Positions 1 to 64,000 of a DNA stretch of 64,000 nucleotides are shown here, one piece after another (position 1 is the first letter of the stretch; each line of letters begins with the position of its first letter). The notes beneath the pieces are model-generated. The model was not told the DNA's origin. It saw nothing but the letters and a program-made list of their open reading frames with translations, and ran no database searches. A program made the position numbers and the translations under genes. This DNA comes from Pseudohongiella acticola (GTDB lineage: Bacteria; Pseudomonadota; Gammaproteobacteria; Pseudomonadales; Pseudohongiellaceae). The stretch is from positions 2,046,001-2,110,000 of the forward strand of contig NZ_MASR01000001.1 in NCBI RefSeq assembly GCF_001758195.1. The letters run 5' to 3'.

Positions 1-986
1 ATAGCCGTGATACTGAAGCCGATCAGCGGCTGCACACACTGCTGTCTGGCACCGCTCTGGAAAGCCTGAGCCACTACGCCAGTGAGACCTACCTGTACTC
101 CCGCAAGCATGGCCTGACCGAGCGCTGGCTCACACTGTTTGACGAGTTGCCGGCGATAGCCGCCAGCAGCATTGATCTGGCAACACAGGTGCGCATTGGA
201 CAGGCAGACGATTGCACTGTGGAGCAACGCCAGGCACTGGAAACAGCGGCACGGACTTTCATGCCGTGGCGCAAAGGGCCGTGGTCACTTTTTGGCATCG
301 ATATCGATACCGAATGGCGTTCGGACATGAAATGGGATCGTCTGCTACCACATATACAACCCCTGGCAGGCCGTCGCGTACTGGATGTTGGTTGTGGCAA
401 CGGCTACCACTGCTATCGCATGCTGGGAGAAGGCGCTGACATGGTACTGGGCGTGGATCCGCACCCGGCCTACTTTTTCCAGTATCGCCTGATGCAACAC
501 TTTCTGCGTCATTTGTCGGTTTTTGTCTTGCCCATTACTCTGGATAAGTTCCCGGATAAATCAGGGTTGTTTGATACCGTGTTTTCCATGGGTGTGCTAT
601 ACCACCGACGCTCACCCATTGACCATTTGTTTCAGTTGCAAAGTTGTCTGCGCGAAGGCGGCGAACTGGTACTGGAATCGCTGGTTGTTGACGGGCCGGA
701 CGGTTATGCGCTGATGCCGGACGACCGTTATTGCCAGATGAAGAACGTGTGGTTTTTACCCTCGGTGGCCACCACCGAAAGCTGGCTGAAACGCTGCGGA
801 TTCCGTGATGTTCGTACGGTGGACGTGAACGCCACCGACAGCAGTGAACAACGCAGTACCAGTTGGATGCCGTTCCAGTCACTAAGTGACGGACTGGACC
901 CGCATAACCCGGCACTTAGTATTGAAGGTCTGCCGGCGCCAAAGCGCGCCATTACTCTGGCCACCGCACCACAAAAACGCAACTGA
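1..986 (+). CDS. cmoB: tRNA U34 carboxymethyltransferase CmoB (5' end outside window)
   Basis: CmoB transfers a carboxymethyl group from carboxy-S-adenosylmethionine to 5-hydroxyuridine-34 of tRNA, giving cmo5U, which widens wobble decoding. The frame is open from base 3 with no start codon that fits the family, so the N-terminus lies left of the window. The readable part aligns from about residue 10 of the usual protein of roughly 320 residues. It contains the family block MPWRKGP, the SAM-fold glycine motif DVGCGNGYH, and FSMGVLYHRRSP, all diagnostic of CmoB rather than generic methyltransferases. It ends with APKRA close to the stop, as in characterised members. Its usual partner CmoA is probably upstream of the window. 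Confidence 0.95.
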   Translation, partial: SRDTEADQRLHTLLSGTALESLSHYASETYLYSRKHGLTERWLTLFDELPAIAASSIDLATQVRIGQADDCTVEQRQALETAARTFMPWRKGPWSLFGIDIDTEWRSDMKWDRLLPHIQPLAGRRVLDVGCGNGYHCYRMLGEGADMVLGVDPHPAYFFQYRLMQHFLRHLSVFVLPITLDKFPDKSGLFDTVFSMGVLYHRRSPIDHLFQLQSCLREGGELVLESLVVDGPDGYALMPDDRYCQMKNVWFLPSVATTESWLKRCGFRDVRTVDVNATDSSEQRSTSWMPFQSLSDGLDPHNPALSIEGLPAPKRAITLATAPQKRN

Positions 987-1137
987 CTGATTTACAAGTT
1001 TGTATTGACCTGCGCCGCAAAGTTGGTTCACTATAGATCTTGATGTGGGGTCAACTCTAATTAAATAAGCAGTAATAAGAGAATAACATCGAATAAATAA
1101 CAAAAGTTAAAAACAAAAAAAACAAGGAACTGCGCCC

Positions 1138-2109
1138 ATGGCTCGTCCACTCCGAATCGAGTATCCCGATGCTTACTACCATGTCTCAAACTTCGCTGTT
1201 GAAGGGCAAAAAGCATTTCCCTCCGCTCGCTATTACGAGGCATTCCTCCAGGCTCTTGAAGAGACCTGCCTGCGCTTGAACGTACAGGTTCATGCGTACT
1301 CCCTGCTTAAAGATCAGTACCACCTGCTGCTAAAAACTCCGGAAGGTAATCTCAGTCGCTTCATGCGGCAGATTGATGGCCTCTATACCCAGTATTATCA
1401 ACGTCTGAAAAAGACCGAAGGATCGCTGTTCCGGGGTCGCTACAAAGCGGTTCTGGTACAGCCTGATGCCTACCTGCTACCGCTCACCCGGTACATTCAT
1501 CTGGGTGTCAGAAAGCAGGATCTGGACAGCAATGCCTGGTCCAGTTACCTGGCGTATACCAACAAGGTCAAGCCACAAAGCTGGCTGGCACGCGATGAAG
1601 CGCTGTCTCAGTTAGAGGGCCCGGCCAATCGCCGTTTTCAGCGTTATGCAGACTACGTCAAGGCCGGTGTCGATGATGAACTGGCGCATTTTTATGGCAA
1701 AAAGAACCTGTCATCCGTCATGGGTGATGAAAAATTCCGCAAATTTGCCAGCAACAAACGCAGCGCCAGCAAACCGCGCGGTGTTTCCCGCGGCGCCAAT
1801 GCCAAATGGCGACCCGCCTGCAAGGAGATTGTCAGTGCGGTCGCCAAGCACTTCAAGGTCTCCGAAGACAGCATCTATCAGGCTGCTCGAGGCCCCGGTT
1901 CGAAGAATGTGCCGCGCTGGGTAGCGATGTATCTGTGTCAGGAACTGTCAGCGTCAACGTTGCAAACCATTGCCCGGCTGTTCAAGCTGAAACGCTACGG
2001 CACGGTATCAACCACGGTTGGCAAACTTAAAAAGGAGTTTGAAACGGACCCCAAGCTGATGGCATCAACCCAGAAGTTGATCAAATCGCTGAGCAAGAAG
2101 AAGGATTAA
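1138..2109 (+). CDS. Y1/REP-associated-type transposase relative with DnaA-like C-terminal domain
   Basis: 323 residues. The first ~190 match the IS200-like Y1 transposase (RAYT) fold: ARPLRIEYPDAYYHV at the start, the HUH region, a tyrosine-rich segment at 83-87 (GLYTQYYQRL), then SLFRGRYKAVLV and LTRYIHL. The HUH motif, normally NHxH, reads DQYH at 59-62, so the first metal-binding histidine is glutamine. Residues ~225-285 resemble DnaA domain IV: a VSEDSI helix, then PRWVAMYLCQEL, then an RYGTVSTTV segment where DnaA has its DHTTV signature. An AAGGA ribosome site precedes the ATG and a strong terminator follows. No terminal inverted repeats or target duplication are apparent, so this looks like a single-copy domesticated gene. 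Whether it still cuts DNA is doubtful given the lost histidine; DNA binding is plausible. Confidence 0.85.
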   Translation: MARPLRIEYPDAYYHVSNFAVEGQKAFPSARYYEAFLQALEETCLRLNVQVHAYSLLKDQYHLLLKTPEGNLSRFMRQIDGLYTQYYQRLKKTEGSLFRGRYKAVLVQPDAYLLPLTRYIHLGVRKQDLDSNAWSSYLAYTNKVKPQSWLARDEALSQLEGPANRRFQRYADYVKAGVDDELAHFYGKKNLSSVMGDEKFRKFASNKRSASKPRGVSRGANAKWRPACKEIVSAVAKHFKVSEDSIYQAARGPGSKNVPRWVAMYLCQELSASTLQTIARLFKLKRYGTVSTTVGKLKKEFETDPKLMASTQKLIKSLSKKKD

Positions 2110-2150
2110 CCGCCTGATTCAACTATAAAATTTAGAAATGTCAGGCACAC

Positions 2151-2187
2151 AAAAACCCGGCTTGCTCATTGGCAAACCGGGTTTTTT
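2151..2187. terminator. bidirectional Rho-independent terminator
   Basis: An AAACCCGG arm and a CCGGGTTT arm flank a ~20-base loop that can itself pair partly (TTGC/GCAA). A run of six T follows on the plus strand and a run of five T (AAAAA on the plus strand) on the minus strand. It lies 42 bases after the transposase-like gene and about 95 bases past the 3' end of rpmG coming from the other side, so it can serve both convergent transcripts. Confidence 0.85.
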
Positions 2188-2281
2188 ATGGCATCGAAGC
2201 GTCTGGGATACAACGAGAAGCCAAAGCAGAGGCAATCAGGTTAGGCCGTTAACGCCAGCAACAAAGCCGACCAGAACTGTC

Positions 2282-2437
2282 TTACTTGATCTTGGATTCT
2301 TTGTACATCACGTGCTTGCGCGCTTTCGGATCGAATTTCTTGATTTCGATCTTGTCAGGCGTTGTACGCTTGTTCTTGTCAGTTGTGTAGAAATGACCGG
2401 TGCCTGCGGAGGAAACCAGTTTAATTTTATCGCGCAT
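2282..2437 (-). CDS. rpmG: 50S ribosomal protein L33
   Basis: 51 residues, read from the CAT at 2435-2437 to the TTA at 2282-2284. The protein begins [19 protein letters not shown] and ends YKESKIK, the usual L33 pattern; length is typical (50-55). It has no CxxC zinc pairs, so it is the zinc-independent (C-minus) form. It sits immediately downstream of rpmB on the same strand, the standard rpmB-rpmG pair, and should be co-transcribed from the promoter at 2812-2840. L33 sits near the tRNA exit site of the large subunit. Confidence 0.97.
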
Positions 2438-2512
2438 CGCTGCTCACCATCTGTCTGCAATAGATTGTTAAGTTACACCGCTGGCGCGTTATAAATCACG
2501 CCACACAAGTGC

Positions 2513-2749
2513 TTAGACCTTTATACCATTGGCGCGGACTTTGACCAGCACAGCATCAATGCCGTTCTTGTCGATTGTGCGCATGCCTTTGGTAGACACT
2601 TTCAATTTCACAAAACGATTCTCGGATTCAACCCAGAAGCGGTGTGTGTGGATATTCGGGGAAAAACGACGTCGGGTGCGGTTGTTCGCATGAGAGACGT
2701 TGTTACCTGTAATCGGCTTCTTGCCGGTTACCATACATACATTAGCCAT
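2513..2749 (-). CDS. rpmB: 50S ribosomal protein L28
   Basis: 78 residues, the normal length for gammaproteobacterial L28. The sequence begins [20 protein letters not shown] and continues with the conserved NRTRRRF and [15 protein letters not shown] blocks. Cysteine 5 is present but the full zinc set is not, which is normal for this group. It is the first gene of the rpmB-rpmG operon, about 100 bases downstream of radC on the same strand, with its own promoter in between. Confidence 0.97.
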
Positions 2750-2811
2750 GACCTTGCCTCGTTACGGTTTCGTAATCTGTTCCGGGTGCTGCCGGAAAAA
2801 AAGAGCTGCGT

Positions 2812-2840
2812 TTTATACCAAAATAACACCCCTAAAACAA
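2812..2840 (-). promoter_or_regulatory. sigma70-type promoter of rpmB-rpmG
   Basis: Read on the minus strand, TTGTTT (2840-2835) and TATAAA (2817-2812) are separated by exactly 17 bases. The -10 element lies about 62 bases before the rpmB start codon and sits between radC and rpmB, as expected for a strong ribosomal-protein promoter. Assignment is by consensus match only. Confidence 0.7.
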
Positions 2841-2850
2841 GTAATTTTGC

Positions 2851-3525
2851 TTATAACAGCCCTCTTTCGGCAAAAGACACGACTTCCATGCGCCCAACCA
2901 CCACATGATCCAGTACTCTGACATCAATGGTATTCAGCGCCAGCTTCAGGCGATTGGTAATCGCAATGTCGGCCTGACTGGGCTCGGCCAGCCCTGACGG
3001 GTGATTATGAGCAAAGATCACCGCTGCCGCATTGTTGTGCAGGCAACGTCGAACTACTTCTCGCGGATACACTGCCGCACCGTCTATGGTACCGCGAAAC
3101 AGCTCCTCCATGGCCACCACGCGATGCTGATTGTTGAGATAAAGACAGGCGAACACCTCCTGCTGGTAATCACCCATGCGCGCGCGCAGGTAGTCACGCG
3201 TCAGATCCGAATTGGTCAGGGCATCGCTTTCTGCCAGCCGTTCGCCCATGTAGCGCCGGGCCAGCTCCAGCACGGCCTGGAACTGCACATACTTGCCCGG
3301 CCCCAGACCGTCCCGGCGACAGAACTCCTCAAACGAGGCCGACAGAATGCGGGTCAGGCTGCCAAAGTCACTGAGCAACTCTCTGGCCACGTCCAACGCA
3401 CTTTTGCCGACAATGCCGGTACGCAGGAATACGGCCAGCAACTCGGCATCCGACAGGCTTGCCGGGCCGCCCTGTAAGAGTTTTTCCCGTGGCCGCTCAC
3501 TGGCCGGCCAGTTTTTTATTGTCAT
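2851..3525 (-). CDS. radC: RadC family JAB/MPN-domain protein
   Basis: 224 residues, the family's usual size. The N-terminus carries a helix-hairpin-helix-like region ([14 protein letters not shown], then SLTRILSAS) and the C-terminal half the metalloprotease-like MPN domain with HNHPSG followed by a downstream aspartate ([11 protein letters not shown]). The start codon is preceded by GGAGG at ideal distance. RadC lies upstream of rpmB and divergent from coaBC, an arrangement shared with Escherichia and Pseudomonas. The biochemical role of RadC is unsettled: the original link to radiation-sensitivity repair was later withdrawn, so only the family name is asserted. Confidence 0.95.
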
Positions 3526-3725
3526 GCTGTTTCCTCCATGAAACAGAGCCGATTGTTGCCATGGCCCAGCTGGTTTATAGCACTGCTGCAGCGGACTTGC
3601 CTTGCCGATCCGCCCTCAGGTTGCATAGAATGCGGGTTAGAATCCTGTTGTCAGCTGCTGGCTGGCAATCCTGCAGATGCGAGTTACCAACGCCAACTGG
3701 ACATTGAATGCATGAAGACAACGGC

Positions 3726-4952
3726 ATGACCCTGGCCACACTCGCCAACAAACGCATTCTGCTGGGCATGACCGGCGGCATAGCGGCCTACAAATGCGCA
3801 GAACTGACCCGCTTGCTGACCAAAGCCGGCGCCGATGTGCGGGTCGTGATGACCGCGGCCGCCACGGAATTCATCACGCCGCTGACCATGCAGGCCTTGT
3901 CCGGACATCGTGTGCACCTGGATCTGCTGGATGTTGATGCCGAAGCGGGCATGGGCCACATCGAGCTGGCGCGCTGGCCCGACCTGATTGTGGTGGCACC
4001 CGCCAGCGCGGATTTTCTCGCCCGTATGGTGGGAGGCCAGGCCGGTGACCTGCTCACCACACTGTTGCTCGCCAGCCGCGCCCCGGTGTTGTTGGCGCCG
4101 GCCATGAATCAGGCTATGTGGCTGAACCAGGCGACCCAGGACAATCTGTTACAACTGCGCGAACGCGGATGCCATATCGCCGGTCCGGCAGCAGGCTCAC
4201 AGGCCTGTGGCGACACCGGCCCCGGCCGCATGCTCGAACCGGCAGACATTGTCAGTGAATGCGCCAGTCTTTATGCGCCCGGCCTGCTCAGCGGCCTGCA
4301 CCTGACCATTACTGCCGGCCCGACCCGCGAGGCTATTGATCCGGTTCGTTTCATCAGTAATCACAGCTCCGGCAAGATGGGTTATGCGCTCGCAGCCGAG
4401 GCCGTGCAGGCGGGCGCACGGGTGACACTGATCAGTGGTCCGGTCAATCTGCCGGTACCCGATCGCGTGCATTGCATCGCCGTCACCACGGCGCAGGAGA
4501 TGCTTGAGGCAAGTCTGGAAAGCACTGAACACAGCGATGTGTTTATTGGCGTTGCGGCAGTGGCTGATTACCGCGTCTCTGATGCCAGTGATCACAAAAT
4601 CAAGAAGTCGGCTGAAACCCTGCAATTGACGCTGGTGCGTAACCCGGACATTATCGGGACCCTTGCGCAAAAATCCGCCGCGAAATCGCCACAACGACCG
4701 CTAATAGTCGGCTTCGCCGCCGAAACCCAGCATATTGAGCAGTATGGTCGGGAAAAATTGCAACGCAAAAATCTCGATCTGCTGTTTGCCAATGACGCCA
4801 CAGCCACCTTTAACAGTGACGACATCTGCGCCACCGCGCTGTGGGACGAGGACGGCTCACAAACGCTGGGGCCGGCCAACAAAAATCTGGTCGCCCGGCA
4901 AATGCTGGCTCTGATTGCCGAGCGCATCAGGGCGAGACAAACAGATGCCTGA
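3726..4952 (+). CDS. coaBC: bifunctional phosphopantothenoylcysteine decarboxylase / phosphopantothenate-cysteine ligase
   Basis: CoaBC performs two consecutive steps of coenzyme A synthesis: ligation of cysteine to 4'-phosphopantothenate, then FMN-dependent decarboxylation. The N-terminal CoaC domain shows GMTGGIAAYK, the active-site histidine in MGHIELAR, the substrate-binding PAMNQAMW and the catalytic cysteine in ACGDTGPGRM. The CoaB domain begins near residue 190 with GPTREAIDPVRFISN. I chose ATG 3726 because it gives the family N-terminus and has GAAG upstream; an in-frame ATG at 3708 would add six residues. Its 3' end overlaps the next gene by 8 bases. The dut gene that commonly follows coaBC is absent here. 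Confidence 0.96.
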   Translation: MTLATLANKRILLGMTGGIAAYKCAELTRLLTKAGADVRVVMTAAATEFITPLTMQALSGHRVHLDLLDVDAEAGMGHIELARWPDLIVVAPASADFLARMVGGQAGDLLTTLLLASRAPVLLAPAMNQAMWLNQATQDNLLQLRERGCHIAGPAAGSQACGDTGPGRMLEPADIVSECASLYAPGLLSGLHLTITAGPTREAIDPVRFISNHSSGKMGYALAAEAVQAGARVTLISGPVNLPVPDRVHCIAVTTAQEMLEASLESTEHSDVFIGVAAVADYRVSDASDHKIKKSAETLQLTLVRNPDIIGTLAQKSAAKSPQRPLIVGFAAETQHIEQYGREKLQRKNLDLLFANDATATFNSDDICATALWDEDGSQTLGPANKNLVARQMLALIAERIRARQTDA

Positions 4953-6372
4953 TTCGCTTCCGGCCTATAGCACAGCCCTCTCCGAAACCATGTTTCGGGC
5001 CTACGATATACGCGGCATTGCCGGCAAAGACCTGACCACCGACAGCATCTACCTGATCGGCCTGGCGATTGGCAGTTATGCTGTCGAATTTGATAATCCG
5101 ACGCTGTATTTTGGCGCCGATGGTCGCCTGTCCAGCCCGACACTGGCCGAAGCGCTCCGGAACGGACTGCTTGATGCCGGCTGTGACATCATCGATCTGG
5201 GCATTGTGCCTACGCCACTGGTGTACTTTGCCACCCATACCGGCGTCTGCACCTCTGGCGTCATGTTGACGGCAAGCCACAATCCGGCAGACTACAACGG
5301 TATCAAGATCGTGCGCGCGCGAGCGTGTCTGACAGCAGAGCAAATTCAGGACTTACGTAAGCGCTCACTTTCGATTGAGTCTGGAGAATATAACGGGTTC
5401 TGTGGCCGTAAGGGCACACTCAGGCAACAGGATATAAGCGCCGAATACATCAATCGCGTTTGCACTGACATACAGCTGACACGCCGTTTACGGGTCGTAG
5501 TGGACTGCGGCAATGCGGTCCCGGGCAAGCTCGCGCCGCAGTTATTGCGCCAGCTAGGCTGTGACGTTACGCCCATCTTTTGTGAGCTGGACGGCCATTT
5601 CCCCAATCACCATCCAGACCCCACCATCGCCAGTAATCTCGACAGTCTGGTGCAGGAAATCAGAACCCGTCAGGCCGATCTCGGCATCGCGCTGGACGGC
5701 GATGGCGACCGTGTCATCCTGGTCACCAACAAAGGCAACATAATCGACACCGATCGCTTATTGATGCTGCTTGTTCGCGACATATTGCCACGATACAAAC
5801 AACCCAATGTGGTATTTGACGTCAAGTGCAGCAATTTGCTGTCGAACGAGATCGCCCAGTACGGCGGTCGCTCAATCATGAGCCGCAGCGGCCACTCCTT
5901 CATGAAACAGATGATGCACGATTCTGACGCGGTCATTGGCGGCGAATTCTCCGCGCATATCTTCATCAAGGATCGCTGGTTTGGTTATGACGATGGTTTT
6001 TACGTTGCCGCCCGGTTTCTTGAGATTCTGGCCGCCGGAACACAGTCTGCCGATGCCCTGTTGCAGTCTCTGCCACAAAGCGTGGTCACGCCCGAGCTGC
6101 GTATTGAGGTCGATGAGACGCAAAAATTTAGCCTGATGGCGCGAATCGCTGAGCTGGCCAGCTTTCCGTTGGCCCATGTCAGCATGCTGGACGGTGTCCG
6201 AGCGGATTTCCCTGACGGCTGGGGGCTTGTGCGCGCATCCAATACCACACCTGCCCTGTTATTGCGTTTTGAGGCCAATAGCCGGCAATCGCTGCAGGTC
6301 ATTATTGATGCCTTCCGGCTTCTGCTGAAACAGGCTGATCTGCAGCTGGATTTCTCAATCCAAGGTCAGTAG
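4945..6372 (+). CDS. algC: phosphomannomutase/phosphoglucomutase (AlgC type)
   Basis: 475 residues, alpha-D-phosphohexomutase superfamily. It interconverts mannose- or glucose-6-phosphate and the 1-phosphates, feeding LPS and exopolysaccharide synthesis. The order of motifs is complete: FRAYDIRG near residue 17, TASHNP with the phosphoserine at 111, the metal loop DGDGDR at 251-256, the sugar-binding loop GEFSAH at 333-338 and the phosphate-binding RASNTTP near 430. The sugar loop usually reads GEMSGH, so two positions differ. The ATG at 4945 overlaps the coaBC stop by 8 bases; a TTG at 4915 is also in frame but would extend past the normal N-terminus. Position between coaBC and argB matches Pseudomonas algC. 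Confidence 0.93.
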   Translation: MPDSLPAYSTALSETMFRAYDIRGIAGKDLTTDSIYLIGLAIGSYAVEFDNPTLYFGADGRLSSPTLAEALRNGLLDAGCDIIDLGIVPTPLVYFATHTGVCTSGVMLTASHNPADYNGIKIVRARACLTAEQIQDLRKRSLSIESGEYNGFCGRKGTLRQQDISAEYINRVCTDIQLTRRLRVVVDCGNAVPGKLAPQLLRQLGCDVTPIFCELDGHFPNHHPDPTIASNLDSLVQEIRTRQADLGIALDGDGDRVILVTNKGNIIDTDRLLMLLVRDILPRYKQPNVVFDVKCSNLLSNEIAQYGGRSIMSRSGHSFMKQMMHDSDAVIGGEFSAHIFIKDRWFGYDDGFYVAARFLEILAAGTQSADALLQSLPQSVVTPELRIEVDETQKFSLMARIAELASFPLAHVSMLDGVRADFPDGWGLVRASNTTPALLLRFEANSRQSLQVIIDAFRLLLKQADLQLDFSIQGQ

Positions 6373-6429
6373 TTGTATACTTCGCAGCTCTAGCGCAAGA
6401 CTAGACCCGACCATAACCCCGAATAATAA

Positions 6430-7358
<929 letters not shown>

Positions 7359-7359
<1 letters not shown>

Positions 7360-8036
7360 TGAGTACTCAAAACCCTGCCACCGGACATCAGGCTCCCGCC
7401 AACGCAGTGTCGGCGAAGGCCGCACGCGCTGATAAAAAATTCTCGCGCAAAGAGCATATTCTGCAGGCGCTGGCGCAAATGCTGGAATCCGGCCCCGGTG
7501 AACGCATCACCACCGCGGCGCTGGCGCGCGAGGTGGGTGTATCCGAAGCCGCCCTGTACCGTCACTTCCCCAGCAAGGCGCGGATGTTCGAAGGGTTGAT
7601 AAAGTTCATTGAAGACACCCTGTTCATTCGCATCAATCGCATTCTGCAGGATGAGCTGAGCACACAGGAACGCTGCGGAAAAATTCTGACCCTGCTGCTG
7701 ACCTTTGCCGAAAAGAACCCCGGCATGACCCGATTGATGACGGGCGACGCGCTGGCCGGCGAAACTGAACGCCTGCGAGTACGCATCAGTCAGCTGTTTG
7801 ACCGCCTGGAAGCCCAGCTGAAACAGATATTGCGTGAGGCACAAATCCGCGAAGCATTGCGACCCAAGGTGTCACCGGCTGTGTTGGCGAGTCTGTTGCT
7901 GGCAACCGCTGAGGGCCGCCTGATGCAGTTTGTGCGCAGCGAGTTCAAGCGCCCGCCCACTGAAAACTGGGATGAACAATGGGCGTATCTGGCGCAGAAC
8001 CTGTTGCAACCCTATAACGAAACCACGCCGGTATAG
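7359..8036 (+). CDS. slmA: nucleoid occlusion factor SlmA (TetR family)
   Basis: 225 residues. SlmA binds specific chromosomal sites and antagonises FtsZ polymerisation over the nucleoid. The TetR-type helix-turn-helix is at about 44-75 ([20 protein letters not shown] followed by [11 protein letters not shown]). The C-terminal domain carries [20 protein letters not shown] and the WAYLAQNL ending typical of the family. The first ~25 residues are a longer, Ala/Pro-rich tail than in E. coli. AGGAG lies 10 bases before the ATG, which overlaps the argB stop, so the two are translationally coupled. In enterobacteria slmA also sits next to pyrE. Confidence 0.94.
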
Positions 8037-8045
8037 GGTTTTGGA

Positions 8046-8699
8046 TTAGACGCCGTAGCGTTGGCGGTACTGACGTATCGCCGTCAGGTCGTCATGAACA
8101 CCGTCATATTCCTGAAATTTCAGGTAATCAATGATCTGTGTCAGATTGATCAGGCTGATCACCGGAATATGGTAGTCACGTTCGATCTCCTGTATCGCTG
8201 ACAGCTCACCCTGGCCACGCTCCTGACGGTCGAGCGCAACCAGAATGCCGGCAGGTGTGGCGCCGGTTTCTTTCATCAGCGCCATCACTTCGCGCACGGC
8301 GGTGCCAGCGGTAATCACATCATCAACGATGAGCACGCGCCCCTCTAATGGGGCGCCCACCGTGAGCCCGCCTTCGCCGTGATCCTTGATTTCCTTACGG
8401 TTGAAACAATACGGTTTGTTGACCTCATGCTCACTTGCCAGCGCGGCGGCGGTCACCGCCACCAAAGGAATACCTTTGTAGGCGGGGCCAAACAACAAGT
8501 CATAATCCAGACCACGCATCTGCAGTGCCGCCGCATAACTGCTGCCCAAAAACGCCAGTGCTTCGCCGGTATTAAACAGGCCGGCATTAAAAAAGTAAGG
8601 GCTTACTCTCCCGGATTTGAGCGTAAACTCGCCGAAACACAGAATATTGTGCTCTATGGCATACTCAATGAATTGCGCTTGATACGCATGCATGGTCAT
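8046..8699 (-). CDS. pyrE: orotate phosphoribosyltransferase
   Basis: 217 residues. PyrE makes orotidine 5'-phosphate from orotate and PRPP in pyrimidine synthesis. The PRPP-binding motif [13 protein letters not shown] is intact, [10 protein letters not shown] is the PP loop, and [13 protein letters not shown] is the flexible catalytic loop with its conserved lysines. It follows rph on the same strand after 37 bases, as in E. coli, where rph-pyrE form an operon controlled by UTP-sensitive attenuation. I did not find a convincing attenuator hairpin in the 37-base gap. It is convergent with slmA, only 9 bases apart. Confidence 0.97.
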
Positions 8700-8736
8700 C
8701 AGATTATCCTCAATTGTTGCTTCCTGCAGCGCAGCT

Positions 8737-9483
8737 TCAGAGCAGGCCCAGCACCTGTTTCTGCTTCACCACCAGTTCCGCGATGCCCTTCTGTGCCAGC
8801 GCAATCATCTGCTGCAGTTGCTCAGCATCGTAGTCACCGTTCTCAGCAGTGCCCTGCACTTCAATAAACCGACCCGCCTCGTTCATGACCACGTTCATGT
8901 CGGTGTCGGCCGTCGAGTCTTCAGCATAATCCAGATCCAGCACCGGCACGCCCTGATACATGCCCACCGATACCGAACCAATCAACTGTTTGATCGGGTT
9001 TTGCTTGATGGCTTTTTTCGCCAGCAAAAAATTCACTGCGTCATACAGGGCAACACAACCGCCAGTGATGGACGCTGTGCGGGTGCCACCGTCGGCCTGA
9101 ATCACGTCACAGTCGAGCTTGATGGTGTTTTCGCCCAGCAGTTTCATATCCAGGGCGGCGCGCAGTGACCGACCGATCAGACGCTGGATTTCCTGGGTAC
9201 GACCACTTTGTTTGCCCCGCGCCGCCTCCCGGTCCATGCGCGAACCGGTGGAGCGTGGCAACATACCATATTCCGCCGTCACCCAGCCGCTGCCACTGCC
9301 TTTGAGAAAGCGCGGCACCGACTCTTCCACGCTGGCGGTACAGATCACCTTGGTGTCGCCAAACTCCACCAGCACCGAGCCCTCGGCGTGTTTGGTGTAT
9401 TGCCGGGTCAGCTTGATGTCACGCAACTGGTCGAGCTGGCGCTGGCTGGGGCGGATGATGCTTGCTTTGTTGGCGTCTGACAT
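8737..9483 (-). CDS. rph: ribonuclease PH
   Basis: 248 residues; a phosphorolytic 3'-5' exoribonuclease that trims tRNA precursors and other structured RNA. It starts with the family's [11 protein letters not shown] and contains [27 protein letters not shown], the phosphate-site arginines in [17 protein letters not shown], and [17 protein letters not shown]. The protein is full length and not truncated as in E. coli K-12. It is first in the leftward rph-pyrE unit and divergent from yicC, with 192 bases between them that must hold both promoters. Confidence 0.97.
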
Positions 9484-9675
9484 GGAACCTCAATAACGAT
9501 GTAAAGAATGAATCGCGATTATCCCGCAATCACCTCTTAATTTCATCTCTGTTGCAGCGCTCCGGCGACAACCCGGTGTTTTAGGCTCAGTTATCACATC
9601 AACAGGCGGATTGCGTTACACTCGCGGCTCAGTTCATCACCGCAATACCGGAAGCGACACAACTCGGGGGTTTTA

Positions 9676-10542
9676 ATGGTTGCCAGCATGACAGCTTTCT
9701 CACGACAGCAGGCAGAGTACGACTGGGGCACCCTGGTCTGGGAGATTCGCTCGGTCAATCACCGTTATCTTGAACCCGGCATTCGCATTCCGGACATGCT
9801 CAAACCGATCGAGCCGGCGGTGCGTGAAGCACTGCGAAAATCCATCAGCCGTGGCAAGGTCGATTGCCAGCTGCGCTTTCAGACACGTCACGCAGATAAT
9901 GATCAATCTGAACTGAACCTGGCACTGGTTGAACGTCTCACCTCGCTGAGTCAGCAGATCACTGCGCTGAGCGCCACCTCCGCGCCACTGAGTGCAGCCG
10001 ATATCCTGCGCTGGCCGGGCGCACTGGTGGAACATGAGGTTGATGTTGAGGCCATGCAGAAAGATGCCCTGGTGTTGCTGGGGGAAACGCTCAGTGATTT
10101 CGGCGCCGCGCGCCAGCGCGAAGGCGACGAACTGCGGCAGATGATTCAGCAGCGCTTGGATGCCATCCGGCTCATCGTGCAAAGCGTGCGCGAACGGCTG
10201 CCGGAGATTCTGAACAAGCAGCAGGAGAATGTCCGCGCCCGGCTGGCGACATTCCGGGTTGAACTCGACCCGGCAAGGCTGGAGCAGGAAGTGGTATTGC
10301 TGGCGCAAAAATCCGATGTTGACGAAGAGCTCGACCGCCTCACCACTCACCTGGGTGAAGTCGAACGCGTACTGGGCACCAACGAACCCATCGGTCGCCG
10401 ACTGGATTTTCTGATGCAGGAACTTAACCGCGAAGCCAACACGCTGTCGTCAAAATCGATTGTCGCCGAGACCACGCTGAATGCGGTGGAACTGAAGGTG
10501 CTGATCGAGCAGATGCGGGAGCAGGTGCAGAATATTGAATGA
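9676..10542 (+). CDS. yicC: YicC/YloC family endoribonuclease
   Basis: 288 residues, normal length. The N-terminus MVASMTAFSRQ and the RSVNHRYLEPGIRIP segment are hallmarks of the family, and the C-terminus (DFLMQELNREANTLSSKS) is equally conserved. E. coli YicC is reported to act as an endoribonuclease influencing small-RNA turnover; assignment of that activity here is by homology. In many gammaproteobacteria gmk follows directly, but here gmk is 33.7 kb away. A GGGGG run lies 8 to 12 bases before the ATG. Confidence 0.93.
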   Translation: MVASMTAFSRQQAEYDWGTLVWEIRSVNHRYLEPGIRIPDMLKPIEPAVREALRKSISRGKVDCQLRFQTRHADNDQSELNLALVERLTSLSQQITALSATSAPLSAADILRWPGALVEHEVDVEAMQKDALVLLGETLSDFGAARQREGDELRQMIQQRLDAIRLIVQSVRERLPEILNKQQENVRARLATFRVELDPARLEQEVVLLAQKSDVDEELDRLTTHLGEVERVLGTNEPIGRRLDFLMQELNREANTLSSKSIVAETTLNAVELKVLIEQMREQVQNIE

Positions 10543-10587
10543 ACTGATGCGGCTGCATTGCCACTATAGGTAGCAAGTCAACGTGCC

Positions 10588-11091
10588 CTACCGGCAGTCA
10601 TTGGTGTCCGGGTCAGCCAGCATGTCATCGACAGCCTCTTTGCGATAGATACGCTGTTGACCGTCGCTTAAGGTAATACGCAGTCGGTCAAGTTCAACGC
10701 AGACGATGCTGTGATTAAACCAGACATCGGGCCAGGTTCTGTTGATCTCCTGACCCGGTGGCAGCGCTGACTCTAATGGCACCTGCACTTCCCCGACATC
10801 GTCGATATCGGAGGTTTGCCGCCGGCCATAACGATCATAGGGAATAAACACCAGCTCCAGTTGTTGATAGGTGTCGCTGCCGGTATTGATCACGGTAAGC
10901 TGCTGGCTGACACCGCCGACGCTGCTGGGCGGCGATGCCTGCACCTTTGTCACTTGCAGGGGCTGGGACTGGATCTGGGCTTGAGACAGAGACGGTGGCG
11001 GAGAAATGTTCTGCGTGCTGGCCACACACGCTGACAACACTAGGGCCAGTAGCAGGATAAGCAGGGAATGAGTGCGCAAGCGTTGTGTCAT
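10588..11091 (-). CDS. hypothetical lipoprotein
   Basis: 167 residues from the ATG at 11091. The first ~22 residues form a lipoprotein signal with positive residues, a leucine-rich core and lipobox LSAC, so the mature protein is lipid-anchored in the envelope. After a Ser/Gln/Pro-rich linker comes a predicted beta-rich domain (QQLTVINTGSDTYQQLELVF) like small immunoglobulin-type folds; its C-terminal part has two further cysteines that could form a disulphide. I do not recognise the family; the layout is reminiscent of YcfL-type (DUF1425) lipoproteins. It is convergent with yicC and downstream of the SEC-C gene on the same strand. Confidence 0.7.
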   Translation of the reverse strand: MTQRLRTHSLLILLLALVLSACVASTQNISPPPSLSQAQIQSQPLQVTKVQASPPSSVGGVSQQLTVINTGSDTYQQLELVFIPYDRYGRRQTSDIDDVGEVQVPLESALPPGQEINRTWPDVWFNHSIVCVELDRLRITLSDGQQRIYRKEAVDDMLADPDTNDCR

Positions 11092-11113
11092 GTCGGGTAC
11101 CTGTCGGCAGGGC

Positions 11114-11488
11114 TCAGGCGCTGAGATAAAACCAGCGGCCGCCTTCGCGGACAAAGCTGGATTTTTCGTGGTGAACATCCGGTTTGCCATCGGCATCAAG
11201 AAAGCTGGCACGGAACTCAACCATGCCCTGATTCCCGCGTTGCTGGCTGTCCACTATCTGCAACCCAGTCCATAGCGTGTCTGCCCGACCCAGATCCTGC
11301 GCGCTGACAGCAGGTGCCGTGCGCGGATGCCAGGTCTGCAATAGATAATCACCGTGGCCGCCGAGGGCGAATGCAGAATAGCGTGAGCGCATCAACTGTT
11401 TGACAGTGCGGGGATTGGACCGGCCTTCCAGATACGGTGCGCAGCAGACAGCAAAAATTTTGCCGCTGCTGCAGGGACATGGTTTCAC
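11114..11488 (-). CDS. YchJ family SEC-C motif protein
   Basis: 124 residues. It begins with the zinc-binding SEC-C motif CPCSSGKIFAVCC, followed by SRYSAFALGGHGDYLLQTWHP, which marks the YchJ/UPF0225 family. The C-terminal part (MVEFRASFLDADG, then HEKSSFVREGGRWFY) has an NTF2-like fold in known structures. Function in the cell is not established. It is the middle gene of a leftward trio, with 22-26 base gaps on either side, suggesting co-transcription with the two lipoprotein genes. Confidence 0.9.
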   Translation of the reverse strand: MKPCPCSSGKIFAVCCAPYLEGRSNPRTVKQLMRSRYSAFALGGHGDYLLQTWHPRTAPAVSAQDLGRADTLWTGLQIVDSQQRGNQGMVEFRASFLDADGKPDVHHEKSSFVREGGRWFYLSA

Positions 11489-11514
11489 GTGCAGTTTCCT
11501 GTTGTCCGTTGACC

Positions 11515-12150
11515 TTACATGCCGGAAATGAAGCGTTCGGATTCGGCAATGGCCAATTGCATGGCTTCCACCAGCTCATCAACATCGGCATTGATGACAT
11601 CCAGTTCGCCACGAATTGACGCGACGGCGCGCGAGTTCAGGTTGTGGCGCAGATAAAGCACATTGTCACGCAGGTTATCCAGAACCGGGTCCAGACTTTC
11701 TTCCGCCCGGTGCATGGCTGTAATCAATCGCGCATAACGTTCCCGGGTCTCACGTAGCTGTTGCTCGCTGTCGCGACGCAGGCTCTGGTTGGTGTACAGG
11801 TCCAGCTCGTCATCCCATTCATCAAACAGGTCGTCGGCAACCGTTTCCACGGCCTGGATGCGATCGCGGATACGGTCGGCGGCTGCTTCGCTGCGCTCGA
11901 ATTCACTGTCCAGCCGATTGTAGACTGTTTCCAGCTCACCGCCGTCAAAATCGACCACACTGCGGAACTGTTCCAGAGCGTTAACAAACTGCTCCTGTCC
12001 ATCTTCCTGTGCGTCCTGGGCTTCCTCGACCCGGTCCACCAGAATGTCGCGTTTTTCAATACCGAATCGTTCCATGGCACCGTAATAGGCGCTCTGACAT
12101 GCCGGTAAAGTCAACACCAGCAAACACAGTATAACGTGGCGTAAAGTCAT
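11515..12150 (-). CDS. DUF2959 family lipoprotein
   Basis: 211 residues. A short signal ends in lipobox LPAC at residues 15-18. The YYGAMERFGIEKRDILVDRV segment is the signature of DUF2959. The rest is predicted almost entirely helical and acidic, with long coiled-coil character (for example RERYARLITAMHRAEESLD), so it is probably a rod-like periplasmic protein anchored to a membrane. Function is unknown. First gene of the leftward trio ending at 10588. Confidence 0.88.
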   Translation of the reverse strand: MTLRHVILCLLVLTLPACQSAYYGAMERFGIEKRDILVDRVEEAQDAQEDGQEQFVNALEQFRSVVDFDGGELETVYNRLDSEFERSEAAADRIRDRIQAVETVADDLFDEWDDELDLYTNQSLRRDSEQQLRETRERYARLITAMHRAEESLDPVLDNLRDNVLYLRHNLNSRAVASIRGELDVINADVDELVEAMQLAIAESERFISGM

Positions 12151-12295
12151 GATTAGTCCCTGTCCTGAGTCGGGCTGATCGCGCTGCTTACGCGGTCGCC
12201 GTCAGTATCACCAAATTGAGTATTGGAGGCCAGTTTAGCATTGTCTGGCATCTGATGCTGCGGAGGCTGAATGCAAGGCCATTGTTTACAATGCA

Positions 12296-12952
12296 CTAGC
12301 GAGTTTGCCGAAACGTAATATTCACGCGTGCACGACCGGTGACAGCGTGTTTTCCTTCGTGCAGCGGCGCTACCCCGTGGAAGCGCAACCTGTCCTCGCC
12401 ACCCCAGACCACCGCGTCGCCGTGGCGCAGCATGATGCGCTGGGTTTTGCCGGTGCGCTGCCAGCCACCCCAGATAAATGTCGCCGGCAACCCCAATGAG
12501 AATGACACAATGGGCGCAGTCAGGTTGCTTTCGTCTTTGTCCTGATGCAGACCCATGCGCGCGCCTGGCACATAATGATTGATCAGGCAGACGCTGGGCG
12601 CAAAGCCCTGATAACCACTGTCAGCAGCGGCCTGTTGTGCCAGCGCCAGCAGGCGCACCGGCATGGCTGGCCAGGGCTGTGTGGTCAGCGGATCGATCGC
12701 CTGATAACGGTAACCGGCACGGTCAGACACCCAACCCTCCGAGCCACAGTTGGTCATCGCCACTGACATACGTTTGCCACCCGGGGTGACCAGATGTCGA
12801 TACGGCGACTGCGCGACTACCTGAGCAATGTCGCCCATCACCTGGTCGACGTGTGCCACCAGAAACCCGTGTATCCAGCTGGCGCCCGAGCTCAGTGGTT
12901 CCAGCCAGACGTCATCCGGGTCATTGATATCAAACAGATCCTGCGTGGCCAT
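12296..12952 (-). CDS. alkB: DNA oxidative demethylase AlkB
   Basis: 218 residues, close to the 216 of E. coli AlkB. This Fe(II)/2-oxoglutarate dioxygenase removes 1-methyladenine and 3-methylcytosine lesions. The iron ligands appear as HQD at 136-138 and His192 (RFHGVAPL), and the 2-oxoglutarate arginines sit in the ending RARVNITFRQ, all at the spacing of the E. coli enzyme. The start at ATG 12952 gives the family N-terminus (MATQDLFD); a GTG at 13018 is also in frame. It is divergent from the sensor kinase gene, with 98 bases between. No Ada-type regulator is nearby. Confidence 0.94.
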   Translation of the reverse strand: MATQDLFDINDPDDVWLEPLSSGASWIHGFLVAHVDQVMGDIAQVVAQSPYRHLVTPGGKRMSVAMTNCGSEGWVSDRAGYRYQAIDPLTTQPWPAMPVRLLALAQQAAADSGYQGFAPSVCLINHYVPGARMGLHQDKDESNLTAPIVSFSLGLPATFIWGGWQRTGKTQRIMLRHGDAVVWGGEDRLRFHGVAPLHEGKHAVTGRARVNITFRQTR

Positions 12953-13050
12953 CCTGTACGTACCAGCCGATTTATTGCTGAATTGCTGTAGTATAGAAGT
13001 GGGTAACAAAGATTGCACTCACCAGGGGACAAGTCAGGGGATGTGCCAGG

Positions 13051-14838
13051 ATGACCAGAGATTCGTTGCTACAGATGCTACGCCTACTGTTGTTACTGCC
13101 GGAGAATCGCGACGCCGGTCTGCTGCAATGGCGCATCAGCATTCTGCGCAGTATTCAATTGGCTACACTGACGCTGGGCGCGCTGACCATGATTGCGCAC
13201 ACCCAGTTCCCGATTCCGGACCAGACCCTGATACTGGTAGCCGATGCTTTGGCCTTAGTGTGCCTGGCAGCTCTTACGTTTGCGCCACAATTGAGCCACC
13301 AGATCCGGGCCTGGCTGTTCCTGTTTCTGATCTATTTTTTCTGGTTCTGGATGTTCAGCCAGGTTGATGTTGTCAGCATCATTTACCTGCTAAGTGTGCC
13401 CGTGTTCGCCGCCATGCTGGTAAGTCTGCGGGCAGGCATCATTATGCTGACGCTGGCGTGCATTGGCCTGTTTGTTATGGGTCTGACTTACTCTCCTGAC
13501 ATTGTCATCGGAGCTGCGGAAGCAATGTCGCCGCTGCAGACCTGGTCCATGATGGTAGTCAATTTTGCTTTCTGCGCCAGCCTTCTCACCCTGGCCTGCG
13601 GGGTATTGATCAATCGTCTGGAGCTGGCGCTGGCCTTGCGCCGGCAGGCAGAGGAGCGGTCCCGGGAATTGACACAACACATGCAGCAAATGGAGAAACT
13701 GCAGGCGGTAGGCACACTGGCCAGTGGCGTCGCCCATGATTTTAATAACATCCTGACCATTATCATGTCGCTGACCGAAGCGGTAAAAGACCAGCACCCT
13801 GCCCCCGCGGCGACAAAACAACTGGATCAGGTTCTGCTGGCCAGCGAGCGCGGACGGGATATTGTGCGCCAGATGCTGATGTTCAGTCGTCAGTCGTTAT
13901 CCGGACGCGAGTTGATCGACCTGAACAACGTGCTCACACAGATGGAACCTTTGCTACGGGCACAACTGCCTGCCGGCGCCCGGCTTCAGGTGTGCATCGA
14001 AGACGCATCAACACCCTGCTGGATAAATGCCAACGCCTCCGAGATTCAACAGGTGCTGATGAACCTGACCAGCAACGCTGTGCTTGCACTGACGCCGGAT
14101 CGGCAGGCAGCAGCCGACGCACAAATCACGATCTCGGTTGCCGCACTCAATCCGGACGACGCTCTGTTGACAAAATTGTCGCTGGACAGCAATAAAAGTT
14201 ATGCCAGCGTCACCGTACACGACAATGGCGTTGGCATTCCACCGGCTGTCATCAGCCGTCTGTTTGAACCCTTCTTTACCACCCGCGAGCCCGGCGAAGG
14301 CACCGGTCTGGGGCTCGCCAGCAGTCATGGTATTATCAGCGCGCTGGGGGGCGGCATCAACGTGACCTCGGAAGTGGGCATCGGCAGCGACTTTCGCTTT
14401 GTATTGCCACTGGCAGCACCAACCGATGTTGTCACTGAAACCGATGCGGCGTCACCAACAACAACGTCACCGCGGCCCATCGACCAGCTGCCGATCCTGC
14501 TGGTTGACGACGAGCCACTGATTCTGGGCACTGCGCGTGCCATTCTGGAACACATGGGTTATCCGGTGACCGCTGTGAGCAGTGCCGCCGATGCTCGTGC
14601 GGCGCTGGCAGAACAGGAATTTGCACTTGTCATTACCGACTTTTCCATGCCGGGAGAAAATGGTGTGTCGCTGATCCGTCATGCGCGAGCGCTGCAACCC
14701 GACATTCCGGTAATACTGGTCAGCGGCCTGGGTCAGATTGATGAACTTGATGACGACACGGCCGCCAACCGACTGGTCATGTTACCCAAACCCTACAAGA
14801 AACAGGATTTGCTCAACGCCATCGAGCGTTTGTTGTAG
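13051..14838 (+). CDS. membrane hybrid sensor histidine kinase / response regulator
   Basis: 595 residues. About six hydrophobic segments fill residues 30-190, with no obvious periplasmic or PAS sensor domain. A short coiled coil (195-218) leads to the HisKA box with phospho-accepting His229 in GVAHDFNN. The HATPase domain follows, with NLTSNA, DNGVGIP and TGLGLA boxes. A C-terminal receiver domain begins near 485 (ILLVDDEPL) with phosphorylation site Asp530 and a KP switch near 581. The AHDFNNIL H-box is typical of kinases acting through phosphorelay. No DNA-binding response regulator is adjacent, so its partner is unknown. It sits just upstream of the lipid-transport operon (55 bases) and may share its transcript. 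Confidence 0.93.
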
Positions 14839-14892
14839 ACTCGAAGCCAGACAGAATTCCTTTGCCGCATTGTTGGAGCCACGATTTCTGAA

Positions 14893-16005
14893 ATGAATCA
14901 TACGCTGTTATTACAACCGGGGCCCGAACCCTGCCTGCAACTGGGCGGCGACTGGACCCTGAAACATTACCGGCAATTGCGCTCGCAGCACATCGACTCG
15001 CCCGACCGGGTGCAACGTATTGATGCGCAGGCATTGACGGCATTGGATACGGCTGGCGCGACGGTGTTGCTGCAGTTGCTGGGGGCGGAGCGTCTGCGAG
15101 CATTGGTGCCACATACCTCCGGACTGTCTGCGGAGCGTCAGGCCCTGCTGTTGGCCGTTGCTGACGCGATGGCGGAGCAGCGCGAGCAGCCGCCTCAACG
15201 AGGTTTCCGCTTTGGCGACGGCCTGGCAGCACTGGGTCAGCAGGTGCTCAGTGGCTGGCAGCAACTGATAGCGTTTCTGAATTTTCTTGGTCTGACTCTG
15301 GTGACACTGATTGCATTGTTGCCGCGTCCATGGCGCTGGCGCATGACCGCGCTGGTGGCACAGATGCACCAGGCCGGCCTGAACGCAGTCCCCATCGTGG
15401 CGGTACTTAATTTTCTGGTCGGTGCCGTGGTTGCGTTTCTGGGTGCCACCGTGCTGACTGAATTTGGCGCCACCATCTACACGGTGGATCTGGTCGCGTA
15501 TGCCTTCATGCGGGAACTGGGTGTGTTGCTGGCCGCCATTCTGCTGGCCGGCCGCACAGCCAGCGCCTTCACCGCACAGATTGGCTCAATGAAGGTCAAT
15601 GAAGAACTGGATGCCTTAAAAGTACATGGCATGAGCGCCATTGAGATGCTGGTGCTGCCGCGGCTGCTGGCATTGCTGATTACCTTGCCGATGCTGGCGT
15701 TTGTGGCCATTCTGTCGGGTATTGCCGGCGGCGCAGTGGTCTCGGTATTGACGCTGGACATCAGCCTGACCCGCTACATTGGCATTGTTCAGGAAGTGCC
15801 GGTGAAACATCTGTTGCTGGGTCTGAGCAAGGCACCGTTCTTTGCCGTGTTGATAGCATTGATTGGTTGCCTGGAAGGTTTCAAGGTCGCCGGCAGTGCG
15901 CAATCGCTGGGCGAGCGCACCACTTCGGCTGTGGTGCAATCGATCTTTGTGGTGATTCTGGTCAATGCCATCGCGGCGCTCTTTTTTATGGAGATGGGCT
16001 GGTGA
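14893..16005 (+). CDS. MlaE-family ABC transporter permease with N-terminal STAS-like domain
   Basis: 370 residues. Residues ~1-100 resemble a STAS domain (GGDWTLKHYRQL, then LTALDTAGATVLLQLL), normally a separate protein MlaB. Residues ~115-370 are the MlaE permease with about six membrane segments and the conserved LGVLLAAILLAGRTASAFTA, GSMKVNEELDAL and GCLEGFKV blocks. It should form the inner-membrane channel of a lipid transporter with the ATPase and MCE proteins encoded next. Its stop overlaps the GTG start of the ATPase by 4 bases. Such fused STAS-permeases occur in other proteobacteria. Confidence 0.93.
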   Translation: MNHTLLLQPGPEPCLQLGGDWTLKHYRQLRSQHIDSPDRVQRIDAQALTALDTAGATVLLQLLGAERLRALVPHTSGLSAERQALLLAVADAMAEQREQPPQRGFRFGDGLAALGQQVLSGWQQLIAFLNFLGLTLVTLIALLPRPWRWRMTALVAQMHQAGLNAVPIVAVLNFLVGAVVAFLGATVLTEFGATIYTVDLVAYAFMRELGVLLAAILLAGRTASAFTAQIGSMKVNEELDALKVHGMSAIEMLVLPRLLALLITLPMLAFVAILSGIAGGAVVSVLTLDISLTRYIGIVQEVPVKHLLLGLSKAPFFAVLIALIGCLEGFKVAGSAQSLGERTTSAVVQSIFVVILVNAIAALFFMEMGW

Positions 16006-16805
16006 CCTCGACGGAAGCGATAATCAAAGTACGCGGTTTACGCAATCAATTTGGCAACAATGTGGTGCACCAGGACCTTGACCTGGATGTCTGCCGCGGC
16101 GAAATTCTGGGTGTTGTGGGTGGCTCTGGCACCGGCAAGTCGGTTCTGCTGCGATCAATTGTGGGACTCATGACGCCTGCGGCTGGTGAAATCAATCTGT
16201 TCGGGAAAAATCTGCTGGCCTTGCCGTCCGCCGAGCGCGCCGCGCTGGAACAGCGTGTGGGTGTATTGTTTCAGCAGGGCGCCCTGTTTTCTTCACTAAC
16301 GGTGCTGGAGAATATTTCACTACCATTGATTGAACATGCCGGATTGACGCGTACGGAAGCAGGGGAAATCGCGCGTGTCAAAATTGCCCTGACCGGACTG
16401 TCGGCGCATGCTGCCGACCTGTATCCGTCAGACCTGTCCGGCGGCATGATCAAGCGTGCATCTCTGGCCCGGGCGCTGGCACTGGACCCGGACATCCTGT
16501 TTCTGGACGAACCCACCGCCGGCCTTGATCCGATTGGTGCCGCAGCCTTCGATCAGCTGTTGATGACCTTGCGCGATGCCTTTAATTTGACCGTTTTTCT
16601 GGTCACACATGATCTTGATACCCTGTACACTGCCTGTGACCGGATCGCCGTTCTGTCACAGAAGAAAGTGCTGGTGGCAGATCGCCTTGAGGTGGTCGCC
16701 AACCTCAATGATCCATGGATCCAGGACTATTTTCAGGGCCCACGAGGCCGATCGGCGTTCCAGGCCGTTGAACGAACCGGCGCTTCGCCGACGCATCACC
16801 AATAG
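16002..16805 (+). CDS. MlaF-type ABC transporter ATP-binding protein
   Basis: 267 residues from GTG 16002, overlapping the permease stop; frames upstream of this GTG read into the permease gene and are not part of the protein. Walker A is GGSGTGKSV, the Q-loop lies in VLFQQGALFSSLTV, the signature is LSGGMIKRASLARAL and Walker B is ILFLDEPTAGLDP, with the H-loop histidine in VTHDLD. The LFQQGALFSSLTV stretch is typical of Mla/Ttg2A ATPases rather than import systems. It powers phospholipid movement between membranes together with the neighbouring permease and MCE protein. Confidence 0.95.
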   Translation: MTSTEAIIKVRGLRNQFGNNVVHQDLDLDVCRGEILGVVGGSGTGKSVLLRSIVGLMTPAAGEINLFGKNLLALPSAERAALEQRVGVLFQQGALFSSLTVLENISLPLIEHAGLTRTEAGEIARVKIALTGLSAHAADLYPSDLSGGMIKRASLARALALDPDILFLDEPTAGLDPIGAAAFDQLLMTLRDAFNLTVFLVTHDLDTLYTACDRIAVLSQKKVLVADRLEVVANLNDPWIQDYFQGPRGRSAFQAVERTGASPTHHQ

Positions 16806-16855
16806 CACAGAATCAGGCGTATTTTATTTAACAGGCGATTTTTGGAGGCAAGTCT

Positions 16856-17773
16856 ATGGAGACCCGGGCGCACCACATCCTGATCGGTCTGTTTACGCTG
16901 ATCGCAGGCGCTGCCATCCTGCTGTTTGTGTTATGGATGACCCGCTTCGGCGATGAACGCAATTACCAGACCTATGACATTGTTTTCCGTGAGGCCGTCA
17001 GCGGTCTGAGTGTCGGCAACGCGGTGCAGTACAATGGCATCGGTGTCGGCGAGGTTGAATCACTGACTCTGGACCCCGATGATCCGCGACAGGTCTGGGC
17101 GCGCGTGCGGGTGGCCGGTTCGACACCCATCAAGACCGATACCCAGGCCCGCCTGACGCTGCTTAACATCACCGGGGCCTCCGGTATAGAACTGAGCGAA
17201 GGTACTCCGGAAAGCCCGTTGCTGACTGCTGTCTCCGGCGGTGTGCCGGTGATCACCGCTGAACCTTCGTCGTTCGCCAGACTGCGGGGCGACAGCGAAG
17301 AATTGCTGGTCAGTGTCACCACGCTGCTCGACAGTGCCAACCGGCTCCTGTCGGAAGAAAATGCTGCCTACATCACCCGGGTACTGGATAACCTGGATAC
17401 GGTAACCACGGCCTTGGCGCAGGAACAGGACACCCTGCGTGAAGGTCTGCAGAGCATGATCACCGCCGGTCAGGATGTCAGCCAGTTGATTGCCCGCTTT
17501 GACCAGCATACGTCGGACTACGCCGAACCACTGCTGGCAAGCGCGGCGCAGACCATGAACAACATTGAGCAATTGACCTTGCGCCTGGATGCATTGGTGA
17601 ATGACAACTCGCAGGCGCTGACCACTGGCATGCAGAGTCTGACCGAGCTGGACCCCGCGATGCGCGAGTTGCGCGACACCATGAACAGTTTCAGTAACAT
17701 CGTCAGTCGTCTGGAAGCTGACCCCGCCGGCTTTGTGCTGGGCGGTGACAATATCAGGGAGTTTACACCATGA
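16856..17773 (+). CDS. MCE/MlaD-domain lipid-binding protein
   Basis: 305 residues. One N-terminal membrane helix (about 9-28) anchors the protein; the MCE domain follows at ~38-115 with VSGLSVGNAVQYNGIGVGEV and ARLTLLNITGASGIELS. The remaining ~190 residues are predicted helical coiled coil, longer than in E. coli MlaD (183 residues in total) and closer to the Pqi/Mce1 type that builds a tunnel across the periplasm. GGAGG lies close upstream of the ATG. The last four bases overlap the start of the lipoprotein gene (ATGA). Confidence 0.94.
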   Translation: METRAHHILIGLFTLIAGAAILLFVLWMTRFGDERNYQTYDIVFREAVSGLSVGNAVQYNGIGVGEVESLTLDPDDPRQVWARVRVAGSTPIKTDTQARLTLLNITGASGIELSEGTPESPLLTAVSGGVPVITAEPSSFARLRGDSEELLVSVTTLLDSANRLLSEENAAYITRVLDNLDTVTTALAQEQDTLREGLQSMITAGQDVSQLIARFDQHTSDYAEPLLASAAQTMNNIEQLTLRLDALVNDNSQALTTGMQSLTELDPAMRELRDTMNSFSNIVSRLEADPAGFVLGGDNIREFTP

Positions 17774-18396
17774 TCAAACGCCTGTTGCTGGCTCTGGCTG
17801 TCGTCACACTGAGTGCCTGTCAGATTCTGCCTGAACGCCCTGTGGTGGCGCTGTATCAACTGCCACCTTCTACTATCACGGCTGCCACTGACGGCCAGGG
17901 CGATGCGGTACGCAGCCTGCGCCTGGACCGACCCGGCACCAGCGATGCCCTCAATGGCAACCGATTGTTGGTGCTGGCGTCGGATAACAGTTTTGAAGCC
18001 TACCCCAACGCACGCTGGTCAGCACCGGTGCCAACGCTGTGGCGCGACTGGCTGTTGGATGCCTTCTGGCGTGATGGCCGCATTGACCAGCTCAGTGTCG
18101 TCAGCGATGGCCTGCAGGCCCAGTTTGAACTGGGCGGCACGTTGCGCGCCCTGCACAGTGAATATGACAACGGTGTGCTGCAGGCCTCGATCCGTTACGA
18201 CGCACTGTTGATAGACACCCGCAGCCGGGAAATTGTGGCCAGCCAGCGTTTCCAGACACGTGAACCCATTGCCGACAATTCGGCACAGGCCGCCGTGCGC
18301 GCGCTGGGTATTGCGGCTGACGCCATGGCCGCTGAGCTTATTGACTGGACACTGCGCGAAACCCGGTCCACTGTTGACACCCGCACGCAACAGTAG
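17770..18396 (+). CDS. PqiC-like ABC-transport auxiliary lipoprotein
   Basis: 208 residues. A signal peptide ends in lipobox LSAC near residue 17. The following ALYQLPPST segment and the later blocks (RLLVLASDNSFEAYPNARW, then PTLWRDWLLDAFWRDGR) belong to the ABC-type transport auxiliary lipoprotein family that includes PqiC. It is likely anchored in the outer membrane and completes the permease-ATPase-MCE operon by linking it to the outer membrane. Its overlap with the MCE gene supports translational coupling. Confidence 0.9.
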   Translation: MIKRLLLALAVVTLSACQILPERPVVALYQLPPSTITAATDGQGDAVRSLRLDRPGTSDALNGNRLLVLASDNSFEAYPNARWSAPVPTLWRDWLLDAFWRDGRIDQLSVVSDGLQAQFELGGTLRALHSEYDNGVLQASIRYDALLIDTRSREIVASQRFQTREPIADNSAQAAVRALGIAADAMAAELIDWTLRETRSTVDTRTQQ

Positions 18397-18471
18397 CCAG
18401 AATCCGGGCTGGCACCGTGCTGCGCAGAGTCGCCAAAGCGGTTTATCAATGACCCCAGACAGGAGAAACCC

Positions 18472-19497
18472 ATGGCACTCACCACAGGCATTAACGGATT
18501 CGGCCGTATTGGCAGGCTGGCCCTGCGCGCGGCCTGGGATCGTCACATCCTGAAAATTACCTGTATCAATGACCCGGCGGGTGATGCCGAAACACTGGCT
18601 CATCTGTTGAATTTTGATTCTCTGCATGGCCGCTGGCACCATGAAGCGCGTGCAGAACACAACGAGGACGGCGATTTTATTGTCATCGAAGATCAGCGTA
18701 TCCGGGTCACCCAGAATACTGCCATCGCCGACACCGACTGGTCCGGTTGTGAGCTGGTTATCGAAGCGTCGGGCAAAATGAAAACCACAAAGCTGCTGCA
18801 GGCCTATCTGGACCAGGGTGTGAAGCGCGTGGTGGTCACCGCACCAGTCAAGGAAGACGGCGTGCTGAATGTTGTTCTGGGCGTGAACGATAAAGACTAC
18901 GACCCGGCGCTTCACCGCATCGTGACAGCAGCATCCTGCACTACCAACTGCCTGGCGCCGGTCGTCAAGGTGATTCATGAAGCCCTGGGGATCAAACACG
19001 GCTCCATCACCACGATTCACTCGGTGACCAACACCCAGACCATTCTTGATGCGCCACACAAAGACCTGCGTCGCTCGCGTGCCTGCGGTTCCAGCCTGAT
19101 ACCAACCACCACCGGGTCGGCAACCGCCATCACTCATATCTTTCCTGAGCTTAAAGGCAAGCTGAACGGGCATGCCGTGCGCGTACCACTGTCTAACGCC
19201 TCCCTGACCGACTGCGTGTTTGAGGTAGCAACGCCCACCACCGCTGAGGCGGTCAATGCATTGTTCAAGACAGCAGCCAGCGGTGAGCTGAAAAATATTC
19301 TTGGCTACGAAGAACGACCGCTGGTGTCGATTGATTATCAGACCGATCCTCGCTCCAGCATCATTGATGCGCTGTCGACCATGGTCGTCAACGATACGCA
19401 GGTTAAAGTCTATGCCTGGTATGACAACGAATGGGGTTACGCCAACCGTACCGCTGAACTGGCGGAACACATTGGCCACATTGACCAGTCGGCCTGA
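18472..19497 (+). CDS. ArsJ-associated glyceraldehyde-3-phosphate dehydrogenase
   Basis: 341 residues. With arsenate in place of phosphate this enzyme makes 1-arseno-3-phosphoglycerate, the substrate exported by ArsJ. The NAD-binding start [14 protein letters not shown], catalytic Cys156 in [17 protein letters not shown] and the C-terminal [11 protein letters not shown] are intact. The early [15 protein letters not shown] segment and the direct pairing with arsJ 18 bases downstream mark it as the arsenic-associated clade rather than the glycolytic gene. An AGGAG precedes the ATG. No arsR or arsC is in the window, so regulation is not evident. Confidence 0.93.
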
Positions 19498-19515
19498 CGC
19501 CCGGAGATTGAAGAC

Positions 19516-20745
19516 ATGCTGGCGAAGCTCTCCGCCGATATCAAACAGTATCTGGTGGTAACTGGTAACTACTGGGCATTCACGCTGACCGATGGCGCCC
19601 TGCGTATGCTGGTGGTATTGCACTTTCATGGCCTGGGTTACAGTCCCCTGCAGATTGCCATGCTGTTTCTGTTCTACGAAATCTTTGGTGTCATCACCAA
19701 TCTATGTGGCGGCTGGCTGGGTGCGCGTATCGGGTTGAACCGCACCATGAACGCGGGATTGTTGTTGCAGATTCTGGCGCTGGGTATGCTGCTGGTGCCG
19801 GCCGCGATGCTAACCGTGCCCTGGGTGATGGCGGCGCAAGCGTTGTCCGGTGTTGCCAAAGACCTCAATAAAATGAGCGCCAAGAGTGCGGTCAAGATGC
19901 TGGTGCCCGCTGATGCACAACGCAGCCTGTACCGGTGGGTAGCACTGCTGACCGGTTCCAAGAATGCGTTAAAAGGGGTCGGCTTTTTCCTGGGGGGCGC
20001 ACTGCTGACAACCATCGGGTTCGGCGGTGCAGTGCTGGCCATGGCGGCTGGGTTGTTGCTGGTGTTCTTGTGCAGCCTGATGCTGCTAAAAAAAGACCTT
20101 GGACGCGCATCGCTTAAACCAAAGTTCCGTGACATTTTTTCAAAAAGCCCGGCCATCAACTGTCTGTCCGCCGCACGTCTGTTTCTGTTCAGTGCCCGTG
20201 ACGTATGGTTTGTGGTGGCGCTACCGGTGTACCTGTCACAAACACTGAACTGGGATCACTGGCAGACGGGTGGATTTCTTGCAGCCTGGGTGATTGCCTA
20301 CGGCATAGTGCAGGCGCTGGCACCTCGTCTGACGGGCATCAACACGGGCGCACCGGATGGGCGCAGTGCGCTGCGCTGGGCATCCCTGTTGGCAGCGATT
20401 CCGGCGCTGATTGCGTTGGGGATGACTGCAGGATATGACGTGTCATTAACACCGGCGAGCGTGCTCATCGTCGGTCTGATGGTGTTTGGCATTATCTTTG
20501 CCATCAATTCGGCGCTGCACAGCTACCTTATTATCAATTATGCCAGAGACGACGGCGTGTCACTGGATGTCGGTTTCTATTATATGGCTAATGCCATGGG
20601 CCGATTGTTGGGAACGGTACTGTCGGGCTGGGTGTACCAGACGGCGGGGCTGGCCGCGTGCCTGTGGATTTCCAGCGCCATGATTGTGTTGGCGGCGTTG
20701 TTCTCGATCAGACTGCCGACACGCGCTCAGGCTGCGGACACTTGA
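19516..20745 (+). CDS. arsJ: organoarsenical efflux MFS transporter ArsJ
   Basis: 409 residues, about twelve hydrophobic segments, major facilitator superfamily. ArsJ exports 1-arseno-3-phosphoglycerate, which then breaks down outside to arsenate. Family signatures include NYWAFTLTDGALRMLVVLHF at the N-terminus, the GGWLGARIGLNRTMNAGL loop and NKMSAKSAVKMLVP. The upstream GAPDH gene supplies the substrate, so the two form a minimal arsenate-resistance unit. The stop codon lies inside the first copy of an 18-base tandem repeat. Confidence 0.94.
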   Translation: MLAKLSADIKQYLVVTGNYWAFTLTDGALRMLVVLHFHGLGYSPLQIAMLFLFYEIFGVITNLCGGWLGARIGLNRTMNAGLLLQILALGMLLVPAAMLTVPWVMAAQALSGVAKDLNKMSAKSAVKMLVPADAQRSLYRWVALLTGSKNALKGVGFFLGGALLTTIGFGGAVLAMAAGLLLVFLCSLMLLKKDLGRASLKPKFRDIFSKSPAINCLSAARLFLFSARDVWFVVALPVYLSQTLNWDHWQTGGFLAAWVIAYGIVQALAPRLTGINTGAPDGRSALRWASLLAAIPALIALGMTAGYDVSLTPASVLIVGLMVFGIIFAINSALHSYLIINYARDDGVSLDVGFYYMANAMGRLLGTVLSGWVYQTAGLAACLWISSAMIVLAALFSIRLPTRAQAADT

Positions 20746-20799
20746 CTGGCTGTTGGCGCTTGATTCGCTGTTGGCACTTGATTGGCTGTTGGCACTTGA
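20741..20799. repeat. 18-base tandem repeat, about 3.3 copies
   Basis: Units start at 20741, 20759 and 20777, each of the form CTTGA(C/T)TSGCTGTTGGC(G/A), with a partial fourth copy (CTTGAT) at 20795. The first copy contains the arsJ stop codon and the array runs up to the stop of the convergent methyltransferase gene. As the unit is a multiple of three it keeps frames open, but both genes stop before crossing it. Confidence 0.85.
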
Positions 20800-21876
20800 T
20801 CAGGGCCTGAGTTCATAAACACAGAAACCGTCTTCGGCCAGTAGCAGCCGGCATTGGGAAAAATACTTGCCGGCATGCTTTTCCAGCGGCACAAACTGGT
20901 TGACCACAAATATGGCTCGTGTACTACGCCGACTTAACCGGGTCGCCGCTGCCAGAAATTTTTCGGTCAAAGTATCGCTGACGGCGAAGCCCTGATGGAA
21001 AGGCGGGTTGCACAGAATCAGATCAAAGCGGCCACGTACCTCGCTGGCACAGTCATCGGTAACGCAATCAACGTTCAGCCCGGCATCGGCAAAATTCTTT
21101 TTCGCCGCGTCGACGGCGGCAATATTGTTATCGGTTGCGCACCGTGTTTCCACGTCCCACTCTTTTGTGGCCAGCATCAGGTAACCCCAGCCACAGCCCA
21201 GGTCGAGCACACTGCCGACAGACTTCATATAGCGCTTGATGGTCGGCAACACACTGATCAGTAATTCACTGCCGCGGTCGACCTTCTCCCAGCCAAACAC
21301 GCCCGGTTTGGAATGGAACCTGACACCTTTGTGTTCCACCTGGCGCAATGTGCCATAGTCGTTGCACGGCAACTGCTGTTCAGCATTCAGGCTGGCCGGT
21401 CGGGCGAGAGTAGCCAGGTAGGTATTGCCGACCTTTTTTGTATTGCTTTTCTGACCGTAAGTCTGCGCCGCGTTTTTAGCGATTGATTTTAGCCCATCCT
21501 GCTTGCCGCCAATCATTATGAGTTCGCCGCCTTCGTCGAGGTGTCGGATGGCCTGATTGATGCAGTGATGCGCCACCAGTTTTTCTTTGGATATGCGGTA
21601 AACAATACGACTGAATTTTCCGAGCGTGGAAAAATCGAAATCACTGAGAATCGTATCGACCTGTTTGGCCTGCAGATCGGTATAAACATCATAACGATTG
21701 GTCAGCGCGGTGAGTGAGTCAACTCCGGGGAATGTCATCACGGAAGTCACTGGCAGGCTCTCGTCAACAATCCACAGGGTTTTTTGATCGCCTCCAGACA
21801 CAGCAGCGGCCGCATCTGGCGCCAGTAGTTGCAGAACCAGATTCAGATTCTGGTCTTTCGCAGCTGACAGGCTCAA
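20800..21876 (-). CDS. RsmC/RlmG-like class I SAM-dependent methyltransferase
   Basis: 358 residues with the two-domain layout of the 16S/23S rRNA guanine-N2 methyltransferases RsmC and RlmG: a degenerate N-terminal methyltransferase-like half and a catalytic C-terminal half. The catalytic half has VLDLGCGWGYL (SAM binding) and NPPFHQG (base-flipping and catalysis). KPGVFGWEKVDRGSELLIS corresponds to the region that follows the linker. Which guanine it modifies cannot be decided from sequence alone. Its start overlaps the stop of the rsuA-like gene by 4 bases, forming a two-gene rRNA-modification operon. Confidence 0.88.
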   Translation of the reverse strand: MSLSAAKDQNLNLVLQLLAPDAAAAVSGGDQKTLWIVDESLPVTSVMTFPGVDSLTALTNRYDVYTDLQAKQVDTILSDFDFSTLGKFSRIVYRISKEKLVAHHCINQAIRHLDEGGELIMIGGKQDGLKSIAKNAAQTYGQKSNTKKVGNTYLATLARPASLNAEQQLPCNDYGTLRQVEHKGVRFHSKPGVFGWEKVDRGSELLISVLPTIKRYMKSVGSVLDLGCGWGYLMLATKEWDVETRCATDNNIAAVDAAKKNFADAGLNVDCVTDDCASEVRGRFDLILCNPPFHQGFAVSDTLTEKFLAAATRLSRRSTRAIFVVNQFVPLEKHAGKYFSQCRLLLAEDGFCVYELRP

Positions 21877-22586
21877 GAGGTCACGGCCTCGATTTCGTCC
21901 CGGGTCAGTTCGCGATAGTCGCCCGCTGCCAGCGCGGCATCCAGCACGATGCCGCCAATGCTGACACGGTGCAGTTTTTCTACGTGACGGCCGCAGGCGG
22001 CAAACATGCGTTTAACCTGGTGGTAGCGCCCCTCACTGATGCTGACTTCAACCTGTTGCCCCTGAACCGTTTTGAGTAGCGCGGGCCTGGTTGGTTTGAC
22101 TTCATTGCGCAACGTGACACCCCGGCTGAAGTGTTCGACCACAGTTGCGTCAATGCTGTCGTCGAGGTCGGCCAGGTAGGTTTTCATGCACTCGCGACGG
22201 GGCGAGATCACACTGTGTATCCATTGGCCGTCGTCACTGAGCAACACCAGCCCGGTGGTATCCTTGTCCAGCCTGCCGGCGATGGTCAGATCAAACCCGT
22301 CCTCGCCCATCAGATCAAGCACGGTGGGGTAATCGGCATCGCTGGTGGCGCAGACGTATCCCATTGGTTTGTGCAGCATGAAGTAGCGCGGACCGCGCAG
22401 AATGACAGCTTCGCCGTCCAACAGCACGATATCGTCTGCGGCGATGCTGAGTGAGGTGCTTTTGACGATATCGCCATTAACAGTGACCCGTTTCGCTCGC
22501 AGGGCGCGACGGGCGAGCTCGCGGGACAGTTCAGTAGCGTGGCCAAGGAGTTTATCCAGGCGCATCGGGAATTTGACAGTGGACAT
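21873..22586 (-). CDS. rsuA: RsuA-family 16S rRNA pseudouridine synthase
   Basis: 237 residues from ATG 22586; ATG 22565 (MRLDKLLG) matches the E. coli N-terminus equally well and neither has a clear ribosome site. An S4-like RNA-binding domain occupies the first ~60 residues (SRELARRALRAKRVTVNG). The catalytic domain has GRLDKDTTGLVLLSDDGQW with the catalytic aspartate, and SEGRYHQVKRMFAACG. The GPRYFMLHKPMGYVC stretch is shared with E. coli RsuA, which makes pseudouridine-516 of 16S rRNA, so RsuA is favoured over RluB or RluE. Confidence 0.88.
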   Translation of the reverse strand: MSTVKFPMRLDKLLGHATELSRELARRALRAKRVTVNGDIVKSTSLSIAADDIVLLDGEAVILRGPRYFMLHKPMGYVCATSDADYPTVLDLMGEDGFDLTIAGRLDKDTTGLVLLSDDGQWIHSVISPRRECMKTYLADLDDSIDATVVEHFSRGVTLRNEVKPTRPALLKTVQGQQVEVSISEGRYHQVKRMFAACGRHVEKLHRVSIGGIVLDAALAAGDYRELTRDEIEAVTS

Positions 22587-22761
22587 GTGCAATGACTTAA
22601 GTGGCGTGGCATGATGATTCTGGAGTGATAGCATAGCAGGCGACATCAGAGGCAACAAACCGTAATTTGGCTGGGCGCTCACTGACTAGACGCCTGAGCA
22701 AGCCAAATGCCGACTGCAGTCGTATACCCGATACTGCCAACTTTCTGCGAGGAGCCGAACA

Positions 22762-23859
22762 TTGACTGTACCGATATCCGGATTGCCATTCCCTGCACTA
22801 CGACGCTGGCCCGCTCTGCTGCAGTCCACGCTTTGCTCAGCGCTGTTGATCGTGTCCATGCAGAGCCAGGTGCTGGCGCAGCCCATGGCGCGTGCCGACG
22901 TTGTCGAGGCTCTCGACCCTGATCGTCTGGCGCAACAGGCGGGCAACCTGCCCAGGATACACAGCCTCCTCATCAGCCATCAGGGTGAACGCATTCTGGA
23001 GCAGTACTATAGCGGCCGTACCGCCACTCAGCCCGCGAACATGAAGTCGGCTTCCAAGAGCGTGATCTCGGCGCTGATCGGCATCGCCATCGATAAGGGC
23101 TATATCAACAGTGTTGACGAATCTGTCGCCACTTTTTTCCCCTCATTTATTCATCCTCAGTCACCAGAGATCTGGCAGACATTAACAATTCGCGACCTGC
23201 TGACCATGCAGGCGGGCTTGCAAAGTACCAGTGGTCGCAACTATGGCCGCTGGGTGGTCAGCGAAAACTGGGTGGACACCGCTTTATCACAACCATTCGT
23301 GTCAGAGCCTGGCTCTGACATGATCTACAGTACCGGCAGCACCCACATTCTTTCTGCCATTATCACCGAGGCCACGGGCGTCAGTACGCGCGAATTTGCG
23401 CAACAACATCTGGCCTCGCCTCTGGGCTTCCGTATGGCATACTGGAGCCAGGACCCACAAGGTGTGTTTTTTGGTGGCAATGATATGGAGATCACACCAA
23501 GACAGATGCTTGCCTTTGGTGAACTCTACTTAAATAACGGTCAGTACAATAACACCCAGGTTGTATCGGAAGCGTGGGTGGAAAATTCACATCAGTCGCA
23601 TGCAGTATCACCTCGAGGTCAGGGACGTTTTTATGGCTACGGCTGGTGGCTTCGCGAGATGGCCGGCATGTTGGTACCACTGGCTTGGGGTTACGGTGGA
23701 CAGCTGATTGTAGTCGTCGAAGAATACGATCTGGTCATTGTCACAACCTCCGACAGCACTCCCGGAAGCGGTCGTTCAAGCCATTTGCGACAACTTTACG
23801 ACTTTGTTGAAAATAATATTCTTGCAGTTTTACAGGCTGACAGGGCCACAATGCGCTGA
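22762..23859 (+). CDS. exported serine hydrolase, beta-lactamase/class C family
   Basis: 365 residues. TTG 22762 is preceded by GAGGAG at a good distance and gives a signal peptide with hydrophobic core at about 19-38. The nucleophile motif SxxK is S96-A-S-K99. The second motif reads YST at 189-191 where most relatives have YxN. The third, GYGGQ near 312, replaces the KTG of true beta-lactamases. This pattern fits the esterase/EstB/6-aminohexanoate-dimer-hydrolase branch more than antibiotic resistance. Substrate unknown. It is divergent from rsuA and ends 84 bases before a terminator. Confidence 0.87.
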   Translation: MTVPISGLPFPALRRWPALLQSTLCSALLIVSMQSQVLAQPMARADVVEALDPDRLAQQAGNLPRIHSLLISHQGERILEQYYSGRTATQPANMKSASKSVISALIGIAIDKGYINSVDESVATFFPSFIHPQSPEIWQTLTIRDLLTMQAGLQSTSGRNYGRWVVSENWVDTALSQPFVSEPGSDMIYSTGSTHILSAIITEATGVSTREFAQQHLASPLGFRMAYWSQDPQGVFFGGNDMEITPRQMLAFGELYLNNGQYNNTQVVSEAWVENSHQSHAVSPRGQGRFYGYGWWLREMAGMLVPLAWGYGGQLIVVVEEYDLVIVTTSDSTPGSGRSSHLRQLYDFVENNILAVLQADRATMR

Positions 23860-23942
23860 GACCTGCCCTGTACATTAACAATAGCGTCGGGCAGGCCCGA
23901 CATGCCTTGATATCCTTACCAGTGACTTAGGAGTTTCCGGGA

Positions 23943-23977
23943 GAAAGTGTCTGTTTTGGACGACACTTTTTTGTCTT
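23943..23977 (+). terminator. Rho-independent terminator after the serine hydrolase
   Basis: AAAGTGTC (23944-23951) pairs perfectly with GACACTTT (23962-23969) around a 10-base loop, followed directly by more T residues. The complement also carries a short T run upstream of the stem, so weak activity on the other strand is possible. Confidence 0.8.
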
Positions 23978-24102
23978 TTTTTCCGACCGCTCGCTCGTAA
24001 AGCCTTGTAATTAGGGGCTTTGCTTTTTGGTATGAACTTTGCGATGATGATTTTGTACAACAAGGAATCATCTGACACAAGGTGTCTCAGGAGGATAGCA
24101 AT

Positions 24103-24276
24103 ATGCTGAGTTGGGCAATTACGTTTTTGATTATCGCCGTTATCGCCGGCTTACTTGGTTTCACAGGTATAGCGGGCACTGCAGTTGGTATTGCTGAAGT
24201 ATTGTTCTTTATCTTTATCATTCTGTTTATCGTCGCAATGATTGCACGCGCAGTTCGCGGCAAACCACCGATGTAG
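24103..24276 (+). CDS. DUF1328 (YtjA-type) small membrane protein
   Basis: 57 residues. ATG 24103 follows AGGAGG at 7 bases. The product begins [20 protein letters not shown] and has two hydrophobic helices separated by a glycine-rich turn ([13 protein letters not shown]), the DUF1328 pattern, ending in a basic tail. Members are widespread small inner-membrane proteins often induced in stationary phase or stress; no function is established. It stands alone, with terminator-separated neighbours on the left and a small lipoprotein gene on the right. Confidence 0.92.
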
Positions 24277-24300
24277 AGACTTTTTGATACACTGTTAGAT

Positions 24301-24325
24301 GTTTGACACATGGACTGTGTTAAAC
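24301..24325. other. imperfect inverted repeat, 10-base arms
   Basis: GTTTGACACA and TGTGTTAAAC flank a five-base centre (TGGAC); nine of ten positions pair. It lies 25 bases past the DUF1328 stop. There is no T run after it, so it may be a protein-binding dyad or a weak hairpin rather than a terminator. Confidence 0.45.
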
Positions 24326-24410
24326 AAAGGACTGCGCAAAGCAAAGGAATGCGAAAAGGATGATCAGGAAGTGATCAACCTGACGTAAAGAGAAATGGAT
24401 TTTTTGCAAG

Positions 24411-24435
24411 CCAGTTGTGACATGCGTCACACTGG
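24411..24435. promoter_or_regulatory. CRP-like operator upstream of a small lipoprotein gene
   Basis: TGTGA (24416-24420), six bases, TCACA (24427-24431) matches the CRP consensus half-sites exactly, and symmetry extends outwards (CCAGT / ACTGG). The centre is 24423.5. A TGTATT element at 24455-24460 would place a transcription start near 24466, putting the site at about -42, the class II activator position. The start codon of the small lipoprotein is at 24495. The cognate regulator could be CRP/Vfr or a relative. Confidence 0.6.
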
Positions 24436-24494
24436 CAGGGAAAGTGAAGCCACCTGTATTTGGCGACACTGTTTACTAATGTCCAGGAGGATAT

Positions 24495-24632
24495 ATGACT
24501 AAGCTTTATTTGTTATTTTTAGTTTCTGTATTGGGTTTGGCCGCTTGCGACCAGGGCCCTGCTGAAGAAGCCGGCGAAAACATAGACGAAGCCATGGAAG
24601 AAGTCGGTGATGAGATCGACGACGCTACTTGA
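24495..24632 (+). CDS. small entericidin-like lipoprotein
   Basis: 45 residues. CCAGGAGG lies 5 bases before the ATG. The signal peptide runs to lipobox LAAC (Cys18), leaving a mature peptide of only 28 residues that is strongly acidic and heptad-patterned (EEAGENIDEAMEEVGDEID). The layout resembles entericidin and other tiny stress lipoproteins, though these are usually less acidic. It lies downstream of the CRP-like operator and is convergent with the exporter gene that ends at 24664, so it is probably transcribed alone. Confidence 0.8.
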   Translation: MTKLYLLFLVSVLGLAACDQGPAEEAGENIDEAMEEVGDEIDDAT

Positions 24633-24663
24633 TAGTTGATTGATAGTAGTCGCTGTGTTTGCG

Positions 24664-27219
24664 CTACTGCTGAGCCGCTGGCTTGATAAAGCGGCTTAGC
24701 AGGAGCGGCAGCAAACACAGGTCTGCCAGCAGCGCCAGCAACATTGCCAGCGCTGTCAGCAGTCCGAACACCACACTGGGTACGAAGTCTGAAAACGCCA
24801 GCATTGAAAAGCCGGCACCAATCAATAAACTGGTATACAGCATCGCCATTCCCACGGTTGCATGCGATCGTTTCACCGCCTCTGCCGCATCCCCTTCTTT
24901 TTTCAATTCTGCCAGGTAACGATGCACGTAATGTATGGTGTCATCCACGGCAATGCCCATGACAATCGCCGCGATGGTAATGGTCATCAGGTCAAGTGGT
25001 AACCCGACCCACCCCATCACGCCAAAAATGGCTGCGGTGGACATTATATTAGGCGCAATGGCGACCAGCGCCACACCCAGGGATTTAAATATCAGCAGGA
25101 AAGCCAGCGTTAGGGCGATGTAGACAATAGCCAGTGTCGTCACCTGCGAGTCCGCCAGTTTCTGCATGATGTCCTGATACAGCATGAACAGACTGGTCAA
25201 CTGATACTCGGATTCGTCGATACCCAGTTCTGACATGTCATTTTTTACATTCTGCAGTAAATCTGCACGGTTCAGCCCTTCGGTCAGGTCTTCCACCCAG
25301 ATATTGAACCTGACTTCATTGTCGTCTTCGTTAAAAAACGAACCAATGAGGTCGTCTCGAAACGATTCATCCATCATCCAGTACAGCGCGGTCAGTTCAT
25401 ATTCGGTCAGCGGCCGGTCGTTGTTTACTTCGCGCGCCAGATCAGTCAGGTTGACCGGTGACAGAATGCGACCGGTGGCCTCGTATCGCTCCAGGCGATT
25501 CTGAATCTGCTGCATGCTCAGTACGCTGCCAGCAGTCATCACAATATCGGCATTATCGGGTTGTTCAGGTAACTGGTAGATCACATCCAGCGGCGTGGTA
25601 CCGCCGAACTCCTGATCAATGTAGGCCAGTTCCTGGTATATCTGGGTTGAGGGTTTGAAGTAGTTGATGAAGCTGTTTTCCACACTCAATTGCATCGCGC
25701 CCGATACGCCAACACCCAGTATCAGCAGACACAACACAATAACAACCGCTCTGAATCTGAGCACCATGGCCTGAAACAGTTTTACCAGCCCTGTCAGGGG
25801 CGACAGGTCCTTGCGAACTTTTTCACGTGGCAACAACTCGATCAATACCGGAAACAGAATCAGGCTGACCACAATCGACACCGCCATGGCCGTGATCATC
25901 ATCCAGCCAAAGGATATGACGGGCTGTATACCGCTGAAAATGAGCGCAGCAAAGCCCACGGAGGTGGTGATGCCGGCAAAAAAACAGGGGCCCATCTTTT
26001 CCTGTAGCGTCGCCCGCACCAGTTCTCGCTGTGTCAGACTGTTGTCACCTTCGGCAAACTGACGGTACTGAACTATCAGGTGTATCACGATGGCGAGCGT
26101 CAGAATAAGCTGTAACGCAATAAAGTTGGCCGAGATCACCGTTGCTTTCATGCCCAGTAGCGCAAACAGTCCGATGGTTGGTAACACACTGCAGATGCAG
26201 CACACTACCGGGATCAGAATCCAGCGCACACTGCGGAACAGAATCAAAAGCACCAGACAGATCATCAGCGCAATGGCGGCGCCAAAAACTGTCAGGTCAT
26301 TACTGATGATCTCAACGAGCTGATAGGCAATGACGTGCACACCACCCAGTCGGATATTGGCTTCGTCAGCGTAGTCCGCTGCAATGGCACGCAGCTGATC
26401 TATCTCTTCGATTCGCGTTTCCTCAAGCGCCTTTTCAAGCGGCTCACGCTCATCGACCAGAGACTGTCGCTCCCGCTCTTCTTCGTCGCTCAGCGTTCGT
26501 TCGACCGATGCGCTGTTCAGGTCGTTGATGCGACCGTTGATTTCCTGCAGCCGCTCATCGCTGCGAAACAGAATCTGTAATGCCGTTGCGGTCTGCTCGC
26601 TGTTGACCAGCAAATCCTCATAAACAGGATGATCGGCAAATTCCTGCTGAATCTGCTCGATGGTGAATTCACCTGCATTGATGGTCATGTCTTCGAGATC
26701 GCCACTGACGTCCCGGACCGTGTCGACATTGGCGAACAGCGGCACATTGAGCATGTTGCGCACCGACTCAACGCGCTCCATCGCCTGCACGGCGTCAGTC
26801 AGCGCCCGGACATTGTCAAAGGTCTGCTCAGAGTAAAGCGGATGCGCCGTGGGCTCGTACGTCAGCAGCAGAAACTCCTGCGGCGCGTAGCGCTGATTCA
26901 CGTCTTGCGTCTGGATATAAAGTTCGTTGCCCTGCGTCAGCAGGGTGTCAGGTGAGGCATCAATTTCGAAGTTACGTGACTGCCAACCCAGTAAGGCCAC
27001 CAGAATCAGGAACCCTGTCAGGATCAGTTTGGGCCAGTTCAACATCAGGTCAATGAAAGCTGATTTCAGACGGTTGGTGGCACCTGGGGGCTTTGGTGAT
27101 CGGTTGCGTGAAGCCTGGTTATCAGGGGTCTGGCTGTCGCCGGCATTCGCCTGGTCTGTTGCTTCCTGGTCAGACCCGTTTTTCTCAGATCCTGCGTGTT
27201 CAGACTTAGGGGATGGCAT
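24664..27219 (-). CDS. MMPL/RND-superfamily exporter
   Basis: 851 residues from ATG 27219, which has AGGAG at ideal spacing; GTG- or ATG-like codons further upstream give a non-family extension. The first ~48 residues are a hydrophilic Ser/Gln/Asn-rich cytosolic tail. Then come twelve predicted membrane helices in the 1+5+1+5 RND order with two large periplasmic loops. The second repeat shows MTITIAAIVMGIAVDDTIHY, the proton-relay helix of hydrophobe/RND proteins. The first loop contains a charged helical hairpin (DEEERERQSLVDEREPLEKA), unusual in length. Such proteins export lipids, hopanoids or sterol-like molecules; the substrate here is unknown. No membrane-fusion partner is adjacent. Confidence 0.9.
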   Translation of the reverse strand: MPSPKSEHAGSEKNGSDQEATDQANAGDSQTPDNQASRNRSPKPPGATNRLKSAFIDLMLNWPKLILTGFLILVALLGWQSRNFEIDASPDTLLTQGNELYIQTQDVNQRYAPQEFLLLTYEPTAHPLYSEQTFDNVRALTDAVQAMERVESVRNMLNVPLFANVDTVRDVSGDLEDMTINAGEFTIEQIQQEFADHPVYEDLLVNSEQTATALQILFRSDERLQEINGRINDLNSASVERTLSDEEERERQSLVDEREPLEKALEETRIEEIDQLRAIAADYADEANIRLGGVHVIAYQLVEIISNDLTVFGAAIALMICLVLLILFRSVRWILIPVVCCICSVLPTIGLFALLGMKATVISANFIALQLILTLAIVIHLIVQYRQFAEGDNSLTQRELVRATLQEKMGPCFFAGITTSVGFAALIFSGIQPVISFGWMMITAMAVSIVVSLILFPVLIELLPREKVRKDLSPLTGLVKLFQAMVLRFRAVVIVLCLLILGVGVSGAMQLSVENSFINYFKPSTQIYQELAYIDQEFGGTTPLDVIYQLPEQPDNADIVMTAGSVLSMQQIQNRLERYEATGRILSPVNLTDLAREVNNDRPLTEYELTALYWMMDESFRDDLIGSFFNEDDNEVRFNIWVEDLTEGLNRADLLQNVKNDMSELGIDESEYQLTSLFMLYQDIMQKLADSQVTTLAIVYIALTLAFLLIFKSLGVALVAIAPNIMSTAAIFGVMGWVGLPLDLMTITIAAIVMGIAVDDTIHYVHRYLAELKKEGDAAEAVKRSHATVGMAMLYTSLLIGAGFSMLAFSDFVPSVVFGLLTALAMLLALLADLCLLPLLLSRFIKPAAQQ

Positions 27220-27384
27220 CCTGCGACTCCTGACTACGTTGGGCGTCCAGAATAGAATTATTGTTGACCAAAGTCTACGTTCCACAGCGCAGCGTGTGCT
27301 GTGCATTGCTATCAGCGCCCAGCTTGTTTATGCTTTTCCGGTACTTGCATCTTCGATAATAACTAACATAAAGAGGGAATTTTT

Positions 27385-28200
27385 ATGGCAGGTCGTCTAC
27401 AGCACAAAGTTGCACTGATTACCGGTGCCACCAGCGGGATTGGTGAGGCAACGGCACGCGTTTTTGCCGCTCAGGGTGCGCAGTTGCTGATTGCCGCGCG
27501 ATCGACGGAAAAAGGTGAAGCGCTGGCCGCACAGTTAAGCGAAGAGTTTGGTGTCCAGGTCATCTTCAAACGCACAGATATCATGATCGAATCCGATATT
27601 GCTGCCGCCGTTGACGCCGCAATGACCGCCTTCGGTCAGCTCGACTGCCTGTTTAATAATGCCGGCGCCGGTGAACGCAGCAGTGCCGAATCGGTGACGG
27701 AAGACGAATTTGCTCACGCCATGCGGTTGCTGGTCGGCGCACCGGTTTTTGGTATCAAACACGCCGCCCGTGTCATGAAATCCACTGGCGGCGGCAGTAT
27801 CATCAATAATGCCAGCATCGCCGCCCATCGTTACGCTCAGGGCGGGTACCTGTACTCAGGGGCCAAAGCCGCTGTCTCCCACCTGACGCGCCTGGCCGGT
27901 GTCGAGCTGGGCCCCTGGAATATCCGTGTCAACGCCATCTCCCCGGGCGCCATTGCGACGCCCATTTTCTGGGGCGGCTCTGCCCGGGCGCAAACCTTGA
28001 GCGATGCCGAGAATGAGGCCAAAATGGCCAAGCTGGAAGGCAACCTGGCGAAGGCGACACCCATCCCGCGCTCCGGTCTGGCCCTGGATATCGCCAATGC
28101 CGCCCTGTTTCTGGCCAGTGACGAAAGCAGCTACATCAACAGCCACGACCTGGTTGTTGATGGTGGCCGTATCGCCATGTTCAATGAGAAGTCCTCATGA
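27385..28200 (+). CDS. short-chain dehydrogenase/reductase
   Basis: 271 residues, classical SDR. The cofactor motif TGATSGIG is at 14-21, NNAG near 91-94, the catalytic serine in NNASIA and the YSGAK catalytic tetrad segment near 156-160. An Arg two positions after the second strand (AARSTEKG) suggests NADP(H) preference but is not decisive. Its stop overlaps the start of the acetoacetyl-CoA synthetase by 4 bases, so the two act in one pathway, plausibly oxidation of a hydroxy-acid to a keto-acid (for example 3-hydroxybutyrate) before CoA activation. Confidence 0.92.
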   Translation: MAGRLQHKVALITGATSGIGEATARVFAAQGAQLLIAARSTEKGEALAAQLSEEFGVQVIFKRTDIMIESDIAAAVDAAMTAFGQLDCLFNNAGAGERSSAESVTEDEFAHAMRLLVGAPVFGIKHAARVMKSTGGGSIINNASIAAHRYAQGGYLYSGAKAAVSHLTRLAGVELGPWNIRVNAISPGAIATPIFWGGSARAQTLSDAENEAKMAKLEGNLAKATPIPRSGLALDIANAALFLASDESSYINSHDLVVDGGRIAMFNEKSS

Positions 28201-30305
28201 CGCCGGCAAAACCGCTGTGGCGGCCATCGGCCGGACGCATCGGTGACGCTGGCATCACGCGCTATCAACAGTGGCTGAAAGAGACTCACGGGCTGTCGTT
28301 TGCGAATTATGAAGCGCTCTGGCAATGGTCAGTCACCGAAATAGAAACGTTCTGGCAGACCATCTGGGACTATTGCGGTGTCATTTCTCATACTCCCTAC
28401 GACCAGGTACTGGTCGAACGCACCATGCCCGGCGCGCGCTGGTTTGAAGGTGCGACACTGAATTACGCTGAACACAGCCTGAGCCGGGCTCACCTGGCAG
28501 TGGCTGCGGACGAACCGGCGATTATTTTCCAGTCCGAGCTGGTCGACCGAGCGGAAGTGTCCTGGCAAACCCTGAACAATCAGGTCGGGTCGATCGCAGC
28601 GACATTAAAAACGCTTGGCCTGAAAGCCGGCGACCGCGCCGTGGCCTACATGCCAAATGTACCGGAAACAGTCGCCGCCATGCTGGCGGTCACCAGTCAG
28701 GGTGGCATCTGGTCCTGTACCGCCCCCGATATGGGTGCAGTGGGCGTGCTGGATCGCTTCCGCCAGATAGAACCCCGTATTCTGTTTGCCATCGATGGCT
28801 ACCGCTATGGTGGTCGCGATTACGATCGGCGCGACATTGTTCAGCAACTGGTGCGGCAATTGCCCAGTGTCGAGAGTGTCATTTTTGTGCCCTATCTTGA
28901 CCCGGCCGCCGAACTGACGCTGGAATTCCCGGACGAGCCAACGCGCCAGGTCAACGTTATTGATTTTGAAACCGCCACCAGCCAACCGCAACAGGTCGAA
29001 TTTGTGGCGGTGCCGTTTTCTCACCCCCTCTGGATTGTTTATTCCTCGGGGACAACTGGCATGCCCAAGCCGATTGTGCATGGCCATGGCGGCGTGGTTA
29101 TTCAGAACCTCAAGGCCGGATTGTTGCATGGTGACTCCCGACCCGGCGATCGTGCCTTCTGGTTTACCTCGACCAACTGGATTATGTGGAACTCTGTGGT
29201 CAATGGCCTGATGAACGGTGTTACCATCATGCTGTTCGATGGCAACCCCGGCTACCCGGACTGTACCACCTTGTGGCGTTATGCCGCGCGCGAAAAAATG
29301 CATGCCTTTGGTACCAGCCCTGCGTTTATTGCACTGTGCATGAAGGCTGGCATCAATCCGGCAGAACAATTCGACCTGACCTCACTCCGCTCCATTGGCT
29401 GCACCGGCTCACCGCTGAGCGAGGAAGGCTACCGATGGGTGTATTCCCATGTTAAACAGGACGTCCGTCTGGGCTGCATTTCCGGTGGAACAGATCCGGG
29501 CGCGTGTTTTCTGACAACCTGTTCCATATTGCCGGTGTATGCCGGTGAGATGCAATGTCGTGAAATGGGGGTGGCGACGCAGGCCTTTGATGATGACGGC
29601 AACGCTGTCATGGATGAGGTTGGCGAACTGGTGGTGACCGAGCCGATGCCTTCCATGCCCCTGTTTTTCTGGGGCGACACGGATGGCTCGCGTTATTATG
29701 AAAGTTATTTTGAAACCTATGCGGCAACCCGACCCGGTGTCTGGTGCCACGGTGACTGGTTGCGCCTTATCCCGCGTGAAGAGTCAGTGACCGGTATCAT
29801 TTACGGTCGATCCGATTCCACGATCAATCGCCACGGTATTCGCATGGGCACCAGCGAAATCTACCGCGTTATTGAGGAGCATGATGAGGTACTTGATTCA
29901 CTGGTGATAGACCTGGAATATCTGGAGCGGCCGTCATATATGGTCCTGTTTGTTGTGCTGCGTACACCCGGCGTCACTGACGTTGTGCTGAGCGGCCCGG
30001 CGCCAGACGGTGAAATCGCGGGTGCGGCATCCAATGGCCAACCGACGCCGGAACAGACCGGGGTTTCCACGGCCCTGCGCACGAAACTGCTGAGCGCGAT
30101 TCGCACCACCTTATCGGCACGTCATGTGCCGGACGAGGTGTTTGCGATACCGTCGGTACCACGCACGCTGTCCGGCAAGAAACTGGAAATCCCGGTGAAA
30201 AAGATTCTGTTGGGCAAGGATATTGCCAAGTCCGTCAACCTCGACTCCATGGCGAACCCGGCATCCATCGACTGGTTTGTCGACTTTACTGCATCACGGG
30301 GTTGA
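28197..30305 (+). CDS. acetoacetate-CoA ligase
   Basis: 702 residues, adenylate-forming enzyme of the acetoacetyl-CoA synthetase type. The AMP-binding motif YSSGTTGMPKPIVHGHGG is intact, as are GSPLSEEGYRWVY and CISGGTDPGACF, and the catalytic lysine lies in RTLSGKKLEIPVKK near the C-terminus. The protein is 40-50 residues longer than usual because of a Gly/Ala/Pro-rich insert around 594-627 in the mobile C-terminal domain. It would activate acetoacetate to acetoacetyl-CoA with ATP, allowing growth on ketone bodies or recycling of polyhydroxybutyrate monomers. Translationally coupled to the SDR gene. Confidence 0.92.
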   Translation: MTPAKPLWRPSAGRIGDAGITRYQQWLKETHGLSFANYEALWQWSVTEIETFWQTIWDYCGVISHTPYDQVLVERTMPGARWFEGATLNYAEHSLSRAHLAVAADEPAIIFQSELVDRAEVSWQTLNNQVGSIAATLKTLGLKAGDRAVAYMPNVPETVAAMLAVTSQGGIWSCTAPDMGAVGVLDRFRQIEPRILFAIDGYRYGGRDYDRRDIVQQLVRQLPSVESVIFVPYLDPAAELTLEFPDEPTRQVNVIDFETATSQPQQVEFVAVPFSHPLWIVYSSGTTGMPKPIVHGHGGVVIQNLKAGLLHGDSRPGDRAFWFTSTNWIMWNSVVNGLMNGVTIMLFDGNPGYPDCTTLWRYAAREKMHAFGTSPAFIALCMKAGINPAEQFDLTSLRSIGCTGSPLSEEGYRWVYSHVKQDVRLGCISGGTDPGACFLTTCSILPVYAGEMQCREMGVATQAFDDDGNAVMDEVGELVVTEPMPSMPLFFWGDTDGSRYYESYFETYAATRPGVWCHGDWLRLIPREESVTGIIYGRSDSTINRHGIRMGTSEIYRVIEEHDEVLDSLVIDLEYLERPSYMVLFVVLRTPGVTDVVLSGPAPDGEIAGAASNGQPTPEQTGVSTALRTKLLSAIRTTLSARHVPDEVFAIPSVPRTLSGKKLEIPVKKILLGKDIAKSVNLDSMANPASIDWFVDFTASRG

Positions 30306-31136
30306 TCACTCAGCTTCTGCGCGTTCCTGCGCAGCGTAGGCGGCATCACGCTGAATACCCTGAATATGCAGATTACGCATAAAGATATAAGGATCTTCGC
30401 TTTCCGCTGTGATGTCGGTATAGGACTGAATCACCGGCGCATAAAGCTGAAAGTTGTCGAACACGCGAACGGCTGTGGACTCAGGGTTATCAAGCAGGTA
30501 TTCAATTGAGTTCAACGGCATCTCCAGCAACATTCCGCCGGCATTGCGCAGATTTGATGAACCAATAAACGGCAGCACCAGATAGGCGCCGTAACCGACC
30601 CCGTACCTCGCCATGGTGTCCCCGGCACTGGTCACCTGTCGCTCCATATCCAGCCAGGATTCAGCCGGATCAAAGATGCCGGCAATGCCCACCGTGGTAT
30701 TCACCAGAAAGCGGCCCAGATCTCTTGCAGTCTGATCCGGTTTACCTTGAAACAGATGATTCAGCGCGTATATAGGCGTGCGCAGGTTATAGAAGAAATT
30801 GCCTATGCCTTTCTTGACAGGGTCAGGTGTTACATTCAAATAGGTGCGGGCCGCAGGTATCAGCACATAACGATAGGACACATCGTTAAAAGCAAAAACA
30901 GCACGATTCAGACGAATCAGGGGGTCGCGGTAGCCAGCAACCTCGACCATATTGGGGCCAAAACCTTGTGCGTCCCCATTGGCATCGGTCGCCCGTTCAA
31001 TATTTGGCACCACGTTGGGTTCAACATTGTCATCAACGGGCGGTGCCGGTTGCGCCAGTACCAGTGAGCCGGGCAATGCCAACACGAGTGCCAATGTCAG
31101 GGCCATGCTGCGAAATTTTACCAAATCAGTTCCCAC
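30306..31136 (-). CDS. mlaA: MlaA (VacJ) family outer-membrane lipoprotein-like protein
   Basis: 276 residues from GTG 31136, chosen because AAGGAG lies 6 bases upstream and the start gives a signal peptide ending ALPGSLVLAQP. I see no lipobox cysteine, so unlike E. coli MlaA it may not be lipidated. The MlaA domain begins with GYRDPLIRLNRAVFAFND and includes RDLGRFLVNTTVGIAGIFDPA and GVGYGAYLVLPFIG. MlaA removes misplaced phospholipid from the outer leaflet and hands it to the Mla pathway; the permease/ATPase/MCE operon 13 kb away is a possible partner. It is convergent with the ligase gene; the two abut with no gap. Confidence 0.9.
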   Translation of the reverse strand: MGTDLVKFRSMALTLALVLALPGSLVLAQPAPPVDDNVEPNVVPNIERATDANGDAQGFGPNMVEVAGYRDPLIRLNRAVFAFNDVSYRYVLIPAARTYLNVTPDPVKKGIGNFFYNLRTPIYALNHLFQGKPDQTARDLGRFLVNTTVGIAGIFDPAESWLDMERQVTSAGDTMARYGVGYGAYLVLPFIGSSNLRNAGGMLLEMPLNSIEYLLDNPESTAVRVFDNFQLYAPVIQSYTDITAESEDPYIFMRNLHIQGIQRDAAYAAQERAEAE

Positions 31137-31363
31137 TGTCGTCTCCTTTTCGCCGGCACCTTTGCATGGCCAGCTAACAGCTACATCGGTGATTTTGTTC
31201 CTGATCTTCCAGCGCTCAAGCATACCCACTGTCCGGACACCATACAATTTAAATCTGATCCGGTTGCCGGGTTGGCTATCCTTGCCGCAGTGGCGCGGCT
31301 TCGTTAGAATTCGGCAGCATCGCCATTCCAGTGCAGTCCGCTGCCAATACCCCGAGACTTTCC

Positions 31364-31951
31364 ATGGACGCTTTTTTTGTTTCTACAGGCCTGGTAGCAC
31401 TGGCAGAGATGGGCGATCGCACGCAGCTGTTGGCATTTCTGCTGGCCGCCCGCTATCGTAAACCCATTCCCATCATCCTCGCCATCCTGCTAGCGACCCT
31501 CGCCAATCACGCCTTTGCCGGCCTGCTTGGTACCTGGCTCACGACACTGATGGGGCCGCAGACATTGCGCTGGGTGTTGGGGCTGTCTTTTATTGCCATG
31601 GCCATCTGGGTGCTGATCCCTGATGATCTGGATAATACAGATACCCACGCCACTCGTTACGGCGTGTTTGGTGCCACCTTGATCACATTTTTTATTGCCG
31701 AGATGGGAGACAAAACACAGATCGCGACCGTCGCCCTCGCCGCGCAATATCAAAATCTGCTATGGGTGGTTCTGGGGACCACGCTGGGTATGATGATTGC
31801 CAATGTGCCAGCGGTCTATTTGGGTGACAAGCTGGCACATAAATTACCCATCAAGGCGATACACATGGTCGCTGCTGTCATCTTTCTTGCGCTGGGTATC
31901 GCTACTTTATTGGGTATCGGCGGCGATTTCGGCCTGACCGACAGCGGATAA
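31364..31951 (+). CDS. GDT1/UPF0016 family manganese exporter-like membrane protein
   Basis: 195 residues from ATG 31364; GTG 31331 is also in frame and neither has a clear ribosome site. Six hydrophobic helices form two inverted repeats, each with the signature E-x-G-D-[KR]-T-Q: AEMGDRTQLLAFLLAARY near residue 14 and AEMGDKTQIATVALAAQY near 111. Bacterial relatives (MneA of Vibrio) export Mn2+; eukaryotic TMEM165/Gdt1 move Ca2+ or Mn2+. No yybP-type manganese riboswitch could be recognised upstream. hrpB starts 6 bases after the stop, so the two are likely co-transcribed. Confidence 0.92.
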   Translation: MDAFFVSTGLVALAEMGDRTQLLAFLLAARYRKPIPIILAILLATLANHAFAGLLGTWLTTLMGPQTLRWVLGLSFIAMAIWVLIPDDLDNTDTHATRYGVFGATLITFFIAEMGDKTQIATVALAAQYQNLLWVVLGTTLGMMIANVPAVYLGDKLAHKLPIKAIHMVAAVIFLALGIATLLGIGGDFGLTDSG

Positions 31952-31957
31952 CCGAAT

Positions 31958-34420
31958 ATGACACGCGCTGATGCGCCACTGCCCATTGATGCGGTCCTGC
32001 CCGCACTTCGTGCCAGCCTGCAGCAGCAGGCTAACTGCGTGCTGGTGGCGCAGCCCGGCGCCGGCAAAACCACCCGGGTTCCGTTGGCCTTGCTGACGGA
32101 TACACCGGACCAGAAGCGCTGGCTTTTGCTTGAGCCCCGGCGGATTGCCGCCCGGCTTGCAGCAGGGTTCATGGCCGAGCAACTGGGGGAGCGTGTCGGT
32201 GAGACCGTTGGCTATCGGGTCAGGGGCGACAGCCAGGTCAGCGCCAACACCCGTATCGAAGTCGTCACGCAGGGTATTCTGACCCGGATCCTGCAGGATG
32301 ACCCCACGCTGGACGGGATCGCCGGGCTCATCTTTGATGAATTTCACGAACGCAGCCTGGATGCCGATCTGGGGCTCGCGCTGGCACTGGATGTGCAACA
32401 GGGGCTGCGGCCCGACCTGAGAATACTGGTGATGTCTGCGACGCTGGATACTGACGCGCTGCTGCGCACCTTGGGCGAAACGACCCCGATTATCGATTGT
32501 CCGGGCCAAAGCTGGCCGGTTACCACCGCATACCGGCCGGCGCCCACGAATAACAATCGCCATGACAACGCAGCCAGTCACCAGACTGCTGTCATCCGCG
32601 AAGCCTTGTCAGCGCAGGACGGCGACGTGCTGGTGTTTCTGCCCGGCCAGGCCGAGATTCGTCGCCTGCAACGCCAGCTCGACAACCTTGCACCGGACAT
32701 TGATGTTCATGCACTCCACGGACAGCTGCCGCTGGCCGAACAGCAACAGGTATTGCGCGGCAGCCTGCGCAACCGTCGCCGGGTCATTCTGTCCACCGCC
32801 ATTGCCGAATCCAGTGTCACCGTGCCCGGCGTGCGCATTGTGGTGGATGCCGGCCGCGAACGGGTACCAGTGTTTCAGCCCCGGTCCGGGCTGACCCGGC
32901 TGGACACCCGAACCGTCAATCGCGCCAGCGCAGACCAGCGCCGGGGGCGGGCCGGCAGGCAGGGACCGGGCCTGTGTTATCGCTTATGGTCTCAGGAGCA
33001 GGTGCTGACCTCCCATCGGGAAGCAGAAATGCTGCAGAGCGACCTGTCATCTCTGGTGTTTGAGCTGGCGCGCTGGGGCGTTACCGATGTCAGCACGCTG
33101 CGCTGGATGACACCACCACCGGCCGCGGCGCTGAGTAGCTGTCGCGACATGCTGTTATCACTGGACCTGCTGGAGCCCAATGGCAGTCTGACTGTGCTGG
33201 GACAGCGCTGCGCTGAATGGCCCACACATCCACGGTTTGCGCTGATGCTGGAATTCAGTCGCCAACAGTCTGCCATGGTGGCGGCGGCCTGTTGGTTGGT
33301 GGCCTGGCTGGAAGAGCGTCCGGGTGAGTCAACTCTGGACATGGCCTTGTGCCTTGCCTCGCGACCACGGCAGCAGACGCACGGAAGTGCCGGCCGCTGG
33401 CGCCACATGGCACAACAATGGGCACGTCGGATGCGGTGTCAGCTGGACGATGCCGACCTGAACCAGGCACCGGCATTGCTCGCACGCGGCTTCCCTGAAC
33501 GGATTGCCCAGAACCAGGGTGATGGCCGCTTCAAACTTGCCAGCGGCGGCCAGGCCCTGCTGCCCGAACACCATGCCCTGCGCAACCAGGAGCTGCTTGT
33601 CGCCATCGACCTGGACGGGCAGGCCAGTGCCGCGCGTGTGTTCCACGCCATTGCCATCAGCAGGGATGTTTTGCTGCAGACATTGCCTGCCGCTGCTGTC
33701 TGGCAGGATCGGGTGTACTGGGACGACAGATCCGGCCAATTGATCGCCGAACAACAACAGCGCCTGGGTGAACTGGTCTTGGCGACACGTCAGCCTGTTG
33801 CGGGCCCCGGGAATTTGTCGCCTGACGTGGTCAGCCGGGCCTTGCTGGAGGCGCTGCGACGTAACGGATTGCCCTGGACAGACGACGACAGGGCGCTGAT
33901 GGGTCGCCTGCGTCTGTTGCACAAGACGCTGGGCAAGCCCTGGCCCGAGGTGACTGATGAGGCCCTGCACGCTGACCTGGAAAACTGGCTGCTGCCACAC
34001 CTGAGCGGCCTTCGCCGTCTGGACCAGGTCAAGCGCCTGCCCCTGTCCCGGTTGTTTGTTCAAAGTCTGGACTGGGCGCTGCAGGCACAACTGGATCAAC
34101 TGGTACCCACCCACCTTCAGGTGCCCAGTGGCTCCAGCATCCGGCTGGATTACAGCGGGGATGAACCGGTATTGGCGGTAAAACTGCAGGAAATGTTCGG
34201 GCAGACGGATACCCCCACCATTATCAACGGCCGGGTGCCGCTATTGATTCACCTGCTGTCTCCGGCACGCAGACCCGTGCAGGTCACCCGGGACCTGGCC
34301 GGATTCTGGGCCGGTAGTTACTTTGAGGTCCGCAAAGACCTGCGCGGCCGCTACCCTAAACATCCGTGGCCGGACGACCCGTTGCAGGCGCCGGCCACAC
34401 GTTTTACCAAAAAACGTTGA
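31958..34420 (+). CDS. hrpB: ATP-dependent helicase HrpB
   Basis: 820 residues, normal for HrpB, a DEAH-type superfamily 2 helicase. Motif I is PGAGKTTRVPL, motif II reads DEFHERSLD, motif III is SATLD, and motif VI lies in QRRGRAGRQGPG. The C-terminal third matches the HrpB-specific region (PDDPLQAPAT near the end). HrpB links RNA processing and envelope traits in some species; its exact substrate is not known. It overlaps no gene but is separated by only 6 bases from the GDT1-type gene. Confidence 0.95.
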   Translation: MTRADAPLPIDAVLPALRASLQQQANCVLVAQPGAGKTTRVPLALLTDTPDQKRWLLLEPRRIAARLAAGFMAEQLGERVGETVGYRVRGDSQVSANTRIEVVTQGILTRILQDDPTLDGIAGLIFDEFHERSLDADLGLALALDVQQGLRPDLRILVMSATLDTDALLRTLGETTPIIDCPGQSWPVTTAYRPAPTNNNRHDNAASHQTAVIREALSAQDGDVLVFLPGQAEIRRLQRQLDNLAPDIDVHALHGQLPLAEQQQVLRGSLRNRRRVILSTAIAESSVTVPGVRIVVDAGRERVPVFQPRSGLTRLDTRTVNRASADQRRGRAGRQGPGLCYRLWSQEQVLTSHREAEMLQSDLSSLVFELARWGVTDVSTLRWMTPPPAAALSSCRDMLLSLDLLEPNGSLTVLGQRCAEWPTHPRFALMLEFSRQQSAMVAAACWLVAWLEERPGESTLDMALCLASRPRQQTHGSAGRWRHMAQQWARRMRCQLDDADLNQAPALLARGFPERIAQNQGDGRFKLASGGQALLPEHHALRNQELLVAIDLDGQASAARVFHAIAISRDVLLQTLPAAAVWQDRVYWDDRSGQLIAEQQQRLGELVLATRQPVAGPGNLSPDVVSRALLEALRRNGLPWTDDDRALMGRLRLLHKTLGKPWPEVTDEALHADLENWLLPHLSGLRRLDQVKRLPLSRLFVQSLDWALQAQLDQLVPTHLQVPSGSSIRLDYSGDEPVLAVKLQEMFGQTDTPTIINGRVPLLIHLLSPARRPVQVTRDLAGFWAGSYFEVRKDLRGRYPKHPWPDDPLQAPATRFTKKR

Positions 34421-34442
34421 TGTCAGTGATCGCGTGACCTCG

Positions 34443-35195
34443 TTACAGCCCCAGTCGATTGCGCAATTCATCGGCCGCGCTGCGAGCTGTCTCTTCAGCC
34501 TGTTGCAGTTGTTCCTGTAACGCTTCAACGGCCTGGCCTGCACTGTCCCGCAATTGTGATGCCGGCAGGGATGCAAAGGCCACCGCTGCGTTGCGTGCCA
34601 GCTGCGTTATCAATGGCCGTGCGACCTGCTTCGCCAGTTCCGGGGGCGTGCCTTCAGCGGCCGGCAGTTCTACGTTGCCCAGATTGACATTGACCGCCGT
34701 TGGCAACAGATTCGATTGTAATGATGCCTGTATGCCGCTGATGGTGACAGCGTCCAGGCCGATGACCGGTTGCGGGCCGGCCTCTGTCTCCGGTGCCGAC
34801 TCCTGTGCCGGAAAACGCGCCCTGATCACATCGATATTGGACTGCGCACCCTGCAATTCGTACAACACATACGGGTTAACGGTATTAATGCTAGTAATCC
34901 GGATCACATCGGAGCGCAGACTGCTCAGATCGATGGCAACTCTCAGCTCATCAAAGCGCACCATATCCTGATTGCTGAAGCCTTCCGGGTTGGCAATGCT
35001 GAACCCGGACAGCGTGGCGACGCCTGCGGTCAGATCAATGGAGACGGAGTCCACCCGGACAGCAGTCCCCAGGGCCTCGGTGCCGTTGCTCTCGATACCC
35101 TGCTTTACCATCGAGTCCAGATTGCTGACCAGATAGAACAGGCCTGCGCCCACCAGCAATGCTATTACCAACAGTCCGATAAATAGTTTTTTCAT
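34443..35195 (-). CDS. AsmA-like membrane-anchored envelope protein
   Basis: 250 residues from ATG 35195, with AGGAG upstream. One N-terminal membrane helix (LFIGLLVIALLVGAGLFYLV) anchors a periplasmic domain. The domain's repeated beta pattern (AVRVDSVSIDLTAGVATLSG, then SIANPEGF and LRVAIDLSSL) is that of AsmA/DUF748-type proteins, which include lipid-transfer bridge proteins; this one is much shorter. The last ~60 residues form an Ala/Gln/Glu-rich coiled coil (EALQEQLQQAEETARSAADE). Function unknown. It is convergent with hrpB and divergent from the dienelactone hydrolase gene. Confidence 0.75.
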   Translation of the reverse strand: MKKLFIGLLVIALLVGAGLFYLVSNLDSMVKQGIESNGTEALGTAVRVDSVSIDLTAGVATLSGFSIANPEGFSNQDMVRFDELRVAIDLSSLRSDVIRITSINTVNPYVLYELQGAQSNIDVIRARFPAQESAPETEAGPQPVIGLDAVTISGIQASLQSNLLPTAVNVNLGNVELPAAEGTPPELAKQVARPLITQLARNAAVAFASLPASQLRDSAGQAVEALQEQLQQAEETARSAADELRNRLGL

Positions 35196-35330
35196 ACGTC
35201 CAGCTCCTTTGCTTTTACGTAGACCCAACACTATGAGTGCCAAGCACTTATGGCGTCAAGATACCTTTATTAGATGCCCGTAATCCATTAGCATGGTCGG
35301 CCCGAGCTGTCCGATTTCAGGAGAATAACA

Positions 35331-36206
35331 ATGTGTGACCTCGATACGCTTGAAGAAAACAACGAGTTTTTACGCAAGTCCGGTCAGATCAGTCGTCGTC
35401 AGTTCAATACCCTGACGGCCGGCGCAACCCTCGCCATGATGCTGCCGGCCGTTGCCAATGCCCAGGACGTGGTTGAGTCAGACGTTATGATCGAAACCCC
35501 GGACGGGGTCGCCGATTGCTATTTTGTGCACCCCGCCAGCGGCAAACATCCTGCTGTCATCATGTGGCCCGATATTCTCGGCCTGAGACCGGCCTTTCGC
35601 GAAATGGGCAAGCGCCTTGCCCAGTCCGGATACTCGGTATTGGTTGTGCACCCGTTTTATCGCAGCGCGCCCTCGCCCGTAGTACCCGAGGGGGCCAGCT
35701 TTGGTGACCCGGAAATCCGGAATCTTGTGCTGCCGATGGCACAGGCCCTTAACGCAGAAACCCATGTCACTGATGCACGCACCTTTGTGGCCTGGGTTGA
35801 CCAGCAGGCGGCTGTTGATACCAACCGCAAAATTGGCACCATGGGTTACTGCATGGGCGGCCCGATTGTGATGAGGACGGCGGCGGCATTGCCCGAACGT
35901 ATCGGTGCCGGTGGTTCCTTCCACGGTGGTGGCCTGGTGACGGACAGCCGTGACAGCCCGCATCTGGGTATCCCCACGATGGATGCGCATATGCTGATTG
36001 CCGTGGCGGACAATGATGACGAACGCGACCCTGAGACCAAGCATGCCCTGCGCGCCGCCTTTGAAGCTGCCAACGTGCCTGCCGAAGTCGAAGTCTACGA
36101 AGGTGCCATGCACGGCTGGTGCGTCATCGATTCCACGGTGTATCACGAGGAACAGGCCGAGCGCGCGTGGGGACGCATGCTGGCCATTTTTGAATCGGCC
36201 CTGTAA
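35331..36206 (+). CDS. exported dienelactone hydrolase family protein
   Basis: 291 residues. A twin-arginine signal is visible (SRRQFNTLTAGATLAMM, arginines 22-23) with likely cleavage after VANAQ, so the enzyme would be exported folded. The alpha/beta hydrolase domain has nucleophile Cys174 in GYCMGG, an aspartate at 227-230 and His261 in MHGWC, the Cys-Asp-His triad of dienelactone hydrolases. True dienelactone hydrolases are cytosolic; exported members have unknown substrates. AGGAG lies 8 bases before the ATG. It is followed after 76 bases by a secreted NHL-propeller gene on the same strand. Confidence 0.9.
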   Translation: MCDLDTLEENNEFLRKSGQISRRQFNTLTAGATLAMMLPAVANAQDVVESDVMIETPDGVADCYFVHPASGKHPAVIMWPDILGLRPAFREMGKRLAQSGYSVLVVHPFYRSAPSPVVPEGASFGDPEIRNLVLPMAQALNAETHVTDARTFVAWVDQQAAVDTNRKIGTMGYCMGGPIVMRTAAALPERIGAGGSFHGGGLVTDSRDSPHLGIPTMDAHMLIAVADNDDERDPETKHALRAAFEAANVPAEVEVYEGAMHGWCVIDSTVYHEEQAERAWGRMLAIFESAL

Positions 36207-36282
36207 CGGTCGAGGGCTCACGCCCTGTTTTTAAGTAAATATAAATCAATAACATAGATGTTTATTACAACAGAGGTATCTG

Positions 36283-37446
36283 ATGAACAAGAAACAATCC
36301 TTCACCCGTCATCGCTTGCTGCTGACCACGGCGCTTTCCGGCGCCATGGCCCTGCTCGCCGGCACCACACTGGCCCAACCTGGCGCCACCGGGCCCGCCG
36401 AGCACGCGGACATTACGCCCATCAACAACCTGCCCAACCCGTATGAAACCATGCGCGACTGGGGCACGCTGCCCGACGATCGCGACTGGGGCTCAGTCAG
36501 TGCAGTGCATGTGGATGTCGACGGTGTTCATATCTGGGCCGGTGACCGCTGCGGCGCCAACTCTTGTGCGCTGTCGGATGTGGATCCGATTGTAAAGCTG
36601 GATCCCGAAGGCAATGTCGTGCAGAGCTTTGGTGCCGGCCAAATTCTGTGGCCGCACGGCATGGAAGTGGATCATGAAGGTAACATCTGGGTAGCCGACG
36701 CCCGATCCGCCAATGCACAGGAACTGGAACAGAACCCGGACGCCTACGGTGGCCATCAGGTAGTCAAGTTCAGCCCTCAGGGCGAAGTCTTGATGGTGCT
36801 GGGTACACCCGGCGAAGCAGGCGATCTGCCCACGCATTTCACTGAGCCCAACGATGTACTGGTTGCACCGGACGGCCATATCTTTGTGTCGGAAACACAC
36901 AGCGCACAATTCCGCGACGAAGACGGCCCGACGTCAATGAGCCGTATTGCCAAGTTCGCGCCCGATGGCACCTTTGTGAAGAGCTGGGGCAGCTGGGGTT
37001 ACGAAGATGGCGAAATGCGTTCCCCGCACGCGCTGGCGATGGATTCACAGGGCCGCCTGTTCGTTGCCGACCGTGGTAACCGTCGTATTCAGATATTCGA
37101 CCAGGAAGGCACGCACCTGGACACCTGGTATCAGTTCAGCCGCATCAGTGGTCTGTTTATCGATGAAAATGATGTGCTGTATGCCATCGATTCAGAGTCT
37201 GACAGCAACTACAATCCGGGCTGGCGCAAAGGCATGCGCATCGGCAGTGCACGTACCGGCGACGTCTGGTACTACATTCCCGAGCACAATTCCGAGCGTC
37301 CTACCGGCATGGGCGGCATTGGTGCCATGGGTGAAGGGGTTACCGTGGACAGCGACGGCAATATCTACGCCGGCGAAGTCGGTCCGGTACAAGGTATGAC
37401 CAAGTTTGTACCACGACTGCTGCCAGACAACTTCCCCACTCACTAA
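36283..37446 (+). CDS. secreted NHL-repeat beta-propeller (peptidylglycine lyase-like)
   Basis: 387 residues with a signal peptide ending near TTLAQP (about residue 31). At least five NHL-type blades can be read, for example WPHGMEVDHEGNIWVADA, EPNDVLVAPDGHIFVSE and SPHALAMDSQGRLFVADRGN. This domain is shared with the peptidyl-alpha-hydroxyglycine amidating lyases and with many uncharacterised bacterial secreted propellers; the bacterial ones have no proven reaction. Histidines and aspartates recur at blade starts, as in metal-binding propellers. The gene ends 18 bases before a perfect hairpin. Confidence 0.85.
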   Translation: MNKKQSFTRHRLLLTTALSGAMALLAGTTLAQPGATGPAEHADITPINNLPNPYETMRDWGTLPDDRDWGSVSAVHVDVDGVHIWAGDRCGANSCALSDVDPIVKLDPEGNVVQSFGAGQILWPHGMEVDHEGNIWVADARSANAQELEQNPDAYGGHQVVKFSPQGEVLMVLGTPGEAGDLPTHFTEPNDVLVAPDGHIFVSETHSAQFRDEDGPTSMSRIAKFAPDGTFVKSWGSWGYEDGEMRSPHALAMDSQGRLFVADRGNRRIQIFDQEGTHLDTWYQFSRISGLFIDENDVLYAIDSESDSNYNPGWRKGMRIGSARTGDVWYYIPEHNSERPTGMGGIGAMGEGVTVDSDGNIYAGEVGPVQGMTKFVPRLLPDNFPTH

Positions 37447-37464
37447 CAACCTGAGTGGCGCTGA

Positions 37465-37498
37465 ACAGGCTGTTGAAAAAGTGTTTTCAACAGCCTGT
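37465..37498. terminator. perfect 15-base-pair hairpin between convergent genes
   Basis: ACAGGCTGTTGAAAA (37465-37479) and TTTTCAACAGCCTGT (37484-37498) are exact complements around loop AGTG. It lies between the propeller gene and the stop of the LysE-type gene and touches the latter. Inside the stem, AAAA/TTTT tracts face the loop rather than follow the stem, so it is not a textbook intrinsic terminator. Its perfect symmetry also suits a dispersed palindromic repeat. Confidence 0.6.
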
Positions 37499-38088
37499 CA
37501 GCTTAGCAAGTCGAGGATGACAGGCACCATCGACAACACCAGCAACCCCGCCATCAGATAATTGAAGCGCCGCAACCATAGCGGATCTGCCAGCAGTTTC
37601 TGCAACCCTACCCCGAACAACAACCAGGTCCACGCGCTTGGCACTGCCGCGAGTATAAATATCAACGTCATGTTGATGACTTGCTGGTTCATGTTACCGG
37701 CTGCCGTGGTAAAGGCAGCTATTGCCCCTGTCGCCATGACCCAGGCTTTTGGGTTGACCCACTGAAAAGCAGCAGCCTGCAGAAACGTCAGCGGTTTGAT
37801 ATCCTTGACCTGTTGCGGTCGACCACTGCGGGCAATACGCCAGGCCAGATACAGGAGATAGGCAATACCAACCACGGAGATGACCGTGTGCACCTGTGGA
37901 TAACGCTGAAAGATTGCGCCCAGACCGAGGCCGATGGCAACAAACATTGCTGGAAAGCCAATACACACACCCAGCAACAAGGGCACACTGCGGCGAATAC
38001 CAAAATTGACGCCGGAACTCATCAGCATCACGTTGTTGGGACCGGGTGTTATCGCCGCCGACAGCGCGAACAGAAAAACCGATATCAT
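37498..38088 (-). CDS. LysE/RhtB family amino-acid exporter
   Basis: 196 residues with six hydrophobic segments. The family start PGPNNVMLMSSGVNFG and the FQWVNPKAWVMATGAIA block in the fourth segment are conserved. Members export lysine, arginine, threonine, homoserine or other amino acids; the substrate cannot be read from sequence. Its 3' end abuts the perfect hairpin and it is divergent from the following SMP-30-like gene, with 126 AT-rich bases between. Confidence 0.92.
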   Translation of the reverse strand: MISVFLFALSAAITPGPNNVMLMSSGVNFGIRRSVPLLLGVCIGFPAMFVAIGLGLGAIFQRYPQVHTVISVVGIAYLLYLAWRIARSGRPQQVKDIKPLTFLQAAAFQWVNPKAWVMATGAIAAFTTAAGNMNQQVINMTLIFILAAVPSAWTWLLFGVGLQKLLADPLWLRRFNYLMAGLLVLSMVPVILDLLS

Positions 38089-38214
38089 GAATTGTGTGGT
38101 GATATGAATGCCCCTGCAATCTTGTAAACTGTTCGACAGGCTATGGAATGAATTAATTAACCCGTTGTTAGTCCGGGCAGTATACTAGCTGCCCCTGTTT
38201 AAGGAGAAACACTG

Positions 38215-39132
38215 ATGAAAATATCCTGCCTTGCCGGCGCTGTCGCGCTGGCTTTCAGCACCTGGAGCAGCGCACAGACCTTTACCGCCGGTGAACCACT
38301 GGCAACTGTCAACGAAGCTGGCGAAGCCACACCGATGTCGAGCAACGTCAAAGTATTCGGCAGTTTCCGTTTTGCCGAAAGCTGCACCTTCGACCCTGAG
38401 CGCAACCTGATTCTTGCCATGAACGCAGGTGTACCGCAGGCCATGGAAGAAAATGACGGTTATGTTTCACTGATCAACCCTGATGGCTCGGTGCATACCG
38501 CCAAGTGGATCGGCAACAGCCGCGACGGCCTGACCCTGAATCAACCGCTGGGCAGCGCCGTCCATGATGGTGTGCTTTACGTGGCGGATACAGCGACGGT
38601 GCGTACATTTGACCTGGCCAGTGGCCAGCCCATCGCCGCACACTCTGCCGCCAGTGCTGGCGCCAATGGCCTTAACGGCATCGCGGTCGCTGAGGATGGC
38701 ACCATCTATGCGTCCAACACTCGCGATCCGCAACGGGTTTATCGAATACCACCGGACGGCGAAGCATCCGTCTTTATTGATGGTTCACCTTTGATGCTGC
38801 CCAATGGCGTGGCCGTGGACAACGATGGAAATATCGTTGTCGTCAATATCGGCAACAACCATGTAATGACGTTCAACACTGACAGCGATCTGGTCAACAC
38901 GGAGTTTGCAGCGGAAAGCGGCAATGACGGCATCGTGGTGACCGAAGACGGTACCAAGTATGTCAGCAGTGTGCGTTATGGCAGTATTTCGAAAATTGTG
39001 CCTGGCGAGGAGGCCGAAGTGATTGCAGTGGGCATCCCCAGTGCGGCGTCGATCTGTTATGACTCGGTACAGAATCAGATTGTGATTCCGATGAATAACA
39101 ATAATGCGCTGGGGTTTTTGCCGCTGGATTAA
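38215..39132 (+). CDS. secreted SMP-30/gluconolactonase-like beta-propeller
   Basis: 305 residues. A short signal peptide ends near SSAQTF (residue ~21). The rest is a six-bladed propeller of SMP-30/lactonase type with blades such as GLNGIAVAEDGTIYASN, LPNGVAVDNDGNIVVVN and GNDGIVVTEDGTKYVSS. The glutamate in FAESCTFDP and asparagines in the NGVAVD and NDGIVV turns are placed like the metal ligands of SMP-30 lactonases. Substrate unknown. AAGGAG precedes the ATG. It is one of three secreted propellers within 8 kb. Confidence 0.83.
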   Translation: MKISCLAGAVALAFSTWSSAQTFTAGEPLATVNEAGEATPMSSNVKVFGSFRFAESCTFDPERNLILAMNAGVPQAMEENDGYVSLINPDGSVHTAKWIGNSRDGLTLNQPLGSAVHDGVLYVADTATVRTFDLASGQPIAAHSAASAGANGLNGIAVAEDGTIYASNTRDPQRVYRIPPDGEASVFIDGSPLMLPNGVAVDNDGNIVVVNIGNNHVMTFNTDSDLVNTEFAAESGNDGIVVTEDGTKYVSSVRYGSISKIVPGEEAEVIAVGIPSAASICYDSVQNQIVIPMNNNNALGFLPLD

Positions 39133-39174
39133 GGGCTGACTTGTGAGAACTTGAGCCTGCAGGGCCAATGCATG

Positions 39175-39226
39175 GAAACCGATGGGGTATGGCCCAAGCC
39201 AATTGGGGCATACGCCCACCGGTTTC
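39175..39226. repeat. long two-tier hairpin between convergent genes
   Basis: The outer arms, 39175-39191 (GAAACCGATGGGGTATG) and 39209-39226, pair at most positions with one bulge. Inside, CCCAA and TTGGG pair around loop GCCAA. It lies in the 113-base gap between the SMP-30-like gene and chrA. It lacks a T run. It could be a transcription barrier or a REP-like element. Confidence 0.6.
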
Positions 39227-39245
39227 TGTCATGGCCAGCGTTTCC

Positions 39246-40448
39246 TCAGGTTAGTATGAGCCCTGTCAGTGCGGTTGCGATGACCACCAGCCAGGGCGGT
39301 ATTTTCCAGGCCATGAGCGCGATCAACGCCACCAGAGCCATGGCGAACTCTTTGGCACCGACAATGGCGCTGGTCCACACAGGATCGTAAAGCGCGGCCA
39401 GTAGCAGTCCCACGACACCGGCGTTGATACCCATCAGTGCCGATTGCATTCGCGTGCTGGCACGCAGTTGCTGCCAGAATGGCAGTGCGCCAGCGATGAG
39501 CAGGAATGACGGCGTGAAGATGGCGAGCAGACAGATCAGGCCACCCAGCAGCGCAGTCGGCGGTTGCGTCATGGAAGCACCCAGAAACGCCGCGAAGGTA
39601 AAAAGTGGACCTGGCACAGCCTGAGCAGCGCCGTAGCCGGCCAGAAACATGTCTTCCGGTACCCAGCCCGGCGGCACCACTTCGGCCTGCAACAACGGCA
39701 GCACCACATGCCCCCCGCCAAACACCAGCGCACCCGCACGGTAGAAAGAGTCAATCAATGCCAGCGTATGCGATGGAAATAGATTCAACAGAATGGGCAG
39801 CGCCAGCAGCAGGAAAAAAAACAGACCTAACCAGAACGCACCAGCGCCACGTGTGACCGGCACCTGCCAGTCGTCAGCGAAGTTGCCCGCTGCCGGTTTG
39901 AACACAATCAGGCCGACGATACCGGTCGCTACGATAACGCCCACCTGGGCATAGACCGACGGCAGCAATAGCACCAGACAGGTGGCGACAGCCATCAGGG
40001 TCAGGCGCGGGGTGTCAGGGCACAGATTTTTTGCCATGCCCCAGACCGCCTGCGCCACCACGGCTACCGCCACGACTTTCAGGCCCGATAACAACCCTGA
40101 CGCAACCGTGCCCTCGGCAAACCCGTAAATGCCGACCGCCAACAATATCAAAGCCAATGCCGATGGCAGCGTGAATCCCAACCAGGCAGCCAGCGCGCCA
40201 CGATACCCCGCGCGGGATAATCCCAGTGCCAGCCCGACCTGACTACTGGCAGGACCGGGCAGAAACTGACACAGCGCTACCAGGTCGGCATAGCTATTTT
40301 CACTGAGCCAGCGCCGGCGACTGACAAACTCATCACGAAAATAACCAATGTGCGCAATTGGGCCGCCAAATGACGTCAGCCCCAGACGCAGAAACACCAG
40401 GAACACCTCCAGTGCGTTCACCTTTTGCTGGTTTTCTTCTGCCACCAC
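39246..40448 (-). CDS. chrA: chromate efflux transporter ChrA
   Basis: 400 residues, the long-chain two-domain CHR form, with about ten to twelve hydrophobic helices. The first CHR domain carries TSFGGPIAHIGYFRDEF and the second GALVFGGGHVVLPLLQAEV with GYGAAQAVPGPLFTFAAF; the LPGPASSQ in domain one is the matching element. The protein exports chromate by proton or sulphate exchange in characterised members. No chrB regulator is adjacent. It shares its strand with mnmH and selD but lies 38 bases downstream, so it may be co-transcribed. Confidence 0.93.
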   Translation of the reverse strand: MVAEENQQKVNALEVFLVFLRLGLTSFGGPIAHIGYFRDEFVSRRRWLSENSYADLVALCQFLPGPASSQVGLALGLSRAGYRGALAAWLGFTLPSALALILLAVGIYGFAEGTVASGLLSGLKVVAVAVVAQAVWGMAKNLCPDTPRLTLMAVATCLVLLLPSVYAQVGVIVATGIVGLIVFKPAAGNFADDWQVPVTRGAGAFWLGLFFFLLLALPILLNLFPSHTLALIDSFYRAGALVFGGGHVVLPLLQAEVVPPGWVPEDMFLAGYGAAQAVPGPLFTFAAFLGASMTQPPTALLGGLICLLAIFTPSFLLIAGALPFWQQLRASTRMQSALMGINAGVVGLLLAALYDPVWTSAIVGAKEFAMALVALIALMAWKIPPWLVVIATALTGLILT

Positions 40449-40485
40449 TCAATCACTCCTGTTGCCAGCACTGCCCGGGCAAAGT

Positions 40486-41580
40486 TCAGTTGTTCTGTGT
40501 CGCCAAAAACTCTTTGACGGCACCGGCATTACCGCTGAATATCACGCGCCCGGTATGTTTCTGCGCCTGAAAATCATACATCGGATCATAATATTCTTTC
40601 AGCAGAGTGCGAATCCATATCCGATGTTCGCCCGGGTCACCAGCCTTATGGTTTTTTATGGCTTGTTCCATCTGTGCCGCCACGGTCGCATATCGCTCTC
40701 CGCCCAGACGTTTGCGCACGCGGAACAGTGAGTCGCGCAGATCCTCTATAAACAGTTCAAAGCCGGGCTGCGCGCCGGCATGTTGCTGCCATTCGGCTGA
40801 TTTGCGCAGAATATAGTTGACGTAGGAATGCTCGGTTCGCGCATCAAGATCGCTTGTCAGTTGTATCAGTGGCGCTTTGGCCATGGCATCCCGCAGATTC
40901 TGCGGCAGCGCACAACGCCCGATCAGACGGCTCTCGTCTTCCAGTACGATGGGCTTGCCCGGGTGTTTATGCACATGCCTGAGCATGGCGATAATCATCC
41001 GGTTCTCAAAATCTATCTGTGACGGCTGTCCGTCTGCACGCTTGCCAAAAGCGCTGCCCCGATGATTGGCAATGCCCTCCAGGTCAATAGCGTCAGGTAT
41101 CTCAACTAAAAGATCGGTTTTGGCAGAACCGGTATGGCCGGCAAGGATCTGTATTTCCTGCTCATCACAGATCTGCTCCAGCGTTGCCAACAGATACTGT
41201 CGCATGGCTTTGTAACCACCGTCCACTTTTGGGTAATGCAGACCTGCTTCTGCTATCCATTGCTGACAGATCTGTGATCGTAGCCCGCCGCGAAAGCAGT
41301 ACAGATACCCTTGCGGCGTTGCCCGCGCGCGCTCCAGCCAGGCGTCGACACGCTGCGCTTTGGTGGCGCCATTAACCAGTTGATGCCCCAGTGCGATGGC
41401 AGCCTGCTGTCCCTGTTCTTTGTAACAGGTGCCCACCGCAGCACGTTCATCATCTGTCATCAACGGCAGGTTGACGGCATTGGGGAATGCCCCGCGAGCA
41501 AATTCGATGGGCGCCCGGGTGTCTATCAATGGCACGTCATTCAGAAACAGGGACTGGTAATCCCGGGTATCGGCTCGCAT
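40486..41580 (-). CDS. mnmH: tRNA 2-selenouridine synthase
   Basis: 364 residues from ATG 41580, one base after the selD stop; GTG 41598 would add six residues. MnmH (SelU/YbbB) replaces sulphur by selenium in 2-thiouridine-34 of Lys, Glu and Gln tRNAs via a geranylated intermediate. The N-terminal rhodanese domain has catalytic Cys95 in YCFRGGLRSQ; the C-terminal P-loop domain has GHTGSAKT at 148-155, where the usual sequence is G-x-TGSGKT. It follows selD, which supplies selenophosphate, in a tight operon. Confidence 0.95.
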   Translation of the reverse strand: MRADTRDYQSLFLNDVPLIDTRAPIEFARGAFPNAVNLPLMTDDERAAVGTCYKEQGQQAAIALGHQLVNGATKAQRVDAWLERARATPQGYLYCFRGGLRSQICQQWIAEAGLHYPKVDGGYKAMRQYLLATLEQICDEQEIQILAGHTGSAKTDLLVEIPDAIDLEGIANHRGSAFGKRADGQPSQIDFENRMIIAMLRHVHKHPGKPIVLEDESRLIGRCALPQNLRDAMAKAPLIQLTSDLDARTEHSYVNYILRKSAEWQQHAGAQPGFELFIEDLRDSLFRVRKRLGGERYATVAAQMEQAIKNHKAGDPGEHRIWIRTLLKEYYDPMYDFQAQKHTGRVIFSGNAGAVKEFLATQNN

Positions 41581-41581
41581 G

Positions 41582-42661
41582 TCAGATGAGCCTGACACGA
41601 ACGGCCGATTTATTGACCGAAGTATCTGTAATCGATTTCATTTCCCCGATAGGCGAACACAACTCCTCTGGTACGCCTTGCTGGCGCAGCACTGTCTCGA
41701 CCTCGCCACGGCTCTCAGGCTCCACGGCAATCAACAGACCGCCACTGGTCTGCGGGTCACATAATAAGTGTCTGAGATCATCAGCCATCGGCGCCAGTTT
41801 GTGTCCGTAGCTGTCATGGTTACGTAGCGTGCCTCCGGGTATACAGCCCTGCGCAATATAATCTGGCACGGCTGGCAGCACCGGCACGCGGTCGGCTATC
41901 AGGTCTGCATAGAGATCACTGCCCTCACACATTTCCAGCAGGTGTCCCATCAAACCGAAACCGGTGACATCAGTCATGGCTCTGACGCCGGCTATCTGCG
42001 CCAGCGCCAGTCCGGGCGTGTTGAGCTGACACATGACATCACGCGCCAGGAATTCATGTTCAGGTTTTAGCCGGTTCTTTTTTTGCGCGGTGGTCAACAC
42101 ACCCACGCCCAGCGGTTTGGTCAGGTACAGCAGGCAGCCATCGGTGGCGGTATTGTTCTGCTTCAGGTGGTCACGCGCAACCAGCCCGGTGACCGCGAGA
42201 CCGAACACCGGCTCCGGACAATCAATACTGTGCCCACCGGCCAGTACCATGCCGGCATCGGCGCAGGCCTGACGGCCGCCATCAACCACCTGACCAGCGA
42301 TCTCCGGTGGCAGCTTGTCGACGGGCCAGCCCAGAATGGCAATGGCCATCAATGGCCGTCCGCCCATGGCATAGATATCACTGATGGCATTGGTGGCCGC
42401 GATACGTCCAAAATCAAACGGATCGTCAGCGATGGGCATAAAAAAATCGGTGGTACTGAGGATGACCTGGCCATTGCCAATGTCATAGGCAGCAGCGTCA
42501 TCACGGGAACTGTTGCCCACCAGCAAGGCGGGGTCAGGCGCGAACTGGCGCTGAGAAGTCAGAATGCGATCGAGCACGGCCGGCGCAATTTTGCAGCCGC
42601 AGCCGGCGCCGTGGCTGAAGGCGGTGAGGCGAACCGGCGCCTCAGTTTCCTGATAAGACAT
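41582..42661 (-). CDS. selD: selenide, water dikinase (selenophosphate synthetase)
   Basis: 359 residues. SelD makes selenophosphate from selenide and ATP. The catalytic loop is HGAGCGCKI with Cys21 and Lys24, so this is the cysteine rather than selenocysteine form. The ATP-binding region includes [18 protein letters not shown], and [17 protein letters not shown] and [11 protein letters not shown] are conserved. Together with mnmH one base downstream it indicates selenium use for tRNA; no selA or selB lies in the window, so selenoprotein synthesis is not implied. Confidence 0.96.
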
Positions 42662-42821
42662 AGCGTACGTATCCTTTTGAGTTGTCTGATTATAGCGCGC
42701 CTGTCTGCAGGATGCTCTTCACGGCGGTATTAGTTGACGGTTTGTGGACATTGTTGCAAGCTGCGACAGCCTGTCTGATTCTTATGCGTCTATAAAAAAA
42801 TGCTTTCAAGGAGTCTCGACT

Positions 42822-44033
42822 ATGTTCAAGCACGTACTTTCGCTTGCAGGTGTCGGCGCGGGTTTACTGGCCGCCACGTCAGCTTTAGCCCAGCCCGGTG
42901 GCAATAATGCACTGCCGGACGGCCCGGGCAAGGAGCTGGTGGAAATTGCCTGCACTACCTGCCACGGTCTCAACTATATCCAACGCTCCGCGGGCTATGC
43001 TTCTGCCGCAGACTGGCACCGGGTGTTTTCCACCATGGTCCGGTTGCCTGAAGCGCAGGCCGAGACCATTGCCACTTATCTGGCGACACACTTCCCGGAA
43101 GACACCAGCCGACGCCCCAATCTGATTGCCGGGGATTTTGATATTGAGATCACTGAATGGCAGGTACCCACGCTGGGCCAGCGTTCCCGTGACCCCGCCG
43201 AAGCACCCGATGGCTCCATCTGGTGGACCGGCATGTGGGCGAGCCTGGCCGGACGTCTGGATCCGGAAACCGGCATGATGGAGGAATTCAAACTGCCACC
43301 CAGTGCGCGCCCCCACACCATTGTGCCCGATGACGATGGCAATATCTGGTACACCGGCAACAGCAACGGCACCATCGGGATGCTTGATCCGGAAACTGGC
43401 ATGATCACCGAATATCCTACCGAGGCACGGGATCCGCATTCTGCGGTTTTCCACCCTAACGGTAATCTGTTTTTCACGTCACAGGGCGCCGGCATGCTGG
43501 GTCGTCTGAATCCGGAAACCGGCGAAATGCGGGAAATCCAGACCGAACCCAGACCCTACGGCATCAAGGTCGATCAGGGCGGTGACGTCTGGGTCGCCTA
43601 CAACGGCACCAACAAGCTGGGCCGCATGGACCCTGAGTCCATGGAAGTGCGATATTATGACGTGCCTGATGAGCGCACCCGTATCCGTCGCCTTGACCTG
43701 GATAGCGAAGGCAACGTCTGGTTCGTCAATTCCACCATGGGCAAAATCGGCAGACTGGACCCCGACAGCGGCGAGATCACGCAATGGGATTCACCCAGCG
43801 GACCCGACTCGCACCCATACTCGATGGCCGTCATTGATGATGTGATCTGGTACAACGAATCCGGCATGCGCCCCGATGCACTGGTGCGCTTTGACCCGGC
43901 GTCCGAGCGTTTCCAGAGCTGGGCCGTGCCTTCAGGCGTGGGCATCATCCGCCATGTCTGGGTCACCGAAGACAAGAACCTGTTGATTCACCAGAGCAGC
44001 AGCAACCATATCGGGCTGGTCAGGATTCCCTGA
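42822..44033 (+). CDS. cytochrome c / virginiamycin B lyase-like propeller fusion
   Basis: 403 residues from ATG 42822, which has AAGGAG at 8 bases. A signal peptide ends at SALAQP (about residue 25). Residues ~35-95 are a small cytochrome c-like domain with heme motif CTTCH at 44-48. Residues ~105-403 form a seven-bladed Vgb-type propeller with repeated units such as GRLDPETGMMEEFKLP, GMLDPETGMITEYPT and GRLNPETGEMREIQ. True virginiamycin B lyase is not heme-linked, so this is more likely a periplasmic electron-transfer or oxidative protein than an antibiotic lyase. It is upstream of gmk by 165 bases. Confidence 0.88.
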   Translation: MFKHVLSLAGVGAGLLAATSALAQPGGNNALPDGPGKELVEIACTTCHGLNYIQRSAGYASAADWHRVFSTMVRLPEAQAETIATYLATHFPEDTSRRPNLIAGDFDIEITEWQVPTLGQRSRDPAEAPDGSIWWTGMWASLAGRLDPETGMMEEFKLPPSARPHTIVPDDDGNIWYTGNSNGTIGMLDPETGMITEYPTEARDPHSAVFHPNGNLFFTSQGAGMLGRLNPETGEMREIQTEPRPYGIKVDQGGDVWVAYNGTNKLGRMDPESMEVRYYDVPDERTRIRRLDLDSEGNVWFVNSTMGKIGRLDPDSGEITQWDSPSGPDSHPYSMAVIDDVIWYNESGMRPDALVRFDPASERFQSWAVPSGVGIIRHVWVTEDKNLLIHQSSSNHIGLVRIP

Positions 44034-44177
44034 TGGTGATTCGAACCTGCATGGCGGCAACGTCCCTGACGGCCGCCGCGCAGGTTCTGGCCATTGTCAC
44101 CAGGCCAACAGGGCGGTGGACACCCAGGGCAGGATTGACTATAGTTCTGCCGCATCACCACCCACTCCACCCGCTGA

Positions 44178-44816
<639 letters not shown>

Positions 44817-44832
44817 CTGTTATGTTGAGAAT

Positions 44833-44863
44833 ACGCCTTACGGCAGACTTTACAGGCGTTTTT
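44833..44863 (+). terminator. weak intrinsic terminator after gmk
   Basis: ACGCCT (44833-44838) pairs with AGGCGT (44854-44859) around a 15-base loop, followed by a T run (TTTTG). Stem is only six pairs, so read-through into rpoZ is likely. The remaining ~200 bases before rpoZ are AT-richer and probably hold the rpoZ-spoT promoter, but no single box stands out. Confidence 0.45.
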
Positions 44864-45059
44864 GTCGCCGTTTCACGGAATTTGCATGCAAGCCGTGTAT
44901 AAATTCAGTATCATACCCGGTCCTCTGTTATAAGCCCCGATGTGCGCTGGCCTGGTATCCCCGGTCGCGATGCGTCAAATCATGGCGTAACTGGCTCCTG
45001 GCAACAGAGTCAAGCAACAGATTCAAGCAACAATTTTGAGTTCAAAAGGCAGGTTTTAT

Positions 45060-45380
45060 ATGGCACGTATTACCGTAGAAGATTGTCTGGACAAGGTAGA
45101 CAATCGCTTTCAATTGGTGATGATCTCCAGCAAACGCGCACGTCAACTGCAGACCGGCGGCAAAGATGCGCTGCTGCCAGAAGACAATGACAAACCCACC
45201 GTGATCGCGCTGCGCGAAATCGCTGACGGTCTTGTTGATGCCAGCATTCTGAAAGTGCGCCCAGCACCTGCGCGGGAAATGGCAGAAGCGGAACTGGACG
45301 CAACCGCCGCCATGATGGGTGCCATTGTTGCAGACCCGGAAGCCGAGCCTGCAGAAGAGCCCCTGTCCGAGGACGATTAA
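45060..45380 (+). CDS. rpoZ: RNA polymerase omega subunit
   Basis: 106 residues from ATG 45060, giving the family start [20 protein letters not shown]. The KRARQLQ and [10 protein letters not shown] blocks bind the beta' C-terminal region. The C-terminus is an extended acidic Ala/Glu tail ([14 protein letters not shown]). Omega assists polymerase assembly and contributes to one ppGpp-binding site, which fits the adjoining spoT gene 19 bases downstream. A start eight codons earlier (MSSKGRFY) is possible but not family-like. Confidence 0.97.
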
Positions 45381-45399
45381 GCAATACAGGAGTCGGCTG

Positions 45400-47586
45400 G
45401 TGACATTAACAATCGACTCGCTTGCCGGTAGCCTATCGGGCTACCTGGCATCCGACCAGGTGGACAGTGTACGCCGCGCCTATTTCTATGCGGAGCAGGC
45501 GCACGATGGCCAATACCGCCGCAGTGGCGAACCTTACGTCACGCACCCGCTTGCCGTTGCCAATATCCTCAGTGAAATGCACATGGACCATCAAAGCCTG
45601 ATGGCTGCCATGCTGCATGATGTGATTGAAGACACCGGCGTCAGCAAAACAGCAGTGAAAAGCCAGTTTGGCGAGACCGTGGCCGACATGGTCGACGGCG
45701 TCAGCAAGCTCAACAAAATCACCTTCAGCAGTCACGCCGAGGCTCAGGCCGAAAACTTCCAGAAAATGGCATTGGCCATGGCCCGCGACCTGCGGGTGAT
45801 CCTGGTGAAGCTGGCCGACCGCCTGCATAACATGCGCACGCTGGATGTACTGAGCCCGGAGAAACGCCGGCGCATCGCCAAGGAAACCCTCGATATCTAC
45901 TCGCCCATCGCCGCCCGCCTGGGCATGAATGCGGTGCGCGTGGAATTTGAGGAGCTCGGTTTTGATGCAATTTATCCGATGCGGGCGCGACGCATCGATG
46001 CGGCCGTCAAAGCCATTCGCGGCAATCGCAAAGAGATTGTTAAGCAGGTGCAGAGCGCGATTGAGGCCTGCCTGGAACGCGAAGGCCTGCCCGGGCGTAC
46101 CATCGGTCGCGAAAAACACCTGTACAGCATCTACGACAAGATGCGCACCAAACGAAAATCGTTTTCCGAAATCATGGACGTGTACGCGTTCCGCATCGTG
46201 GTTGACTCGGTCGACACCTGTTACCGTGTGTTGGGCGCTGTTCACAATCTTTTTAAACCTGTTCCCGGCCGTTTCAAGGATTATATTGCCATCCCCAAGG
46301 CCAACGGTTACCAGTCCCTGCACACCACGCTGTTTGGTATGCACGGCGTGCCGATCGAGATTCAGATTCGTACCGAAGAAATGGAAGCCATGGCCAACAA
46401 CGGCATTGCCGCGCACTGGTTATACAAATCATCGGACGACACGCCCAGCAACGCCCATATCCGGGCACGGCAATGGGTCAACGGCCTGCTGGAAATGCAG
46501 CAAAATGCAGGCAACTCCCTCGAATTTATCGAAAATGTCAAGATTGACCTGTTCCCGGACGAGATCTACGTGTTTACACCCAAAGGCCGCATCATGGAAT
46601 TGCCAGCGGGCTCGACGGCGGTTGATTTTGCCTACGCGGTCCACACTGACGTTGGCAACAGTTGTGTCGCCTGCCGCATCAGCCGTCGCCTGGCACCACT
46701 GAGCGAACCACTGGAAAGTGGCCAGACCGTGGAGATCATCACCACACCGGGGGCACAACCCAATCCGGCCTGGCTCAGCTTTGTCGTCACCGGCAAGGCG
46801 CGCAGTAATATCCGGCATTACCTGAAAAACCAGCGTGAGTCCGAATCCATCTCCCTGGGCCGCCGCCTGCTAAACAAATCCCTGGCGGGCCATGGCACCC
46901 AACTGGAAAAACTCAGCGCCGAGCAAATGCAGGAGCTGCTGGAACAACTGAATGTCAGCGAGTTGAATGTCCTGCTCAGCGACATTGGCCTTGGCAATCG
47001 CATGGCCCACATCGTGGCGCAGAAGATGTTCCCGGAAGAAGCCAAGGAAATACCCAAGGCCACCAGCAAGGACGCCAAGCAGGCATCGCTGGCCATCCGC
47101 GGCTCGGAAGGCATGGTGATGAGTTACGCCAAGTGCTGTTATCCGATACCTGGCGACCCCATTGTCGGCCACATCAGCTCCGGTCGCGGCATGGTCATCC
47201 ATACCGAAACCTGCAACAACATTGCTGAGATCCGCCAGAATCCGGAAAAAGTGGTGTCGGTGCGCTGGGATCCCGATGTGGAAGGCGAGTTCGCTGTCGA
47301 GATTCGTGTCGAGCTGGAAAATGAGCGCGGCATCATTGCCAAACTGGCAACCGCCATCACCAGTAAAGAGGCCAATATCGAACGCATCAGCACCGTTGAA
47401 CGTGATGCCAGGTTCAGCATCGTTAATTTGCTGCTGAATGTGCGTAACCGAATCCATCTGGCGCGAGTGATGAAACACGTACGCCTGATCAAACCGGTAA
47501 CACGAGTGGCACGGGTGAAAAGCCGGAAACTGGTAAAACCCATCAAAGGCAGCATCGCCCCAGAGAGTTTGAAACGACATCATTGA
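45400..47586 (+). CDS. spoT: bifunctional (p)ppGpp synthetase/hydrolase SpoT
   Basis: 728 residues from GTG 45400 (AGGAG 6 bases upstream); in-frame codons before it overlap rpoZ. The N-terminal HD hydrolase domain is complete (AAMLHDVIEDTG, then KLADRLHNMRTL). The synthetase domain includes REKHLYSIYDKMRTKRKSF and FRIVVDSVDTCYRVLG. TGS (~385-450), conserved cysteine (MSYAKCCYPIPGD) and ACT domains follow. The intact hydrolase motif and position after rpoZ mark it as SpoT rather than RelA. It balances alarmone levels in response to carbon, fatty-acid and iron starvation. Confidence 0.96.
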   Translation: MTLTIDSLAGSLSGYLASDQVDSVRRAYFYAEQAHDGQYRRSGEPYVTHPLAVANILSEMHMDHQSLMAAMLHDVIEDTGVSKTAVKSQFGETVADMVDGVSKLNKITFSSHAEAQAENFQKMALAMARDLRVILVKLADRLHNMRTLDVLSPEKRRRIAKETLDIYSPIAARLGMNAVRVEFEELGFDAIYPMRARRIDAAVKAIRGNRKEIVKQVQSAIEACLEREGLPGRTIGREKHLYSIYDKMRTKRKSFSEIMDVYAFRIVVDSVDTCYRVLGAVHNLFKPVPGRFKDYIAIPKANGYQSLHTTLFGMHGVPIEIQIRTEEMEAMANNGIAAHWLYKSSDDTPSNAHIRARQWVNGLLEMQQNAGNSLEFIENVKIDLFPDEIYVFTPKGRIMELPAGSTAVDFAYAVHTDVGNSCVACRISRRLAPLSEPLESGQTVEIITTPGAQPNPAWLSFVVTGKARSNIRHYLKNQRESESISLGRRLLNKSLAGHGTQLEKLSAEQMQELLEQLNVSELNVLLSDIGLGNRMAHIVAQKMFPEEAKEIPKATSKDAKQASLAIRGSEGMVMSYAKCCYPIPGDPIVGHISSGRGMVIHTETCNNIAEIRQNPEKVVSVRWDPDVEGEFAVEIRVELENERGIIAKLATAITSKEANIERISTVERDARFSIVNLLLNVRNRIHLARVMKHVRLIKPVTRVARVKSRKLVKPIKGSIAPESLKRHH

Positions 47587-47610
47587 AAGTAAGCAGTCAC
47601 TGACCAACTC

Positions 47611-47636
47611 ATGTCGCCTGAAAACAGGCGGCACAT
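47611..47636. other. hairpin in the spoT-ridA gap
   Basis: CGCCTG (47615-47620) and CAGGCG (47625-47630) form a perfect stem with AAAA loop, extended by ATGT/ACAT beyond a two-base bulge. No T run follows, so it may influence mRNA stability or processing between spoT and ridA rather than end transcription. Confidence 0.45.
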
Positions 47637-47654
47637 CAGGAACAAGGAACGCAC

Positions 47655-48050
47655 ATGGCTGACAAACACGTTATCTCCACTGACCGCGCACCGTCTGCCA
47701 TCGGCCCTTATTCCCAGGCCATCAAAAGCGGCAACATGGTATTTCTGTCCGGGCAGATTCCATTGGATCCAGTCTCCATGGACGTTGTCGCCGGCGACGT
47801 GGAAGCCCAGGCCCGCCAGGTACTGGAGAATCTGTCCGCGGTGGCAGCGGAAGCAGGCGGCACGCTGGACGATTGTGTAAAACTGACGATCTACATGACA
47901 GATCTCAACAACTTTGCCATCGTCAACACCACCATGCAGCAGTATTTTCAGACCCCCTATCCGGCACGTGCGACCATTGAGGTATCAGCATTACCGCGTG
48001 GCGTGCAGGTCGAAATCGACGCCATCATGATTCTGCCCGCGACGGCTTGA
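47655..48050 (+). CDS. ridA: RidA family enamine/imine deaminase
   Basis: 131 residues. RidA hydrolyses reactive 2-aminoacrylate and related enamines released by PLP enzymes such as threonine dehydratase, protecting other PLP enzymes. The family blocks SAIGPYSQAI, MVFLSGQIPLDP and PYPARATIEVSALPRGV are intact, including the catalytic arginine in PARATIEV. It lies between spoT and recG as in Pseudomonas. Its stop overlaps an in-frame TTG of recG. Confidence 0.97.
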   Translation: MADKHVISTDRAPSAIGPYSQAIKSGNMVFLSGQIPLDPVSMDVVAGDVEAQARQVLENLSAVAAEAGGTLDDCVKLTIYMTDLNNFAIVNTTMQQYFQTPYPARATIEVSALPRGVQVEIDAIMILPATA

Positions 48051-48061
48051 ATGCAACCACC

Positions 48062-50152
48062 ATGACAGCTCCGGCGGCGCTCAGCGACATACCGGTAACG
48101 CAACTCAAGGGGGTCGCCGCACGGCTGGCCGAACGGCTCGCCACCCTGCATATTCACACCGTACAGGACCTGTTGTTTCACCTGCCCTCGCGCTATCAGG
48201 ATCGCACCCGAATTGCCGCCATCGGTAGAGTCCGGCTCGGTGACGACGTCATGCTGGAGGCCGACATCCTGAGTTGCGAGCTGGATTTTGGCCGACGCCG
48301 CAGCCTGGTGTGCAAGATAAAGGATGCCAGTGGCATCATCAGCCTGCGGTTTTTCCACTTCAGCGCGGCTCAGAAAAAAATGCTGGCGCCGGGCAATCGC
48401 TTGCGCTGTTACGGTGAAATCCGCAGCGGTAAAAACGGATATGAGATCTACCACCCTGAATACCAGGTACTTCGGCCCGACGAAATGTCGCCGGTTGCTG
48501 ACCGGCTGACACCGATATACCCAGCCACCGATGGCCTGCAACAAACCCGTTTGCGTAAACTTATCGATCAGGCATTGGCGTATCTGCAGTTGCCGGCATC
48601 CCTGCCGGACTGGATCCCGGCTGAGACCCTGCACCAATTTGCCTACCCCAGCCTGGCCGACGCGCTTGAGTACCTGCACCACCCGCCGGTGCAGGCTCCG
48701 GTGGCGCAACTTCTCGCCGGCGAGCATCCGGCGCAACAGCGCCTGGCCTTTGAAGAACTGCTCAGTCATCGCCTGTGCCTGCGCCGTCTGCGCCAGCAAT
48801 CGGCGCAACTGCTGGCACCCGTCATGCGTGCGCAGAATAAGCTGAGCCAGGCTTTCCTCAAACAACTCCCGTTTACTCTGACCCAGGCCCAGGCGCGCGT
48901 CTGTGGTGAAATCAGCCAGGACCTGACGCTTGATCAACCCATGCTGCGGCTGCTGCAGGGGGATGTGGGTTCGGGCAAAACCGTGGTGGCAGCCCTGGCC
49001 GCGCTGCAGGCCGTGGACAGTGGCTACCAGGCGGTCATCATGGCGCCCACTGAAATTCTGGCGGAGCAGCATCTGGCCAATTTCACACAATGGCTGGCGC
49101 CGCTGGGTCTGCAACCGGGCTGGCTCAGCGGAAAGGTCAAGGGCCGCCAGCGCCAGCAAACGCTGCAGGCCCTGCAAGACGGCAGCAGCAGAATTGCCGT
49201 GGGCACTCATGCTCTGTTTCAGGATGGCGTGGAATTTAACAGACTGGGCCTGATCATTATTGATGAGCAGCACCGGTTTGGCGTTCATCAGCGCCTGGCA
49301 CTGCGCGAAAAGGGCAATAACGGTGAGGGCATTCCGCATCAACTGGTAATGACGGCAACACCGATTCCGCGCACGCTGGCCATGAGCGCCTATGCCGATC
49401 TGGACTGCAGTGTGCTCGATGAATTGCCTCCGGGCCGGACGCCCGTCAATACCGTGATTATCTCCAATGAACGCCGCGATAACGTTATCGAGCGTATTCA
49501 TCAGGCCTGCCTGCAAGGCAATCAGGCCTACTGGGTGTGCACCCTGATTGAGGAATCCGAGAGTCTGCAATGTCAGGCGGCAGAAGCAACGCTGGCCGCA
49601 TTGCAGGCGCAGTTGCCGGATCTGGCCATTGGTCTGGTGCACGGCCGCATGAAAGCCACCGAGAAAAGTGCAGTGATGTCCGCATTCAAACAGGGAGGCC
49701 TGCATTTGCTCGTGGCCACCACGGTCATCGAAGTTGGCGTTGACGTGCCCAATGCCAGCCTGATGATTATCGAGAACCCCGAGCGACTGGGGCTGGCACA
49801 ATTGCATCAACTGCGCGGCCGGGTTGGCAGAGGCGCCAAGGCCAGCCATTGCCTGCTGTTGTACCAGACACCGCTGTCACAGATTGGCAAGCAGCGTCTG
49901 GGTATCATGCGTGACAGCAATGATGGCTTCTACATTGCCGAGCAGGATCTGGCCATTCGCGGGCCCGGGCAGGTACTGGGAACCCGACAGACTGGCTTAA
50001 TGAGTTTCCGGATTGCCGATTTGGTGCGTGACGCTGCCTTGCTTGATCCGGTAAAATCCACGGCAGATAAATTTGAACAAGAATATTCTTCACATATCGA
50101 CCCGCTGGTAAACCGCTGGCTCGGCGACCGGGAACTATACGGCAATGTCTGA
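48062..50152 (+). CDS. recG: ATP-dependent DNA helicase RecG
   Basis: 696 residues from ATG 48062; TTG 48047 would add five residues and overlap ridA. RecG reverses stalled forks and processes recombination and R-loop intermediates. An N-terminal wedge domain with OB fold (DLLFHLPSRYQDRT, then LRFFHFS) precedes helicase motifs I (GDVGSGKTVVA), II (IIDEQHRFG), III (VMTATPIPRTLA) and VI (HQLRGRVGRG). The C-terminal FEQEYS motif region is present near the end. The stop overlaps the HDOD gene start by 8 bases. Confidence 0.97.
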   Translation: MTAPAALSDIPVTQLKGVAARLAERLATLHIHTVQDLLFHLPSRYQDRTRIAAIGRVRLGDDVMLEADILSCELDFGRRRSLVCKIKDASGIISLRFFHFSAAQKKMLAPGNRLRCYGEIRSGKNGYEIYHPEYQVLRPDEMSPVADRLTPIYPATDGLQQTRLRKLIDQALAYLQLPASLPDWIPAETLHQFAYPSLADALEYLHHPPVQAPVAQLLAGEHPAQQRLAFEELLSHRLCLRRLRQQSAQLLAPVMRAQNKLSQAFLKQLPFTLTQAQARVCGEISQDLTLDQPMLRLLQGDVGSGKTVVAALAALQAVDSGYQAVIMAPTEILAEQHLANFTQWLAPLGLQPGWLSGKVKGRQRQQTLQALQDGSSRIAVGTHALFQDGVEFNRLGLIIIDEQHRFGVHQRLALREKGNNGEGIPHQLVMTATPIPRTLAMSAYADLDCSVLDELPPGRTPVNTVIISNERRDNVIERIHQACLQGNQAYWVCTLIEESESLQCQAAEATLAALQAQLPDLAIGLVHGRMKATEKSAVMSAFKQGGLHLLVATTVIEVGVDVPNASLMIIENPERLGLAQLHQLRGRVGRGAKASHCLLLYQTPLSQIGKQRLGIMRDSNDGFYIAEQDLAIRGPGQVLGTRQTGLMSFRIADLVRDAALLDPVKSTADKFEQEYSSHIDPLVNRWLGDRELYGNV

Positions 50153-51428
50153 TTACAAACCTGCAATCCGCTGCGTACTGCTAAAAGACAACCGCACACT
50201 GGTGCAATGTATTTTACCTTTCAGTTCGCTGCTGGACCTTCGTACACTGCAAAGTGTCACTGACCGCGGGTTTGTACCCCTGTCTCAGGAAGACATCGTC
50301 AGCGCCAGTCGCAACCGACACCTGCAACCCCTCGAAGGCTGCCGCGATGTTTTTACCCTGCCCACGTTAATCGATAGCAGCCTGAGTGCCGAAGACGCAC
50401 TGGTTGTAAATGAAAGCGGCATGACACTGTCGGCGCTGCGCGCCACGTTACACGAACGCGAAATCAATATCCGCCATATTGCCTTTACGCTGAACGCTTC
50501 AAAATTAAAGCACGACCTGCCTGAGGCAGGGAGCGACACCCAGCAGATCAGTGATTCCATCCAGAACTTTACTTCTCTGCGAATTCGCCAGCGTCTGGAC
50601 GAAACACTGGAGATTCCGCCTCTGTCGGCTACCGCTGACCGCATCATGGCGCTGCGCGCCAACCCCAATGCAACGGTGTCCGAATTGACCAGCATTGTGG
50701 AAGCCGACCCCAGCCTGGCAGCCCAGGTGGTCAGCTGGGCGTCGTCACCCTACTACGCCGCACCGGGCAAAATCCGCTCGGTGCAGGATGCCATCATCCG
50801 TGTACTGGGCTTTGATCTGGTCAGTAATCTGGCCATCGGACTGATACTGGGCAAAACCGTGGAAGTTCCCAAAGACCAGAGTGCCGGGTTCACACCTTAC
50901 TGGTTGCAGGCAGTGTATTGCTCCACTGCCGTGGAAGCGATGGCCCGCATGGTGCCCGGTAACAAACGCCCCCGGCAGGGTATGATTTATCTGTCCGGGC
51001 TGCTGCATAATTTCGGTTTTCTGGTATTGGCACATACGTTTCCTGAACATTTTTCCACGATCTGCCGCTACACCGAAGCCAACCCCGAAATCAGTCACGT
51101 CGCCATCGAAAAACACCTGATCGGCATCAGCCGCGAGCAGATTAGCGCCTGGCTGATGCAATCCTGGACCATGCCGGAAGAAGTGTCTGTTGCGCTGCGT
51201 TACCAGCAGGACGGTACTTACAATGGCCCGCATGCGATTTATGCAAATCTGATTTTTATTGCCATGCGCCTGTTCCGCGCGCATGGTATCGGCGACGCTC
51301 CGCCCGAGCCGGTGAGCGATGCCATGTTCGAACGTTGTGGACTGGACCGTGTGCGCTGCGAGGAGCTTATCGCAAAACTGGTGCTGTCAGCGGATATCGC
51401 GCTGATTGCTGATCAGATGTCGATCTGA
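50145..51428 (+). CDS. YbaK-like / HDOD domain signalling protein
   Basis: 427 residues. Residues ~1-125 look like a YbaK/ProX-type aminoacyl-tRNA deacylase domain (for example LVQCILPFSSLLDL, then EDALVVNESGMTLSALRA), probably degenerate since the catalytic lysine is not evident. Residues ~165-360 are an HDOD domain (IPPLSATADRIMAL, then VEADPSLAAQVVSWASSPYY), a non-catalytic HD-related output module used in signalling and motility. The 8-base overlap with recG implies co-translation, but the functional link is unclear. Downstream ubiA starts 19 bases later. Confidence 0.82.
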   Translation: MSDYKPAIRCVLLKDNRTLVQCILPFSSLLDLRTLQSVTDRGFVPLSQEDIVSASRNRHLQPLEGCRDVFTLPTLIDSSLSAEDALVVNESGMTLSALRATLHEREINIRHIAFTLNASKLKHDLPEAGSDTQQISDSIQNFTSLRIRQRLDETLEIPPLSATADRIMALRANPNATVSELTSIVEADPSLAAQVVSWASSPYYAAPGKIRSVQDAIIRVLGFDLVSNLAIGLILGKTVEVPKDQSAGFTPYWLQAVYCSTAVEAMARMVPGNKRPRQGMIYLSGLLHNFGFLVLAHTFPEHFSTICRYTEANPEISHVAIEKHLIGISREQISAWLMQSWTMPEEVSVALRYQQDGTYNGPHAIYANLIFIAMRLFRAHGIGDAPPEPVSDAMFERCGLDRVRCEELIAKLVLSADIALIADQMSI

Positions 51429-51447
51429 TCGGAACCCGGGAGTACGC

Positions 51448-52353
51448 ATGCGACCGACCGCTTTTATGAATGATCATTTGAAAAAATATTTGCCTCGGGT
51501 CCACGCGCGTTTACCAGCCTTCATCCTGTTGACCCGCCTGAACAGACCCATTGGCACCCTGCTGCTGTTATGGCCAACACTGGGCGCACTGTGGCTGGCA
51601 GCCAATGGCTGGCCATCCTGGCAACTGCTGATCATTTTTGCACTGGGCACCTTGTTGATGCGCTCTGCTGGTTGTTGCATCAATGACTTTGCCGACAGCC
51701 ATATTGACGGCGATGTCCTGCGCACCGAGAATCGTGCCATTGTGACTGGCCAGGTCACCCGCACTGAGGCGATGCTGTGTTTTGTGGGACTTTGTCTGGC
51801 CGCCTTGGTGCTGTTGTTGTTCACCAATACACTGACCATTGCCATATCACTGGGCGCCGTTGCGCTCACCGCAATCTACCCGTTCATGAAGCGCTACACC
51901 CACCTGCCACAGCTGGTGCTGGGCATGGCGTTTTCCTGGGGTATCCTGATGGCGTTCACGGCACAGACCGGCACCTGGCCGCCCACTACTGCTTGGGTGC
52001 TGTATGTCGCCAACTGTTTGTGGACGGTCGCTTATGATACTCAGTACGCCATGGTTGATCGCGAGTACGACCTGAAGATTGGCGTAAAATCGACCGCCAT
52101 TCTGTTTGGTGATGCCGATGTCGTCATGATTGGTGCGCTGCAGGCGATGTTCCTGTTCGCGCTGTTTCTGGCCGGCGGGCAGTTTCAGTTAAGTGCGGTT
52201 TATTACCTCGGCCTGATCGTCGCTGCCGGACTTTTTGTTTATCAGCACTGGCTGATCCGGAACCGAGAAACCGACGGCTGCTTCAAGGCCTTTCTTAATA
52301 ATCACTGGGCGGGGTTGGCGATATTTGTCGGGGTTGTACTGGGCGTTCAGTAA
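51448..52353 (+). CDS. ubiA: 4-hydroxybenzoate polyprenyltransferase
   Basis: 301 residues from ATG 51448; earlier in-frame codons overlap the HDOD gene. Seven to nine hydrophobic helices carry the two Asp-rich motifs: NDFADSHIDGDVLRT near 88 and DREYDLKIGVKSTAILFG near 211. UbiA prenylates 4-hydroxybenzoate, committing it to ubiquinone in the inner membrane. The ubiC chorismate lyase gene that often precedes it is not present. It is convergent with the esterase lipoprotein gene, 9 bases apart. Confidence 0.95.
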   Translation: MRPTAFMNDHLKKYLPRVHARLPAFILLTRLNRPIGTLLLLWPTLGALWLAANGWPSWQLLIIFALGTLLMRSAGCCINDFADSHIDGDVLRTENRAIVTGQVTRTEAMLCFVGLCLAALVLLLFTNTLTIAISLGAVALTAIYPFMKRYTHLPQLVLGMAFSWGILMAFTAQTGTWPPTTAWVLYVANCLWTVAYDTQYAMVDREYDLKIGVKSTAILFGDADVVMIGALQAMFLFALFLAGGQFQLSAVYYLGLIVAAGLFVYQHWLIRNRETDGCFKAFLNNHWAGLAIFVGVVLGVQ

Positions 52354-52362
52354 TACCCAGTA

Positions 52363-53226
52363 TTACTGCCCGTCCATTTGCAGATGCCGGTACAGGAACT
52401 GTGTGCCCTCGCGCACTGCGCTGCCACGAAATATAAAACTGGTGTAGTGCCCCCGCAAATGCTGAAGATAGAGCTCTGTTGTGATATCGAAGGACTGCAG
52501 GGCGTCGTTAAAATCGGTGGCGTGATGGGTCGGTACCAGTTTGTCCCAGGTGCCGTGAAAAATAAAAAAAGGCGGCGCATCGGCGTGCACATGCACGACC
52601 GGTGAGGCCAGGGCGTAGGCATCCGGCATTTCTGCCTGTGTGCCACCGATAAAAGACTCGACCAGCAACCCTTCCTGCCATTTCCGCAGGTCCGTGGGTG
52701 TGGCGCCTGCCACAACCGCAGCCGGCCGGGTGCGCACACCGCCATATTCTTCATCCAGCTCCCCGCCCTGACCTGCCACCAGCGCCATCAGGCTGAGCAA
52801 ATGCGCGCCTGCAGAGAATCCAAAAGCACCTATGCGATCCGGATCAATCGCCAGACGTTCGGCATTGTCGTGGATCCAGTGCATGGCCTGTTGGACATCG
52901 TGCAGTTGCGCCGGAAATCGATACTCAGGCGCAAAACGATGCTCTATGTTTACGACCACGAATCCGTGTTCGGCCAGGTATTTAGCAGTACCGTCAATCG
53001 ACTCGGGAGAGAAGCTGCGCCAGCCGCCACCATGCGACAACAAAACTGCTGCATGGGGTCCATCACCGTTGGGCTGAAACACAGTGGCGTGCAAGGCTTC
53101 AGGCCAGTCCGGCGGAGTAAAACGTTGTGCATCCATGACCCGATAACCTGAGGTCGGCATATCTACATCGTTACCGGGATCACCCCGGTGCGTGGAACAG
53201 GAGAGCAACAGCCAGTTTGTCAGCAT
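52363..53226 (-). CDS. alpha/beta hydrolase (esterase/lipase-like) lipoprotein
   Basis: 287 residues. The short N-terminus MLTNWLLLSCS looks like a minimal lipoprotein signal with Cys10 in lipobox LLSC; it lacks basic residues, so lipidation is uncertain. The hydrolase domain has oxyanion motif HGGGW, nucleophile elbow GFSAGAH, an aspartate in FHGTWDKLVP and a histidine in RGHYTS near the end, the order of hormone-sensitive-lipase-type esterases. Substrate unknown. No clear ribosome site precedes the ATG. It is downstream of the bacteriocin-like pair on the same strand, separated by 205 bases. Confidence 0.85.
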   Translation of the reverse strand: MLTNWLLLSCSTHRGDPGNDVDMPTSGYRVMDAQRFTPPDWPEALHATVFQPNGDGPHAAVLLSHGGGWRSFSPESIDGTAKYLAEHGFVVVNIEHRFAPEYRFPAQLHDVQQAMHWIHDNAERLAIDPDRIGAFGFSAGAHLLSLMALVAGQGGELDEEYGGVRTRPAAVVAGATPTDLRKWQEGLLVESFIGGTQAEMPDAYALASPVVHVHADAPPFFIFHGTWDKLVPTHHATDFNDALQSFDITTELYLQHLRGHYTSFIFRGSAVREGTQFLYRHLQMDGQ

Positions 53227-53431
53227 AAAAGTAAAGAGTCTGATAATGATCTGCCTATTAATGAAACTTCTTTATACAACCTTTAATAAGACCTCCTCGC
53301 AAAGGAAATTTGTCCGCACATCGTGTTTATTTTGATGCAAGTCTCCGGCGGGCGAGATTTGACGCTCCCTATGCTCTTCTCTATAACCACCGAGCGGGGT
53401 TGGCAACGTCTGCCGGGGTTGCGCCTTGAGT

Positions 53432-53647
53432 CTAATGTCGGGACTGATTGATTGCGCTCGCGCTGAGCCGCCGACACAGTAAATGATTGTAAATTATCCC
53501 AACGACCGCTGCCAGGCCAGCGGCAGCCTGCAAAAAATCTGGCAACTGGCCGCTCCAGACAACAAGCCAGAATACGACCAGACTGACGCTGATGGACAGA
53601 TGCTCCTTTATGCTCTTGTCAGCATGGTCCTTAACCGGCTCTGGCAT
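53432..53647 (-). CDS. small two-helix membrane protein, candidate immunity protein
   Basis: 71 residues. TAGGAG lies 8 bases before the ATG, a strong signal for a real gene. A charged N-terminus (EPVKDHADKSIKEH) is followed by two hydrophobic stretches, about 19-33 (ISVSLVVFWLVVW) and 38-55 (FLQAAAGLAAVVGIIY), joined by a short loop, and a basic C-terminus. No family recognised. It lies 29 bases after the double-glycine-leader gene on the same strand. Size, topology and position match immunity proteins of class II microcins such as that of microcin V, but this is inference from context. Confidence 0.65.
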   Translation of the reverse strand: MPEPVKDHADKSIKEHLSISVSLVVFWLVVWSGQLPDFLQAAAGLAAVVGIIYNHLLCRRLSASAINQSRH

Positions 53648-53676
53648 GGGTGCGCTCCTATTTCGACTACGTTGTT

Positions 53677-53946
53677 TCAGCTAACCTGATGGCATCCGAA
53701 TTCGTCAATGTAAACATCATTCGCACCACCACCGCCGCCACTTCCTCCGCTCTCACTACCGCCACTGTTGTCATAGCACTCTTGGGCACCGTATGCGGAA
53801 AGTGCCCAGCCTCCAATCGCCAGACCCCAGCCAATCGGACCACTTGCTACTGTCAATGAGGCGGACGCAACGACATAGCTTGCTACTTCGGCACCGCAAC
53901 CCCCGCCGCTTACCAAACAGACTTCTTCATGATTCAATACTCTCAT
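53677..53946 (-). CDS. double-glycine-leader peptide, candidate class II microcin/bacteriocin precursor
   Basis: 89 residues, preceded by AAGGA at 8 bases. The N-terminus MRVLNHEEVCLVSGG matches the leader consensus of peptides exported by C39-peptidase ABC transporters: a conserved hydrophobic/acidic pattern ending in Gly14-Gly15. Cleavage there leaves a 74-residue core with a hydrophobic, GxxxG-rich segment (about 22-53, including GPIGWGLAIGGWALSAYG), Cys17, Cys57 and Cys85, and a Gly/Ser-rich tail at 61-75. This is the pattern of class II microcins. No exporter gene lies nearby, so secretion would rely on one elsewhere. I do not recognise a named family. Confidence 0.65.
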   Translation of the reverse strand: MRVLNHEEVCLVSGGGCGAEVASYVVASASLTVASGPIGWGLAIGGWALSAYGAQECYDNSGGSESGGSGGGGGANDVYIDEFGCHQVS

Positions 53947-54195
53947 GGTGCATTTCCTTATACAGTTCTAGTTAAAATCCCTATGTTTCGGGTCTCAATT
54001 TCGCAAGGCCTTCATTTTATTTGTAGTATTCAATTTCGGAGAATTCCAGTTTATTTTGCCTTCATCGCAGTAACCAGGCGGTGTTGTCTGTGGCTGGTCT
54101 TTGCACAATTGCTCTGGCCCACCGAACGCGCGATAATCGGCGCAACGTCATTGTGACGACCACTATTTTCCACTTTAATCCTGGATTGACTTACT

Positions 54196-56073
54196 ATGAA
54201 CAAAATACTGTTCGCATTATCATTTTTATTCACGCTGGCGGCCTGCGGCGAATCCGCAACGCCACCAGCCGCCCCCGACATGAGTGCCGCGGAAACGCCT
54301 GCTGCGGAAGAGACCCAAACCGAAACCGAGCGCCTTAACGCCTGGTTTGACGAGAAATACGAAGAGCAGCTGAATTTTAGCCCCATTGGCATGACTTTCC
54401 AGGGCATCAAGGATCGCTACGGCGAAATTGACGACATGTCCGTTGAAGCCGAGAACGCCCAAGTGGAATGGATGCGTCAAAGCGTCGAGGAAATGCAGCG
54501 CGAATTTGACTACGATGCCCTGACACAGGAAGCGCAGACATCATGGGATATCTGGACCTATCAGTACGAACAGGCCGCCCGTGCCGCAGAGTTTCAGTAC
54601 AACGGTCTGGTATTTGAACAGATGAATGGCGCGCAGGGCTTTCTGCCCACGTTCCTGATCAGCTTCCACAACGTGGCAGATGTGTCGGATTACGAAGCGT
54701 TTGTTTCCCGTCTGTCGGAATCAGGACGGGCACTGGATCAGCTGATTGAGCGCGCTGAAGAATCCGCCGAACGCGGCGTGATCACGCCCGGCTTTGCCCT
54801 GGAAAAGGTCATCGACCAATCCCAGAATGTGATTACCGGTGCACCGTTTACTGACGGCGACGACTCCGCCATCTGGGCGGCGGCCAAGACCAATCTGGCG
54901 ACCCTGGTAGATGCCGGCCAGCTGGAGCAACCGGATGCGGATGCCCTGCTCGAGCGCACCGAGACAGCACTGACCCAGGATTTTGGTCCAGCGTTTGAGC
55001 GCGTCGTTGCCTGGGCCGAGTCGGAAATGGACAAGGTACCGGACGTATCAACCGGCCTGGTGTCTCAGCCCAATGGCGAGGCTTATTACGAGTTCCGCCT
55101 AGCCAACCAGACCACCACTGACCTGACCGCTGACGAGATCCATGAAATCGGCCTTGCCGACGTGGCACGGTTGCGCGGCGAGATGGAAGCGGTCAAGGAC
55201 AGCACCGGCTTTGACGGCACCTTGCAGGAGTTTTTTGTCATGCTGCGCGAAACCCGCGATGACGAACGCTTCTATTACCCCAACAATGATGAAGGTCGTC
55301 AGGCCTATATCGATGATGCCACGGCAGCCATCGAGAACATCAAAGCGCAGCTGCCCAACTACTTTGCCACCCTGCCGCAGGCTGACCTGGTGGTACGTCG
55401 CGTGGAAGCCTTCCGTGAACAGGATGGCGCCCCACAGCATTATTACCCCGGCACGCCCGATGGCTCACGTCCTGGCGTGTACTACGCGCATTTGTCTGAC
55501 ATGAATGCCATGCCCAAATCGGAGATGGAAGTGATTGCCTATCACGAAGGTCTGCCTGGCCACCACATGCAGATTTCCATCGCGCAGGAACTGGAAGACA
55601 TGCCACGCTTCCGCACTCAGGCCGGCTTTACCGCCTACTCAGAAGGCTGGGGTCTGTATTCCGAGCGTCTGGCCAGCGAGATGCCGGACACCTATGAAGA
55701 TCCCTACTCGCAGTTTGGTCGTCTGACCTCGGAGATGTGGCGTGCCATCCGTCTGGTGGTTGATACCGGCCTGCATTCCAAAGGCTGGACCGAGCAGGAA
55801 GCTATCGATTATTTCGCGGCAAACTCTTCTGTGCCGTTGGCGGCCATCACCACCGAAGTGCAGCGCTACATCGTGATGCCGGCGCAGGCTACCTCGTACA
55901 AGATCGGCATGATCAAGATCCTGGAGCTGCGCGAAACTGCGCGTGAAGCACTGGGCGACGATTTTGATATCCGCGAGTTCCACGACACCATCCTGCTGGG
56001 TGGCGCCATGCCGCTGCATTTGCTGGAACGTCGGGTGAACCAGTGGATTGACGAGGTACAGGCGCGCTCCTGA
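54196..56073 (+). CDS. DUF885 family peptidase-like lipoprotein
   Basis: 625 residues. The signal peptide ends at lipobox LAAC (Cys17), followed by a Thr/Ala/Glu-rich linker. The DUF885 domain carries VIAYHEGLPGHHMQI, an HExxxHH-type zinc-binding motif, with EGWGLYSERLASEM downstream supplying the likely third ligand. Such proteins are thought to be zinc carboxypeptidase-like enzymes, but few have been tested. The ATG has only a weak upstream ribosome site. The mature protein would be anchored to an envelope membrane. Confidence 0.92.
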   Translation: MNKILFALSFLFTLAACGESATPPAAPDMSAAETPAAEETQTETERLNAWFDEKYEEQLNFSPIGMTFQGIKDRYGEIDDMSVEAENAQVEWMRQSVEEMQREFDYDALTQEAQTSWDIWTYQYEQAARAAEFQYNGLVFEQMNGAQGFLPTFLISFHNVADVSDYEAFVSRLSESGRALDQLIERAEESAERGVITPGFALEKVIDQSQNVITGAPFTDGDDSAIWAAAKTNLATLVDAGQLEQPDADALLERTETALTQDFGPAFERVVAWAESEMDKVPDVSTGLVSQPNGEAYYEFRLANQTTTDLTADEIHEIGLADVARLRGEMEAVKDSTGFDGTLQEFFVMLRETRDDERFYYPNNDEGRQAYIDDATAAIENIKAQLPNYFATLPQADLVVRRVEAFREQDGAPQHYYPGTPDGSRPGVYYAHLSDMNAMPKSEMEVIAYHEGLPGHHMQISIAQELEDMPRFRTQAGFTAYSEGWGLYSERLASEMPDTYEDPYSQFGRLTSEMWRAIRLVVDTGLHSKGWTEQEAIDYFAANSSVPLAAITTEVQRYIVMPAQATSYKIGMIKILELRETAREALGDDFDIREFHDTILLGGAMPLHLLERRVNQWIDEVQARS

Positions 56074-56473
56074 CGCCTGCCAACCCATACTCAGGCTACA
56101 GTGTGCCAGGCCCGATTTATTCGGTGCCTGGCTCCTGCAACGCTAAAAAGCCCCGCCACACGCCGGGATCCACTTCCGGAAACCTGCCCAAACCCTCCCC
56201 GTTTTATTCTCAACTCTCCTGATAGGCCTGTCTACAGGGCATACAGCCTGCCTCGCCCCGTGTTTGTGCGCGCCATAAAAGTGCGCACCATTACAGTGCA
56301 CCCCTAGTGGCCAAAGCACGCAGAATGTCCGTCAAAGCGCGTATATCACGGGCTTTCACAACATTGGCCCGCTCTTTGCAAAACACTCCAGCAAGAAAGT
56401 CGTTACTTTCGAAAATGAAAAAATAACGCAAAACAGCTTACTACTAAGCATAGATCTATCCTGGAGAAAACAT
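56074..56473. other. 400-base gene-free stretch
   Basis: No convincing coding region. A stem-loop at 56105-56132 (GCCAGGC pairing with GCCTGGC, with inner CCG/CGG) may end or process the DUF885 transcript; it lacks a T run. The last ~110 bases become AT-rich and presumably contain the promoter of the outer-membrane protein gene. CTGGAGAA lies just before its ATG. Confidence 0.6.
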
Positions 56474-57124
56474 ATGAAACGATTGACCCAACTCGTAGCA
56501 GGCCTGACACTGGTATCAGGTGCCGTAGTTGCTTCCACAAGCGCATCAGCAGACGTGTCTTACAACATCGGTTATGCCTCTGAGTACTACTTCCGTGGTG
56601 TTCTGCAGAAGAACTCTTCTGCCAGCGCCGGTATCGACTTCGAATCAGAAGGTTTCTACGCGGGCAGCTGGGCAGCTGACGTGGGTGACGGCCTGGAAGT
56701 AGATGGTTATTTCGGTTACGGCATTGAAACTGACTCTGGCCTGACTGCCAGCATCGGTTACACCGGCTACTTCTACACCGGCGAGTTTGATGACACTTAC
56801 CAGGAAGTCAACTTTGGTCTGGGTTATGGCATGTTCAGCCTGGGCTACTCCGTTGGTGAGTGGGACGGTTTCGGTGCATCGCAGGATTACGACTTCCTGG
56901 ACCTGACCATCACGGGTGAATCAGGTCTGTATGGCACAGTCGGTTTCTGGGGTGACGAGTTTGACGGCGAGTACCTGGAAGTAGGTTATGGTTTCAGCTT
57001 TGCCGACTTCGATATGGGCATCGCGGGCATCATCAACAGCGAAGAGCTGTCTGACGAAGTAGGCTCTAATGGCAGCCCAAGCACAGGCGAAGCCATTGTC
57101 TTCACCATCGGCAAATCCTGGTAA
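56474..57124 (+). CDS. outer-membrane beta-barrel protein, TorF/TIGR02001 type
   Basis: 216 residues. The signal peptide ends at SASADV (about residue 27). The mature protein is rich in Gly, Tyr, Asp and aromatic residues with alternating strands (NIGYASEYYFRGVLQ, VDGYFGYGIETDSGLTASIG, VNFGLGYGMFSLGYSVGEWD) and ends in a C-terminal Trp after GKS, typical of barrel proteins recognised by BAM. The NIGYASEYYFRG start is the family signature. Probably a small porin; substrate unknown. A strong terminator follows and the gene looks monocistronic and well translated. Confidence 0.88.
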   Translation: MKRLTQLVAGLTLVSGAVVASTSASADVSYNIGYASEYYFRGVLQKNSSASAGIDFESEGFYAGSWAADVGDGLEVDGYFGYGIETDSGLTASIGYTGYFYTGEFDDTYQEVNFGLGYGMFSLGYSVGEWDGFGASQDYDFLDLTITGESGLYGTVGFWGDEFDGEYLEVGYGFSFADFDMGIAGIINSEELSDEVGSNGSPSTGEAIVFTIGKSW

Positions 57125-57172
57125 GACCGGGCAGCTGCTGGTACCTGCAGACCCACATCTGCAGTGATACAG

Positions 57173-57197
57173 AAAGGCTCCTTCGGGAGCCTTTTTT
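57173..57197 (+). terminator. strong Rho-independent terminator
   Basis: AAAGGCTCC (57173-57181) and GGAGCCTTT (57186-57194) form a perfect nine-pair stem capped by the stable loop TTCG, followed by more T residues. It ends the outer-membrane protein transcript. Confidence 0.95.
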
Positions 57198-57362
57198 GTG
57201 CCCGCCACTTTCTGCGTTCACCCTTTGCTTCCACCTCTTGCTGAACCCGATACTTGATTTTTGACTGATATCGGCGTAATTAACCTGTATGCATCGCCAG
57301 TTTTGAGTATCCACGGCGAGATACCAGGACGAATATCAGGAAAGAATCCAGGAGAGATGGAT

Positions 57363-58304
57363 ATGCTCAGGAGCCTTGCCCCGCTGACGTCAGCGAAGCT
57401 GTTCTTCAAGCTGGCGACCTTTATGACCGCAGCCCTGGCGATATCAGCCGTTTCTGCAGATACCGAATTTACTGACAACATTCCCATTGATCTTGCCAGA
57501 GCACTGTTAAGCGGCGCAGGCACAGCGATGGAGATACGCATCTATTCCGACATTCCTGACGGGTTTCCGGAATTTATGTTGCCCGATGGCGCCACTGTGC
57601 TGGGCAGTGTTGATCAGGGTCGCAATCGACAGGTGATTCTGGGCAGCGAGGGAGACGGCCAGCAACAGCTCGCAGAATTGATTGACTCACTGCAGCAGAA
57701 CGATTTTCTGTTGCTAAGTCCGATGGGAGCGACAACACCACGGACCGGATTCGTGTCGGCTACCCCTCAGAACCTGGGTATACCCTCGCAGCTCTGCCAC
57801 GACACTCAGGGACTGCTTTATCTGCGGCAGCACACAGAAGCTGATCGAACATTCATCAATTTGACGTCATTGCCCGGCACCAGCCGGGGCAATTTCTCTT
57901 GCGCCGGGTTAGCCGCGCAGGCAAGCAACCGTGGGTCACCAGCATTCTTAAATGCATCAAGGGGCGGTGGATCTCTGCAAAACAGCATGCCTCGCCTGGT
58001 TTTGCCGGACGAAGCCACCACGCAATCTCCAAGTATGCCACTTTTTTTATCCGGATCTCCTCAGCAGGCTGAGTCCAGAATCGGATTCTCAGTTGCCTGG
58101 CCGCTGTCGGAGGCATACGAGTTTTTTGCCGGGCAGCTGACAGAACAGGACTGGATTCTGGATGGGGAAACCATTGGAGATCGGGTTGCGCTGGGCGCGT
58201 GGACACGTGAGGAGAATACTCAGATGCTGCTGGGTACCTTGCGCCTGGTCAGCGGCGAAGCTGATGGTTATGAGGCCGTGTTTGAGGTATCTGTGCTGGA
58301 ATGA
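57363..58304 (+). CDS. exported protein of unknown function
   Basis: 313 residues from ATG 57363, which has AGGAG at 8 bases; ATG 57357 lies too close to the same site. A signal peptide (hydrophobic LATFMTAALAISAV, cleavage near VSADTEF) implies export. The mature part has two similar-sized alpha/beta-looking halves: FPEFMLPDGATVLGSVDQG with LAELIDSLQQNDFLLLSP, and SEAYEFFAGQLTEQDWIL near the end, which resemble each other in pattern and may be a duplicated domain. Two cysteines may pair. No family recognised. The DUF2339 gene follows after 96 bases. Confidence 0.72.
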   Translation: MLRSLAPLTSAKLFFKLATFMTAALAISAVSADTEFTDNIPIDLARALLSGAGTAMEIRIYSDIPDGFPEFMLPDGATVLGSVDQGRNRQVILGSEGDGQQQLAELIDSLQQNDFLLLSPMGATTPRTGFVSATPQNLGIPSQLCHDTQGLLYLRQHTEADRTFINLTSLPGTSRGNFSCAGLAAQASNRGSPAFLNASRGGGSLQNSMPRLVLPDEATTQSPSMPLFLSGSPQQAESRIGFSVAWPLSEAYEFFAGQLTEQDWILDGETIGDRVALGAWTREENTQMLLGTLRLVSGEADGYEAVFEVSVLE

Positions 58305-58400
58305 TTGCGATGGATTTTCCGCCTTAAAGTTGAACACTGCGACCTTTGATGGTATCAAAGCTGACGTCAATCGGATCTGACAGTTCAGAGAGTGCATCGT

Positions 58401-60986
58401 ATGGGGGTATTGGGTGTTTTGCTGTTAATGGCCCTGCTGGTCGGCGCAGTTCTTGGCTGGGCATCCTTTTTTCAGATCAAGCACCTCCGTCGCGAGTTAG
58501 CGCTGTTGCGAGAGCAGTTAACTTCCCAGACTAGACGTCCCGAGCCCCCGCCTGTCCTCCCTCAGGATTCTCTTCCTGTCGCCACAACGGAAAAACCTGC
58601 AGAAGCCCGCGAAGATCCGTGGGGAACCGGCACTCCTGCCGCGTATTCGAGCCCCCCTGCCTGGCTGACGCATTTGCAGGACCAGTGGATGGCCTGGCTC
58701 GGTGGCTTGTGTGTCGGACTTGCCGGTATTTTCATGGTGCGTTATTCCATCGAACAGGGATTACTTGGCCCTACCGCCCGAATCACCCTGGCACTGCTAA
58801 CCGGTGTTGGACTGCACGGCGTTGCAGAATGGTTGCGCCGTCGCAGCAGCGGGCCCGTCGATGCGCTGGCAGCCCTGGCTGGGGGAGCCAGCATGACGCT
58901 GTTTGCTGCACTACTGGCGGCATTGCATCTGTACCAGATGCTGCCACCGCTGCTTGCGTTTGCATTGCTTGCCTTGGTCGCACTGCTGACGATGGCGCTG
59001 GCGGTGATCCATGGTCCGATGATGGCCATCATGGGGCTGATCTCGGCCTATGCTATCCCGCTGCTGGTCGACACCGGCAGTGGCAACGTTTCCGGTGTAC
59101 TGGCTTATACGCTGGTGATAAGCGCCGCCGCCATAGTGCTCATGCATTTTGTTTACCGGCCCTGGCTTTGGTTCAGCATGGTGGCAGGTTCGCTGTGCTG
59201 GTGGGCGTTATCACTGCTGACCAGTGAACCTGAGGCAGTGCGCGGGCTGTATCTGGCGGCGCTGACTTACCTGGTTGCTGCCGGCCCGCGAAGGGACTGG
59301 ACATTGATGCAACCCGGCGCCATGCACGCGTTTTCGGACTTCCGGTCTAAATTGCTTGCTGGTAGATCGGTAGCCGAAGCGCCGGTGGCACTGACGCTGC
59401 TGCTGATTGTGCTAGCGTTTGCTGTTTCAATCTACGCCACACCCATCAGTGGTAGCGCTATTTATTACTGGACGCCGTTTGTGGTGTTACTGTTCTTTCT
59501 CGGTCGGCACAACACAACGGTGAGCTGGCTGCCGTGGCTGTCACTCGGTTTGCAGACGGTGGCATGGATTGGCATCGGAATACGCGCCGACGGGGAAGGC
59601 TTCCGGCTCGTCGGCTATGCACAAAGCATTCAAACTGAATTTATGCTTTATGCTGGTTGGATGACAGCTTTGTATGTGGGTCTGGCGCTGTGGGTCCTGC
59701 GAATCCACACACACAAAACCCGCTGGTTATCACTTGCCCTGTTGGCACCGCTGATCTGGCTGACGTTGAGTTATCTCCTGGCACCCGTGCTTTCCGGCTC
59801 TCTGCTTTGGGCTTGTATTTCAGTGATACTTGGCGCGTCCTATCTGGCACTGGCAGGCATGCGGCTTAAACGTTCATTGAACACAGCGGCTACAGCCTGG
59901 ATGGTCATCGCAGGACACTTCGCCTATTCGCTGGCGGTAACAATTCTGTTCAGTGAAGCCAGCCTGACACTGGCATTGTCGACACAATTGCTGTCACTAG
60001 CGTGGGTGAACTGGCGTTTTGAACTTCCGTACATGAACCTGCTGATCAAGGCCATGCTGGCAATTGTGATTGCACGGCTTACGTTCAACCCTTGGCTGTT
60101 CACTTATCCCGCCGATATCCACTGGTCGTTGTGGAGCTACGGTGGATCCGCATTGTTCTGTGGCCTGGCCGCGTGGCGCACCGATAAAGCGCTGCCACTT
60201 CGGCGTTGGCTGGAGGCGGCGACGCTGCATTTGCTGGTATTAACGTTGTGGGCCGAGACACGCTACTGGTTGTACGATGGCGACATATTTGCTGTGCAGT
60301 TCAATCTGCTGGAGGCCGCCATCAACACTGCCCTGTGGTCTTCGCTGGGTCTGGTCTATCACTTTCGATCTACCACCAGCCAGGACCTCAAGCCGCTTTA
60401 TATATTGTTATCCAAGATACTGCTCATATTGTCACTGGTTATGTATGGGCTGGTGTTGACGATTCTGAATCCGTGCTGGAGCAATGAGCCGGTAGCAACA
60501 ACACCTGTCTTTAACGTGCTGTTGCCGGCCTATGGGTTCCCGGTGCTGATCAGCGCGCTTGCCTGCCGTCTGTTCAGCCAGGCATCCTGTCTGCATGAGC
60601 CTGCGTTCAAACGATACTCGGCTGCGATCTGCGCATTAGCTGCTTTCGTGTTTGTCAGTATGGAAATTCGACATCTGTGGCAGGGGCAGCTTGACCTTAG
60701 TGCGCAGACCGGCAACGCGGAGCTATATACCTATTCCGTGGTGTGGCTGGTGATGGCCGTGGCAACCATGCTGGCCGGGGCAGCGCGATACGGGCGACGT
60801 GTCTATCAGGCCGGGCTGGCATTACTGGTCGTAGTTATCGGCAAGCTATTTCTGGTCGACATGGCAGATCTGGACGGGATGCTACGCGTCGCCTCGTTCA
60901 TGGGGCTGGGCTTATGTCTGCTGGGGCTGGCTTATCTGTATCAAAAATTTGAATTCAGGCATCGGCAAAAACCGCGACCATCATGA
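58401..60986 (+). CDS. DUF2339 polytopic membrane protein
   Basis: 861 residues from ATG 58401 (AGAGAG 9 bases upstream); GTG 58392 is in frame. After a first helix and a coiled-coil/Pro-rich stretch (LRRELALLREQL, then RPEPPPVLP) come more than twenty predicted membrane helices filling the rest of the protein. The WMAWLGGLCVGLAGIFMVRY segment, WLRRRSSGPVDALAALAGG and IGKLFLVDMADLDGMLRVAS near the end are the DUF2339 signatures. Function is unknown; members are large inner-membrane proteins in many Proteobacteria. Its 3' end overlaps the convergent msrB gene by 6 bases. Confidence 0.9.
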   Translation: MGVLGVLLLMALLVGAVLGWASFFQIKHLRRELALLREQLTSQTRRPEPPPVLPQDSLPVATTEKPAEAREDPWGTGTPAAYSSPPAWLTHLQDQWMAWLGGLCVGLAGIFMVRYSIEQGLLGPTARITLALLTGVGLHGVAEWLRRRSSGPVDALAALAGGASMTLFAALLAALHLYQMLPPLLAFALLALVALLTMALAVIHGPMMAIMGLISAYAIPLLVDTGSGNVSGVLAYTLVISAAAIVLMHFVYRPWLWFSMVAGSLCWWALSLLTSEPEAVRGLYLAALTYLVAAGPRRDWTLMQPGAMHAFSDFRSKLLAGRSVAEAPVALTLLLIVLAFAVSIYATPISGSAIYYWTPFVVLLFFLGRHNTTVSWLPWLSLGLQTVAWIGIGIRADGEGFRLVGYAQSIQTEFMLYAGWMTALYVGLALWVLRIHTHKTRWLSLALLAPLIWLTLSYLLAPVLSGSLLWACISVILGASYLALAGMRLKRSLNTAATAWMVIAGHFAYSLAVTILFSEASLTLALSTQLLSLAWVNWRFELPYMNLLIKAMLAIVIARLTFNPWLFTYPADIHWSLWSYGGSALFCGLAAWRTDKALPLRRWLEAATLHLLVLTLWAETRYWLYDGDIFAVQFNLLEAAINTALWSSLGLVYHFRSTTSQDLKPLYILLSKILLILSLVMYGLVLTILNPCWSNEPVATTPVFNVLLPAYGFPVLISALACRLFSQASCLHEPAFKRYSAAICALAAFVFVSMEIRHLWQGQLDLSAQTGNAELYTYSVVWLVMAVATMLAGAARYGRRVYQAGLALLVVVIGKLFLVDMADLDGMLRVASFMGLGLCLLGLAYLYQKFEFRHRQKPRPS

Positions 60987-61487
60987 CTTGATGAACTTAA
61001 GCGCGGCACCATTACTGCAATAACGCAGACCGGTGGGCGGCGGGCCGTCTTCAAAGATGTGGCCATGATGGCCATCGCAGCGGGCGCAGAGATACTCTGT
61101 GGGAGCACGGAACGCGTAGATGGGGCGGCGTGTGGTGAGGTGTTCGTCAAATGCCTGCCAGAAGCTGGGCCAGCCGGTGCGGCTGTTGTATTTCCAGTCG
61201 GATTTGAACAGGGGCAGGTCGCAGCCGGCGCAGACATAGGTGCCGGCCCGGTTTTCATGGTTCAGCTCGCTGCTGCCGGCAAACTCGGTTTCACCAAAGC
61301 GCAACACCGCGTATTGCTCCGGCGTCAGTCGCTCGCGCCAGACTGCGTCACTCAGGTAGAGTTTTTCTACCTCTGGGGACGTTGGCGTAGCCGCGTGCAG
61401 CTTGCTGAACCGGCCAGTGGTGACGGCGATGCCTGAGCTGACGGCGAATTTAAGAAAGCTGCGTCTGCGCAATTGTCTGGCCTCCAT
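60981..61487 (-). CDS. msrB: exported peptide-methionine (R)-S-oxide reductase
   Basis: 168 residues. A twin-arginine-like signal (LRRRSFLKFAVSSGIAVTTG) precedes the MsrB domain; cytosolic MsrB lacks this. Zinc cysteines are in CAGC and CARC, the substrate site is in SRTGWPSFW, and the catalytic Cys157 in RYCSNGAALKF replaces the usual RYCVNSASL. HHGHIFEDGP is conserved. It would repair R-methionine sulphoxide in periplasmic proteins after oxidative damage; the reducing partner is not encoded nearby. Confidence 0.94.
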   Translation of the reverse strand: MEARQLRRRSFLKFAVSSGIAVTTGRFSKLHAATPTSPEVEKLYLSDAVWRERLTPEQYAVLRFGETEFAGSSELNHENRAGTYVCAGCDLPLFKSDWKYNSRTGWPSFWQAFDEHLTTRRPIYAFRAPTEYLCARCDGHHGHIFEDGPPPTGLRYCSNGAALKFIKS

Positions 61488-61684
61488 AGTCTCGGCAACA
61501 GGCTATCGAAAAACGGTCGGTGTTTCCATGACTTCCTGGCACGCTGGTTATGCACAATGGGCGCACCACAGCGTGCGTTCATCGCTCGCGTGTCACTTGG
61601 GCCTGCTTCTGCTGGACAACTGGTTTATACTTTTTGCGCGACATCAAATGCAATACGACGTTCCACCATAAAGGAGTAAATCAT

Positions 61685-62149
61685 ATGTTGAGGAAAATGT
61701 TATCTGGCTTGGCGCTGTTCTGTGCCCTGGGACTGTCTGGCTTCAGTTCAGCTCAACAGCCCCCTGCACTGACCCTGGAGATGGCTGAACAGGCAATGGC
61801 AGCAGCGGAAGCCGAATCGCGAGCCAACAACTGGAACCTCACCATTGTGATCGCGGACGCCGAGGGCGTGCCTGTCATGGTTCACCGTATGGACGGCGCC
61901 TCGGCGCGGACCTTTGACATCGCGATGCGCAAAGTGCACGTGGTAACGGAAACAGGCTTGTCGTCTGGTGAATACGGTCGCCGATTGCAGGCCGGTGAGA
62001 TCGCGGAAGTGGAGAACGGTGTTACCTTCGCCGGCGGCGTGCCGATCATGCAGAACGGTGAAAGAATCGGCGCGATAACCTCAAGTGGTGCACGGGGCAT
62101 CGAGGACGAGCAGGTTTCACTGGCAGGGGCTGCGGCCATTGGTAGTTAA
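61685..62149 (+). CDS. exported GlcG/HbpS-like heme-degrading-fold protein
   Basis: 154 residues from ATG 61685, with AAGGAG 8 bases upstream. A signal peptide ends near FSSAQQP (residue ~24). The GlcG/PduO-C fold is recognised from LTLEMAEQAMAAAEAESRAN, VIADAEGVPVMVHRMDGA and GVTFAGGVPIMQNGERIGAI with GARGIEDEQVSLAGAAAI. Relatives bind heme or cobalamin, or act as accessory proteins of alcohol/aldehyde oxidation operons. The nearby PQQ-dependent dehydrogenase gene makes the latter plausible. It is divergent from msrB. Confidence 0.88.
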   Translation: MLRKMLSGLALFCALGLSGFSSAQQPPALTLEMAEQAMAAAEAESRANNWNLTIVIADAEGVPVMVHRMDGASARTFDIAMRKVHVVTETGLSSGEYGRRLQAGEIAEVENGVTFAGGVPIMQNGERIGAITSSGARGIEDEQVSLAGAAAIGS

Positions 62150-62183
62150 AGCGTTTCCCGACAATCTGGAATAAACTTCGCAG

Positions 62184-63020
62184 ATGACGCTGCAATCCTA
62201 TCTGAGACATCGCAAACGCTACGAAGTGGCCGCCAGCATCGCCCTGATACTGCTTATTGGGGTGGTGCTGGCAACCTCAAAAATTATTGAAAATGTGCGT
62301 GACGGTGCGCCGAGTTGCTGGCCGGGGGCATTTGCCACCGAGTTCACCGCCACCTTCAGTATCCTGCTGTTGATGCCGCCACTGGCCTGGTTTCTGCAAA
62401 CGCTTCAGCTCAACTGGTCCAATGCGCGCTTGCGGATTCTCTGGCATATCCCGGCTTTCCTGTGTTTCAGCCTCGCGCATATCGCGCTGTTTGTATTGCT
62501 GCGCAAAGTGCTGTGGCGCAGTGTCGGCGCCAGCTATGAATTTGGTCCGGTATTTCTGGGCCTGTTGTATGAGATGCGCAAAGGCCTGCTGGTGTATGTG
62601 TTTCTGGTGGTATTGATGCTGGGCTATCAGTTCATACTGACACGTCTGCAGGGCGAAGCCGGATTCATTGATTCTGATTCCGAAGACACACCCGCCTGGA
62701 CCTCGCAGTTTCTGGTGAAAATGTTGAATCGGCAGTTTCTGGTCAAAGCAGACGCGATTGAATGGGTACAGTCCGCCAGCAATTACGTAATCCTTCATAC
62801 TGACAATCGCAGCTACCCGATGCGGCAGACCATGAGTGGCCTGGCGGGACAACTGGACCCTGCCACATTCCTGCGAGTACACCGCACCGCCATCGTCAAT
62901 ATCAACACCGTTGTGGCCTTGCAGGAAGGGCCGGAGGCTCAGCTTGAACTGCGTAACGGCGACAGGGTACCGGTCAGTAAACCCTATCTGCCAGCACTCA
63001 GGGCAGCGCTTGCACACTGA
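62184..63020 (+). CDS. membrane-anchored LytTR family transcriptional regulator
   Basis: 278 residues. Four hydrophobic segments fill residues ~15-155 (for example SIALILLIGVVLATS and LLVYVFLVVLMLGYQFIL). The C-terminal ~100 residues are a LytTR DNA-binding domain: IEWVQSASNYVILHT, SYPMRQTMSGLAGQL and FLRVHRTAIVNINTVVAL. There is no receiver domain, so signal input is probably through the membrane part. It starts 34 bases after the GlcG-like gene and precedes the PQQ dehydrogenase gene, so it may regulate one or both. Confidence 0.9.
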   Translation: MTLQSYLRHRKRYEVAASIALILLIGVVLATSKIIENVRDGAPSCWPGAFATEFTATFSILLLMPPLAWFLQTLQLNWSNARLRILWHIPAFLCFSLAHIALFVLLRKVLWRSVGASYEFGPVFLGLLYEMRKGLLVYVFLVVLMLGYQFILTRLQGEAGFIDSDSEDTPAWTSQFLVKMLNRQFLVKADAIEWVQSASNYVILHTDNRSYPMRQTMSGLAGQLDPATFLRVHRTAIVNINTVVALQEGPEAQLELRNGDRVPVSKPYLPALRAALAH

Positions 63021-63137
63021 TTTTCATCCCCGGATCCGACACATTCGTCCCTGATTTTGTCCCTTCAACCCTCGGTTCTGGCGCTCCCCGGGCATCGGTT
63101 TATGATGGCAGGCAGACCTACTGCACTGGAGATACTG

Positions 63138-64000
63138 ATGTCATTTACCCGCATGTTCAGATTTTTACAATGCTGTGCTCTTGCACTGGGATTTGCACTG
63201 GGGCTGACACCGTGGTCGCCCGTTTCGCAGGCGGCCGACTGGCATCAATATGGCGGTGACGGTGGCCAACAGTTCACACCACTGTCCCAGATAACGCGCA
63301 ATAATCTCGACAGGCTGGTGCCGGCCTGGACACACCGGAACGGTGACCTCAATCAGGGATTCCGGCAAAAGGCACACTCCTTTCAGACCCATCCGGTGCA
63401 ATGGGGAGAAACCCTGTACTTCAGTTCCAGCGCTAACCAGGTGTTTGCCGTCAATGGCATAACAGGCCAGGAACTCTGGCGCTTTGATCCGGAACTGCCC
63501 AGGGAGATCAGTTATTCGGAAAGCGCTTCGCGGGGTGTCAGCTTGTGGCATGGCGAGTCCATCACCTGCCCTCATCGGGTATTTCTGGGCACTCTGACCG
63601 GACTGGTTTATGCGCTGAATGCCGAGACCGGGGAACCCTGCAGTGATTTCGGCCAAGGGGGCTACCTTGACATGACGGTGGGCGTAGGTGGAGCCGGCGA
63701 CTGGGAGGGGGATTATGGCATTACTTCGCCACCCGCCGTTGCCGGTGATCAGCTAATTGTCGGATCCGCCATCGGCGATAACCGCATGGTGGAATCACCG
63801 CTGGGTATTGTCCGCGCACTGGATGTGAGAACCGGCGCCATCAAATGGACGTGGGACCCGATTGTTCGTAGCGATAGCAGCGATGTGCCAAGCGGCGCTG
63901 CCAATGTATGGCCACCGATTTCGGTTGATGTTGAACGCGGTCTGGTTTTTGTTTCAACCTCGTCGCCAAGCCCGGATTTTTATGGCGGGGAGCGACCGGG
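63138..64000 (+). CDS. PQQ-dependent dehydrogenase-type beta-propeller (3' end outside window)
   Basis: The frame is open from ATG 63138 to the window edge, 287 codons. CTGGAGA lies just upstream. A signal peptide ends near SQAADW (residue ~33). The start of the mature protein, ADWHQYGGDGGQQFTPLSQI, and the blade motifs VFAVNGITGQELWRFDP, VYALNAETGEPCSDFG and VRALDVRTGAIKWTWDP are those of quinoprotein glucose/alcohol dehydrogenase propellers that bind PQQ. It would oxidise a sugar or alcohol in the periplasm, passing electrons to quinone. The C-terminal blades, and any heme domain, lie beyond the window. Confidence 0.92.
   Translation, partial: MSFTRMFRFLQCCALALGFALGLTPWSPVSQAADWHQYGGDGGQQFTPLSQITRNNLDRLVPAWTHRNGDLNQGFRQKAHSFQTHPVQWGETLYFSSSANQVFAVNGITGQELWRFDPELPREISYSESASRGVSLWHGESITCPHRVFLGTLTGLVYALNAETGEPCSDFGQGGYLDMTVGVGGAGDWEGDYGITSPPAVAGDQLIVGSAIGDNRMVESPLGIVRALDVRTGAIKWTWDPIVRSDSSDVPSGAANVWPPISVDVERGLVFVSTSSPSPDFYGGERP

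Follow-up and report, generated by a model that had tools for sequence, protein, structure and literature searches.

A class II microcin-like gene pair in Pseudohongiella acticola, its putative C39 exporter and a genus-wide set of double-glycine precursors

Class II microcins are described as systems of five parts, namely a precursor, an immunity protein, a C39 transporter, a membrane fusion protein and TolC, in which the precursor is cleaved at a GG or GA motif and the immunity protein has 51-216 aa with membrane helices (PMC10233263). According to another account, the validated members are few and come mostly from Escherichia coli (PMC9746304). Here, we analysed a window of 64,000 nt (the whole stretch under study) from Pseudohongiella acticola and found that two small genes in it are probably a class II microcin-like toxin and immunity cassette, exported by the C39 system of the same genome. 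On the sequence features that we tested, the pair would belong to class II, with its activity predicted. The first-pass annotation had proposed a class II microcin with an immunity partner, and this reading is now supported as a prediction by a C39 and HlyD-type exporter in the genome, by the lack of a match to an unrelated family, and by the recurrence of the layout in related genomes.

Both genes lie on the minus strand, start with ATG and are separated by 29 nt. The upstream ORF (53677..53946, minus strand) encodes an 89-aa double-glycine precursor and is preceded by the ribosome-binding site AAGGA (53955..53959, minus strand), and the downstream ORF (53432..53647, minus strand) encodes a 71-aa protein and is preceded by AGGAG (53655..53659, minus strand), which confirms the ORFs, spacing and ribosome sites reported at first. 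The leader, which had been said to end in Gly-Gly, does so; it comprises 15 residues, MRVLNHEEVCLVSGG (53902..53946, minus strand), and thus falls within the 15-18 aa of the N-terminal double-glycine signal of class II. The predicted C39 cleavage site is after Gly15, which would leave a 74-aa core (53680..53901, minus strand). The two membrane helices claimed for the 71-aa protein correspond to two hydrophobic segments in a Kyte-Doolittle script, and its size lies within the 51-216 aa of adjacent small membrane immunity candidates. An AlphaFold model of the precursor alone was uninformative (mean pLDDT 38.8). In the mechanism that we propose, the double-glycine leader would be recognised by the C39 ABC transporter, the precursor would be cleaved after Gly15, and the core would pass out through this transporter, with the HlyD-type protein encoded beside it and a channel of the TolC type; once outside, the core may attack competing cells at their inner membrane and kill them, and the 71-aa membrane protein would protect the producer.

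By translation, the core begins with a hydrophobic Gly-rich part, continues into a Gly/Ser-rich linker, contains three Cys and ends in Ser. The three Cys and the Gly/Ser-rich stretch therefore stand as first annotated, but the stretch had been called a C-terminal tail, and it is internal, the C terminus being DEFGCHQVS. This position bears on the idea that the peptide is a class IIb siderophore-microcin, with a siderophore on the Gly/Ser-rich region. A C-terminal region of this kind is typical of class IIb (PMC10233263), and the core does have a Gly/Ser-rich stretch and a terminal Ser; however, the stretch is not C-terminal, and in a Pfam scan of the exporter locus none of the eight genes there suggested siderophore attachment, which makes a siderophore-microcin very improbable.

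The leader is above chance as judged by a profile comparison. Residues M1, L4, E8, G14 and G15 are common to all nine aligned leaders (that of the window and eight others), a conservation that is partly by construction because the rows were picked by motif. An HMM of the eight other leaders, with that of the window left out, gave the window leader 16.8 bits (E 5e-4) and ranked it first among 1735 six-frame segments of the window, whereas the best of 40 Markov-1 shuffled windows reached 10.6 bits; this chance test is not fully independent, since the eight leaders had been collected by a motif designed with the window leader in view. A DNA leader pattern gave eight matches versus one for a control pattern, and the window and L023/L026 matches were accepted as leaders. 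In the profile check that had been suggested for the leader, our own HMM thus matched it, and the TIGR01847 leader model matched neither this leader nor any other segment of the genome. In Pfam and NCBIfam, neither window protein scored above any curated cut-off, so the clear match to an unrelated family that might have spoken against a microcin did not appear. The precursor reached 15 bits (E 0.025) with Bacteriocin_IIc (PF10439), below the 27.1-bit cut-off, and is not assigned to that family. A holin identity for the 71-aa protein was considered and rejected, as Phage_holin_3_3 matched at sub-threshold level only (E 0.026).

The missing exporter was the main weakness of the first-pass annotation, which suggested that it may lie elsewhere on the chromosome, and there both the C39 transporter and its membrane fusion partner were found. 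In the genome (3.61 Mb, 8 contigs), only one C39 match reaches E <= 1e-10, that of a complete 705-aa ABC transporter with C39, membrane and ATPase domains (G000:C1:434952-437066; C39 E 5.7e-35), which shares a contig with the pair but, at a distance of about 1.66 Mb, is unlinked to it. Its gene is overlapped by an HlyD-family gene (HlyD_3, E 5.2e-15), and a TolC-type protein is encoded elsewhere in the genome (TIGR01844, 297.7 bits, cut-off 225.15), so that the C39 transporter, membrane fusion protein and TolC of class II systems all have counterparts here; this exporter would be the one that handles the precursor. The transporter was aligned over residues 15-702 with PCAT1 (4ry2, E 3e-82) and over 32-702 with ComA (8hf4, E 1e-70). 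In the alignment, the presumed catalytic Cys, His and Asp of its C39 domain are identical to the PCAT1 residues that we take to be the corresponding triad. The Cys/His/Asp triad as such was taken from CvaB (PMC9746304). A second, weak C39 match in the genome (L002:1501-1878; C2:336061) lies in a 327-aa frame and scored 26.9 bits against a family cut-off of 22.

Near relatives of the exporter among named records include those of Pseudohongiella sp., at 78% and 64% identity. One C39 exporter per genome was found in 13 of the 15 genus genomes at E <= 1e-10. At this threshold, the other two (G002 and G012) have no C39 match despite their leader peptides, and either the exporter was lost or there is an assembly gap. 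The exporter matches in L056 (G013) and L059 (G007) each contain one in-frame TAG, which may mark a true interruption, stem from a sequencing error or come from a match overrunning the gene end.

The pair occupies a variable site between ubiA and a DUF885 gene (window 51406-56073). When window 50001-57200 was compared with syntenic loci by blastn, the pair fell within an 897-nt segment (53231..54127) between hydrolase and DUF885 genes, where the closest relative, G011, has 135 unaligned nt; the DUF885 protein of G011 is 97% identical to that of the window. Judged by this alignment, about 760 bp have been inserted with the pair. In G013, G003 and G008, ubiA adjoins DUF885 and the hydrolase is absent there, and in G009 and G007 the site has other neighbours. 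Neither window gene was found by tblastn in the six syntenic loci, and neither had a match in the genomes of the 55 other relatives. The precursor had no match in genome contigs or viral contigs, in scans that detect close relatives only, and neither it nor the 71-aa protein had a match in plasmids. By these searches, the pair is strain-specific, as is expected of toxin and immunity cassettes. As a single genome carries it, the pair offers no comparative sign of selection. The expectation that the same pair would occur in related genomes was thus borne out only for the architecture, which recurs through the genus and twice more in the same genome, and not for the exact genes. Presence in a single genome would also fit a silent or decayed cassette, a real sequence that is unexpressed, but both ORFs are open and preceded by ribosome sites, and the genome encodes a complete exporter; we consider such a cassette quite unlikely.

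The recurrence of the architecture was followed with a profile of nine leaders, which was run over 56 genomes (our own and 55 relatives) and gave 100 matches up to E 10, with 67 at E <= 0.6. Among these 67, G016:C15 was left out and L105 and L115 lacked a start codon, so that 64 remained; three of the 33 weaker matches (L141, L142 and L143) were kept by eye, making 67 readable precursors in all. Across the 15 genus genomes, the number of precursors per genome ranges from one to six. Our own genome has three, that of the window, L026:8026-8217 and L141:733-951. The second forms a pair with a membrane protein (L026:8296-8595; C1:2780026), and relatives of this precursor occur in six further genomes of the genus; the downstream membrane ORF of this family is related in 7/7 genomes, at 31-53% identity to that of L026. 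The third (C1:1404232) is precursor-like, a weak match (E 1.07) whose leader ends in VSAA, with AA for GG; the ORF downstream of it (L141:1044-1550) encodes 168 aa and contains membrane segments, and the precursor-like ORF has a relative in G003 (L137).

As a downstream partner we counted an ORF of 45-200 aa with a membrane segment and a start no more than 130 nt downstream, and the control genes had at least 150 aa (n=284). With any start codon, a partner follows 53/67 precursors versus 30/284 control genes; with ATG only, the counts are 48/67 versus 24/284, and with a ribosome site required they are 30/67 versus 19/284. If precursors are barred from counting as partners, any start codon being allowed, a partner was found for 51/67 precursors overall (49/64 without the three kept by eye) and for 41/49 within the genus, which leaves 16 of the 67 without a small non-precursor membrane ORF downstream. 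This recurrence also bears on the function of the peptide. In Synechococcus, small proteins of the double-glycine type have a role in forming biofilms (PMC4997328), and the exported peptide could accordingly be a signal or biofilm factor and not a toxin; however, a toxin with its immunity protein agrees better with a small membrane ORF that recurs and with an insertion specific to the strain, and we regard the signalling role as unlikely.

The exporter genes belong to a tight operon (L005:9949-18374) with the order fatty acyl-AMP ligase (FAAL), acyl carrier protein (ACP), Lip_A_acyltrans-type protein (LpxL/PatA fold), HlyD and C39 transporter, in which neighbouring genes overlap at three junctions (52, 17 and 49 nt, judged from the listed start codons) and are separated by a 4-nt gap at the remaining one. 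Our literature searches turned up no exporter operon that combines these acyl genes. An AurF-like gene, which is divergent, and a 2OG-Fe(II) oxygenase gene lie beside the operon in L005. Orthologous exporters at >= 62% identity defined 14 related loci (L028-L041), and tblastn found all five operon genes in ten of them (L028-L034, L036, L039 and L041); in L038 the carrier protein gene had no tblastn match, and L035 and L040 start inside the operon block. In L037 (798-3940), the ligase is directly before HlyD and the carrier protein and acyltransferase are absent. In a more distant group of 11 loci (L042-L052), of which several are short, tblastn found HlyD in eight and an acyl gene in none. Precursors with the same kind of leader directly follow the transporter gene in five of the 14 related loci (L029, L035, L036, L039 and L040), and the leader motif revealed none at this place in the other nine, L037 included. 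The place after the transporter is taken by a GNAT gene in the closest loci (L028, L030 and L041) and in our own genome. In L039 (12175-12508) and L036 (12202-12535), two tandem precursors follow the exporter and are themselves followed by one membrane ORF, an arrangement that we liken to two-peptide bacteriocins.

The operon raises the possibility that the ligase, the carrier protein and the LpxL/PatA-fold enzyme transfer a fatty acyl chain to the precursor before export, perhaps at its C-terminal Ser. Precursors end in Ser in 37/45 cases in genomes with the acyltransferase, in 3/21 cases in genomes without it and in the single case (1/1) that could not be assayed, and 32/289 control genes do so. 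Without the three weak matches kept by eye, the contrast is 35/43 versus 3/20. Counted by strict family, the figures are 17/21 for families with such a member and 2/14 for the others, and 15/19 is fairer than 17/21 because two pairs of homologous families were split in the strict count. The Ser pattern is a lead, since relatedness among the sequences and genomes makes the counts interdependent and the counting was done only after the pattern had drawn attention. A comparison restricted to the genus shows a weak contrast (36/42 versus 2/6), and six genus precursors in acyltransferase-bearing genomes have other ends (FDN twice, VVKW, DNW, YAD and TFL). The class with the enzyme includes G020 on a distant match (29%) on a contig other than that of its exporters; the class without it includes G004, the genome of L037, where the ligase is retained and the lone extracted precursor does not end in Ser.

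A model of the L028 acyltransferase, 51% identical to the enzyme of our own genome, was built from 11 sequences (mean pLDDT 79.4) and matches PatA (E 1e-9) and LpxM (E 7e-7), so that a relative of our enzyme is predicted to have a PatA/LpxM-like fold. However, the usual acceptors of LpxL/PatA-fold enzymes are glycolipids, and HX4D/E, the usual motif of acyltransferases of this fold, is replaced by HMGDF, which is invariant among the aligned sequences. Taken as a whole, the association of Ser ends with the acyltransferase suggests peptide acylation, and acylation of the window precursor is a tentative reading that we find rather doubtful at present. As acylation would be a refinement of the class II microcin reading, its probability overlaps with that of our main explanation. 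We speculate, with equal reserve, that one exporter operon may acylate many dispersed Pseudohongiella precursors and that their convergent C-terminal Ser may be the site or a recognition signal.

This marine genus thus carries many precursors at dispersed sites, that of the window among them, and most are followed by a small membrane ORF. The link between an exporter and acyl-activating enzymes leads to a testable question, namely whether some Gram-negative microcins are lipidated. If so, lipidation would serve to bring them to, or into, target membranes, and lipidated microcins would form a class parallel to the siderophore-bearing class IIb.

Among described systems, PCAT1 and ComA align with the exporter over nearly its full length, and unlike them it has an HlyD-type partner in its operon. 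Microcin V with CvaAB-TolC (PMC10233263) resembles the pair in its double-glycine leader of 15-18 residues, small core and adjacent small membrane protein, and in an export route made of a C39 ABC exporter, a membrane fusion protein and TolC; in contrast to microcin V, the window pair has an unlinked exporter, in an operon with acyl-activating enzymes, its precursor and partner have no curated family match above the cut-off, and its host is Pseudohongiella. Mcc17978 of Acinetobacter baumannii is likewise a microcin system outside Enterobacterales, one whose activity is experimental, and its proposed immunity protein is cupin-like whereas ours is a candidate small membrane protein (PMC10333792). 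In the class II microcins of Serratia marcescens, as reported in PMC13101503, several precursors also occur per genome, some at separate sites, and one example has an AMP-binding gene and a toxin-activating lysine-acyltransferase among its possible modification genes. The Serratia enzyme is a lysine-acyltransferase, whereas that of Pseudohongiella has the LpxL/PatA fold and is encoded within the exporter operon; thus, dispersed microcins and possible acyl genes have a precedent in these Serratia examples.
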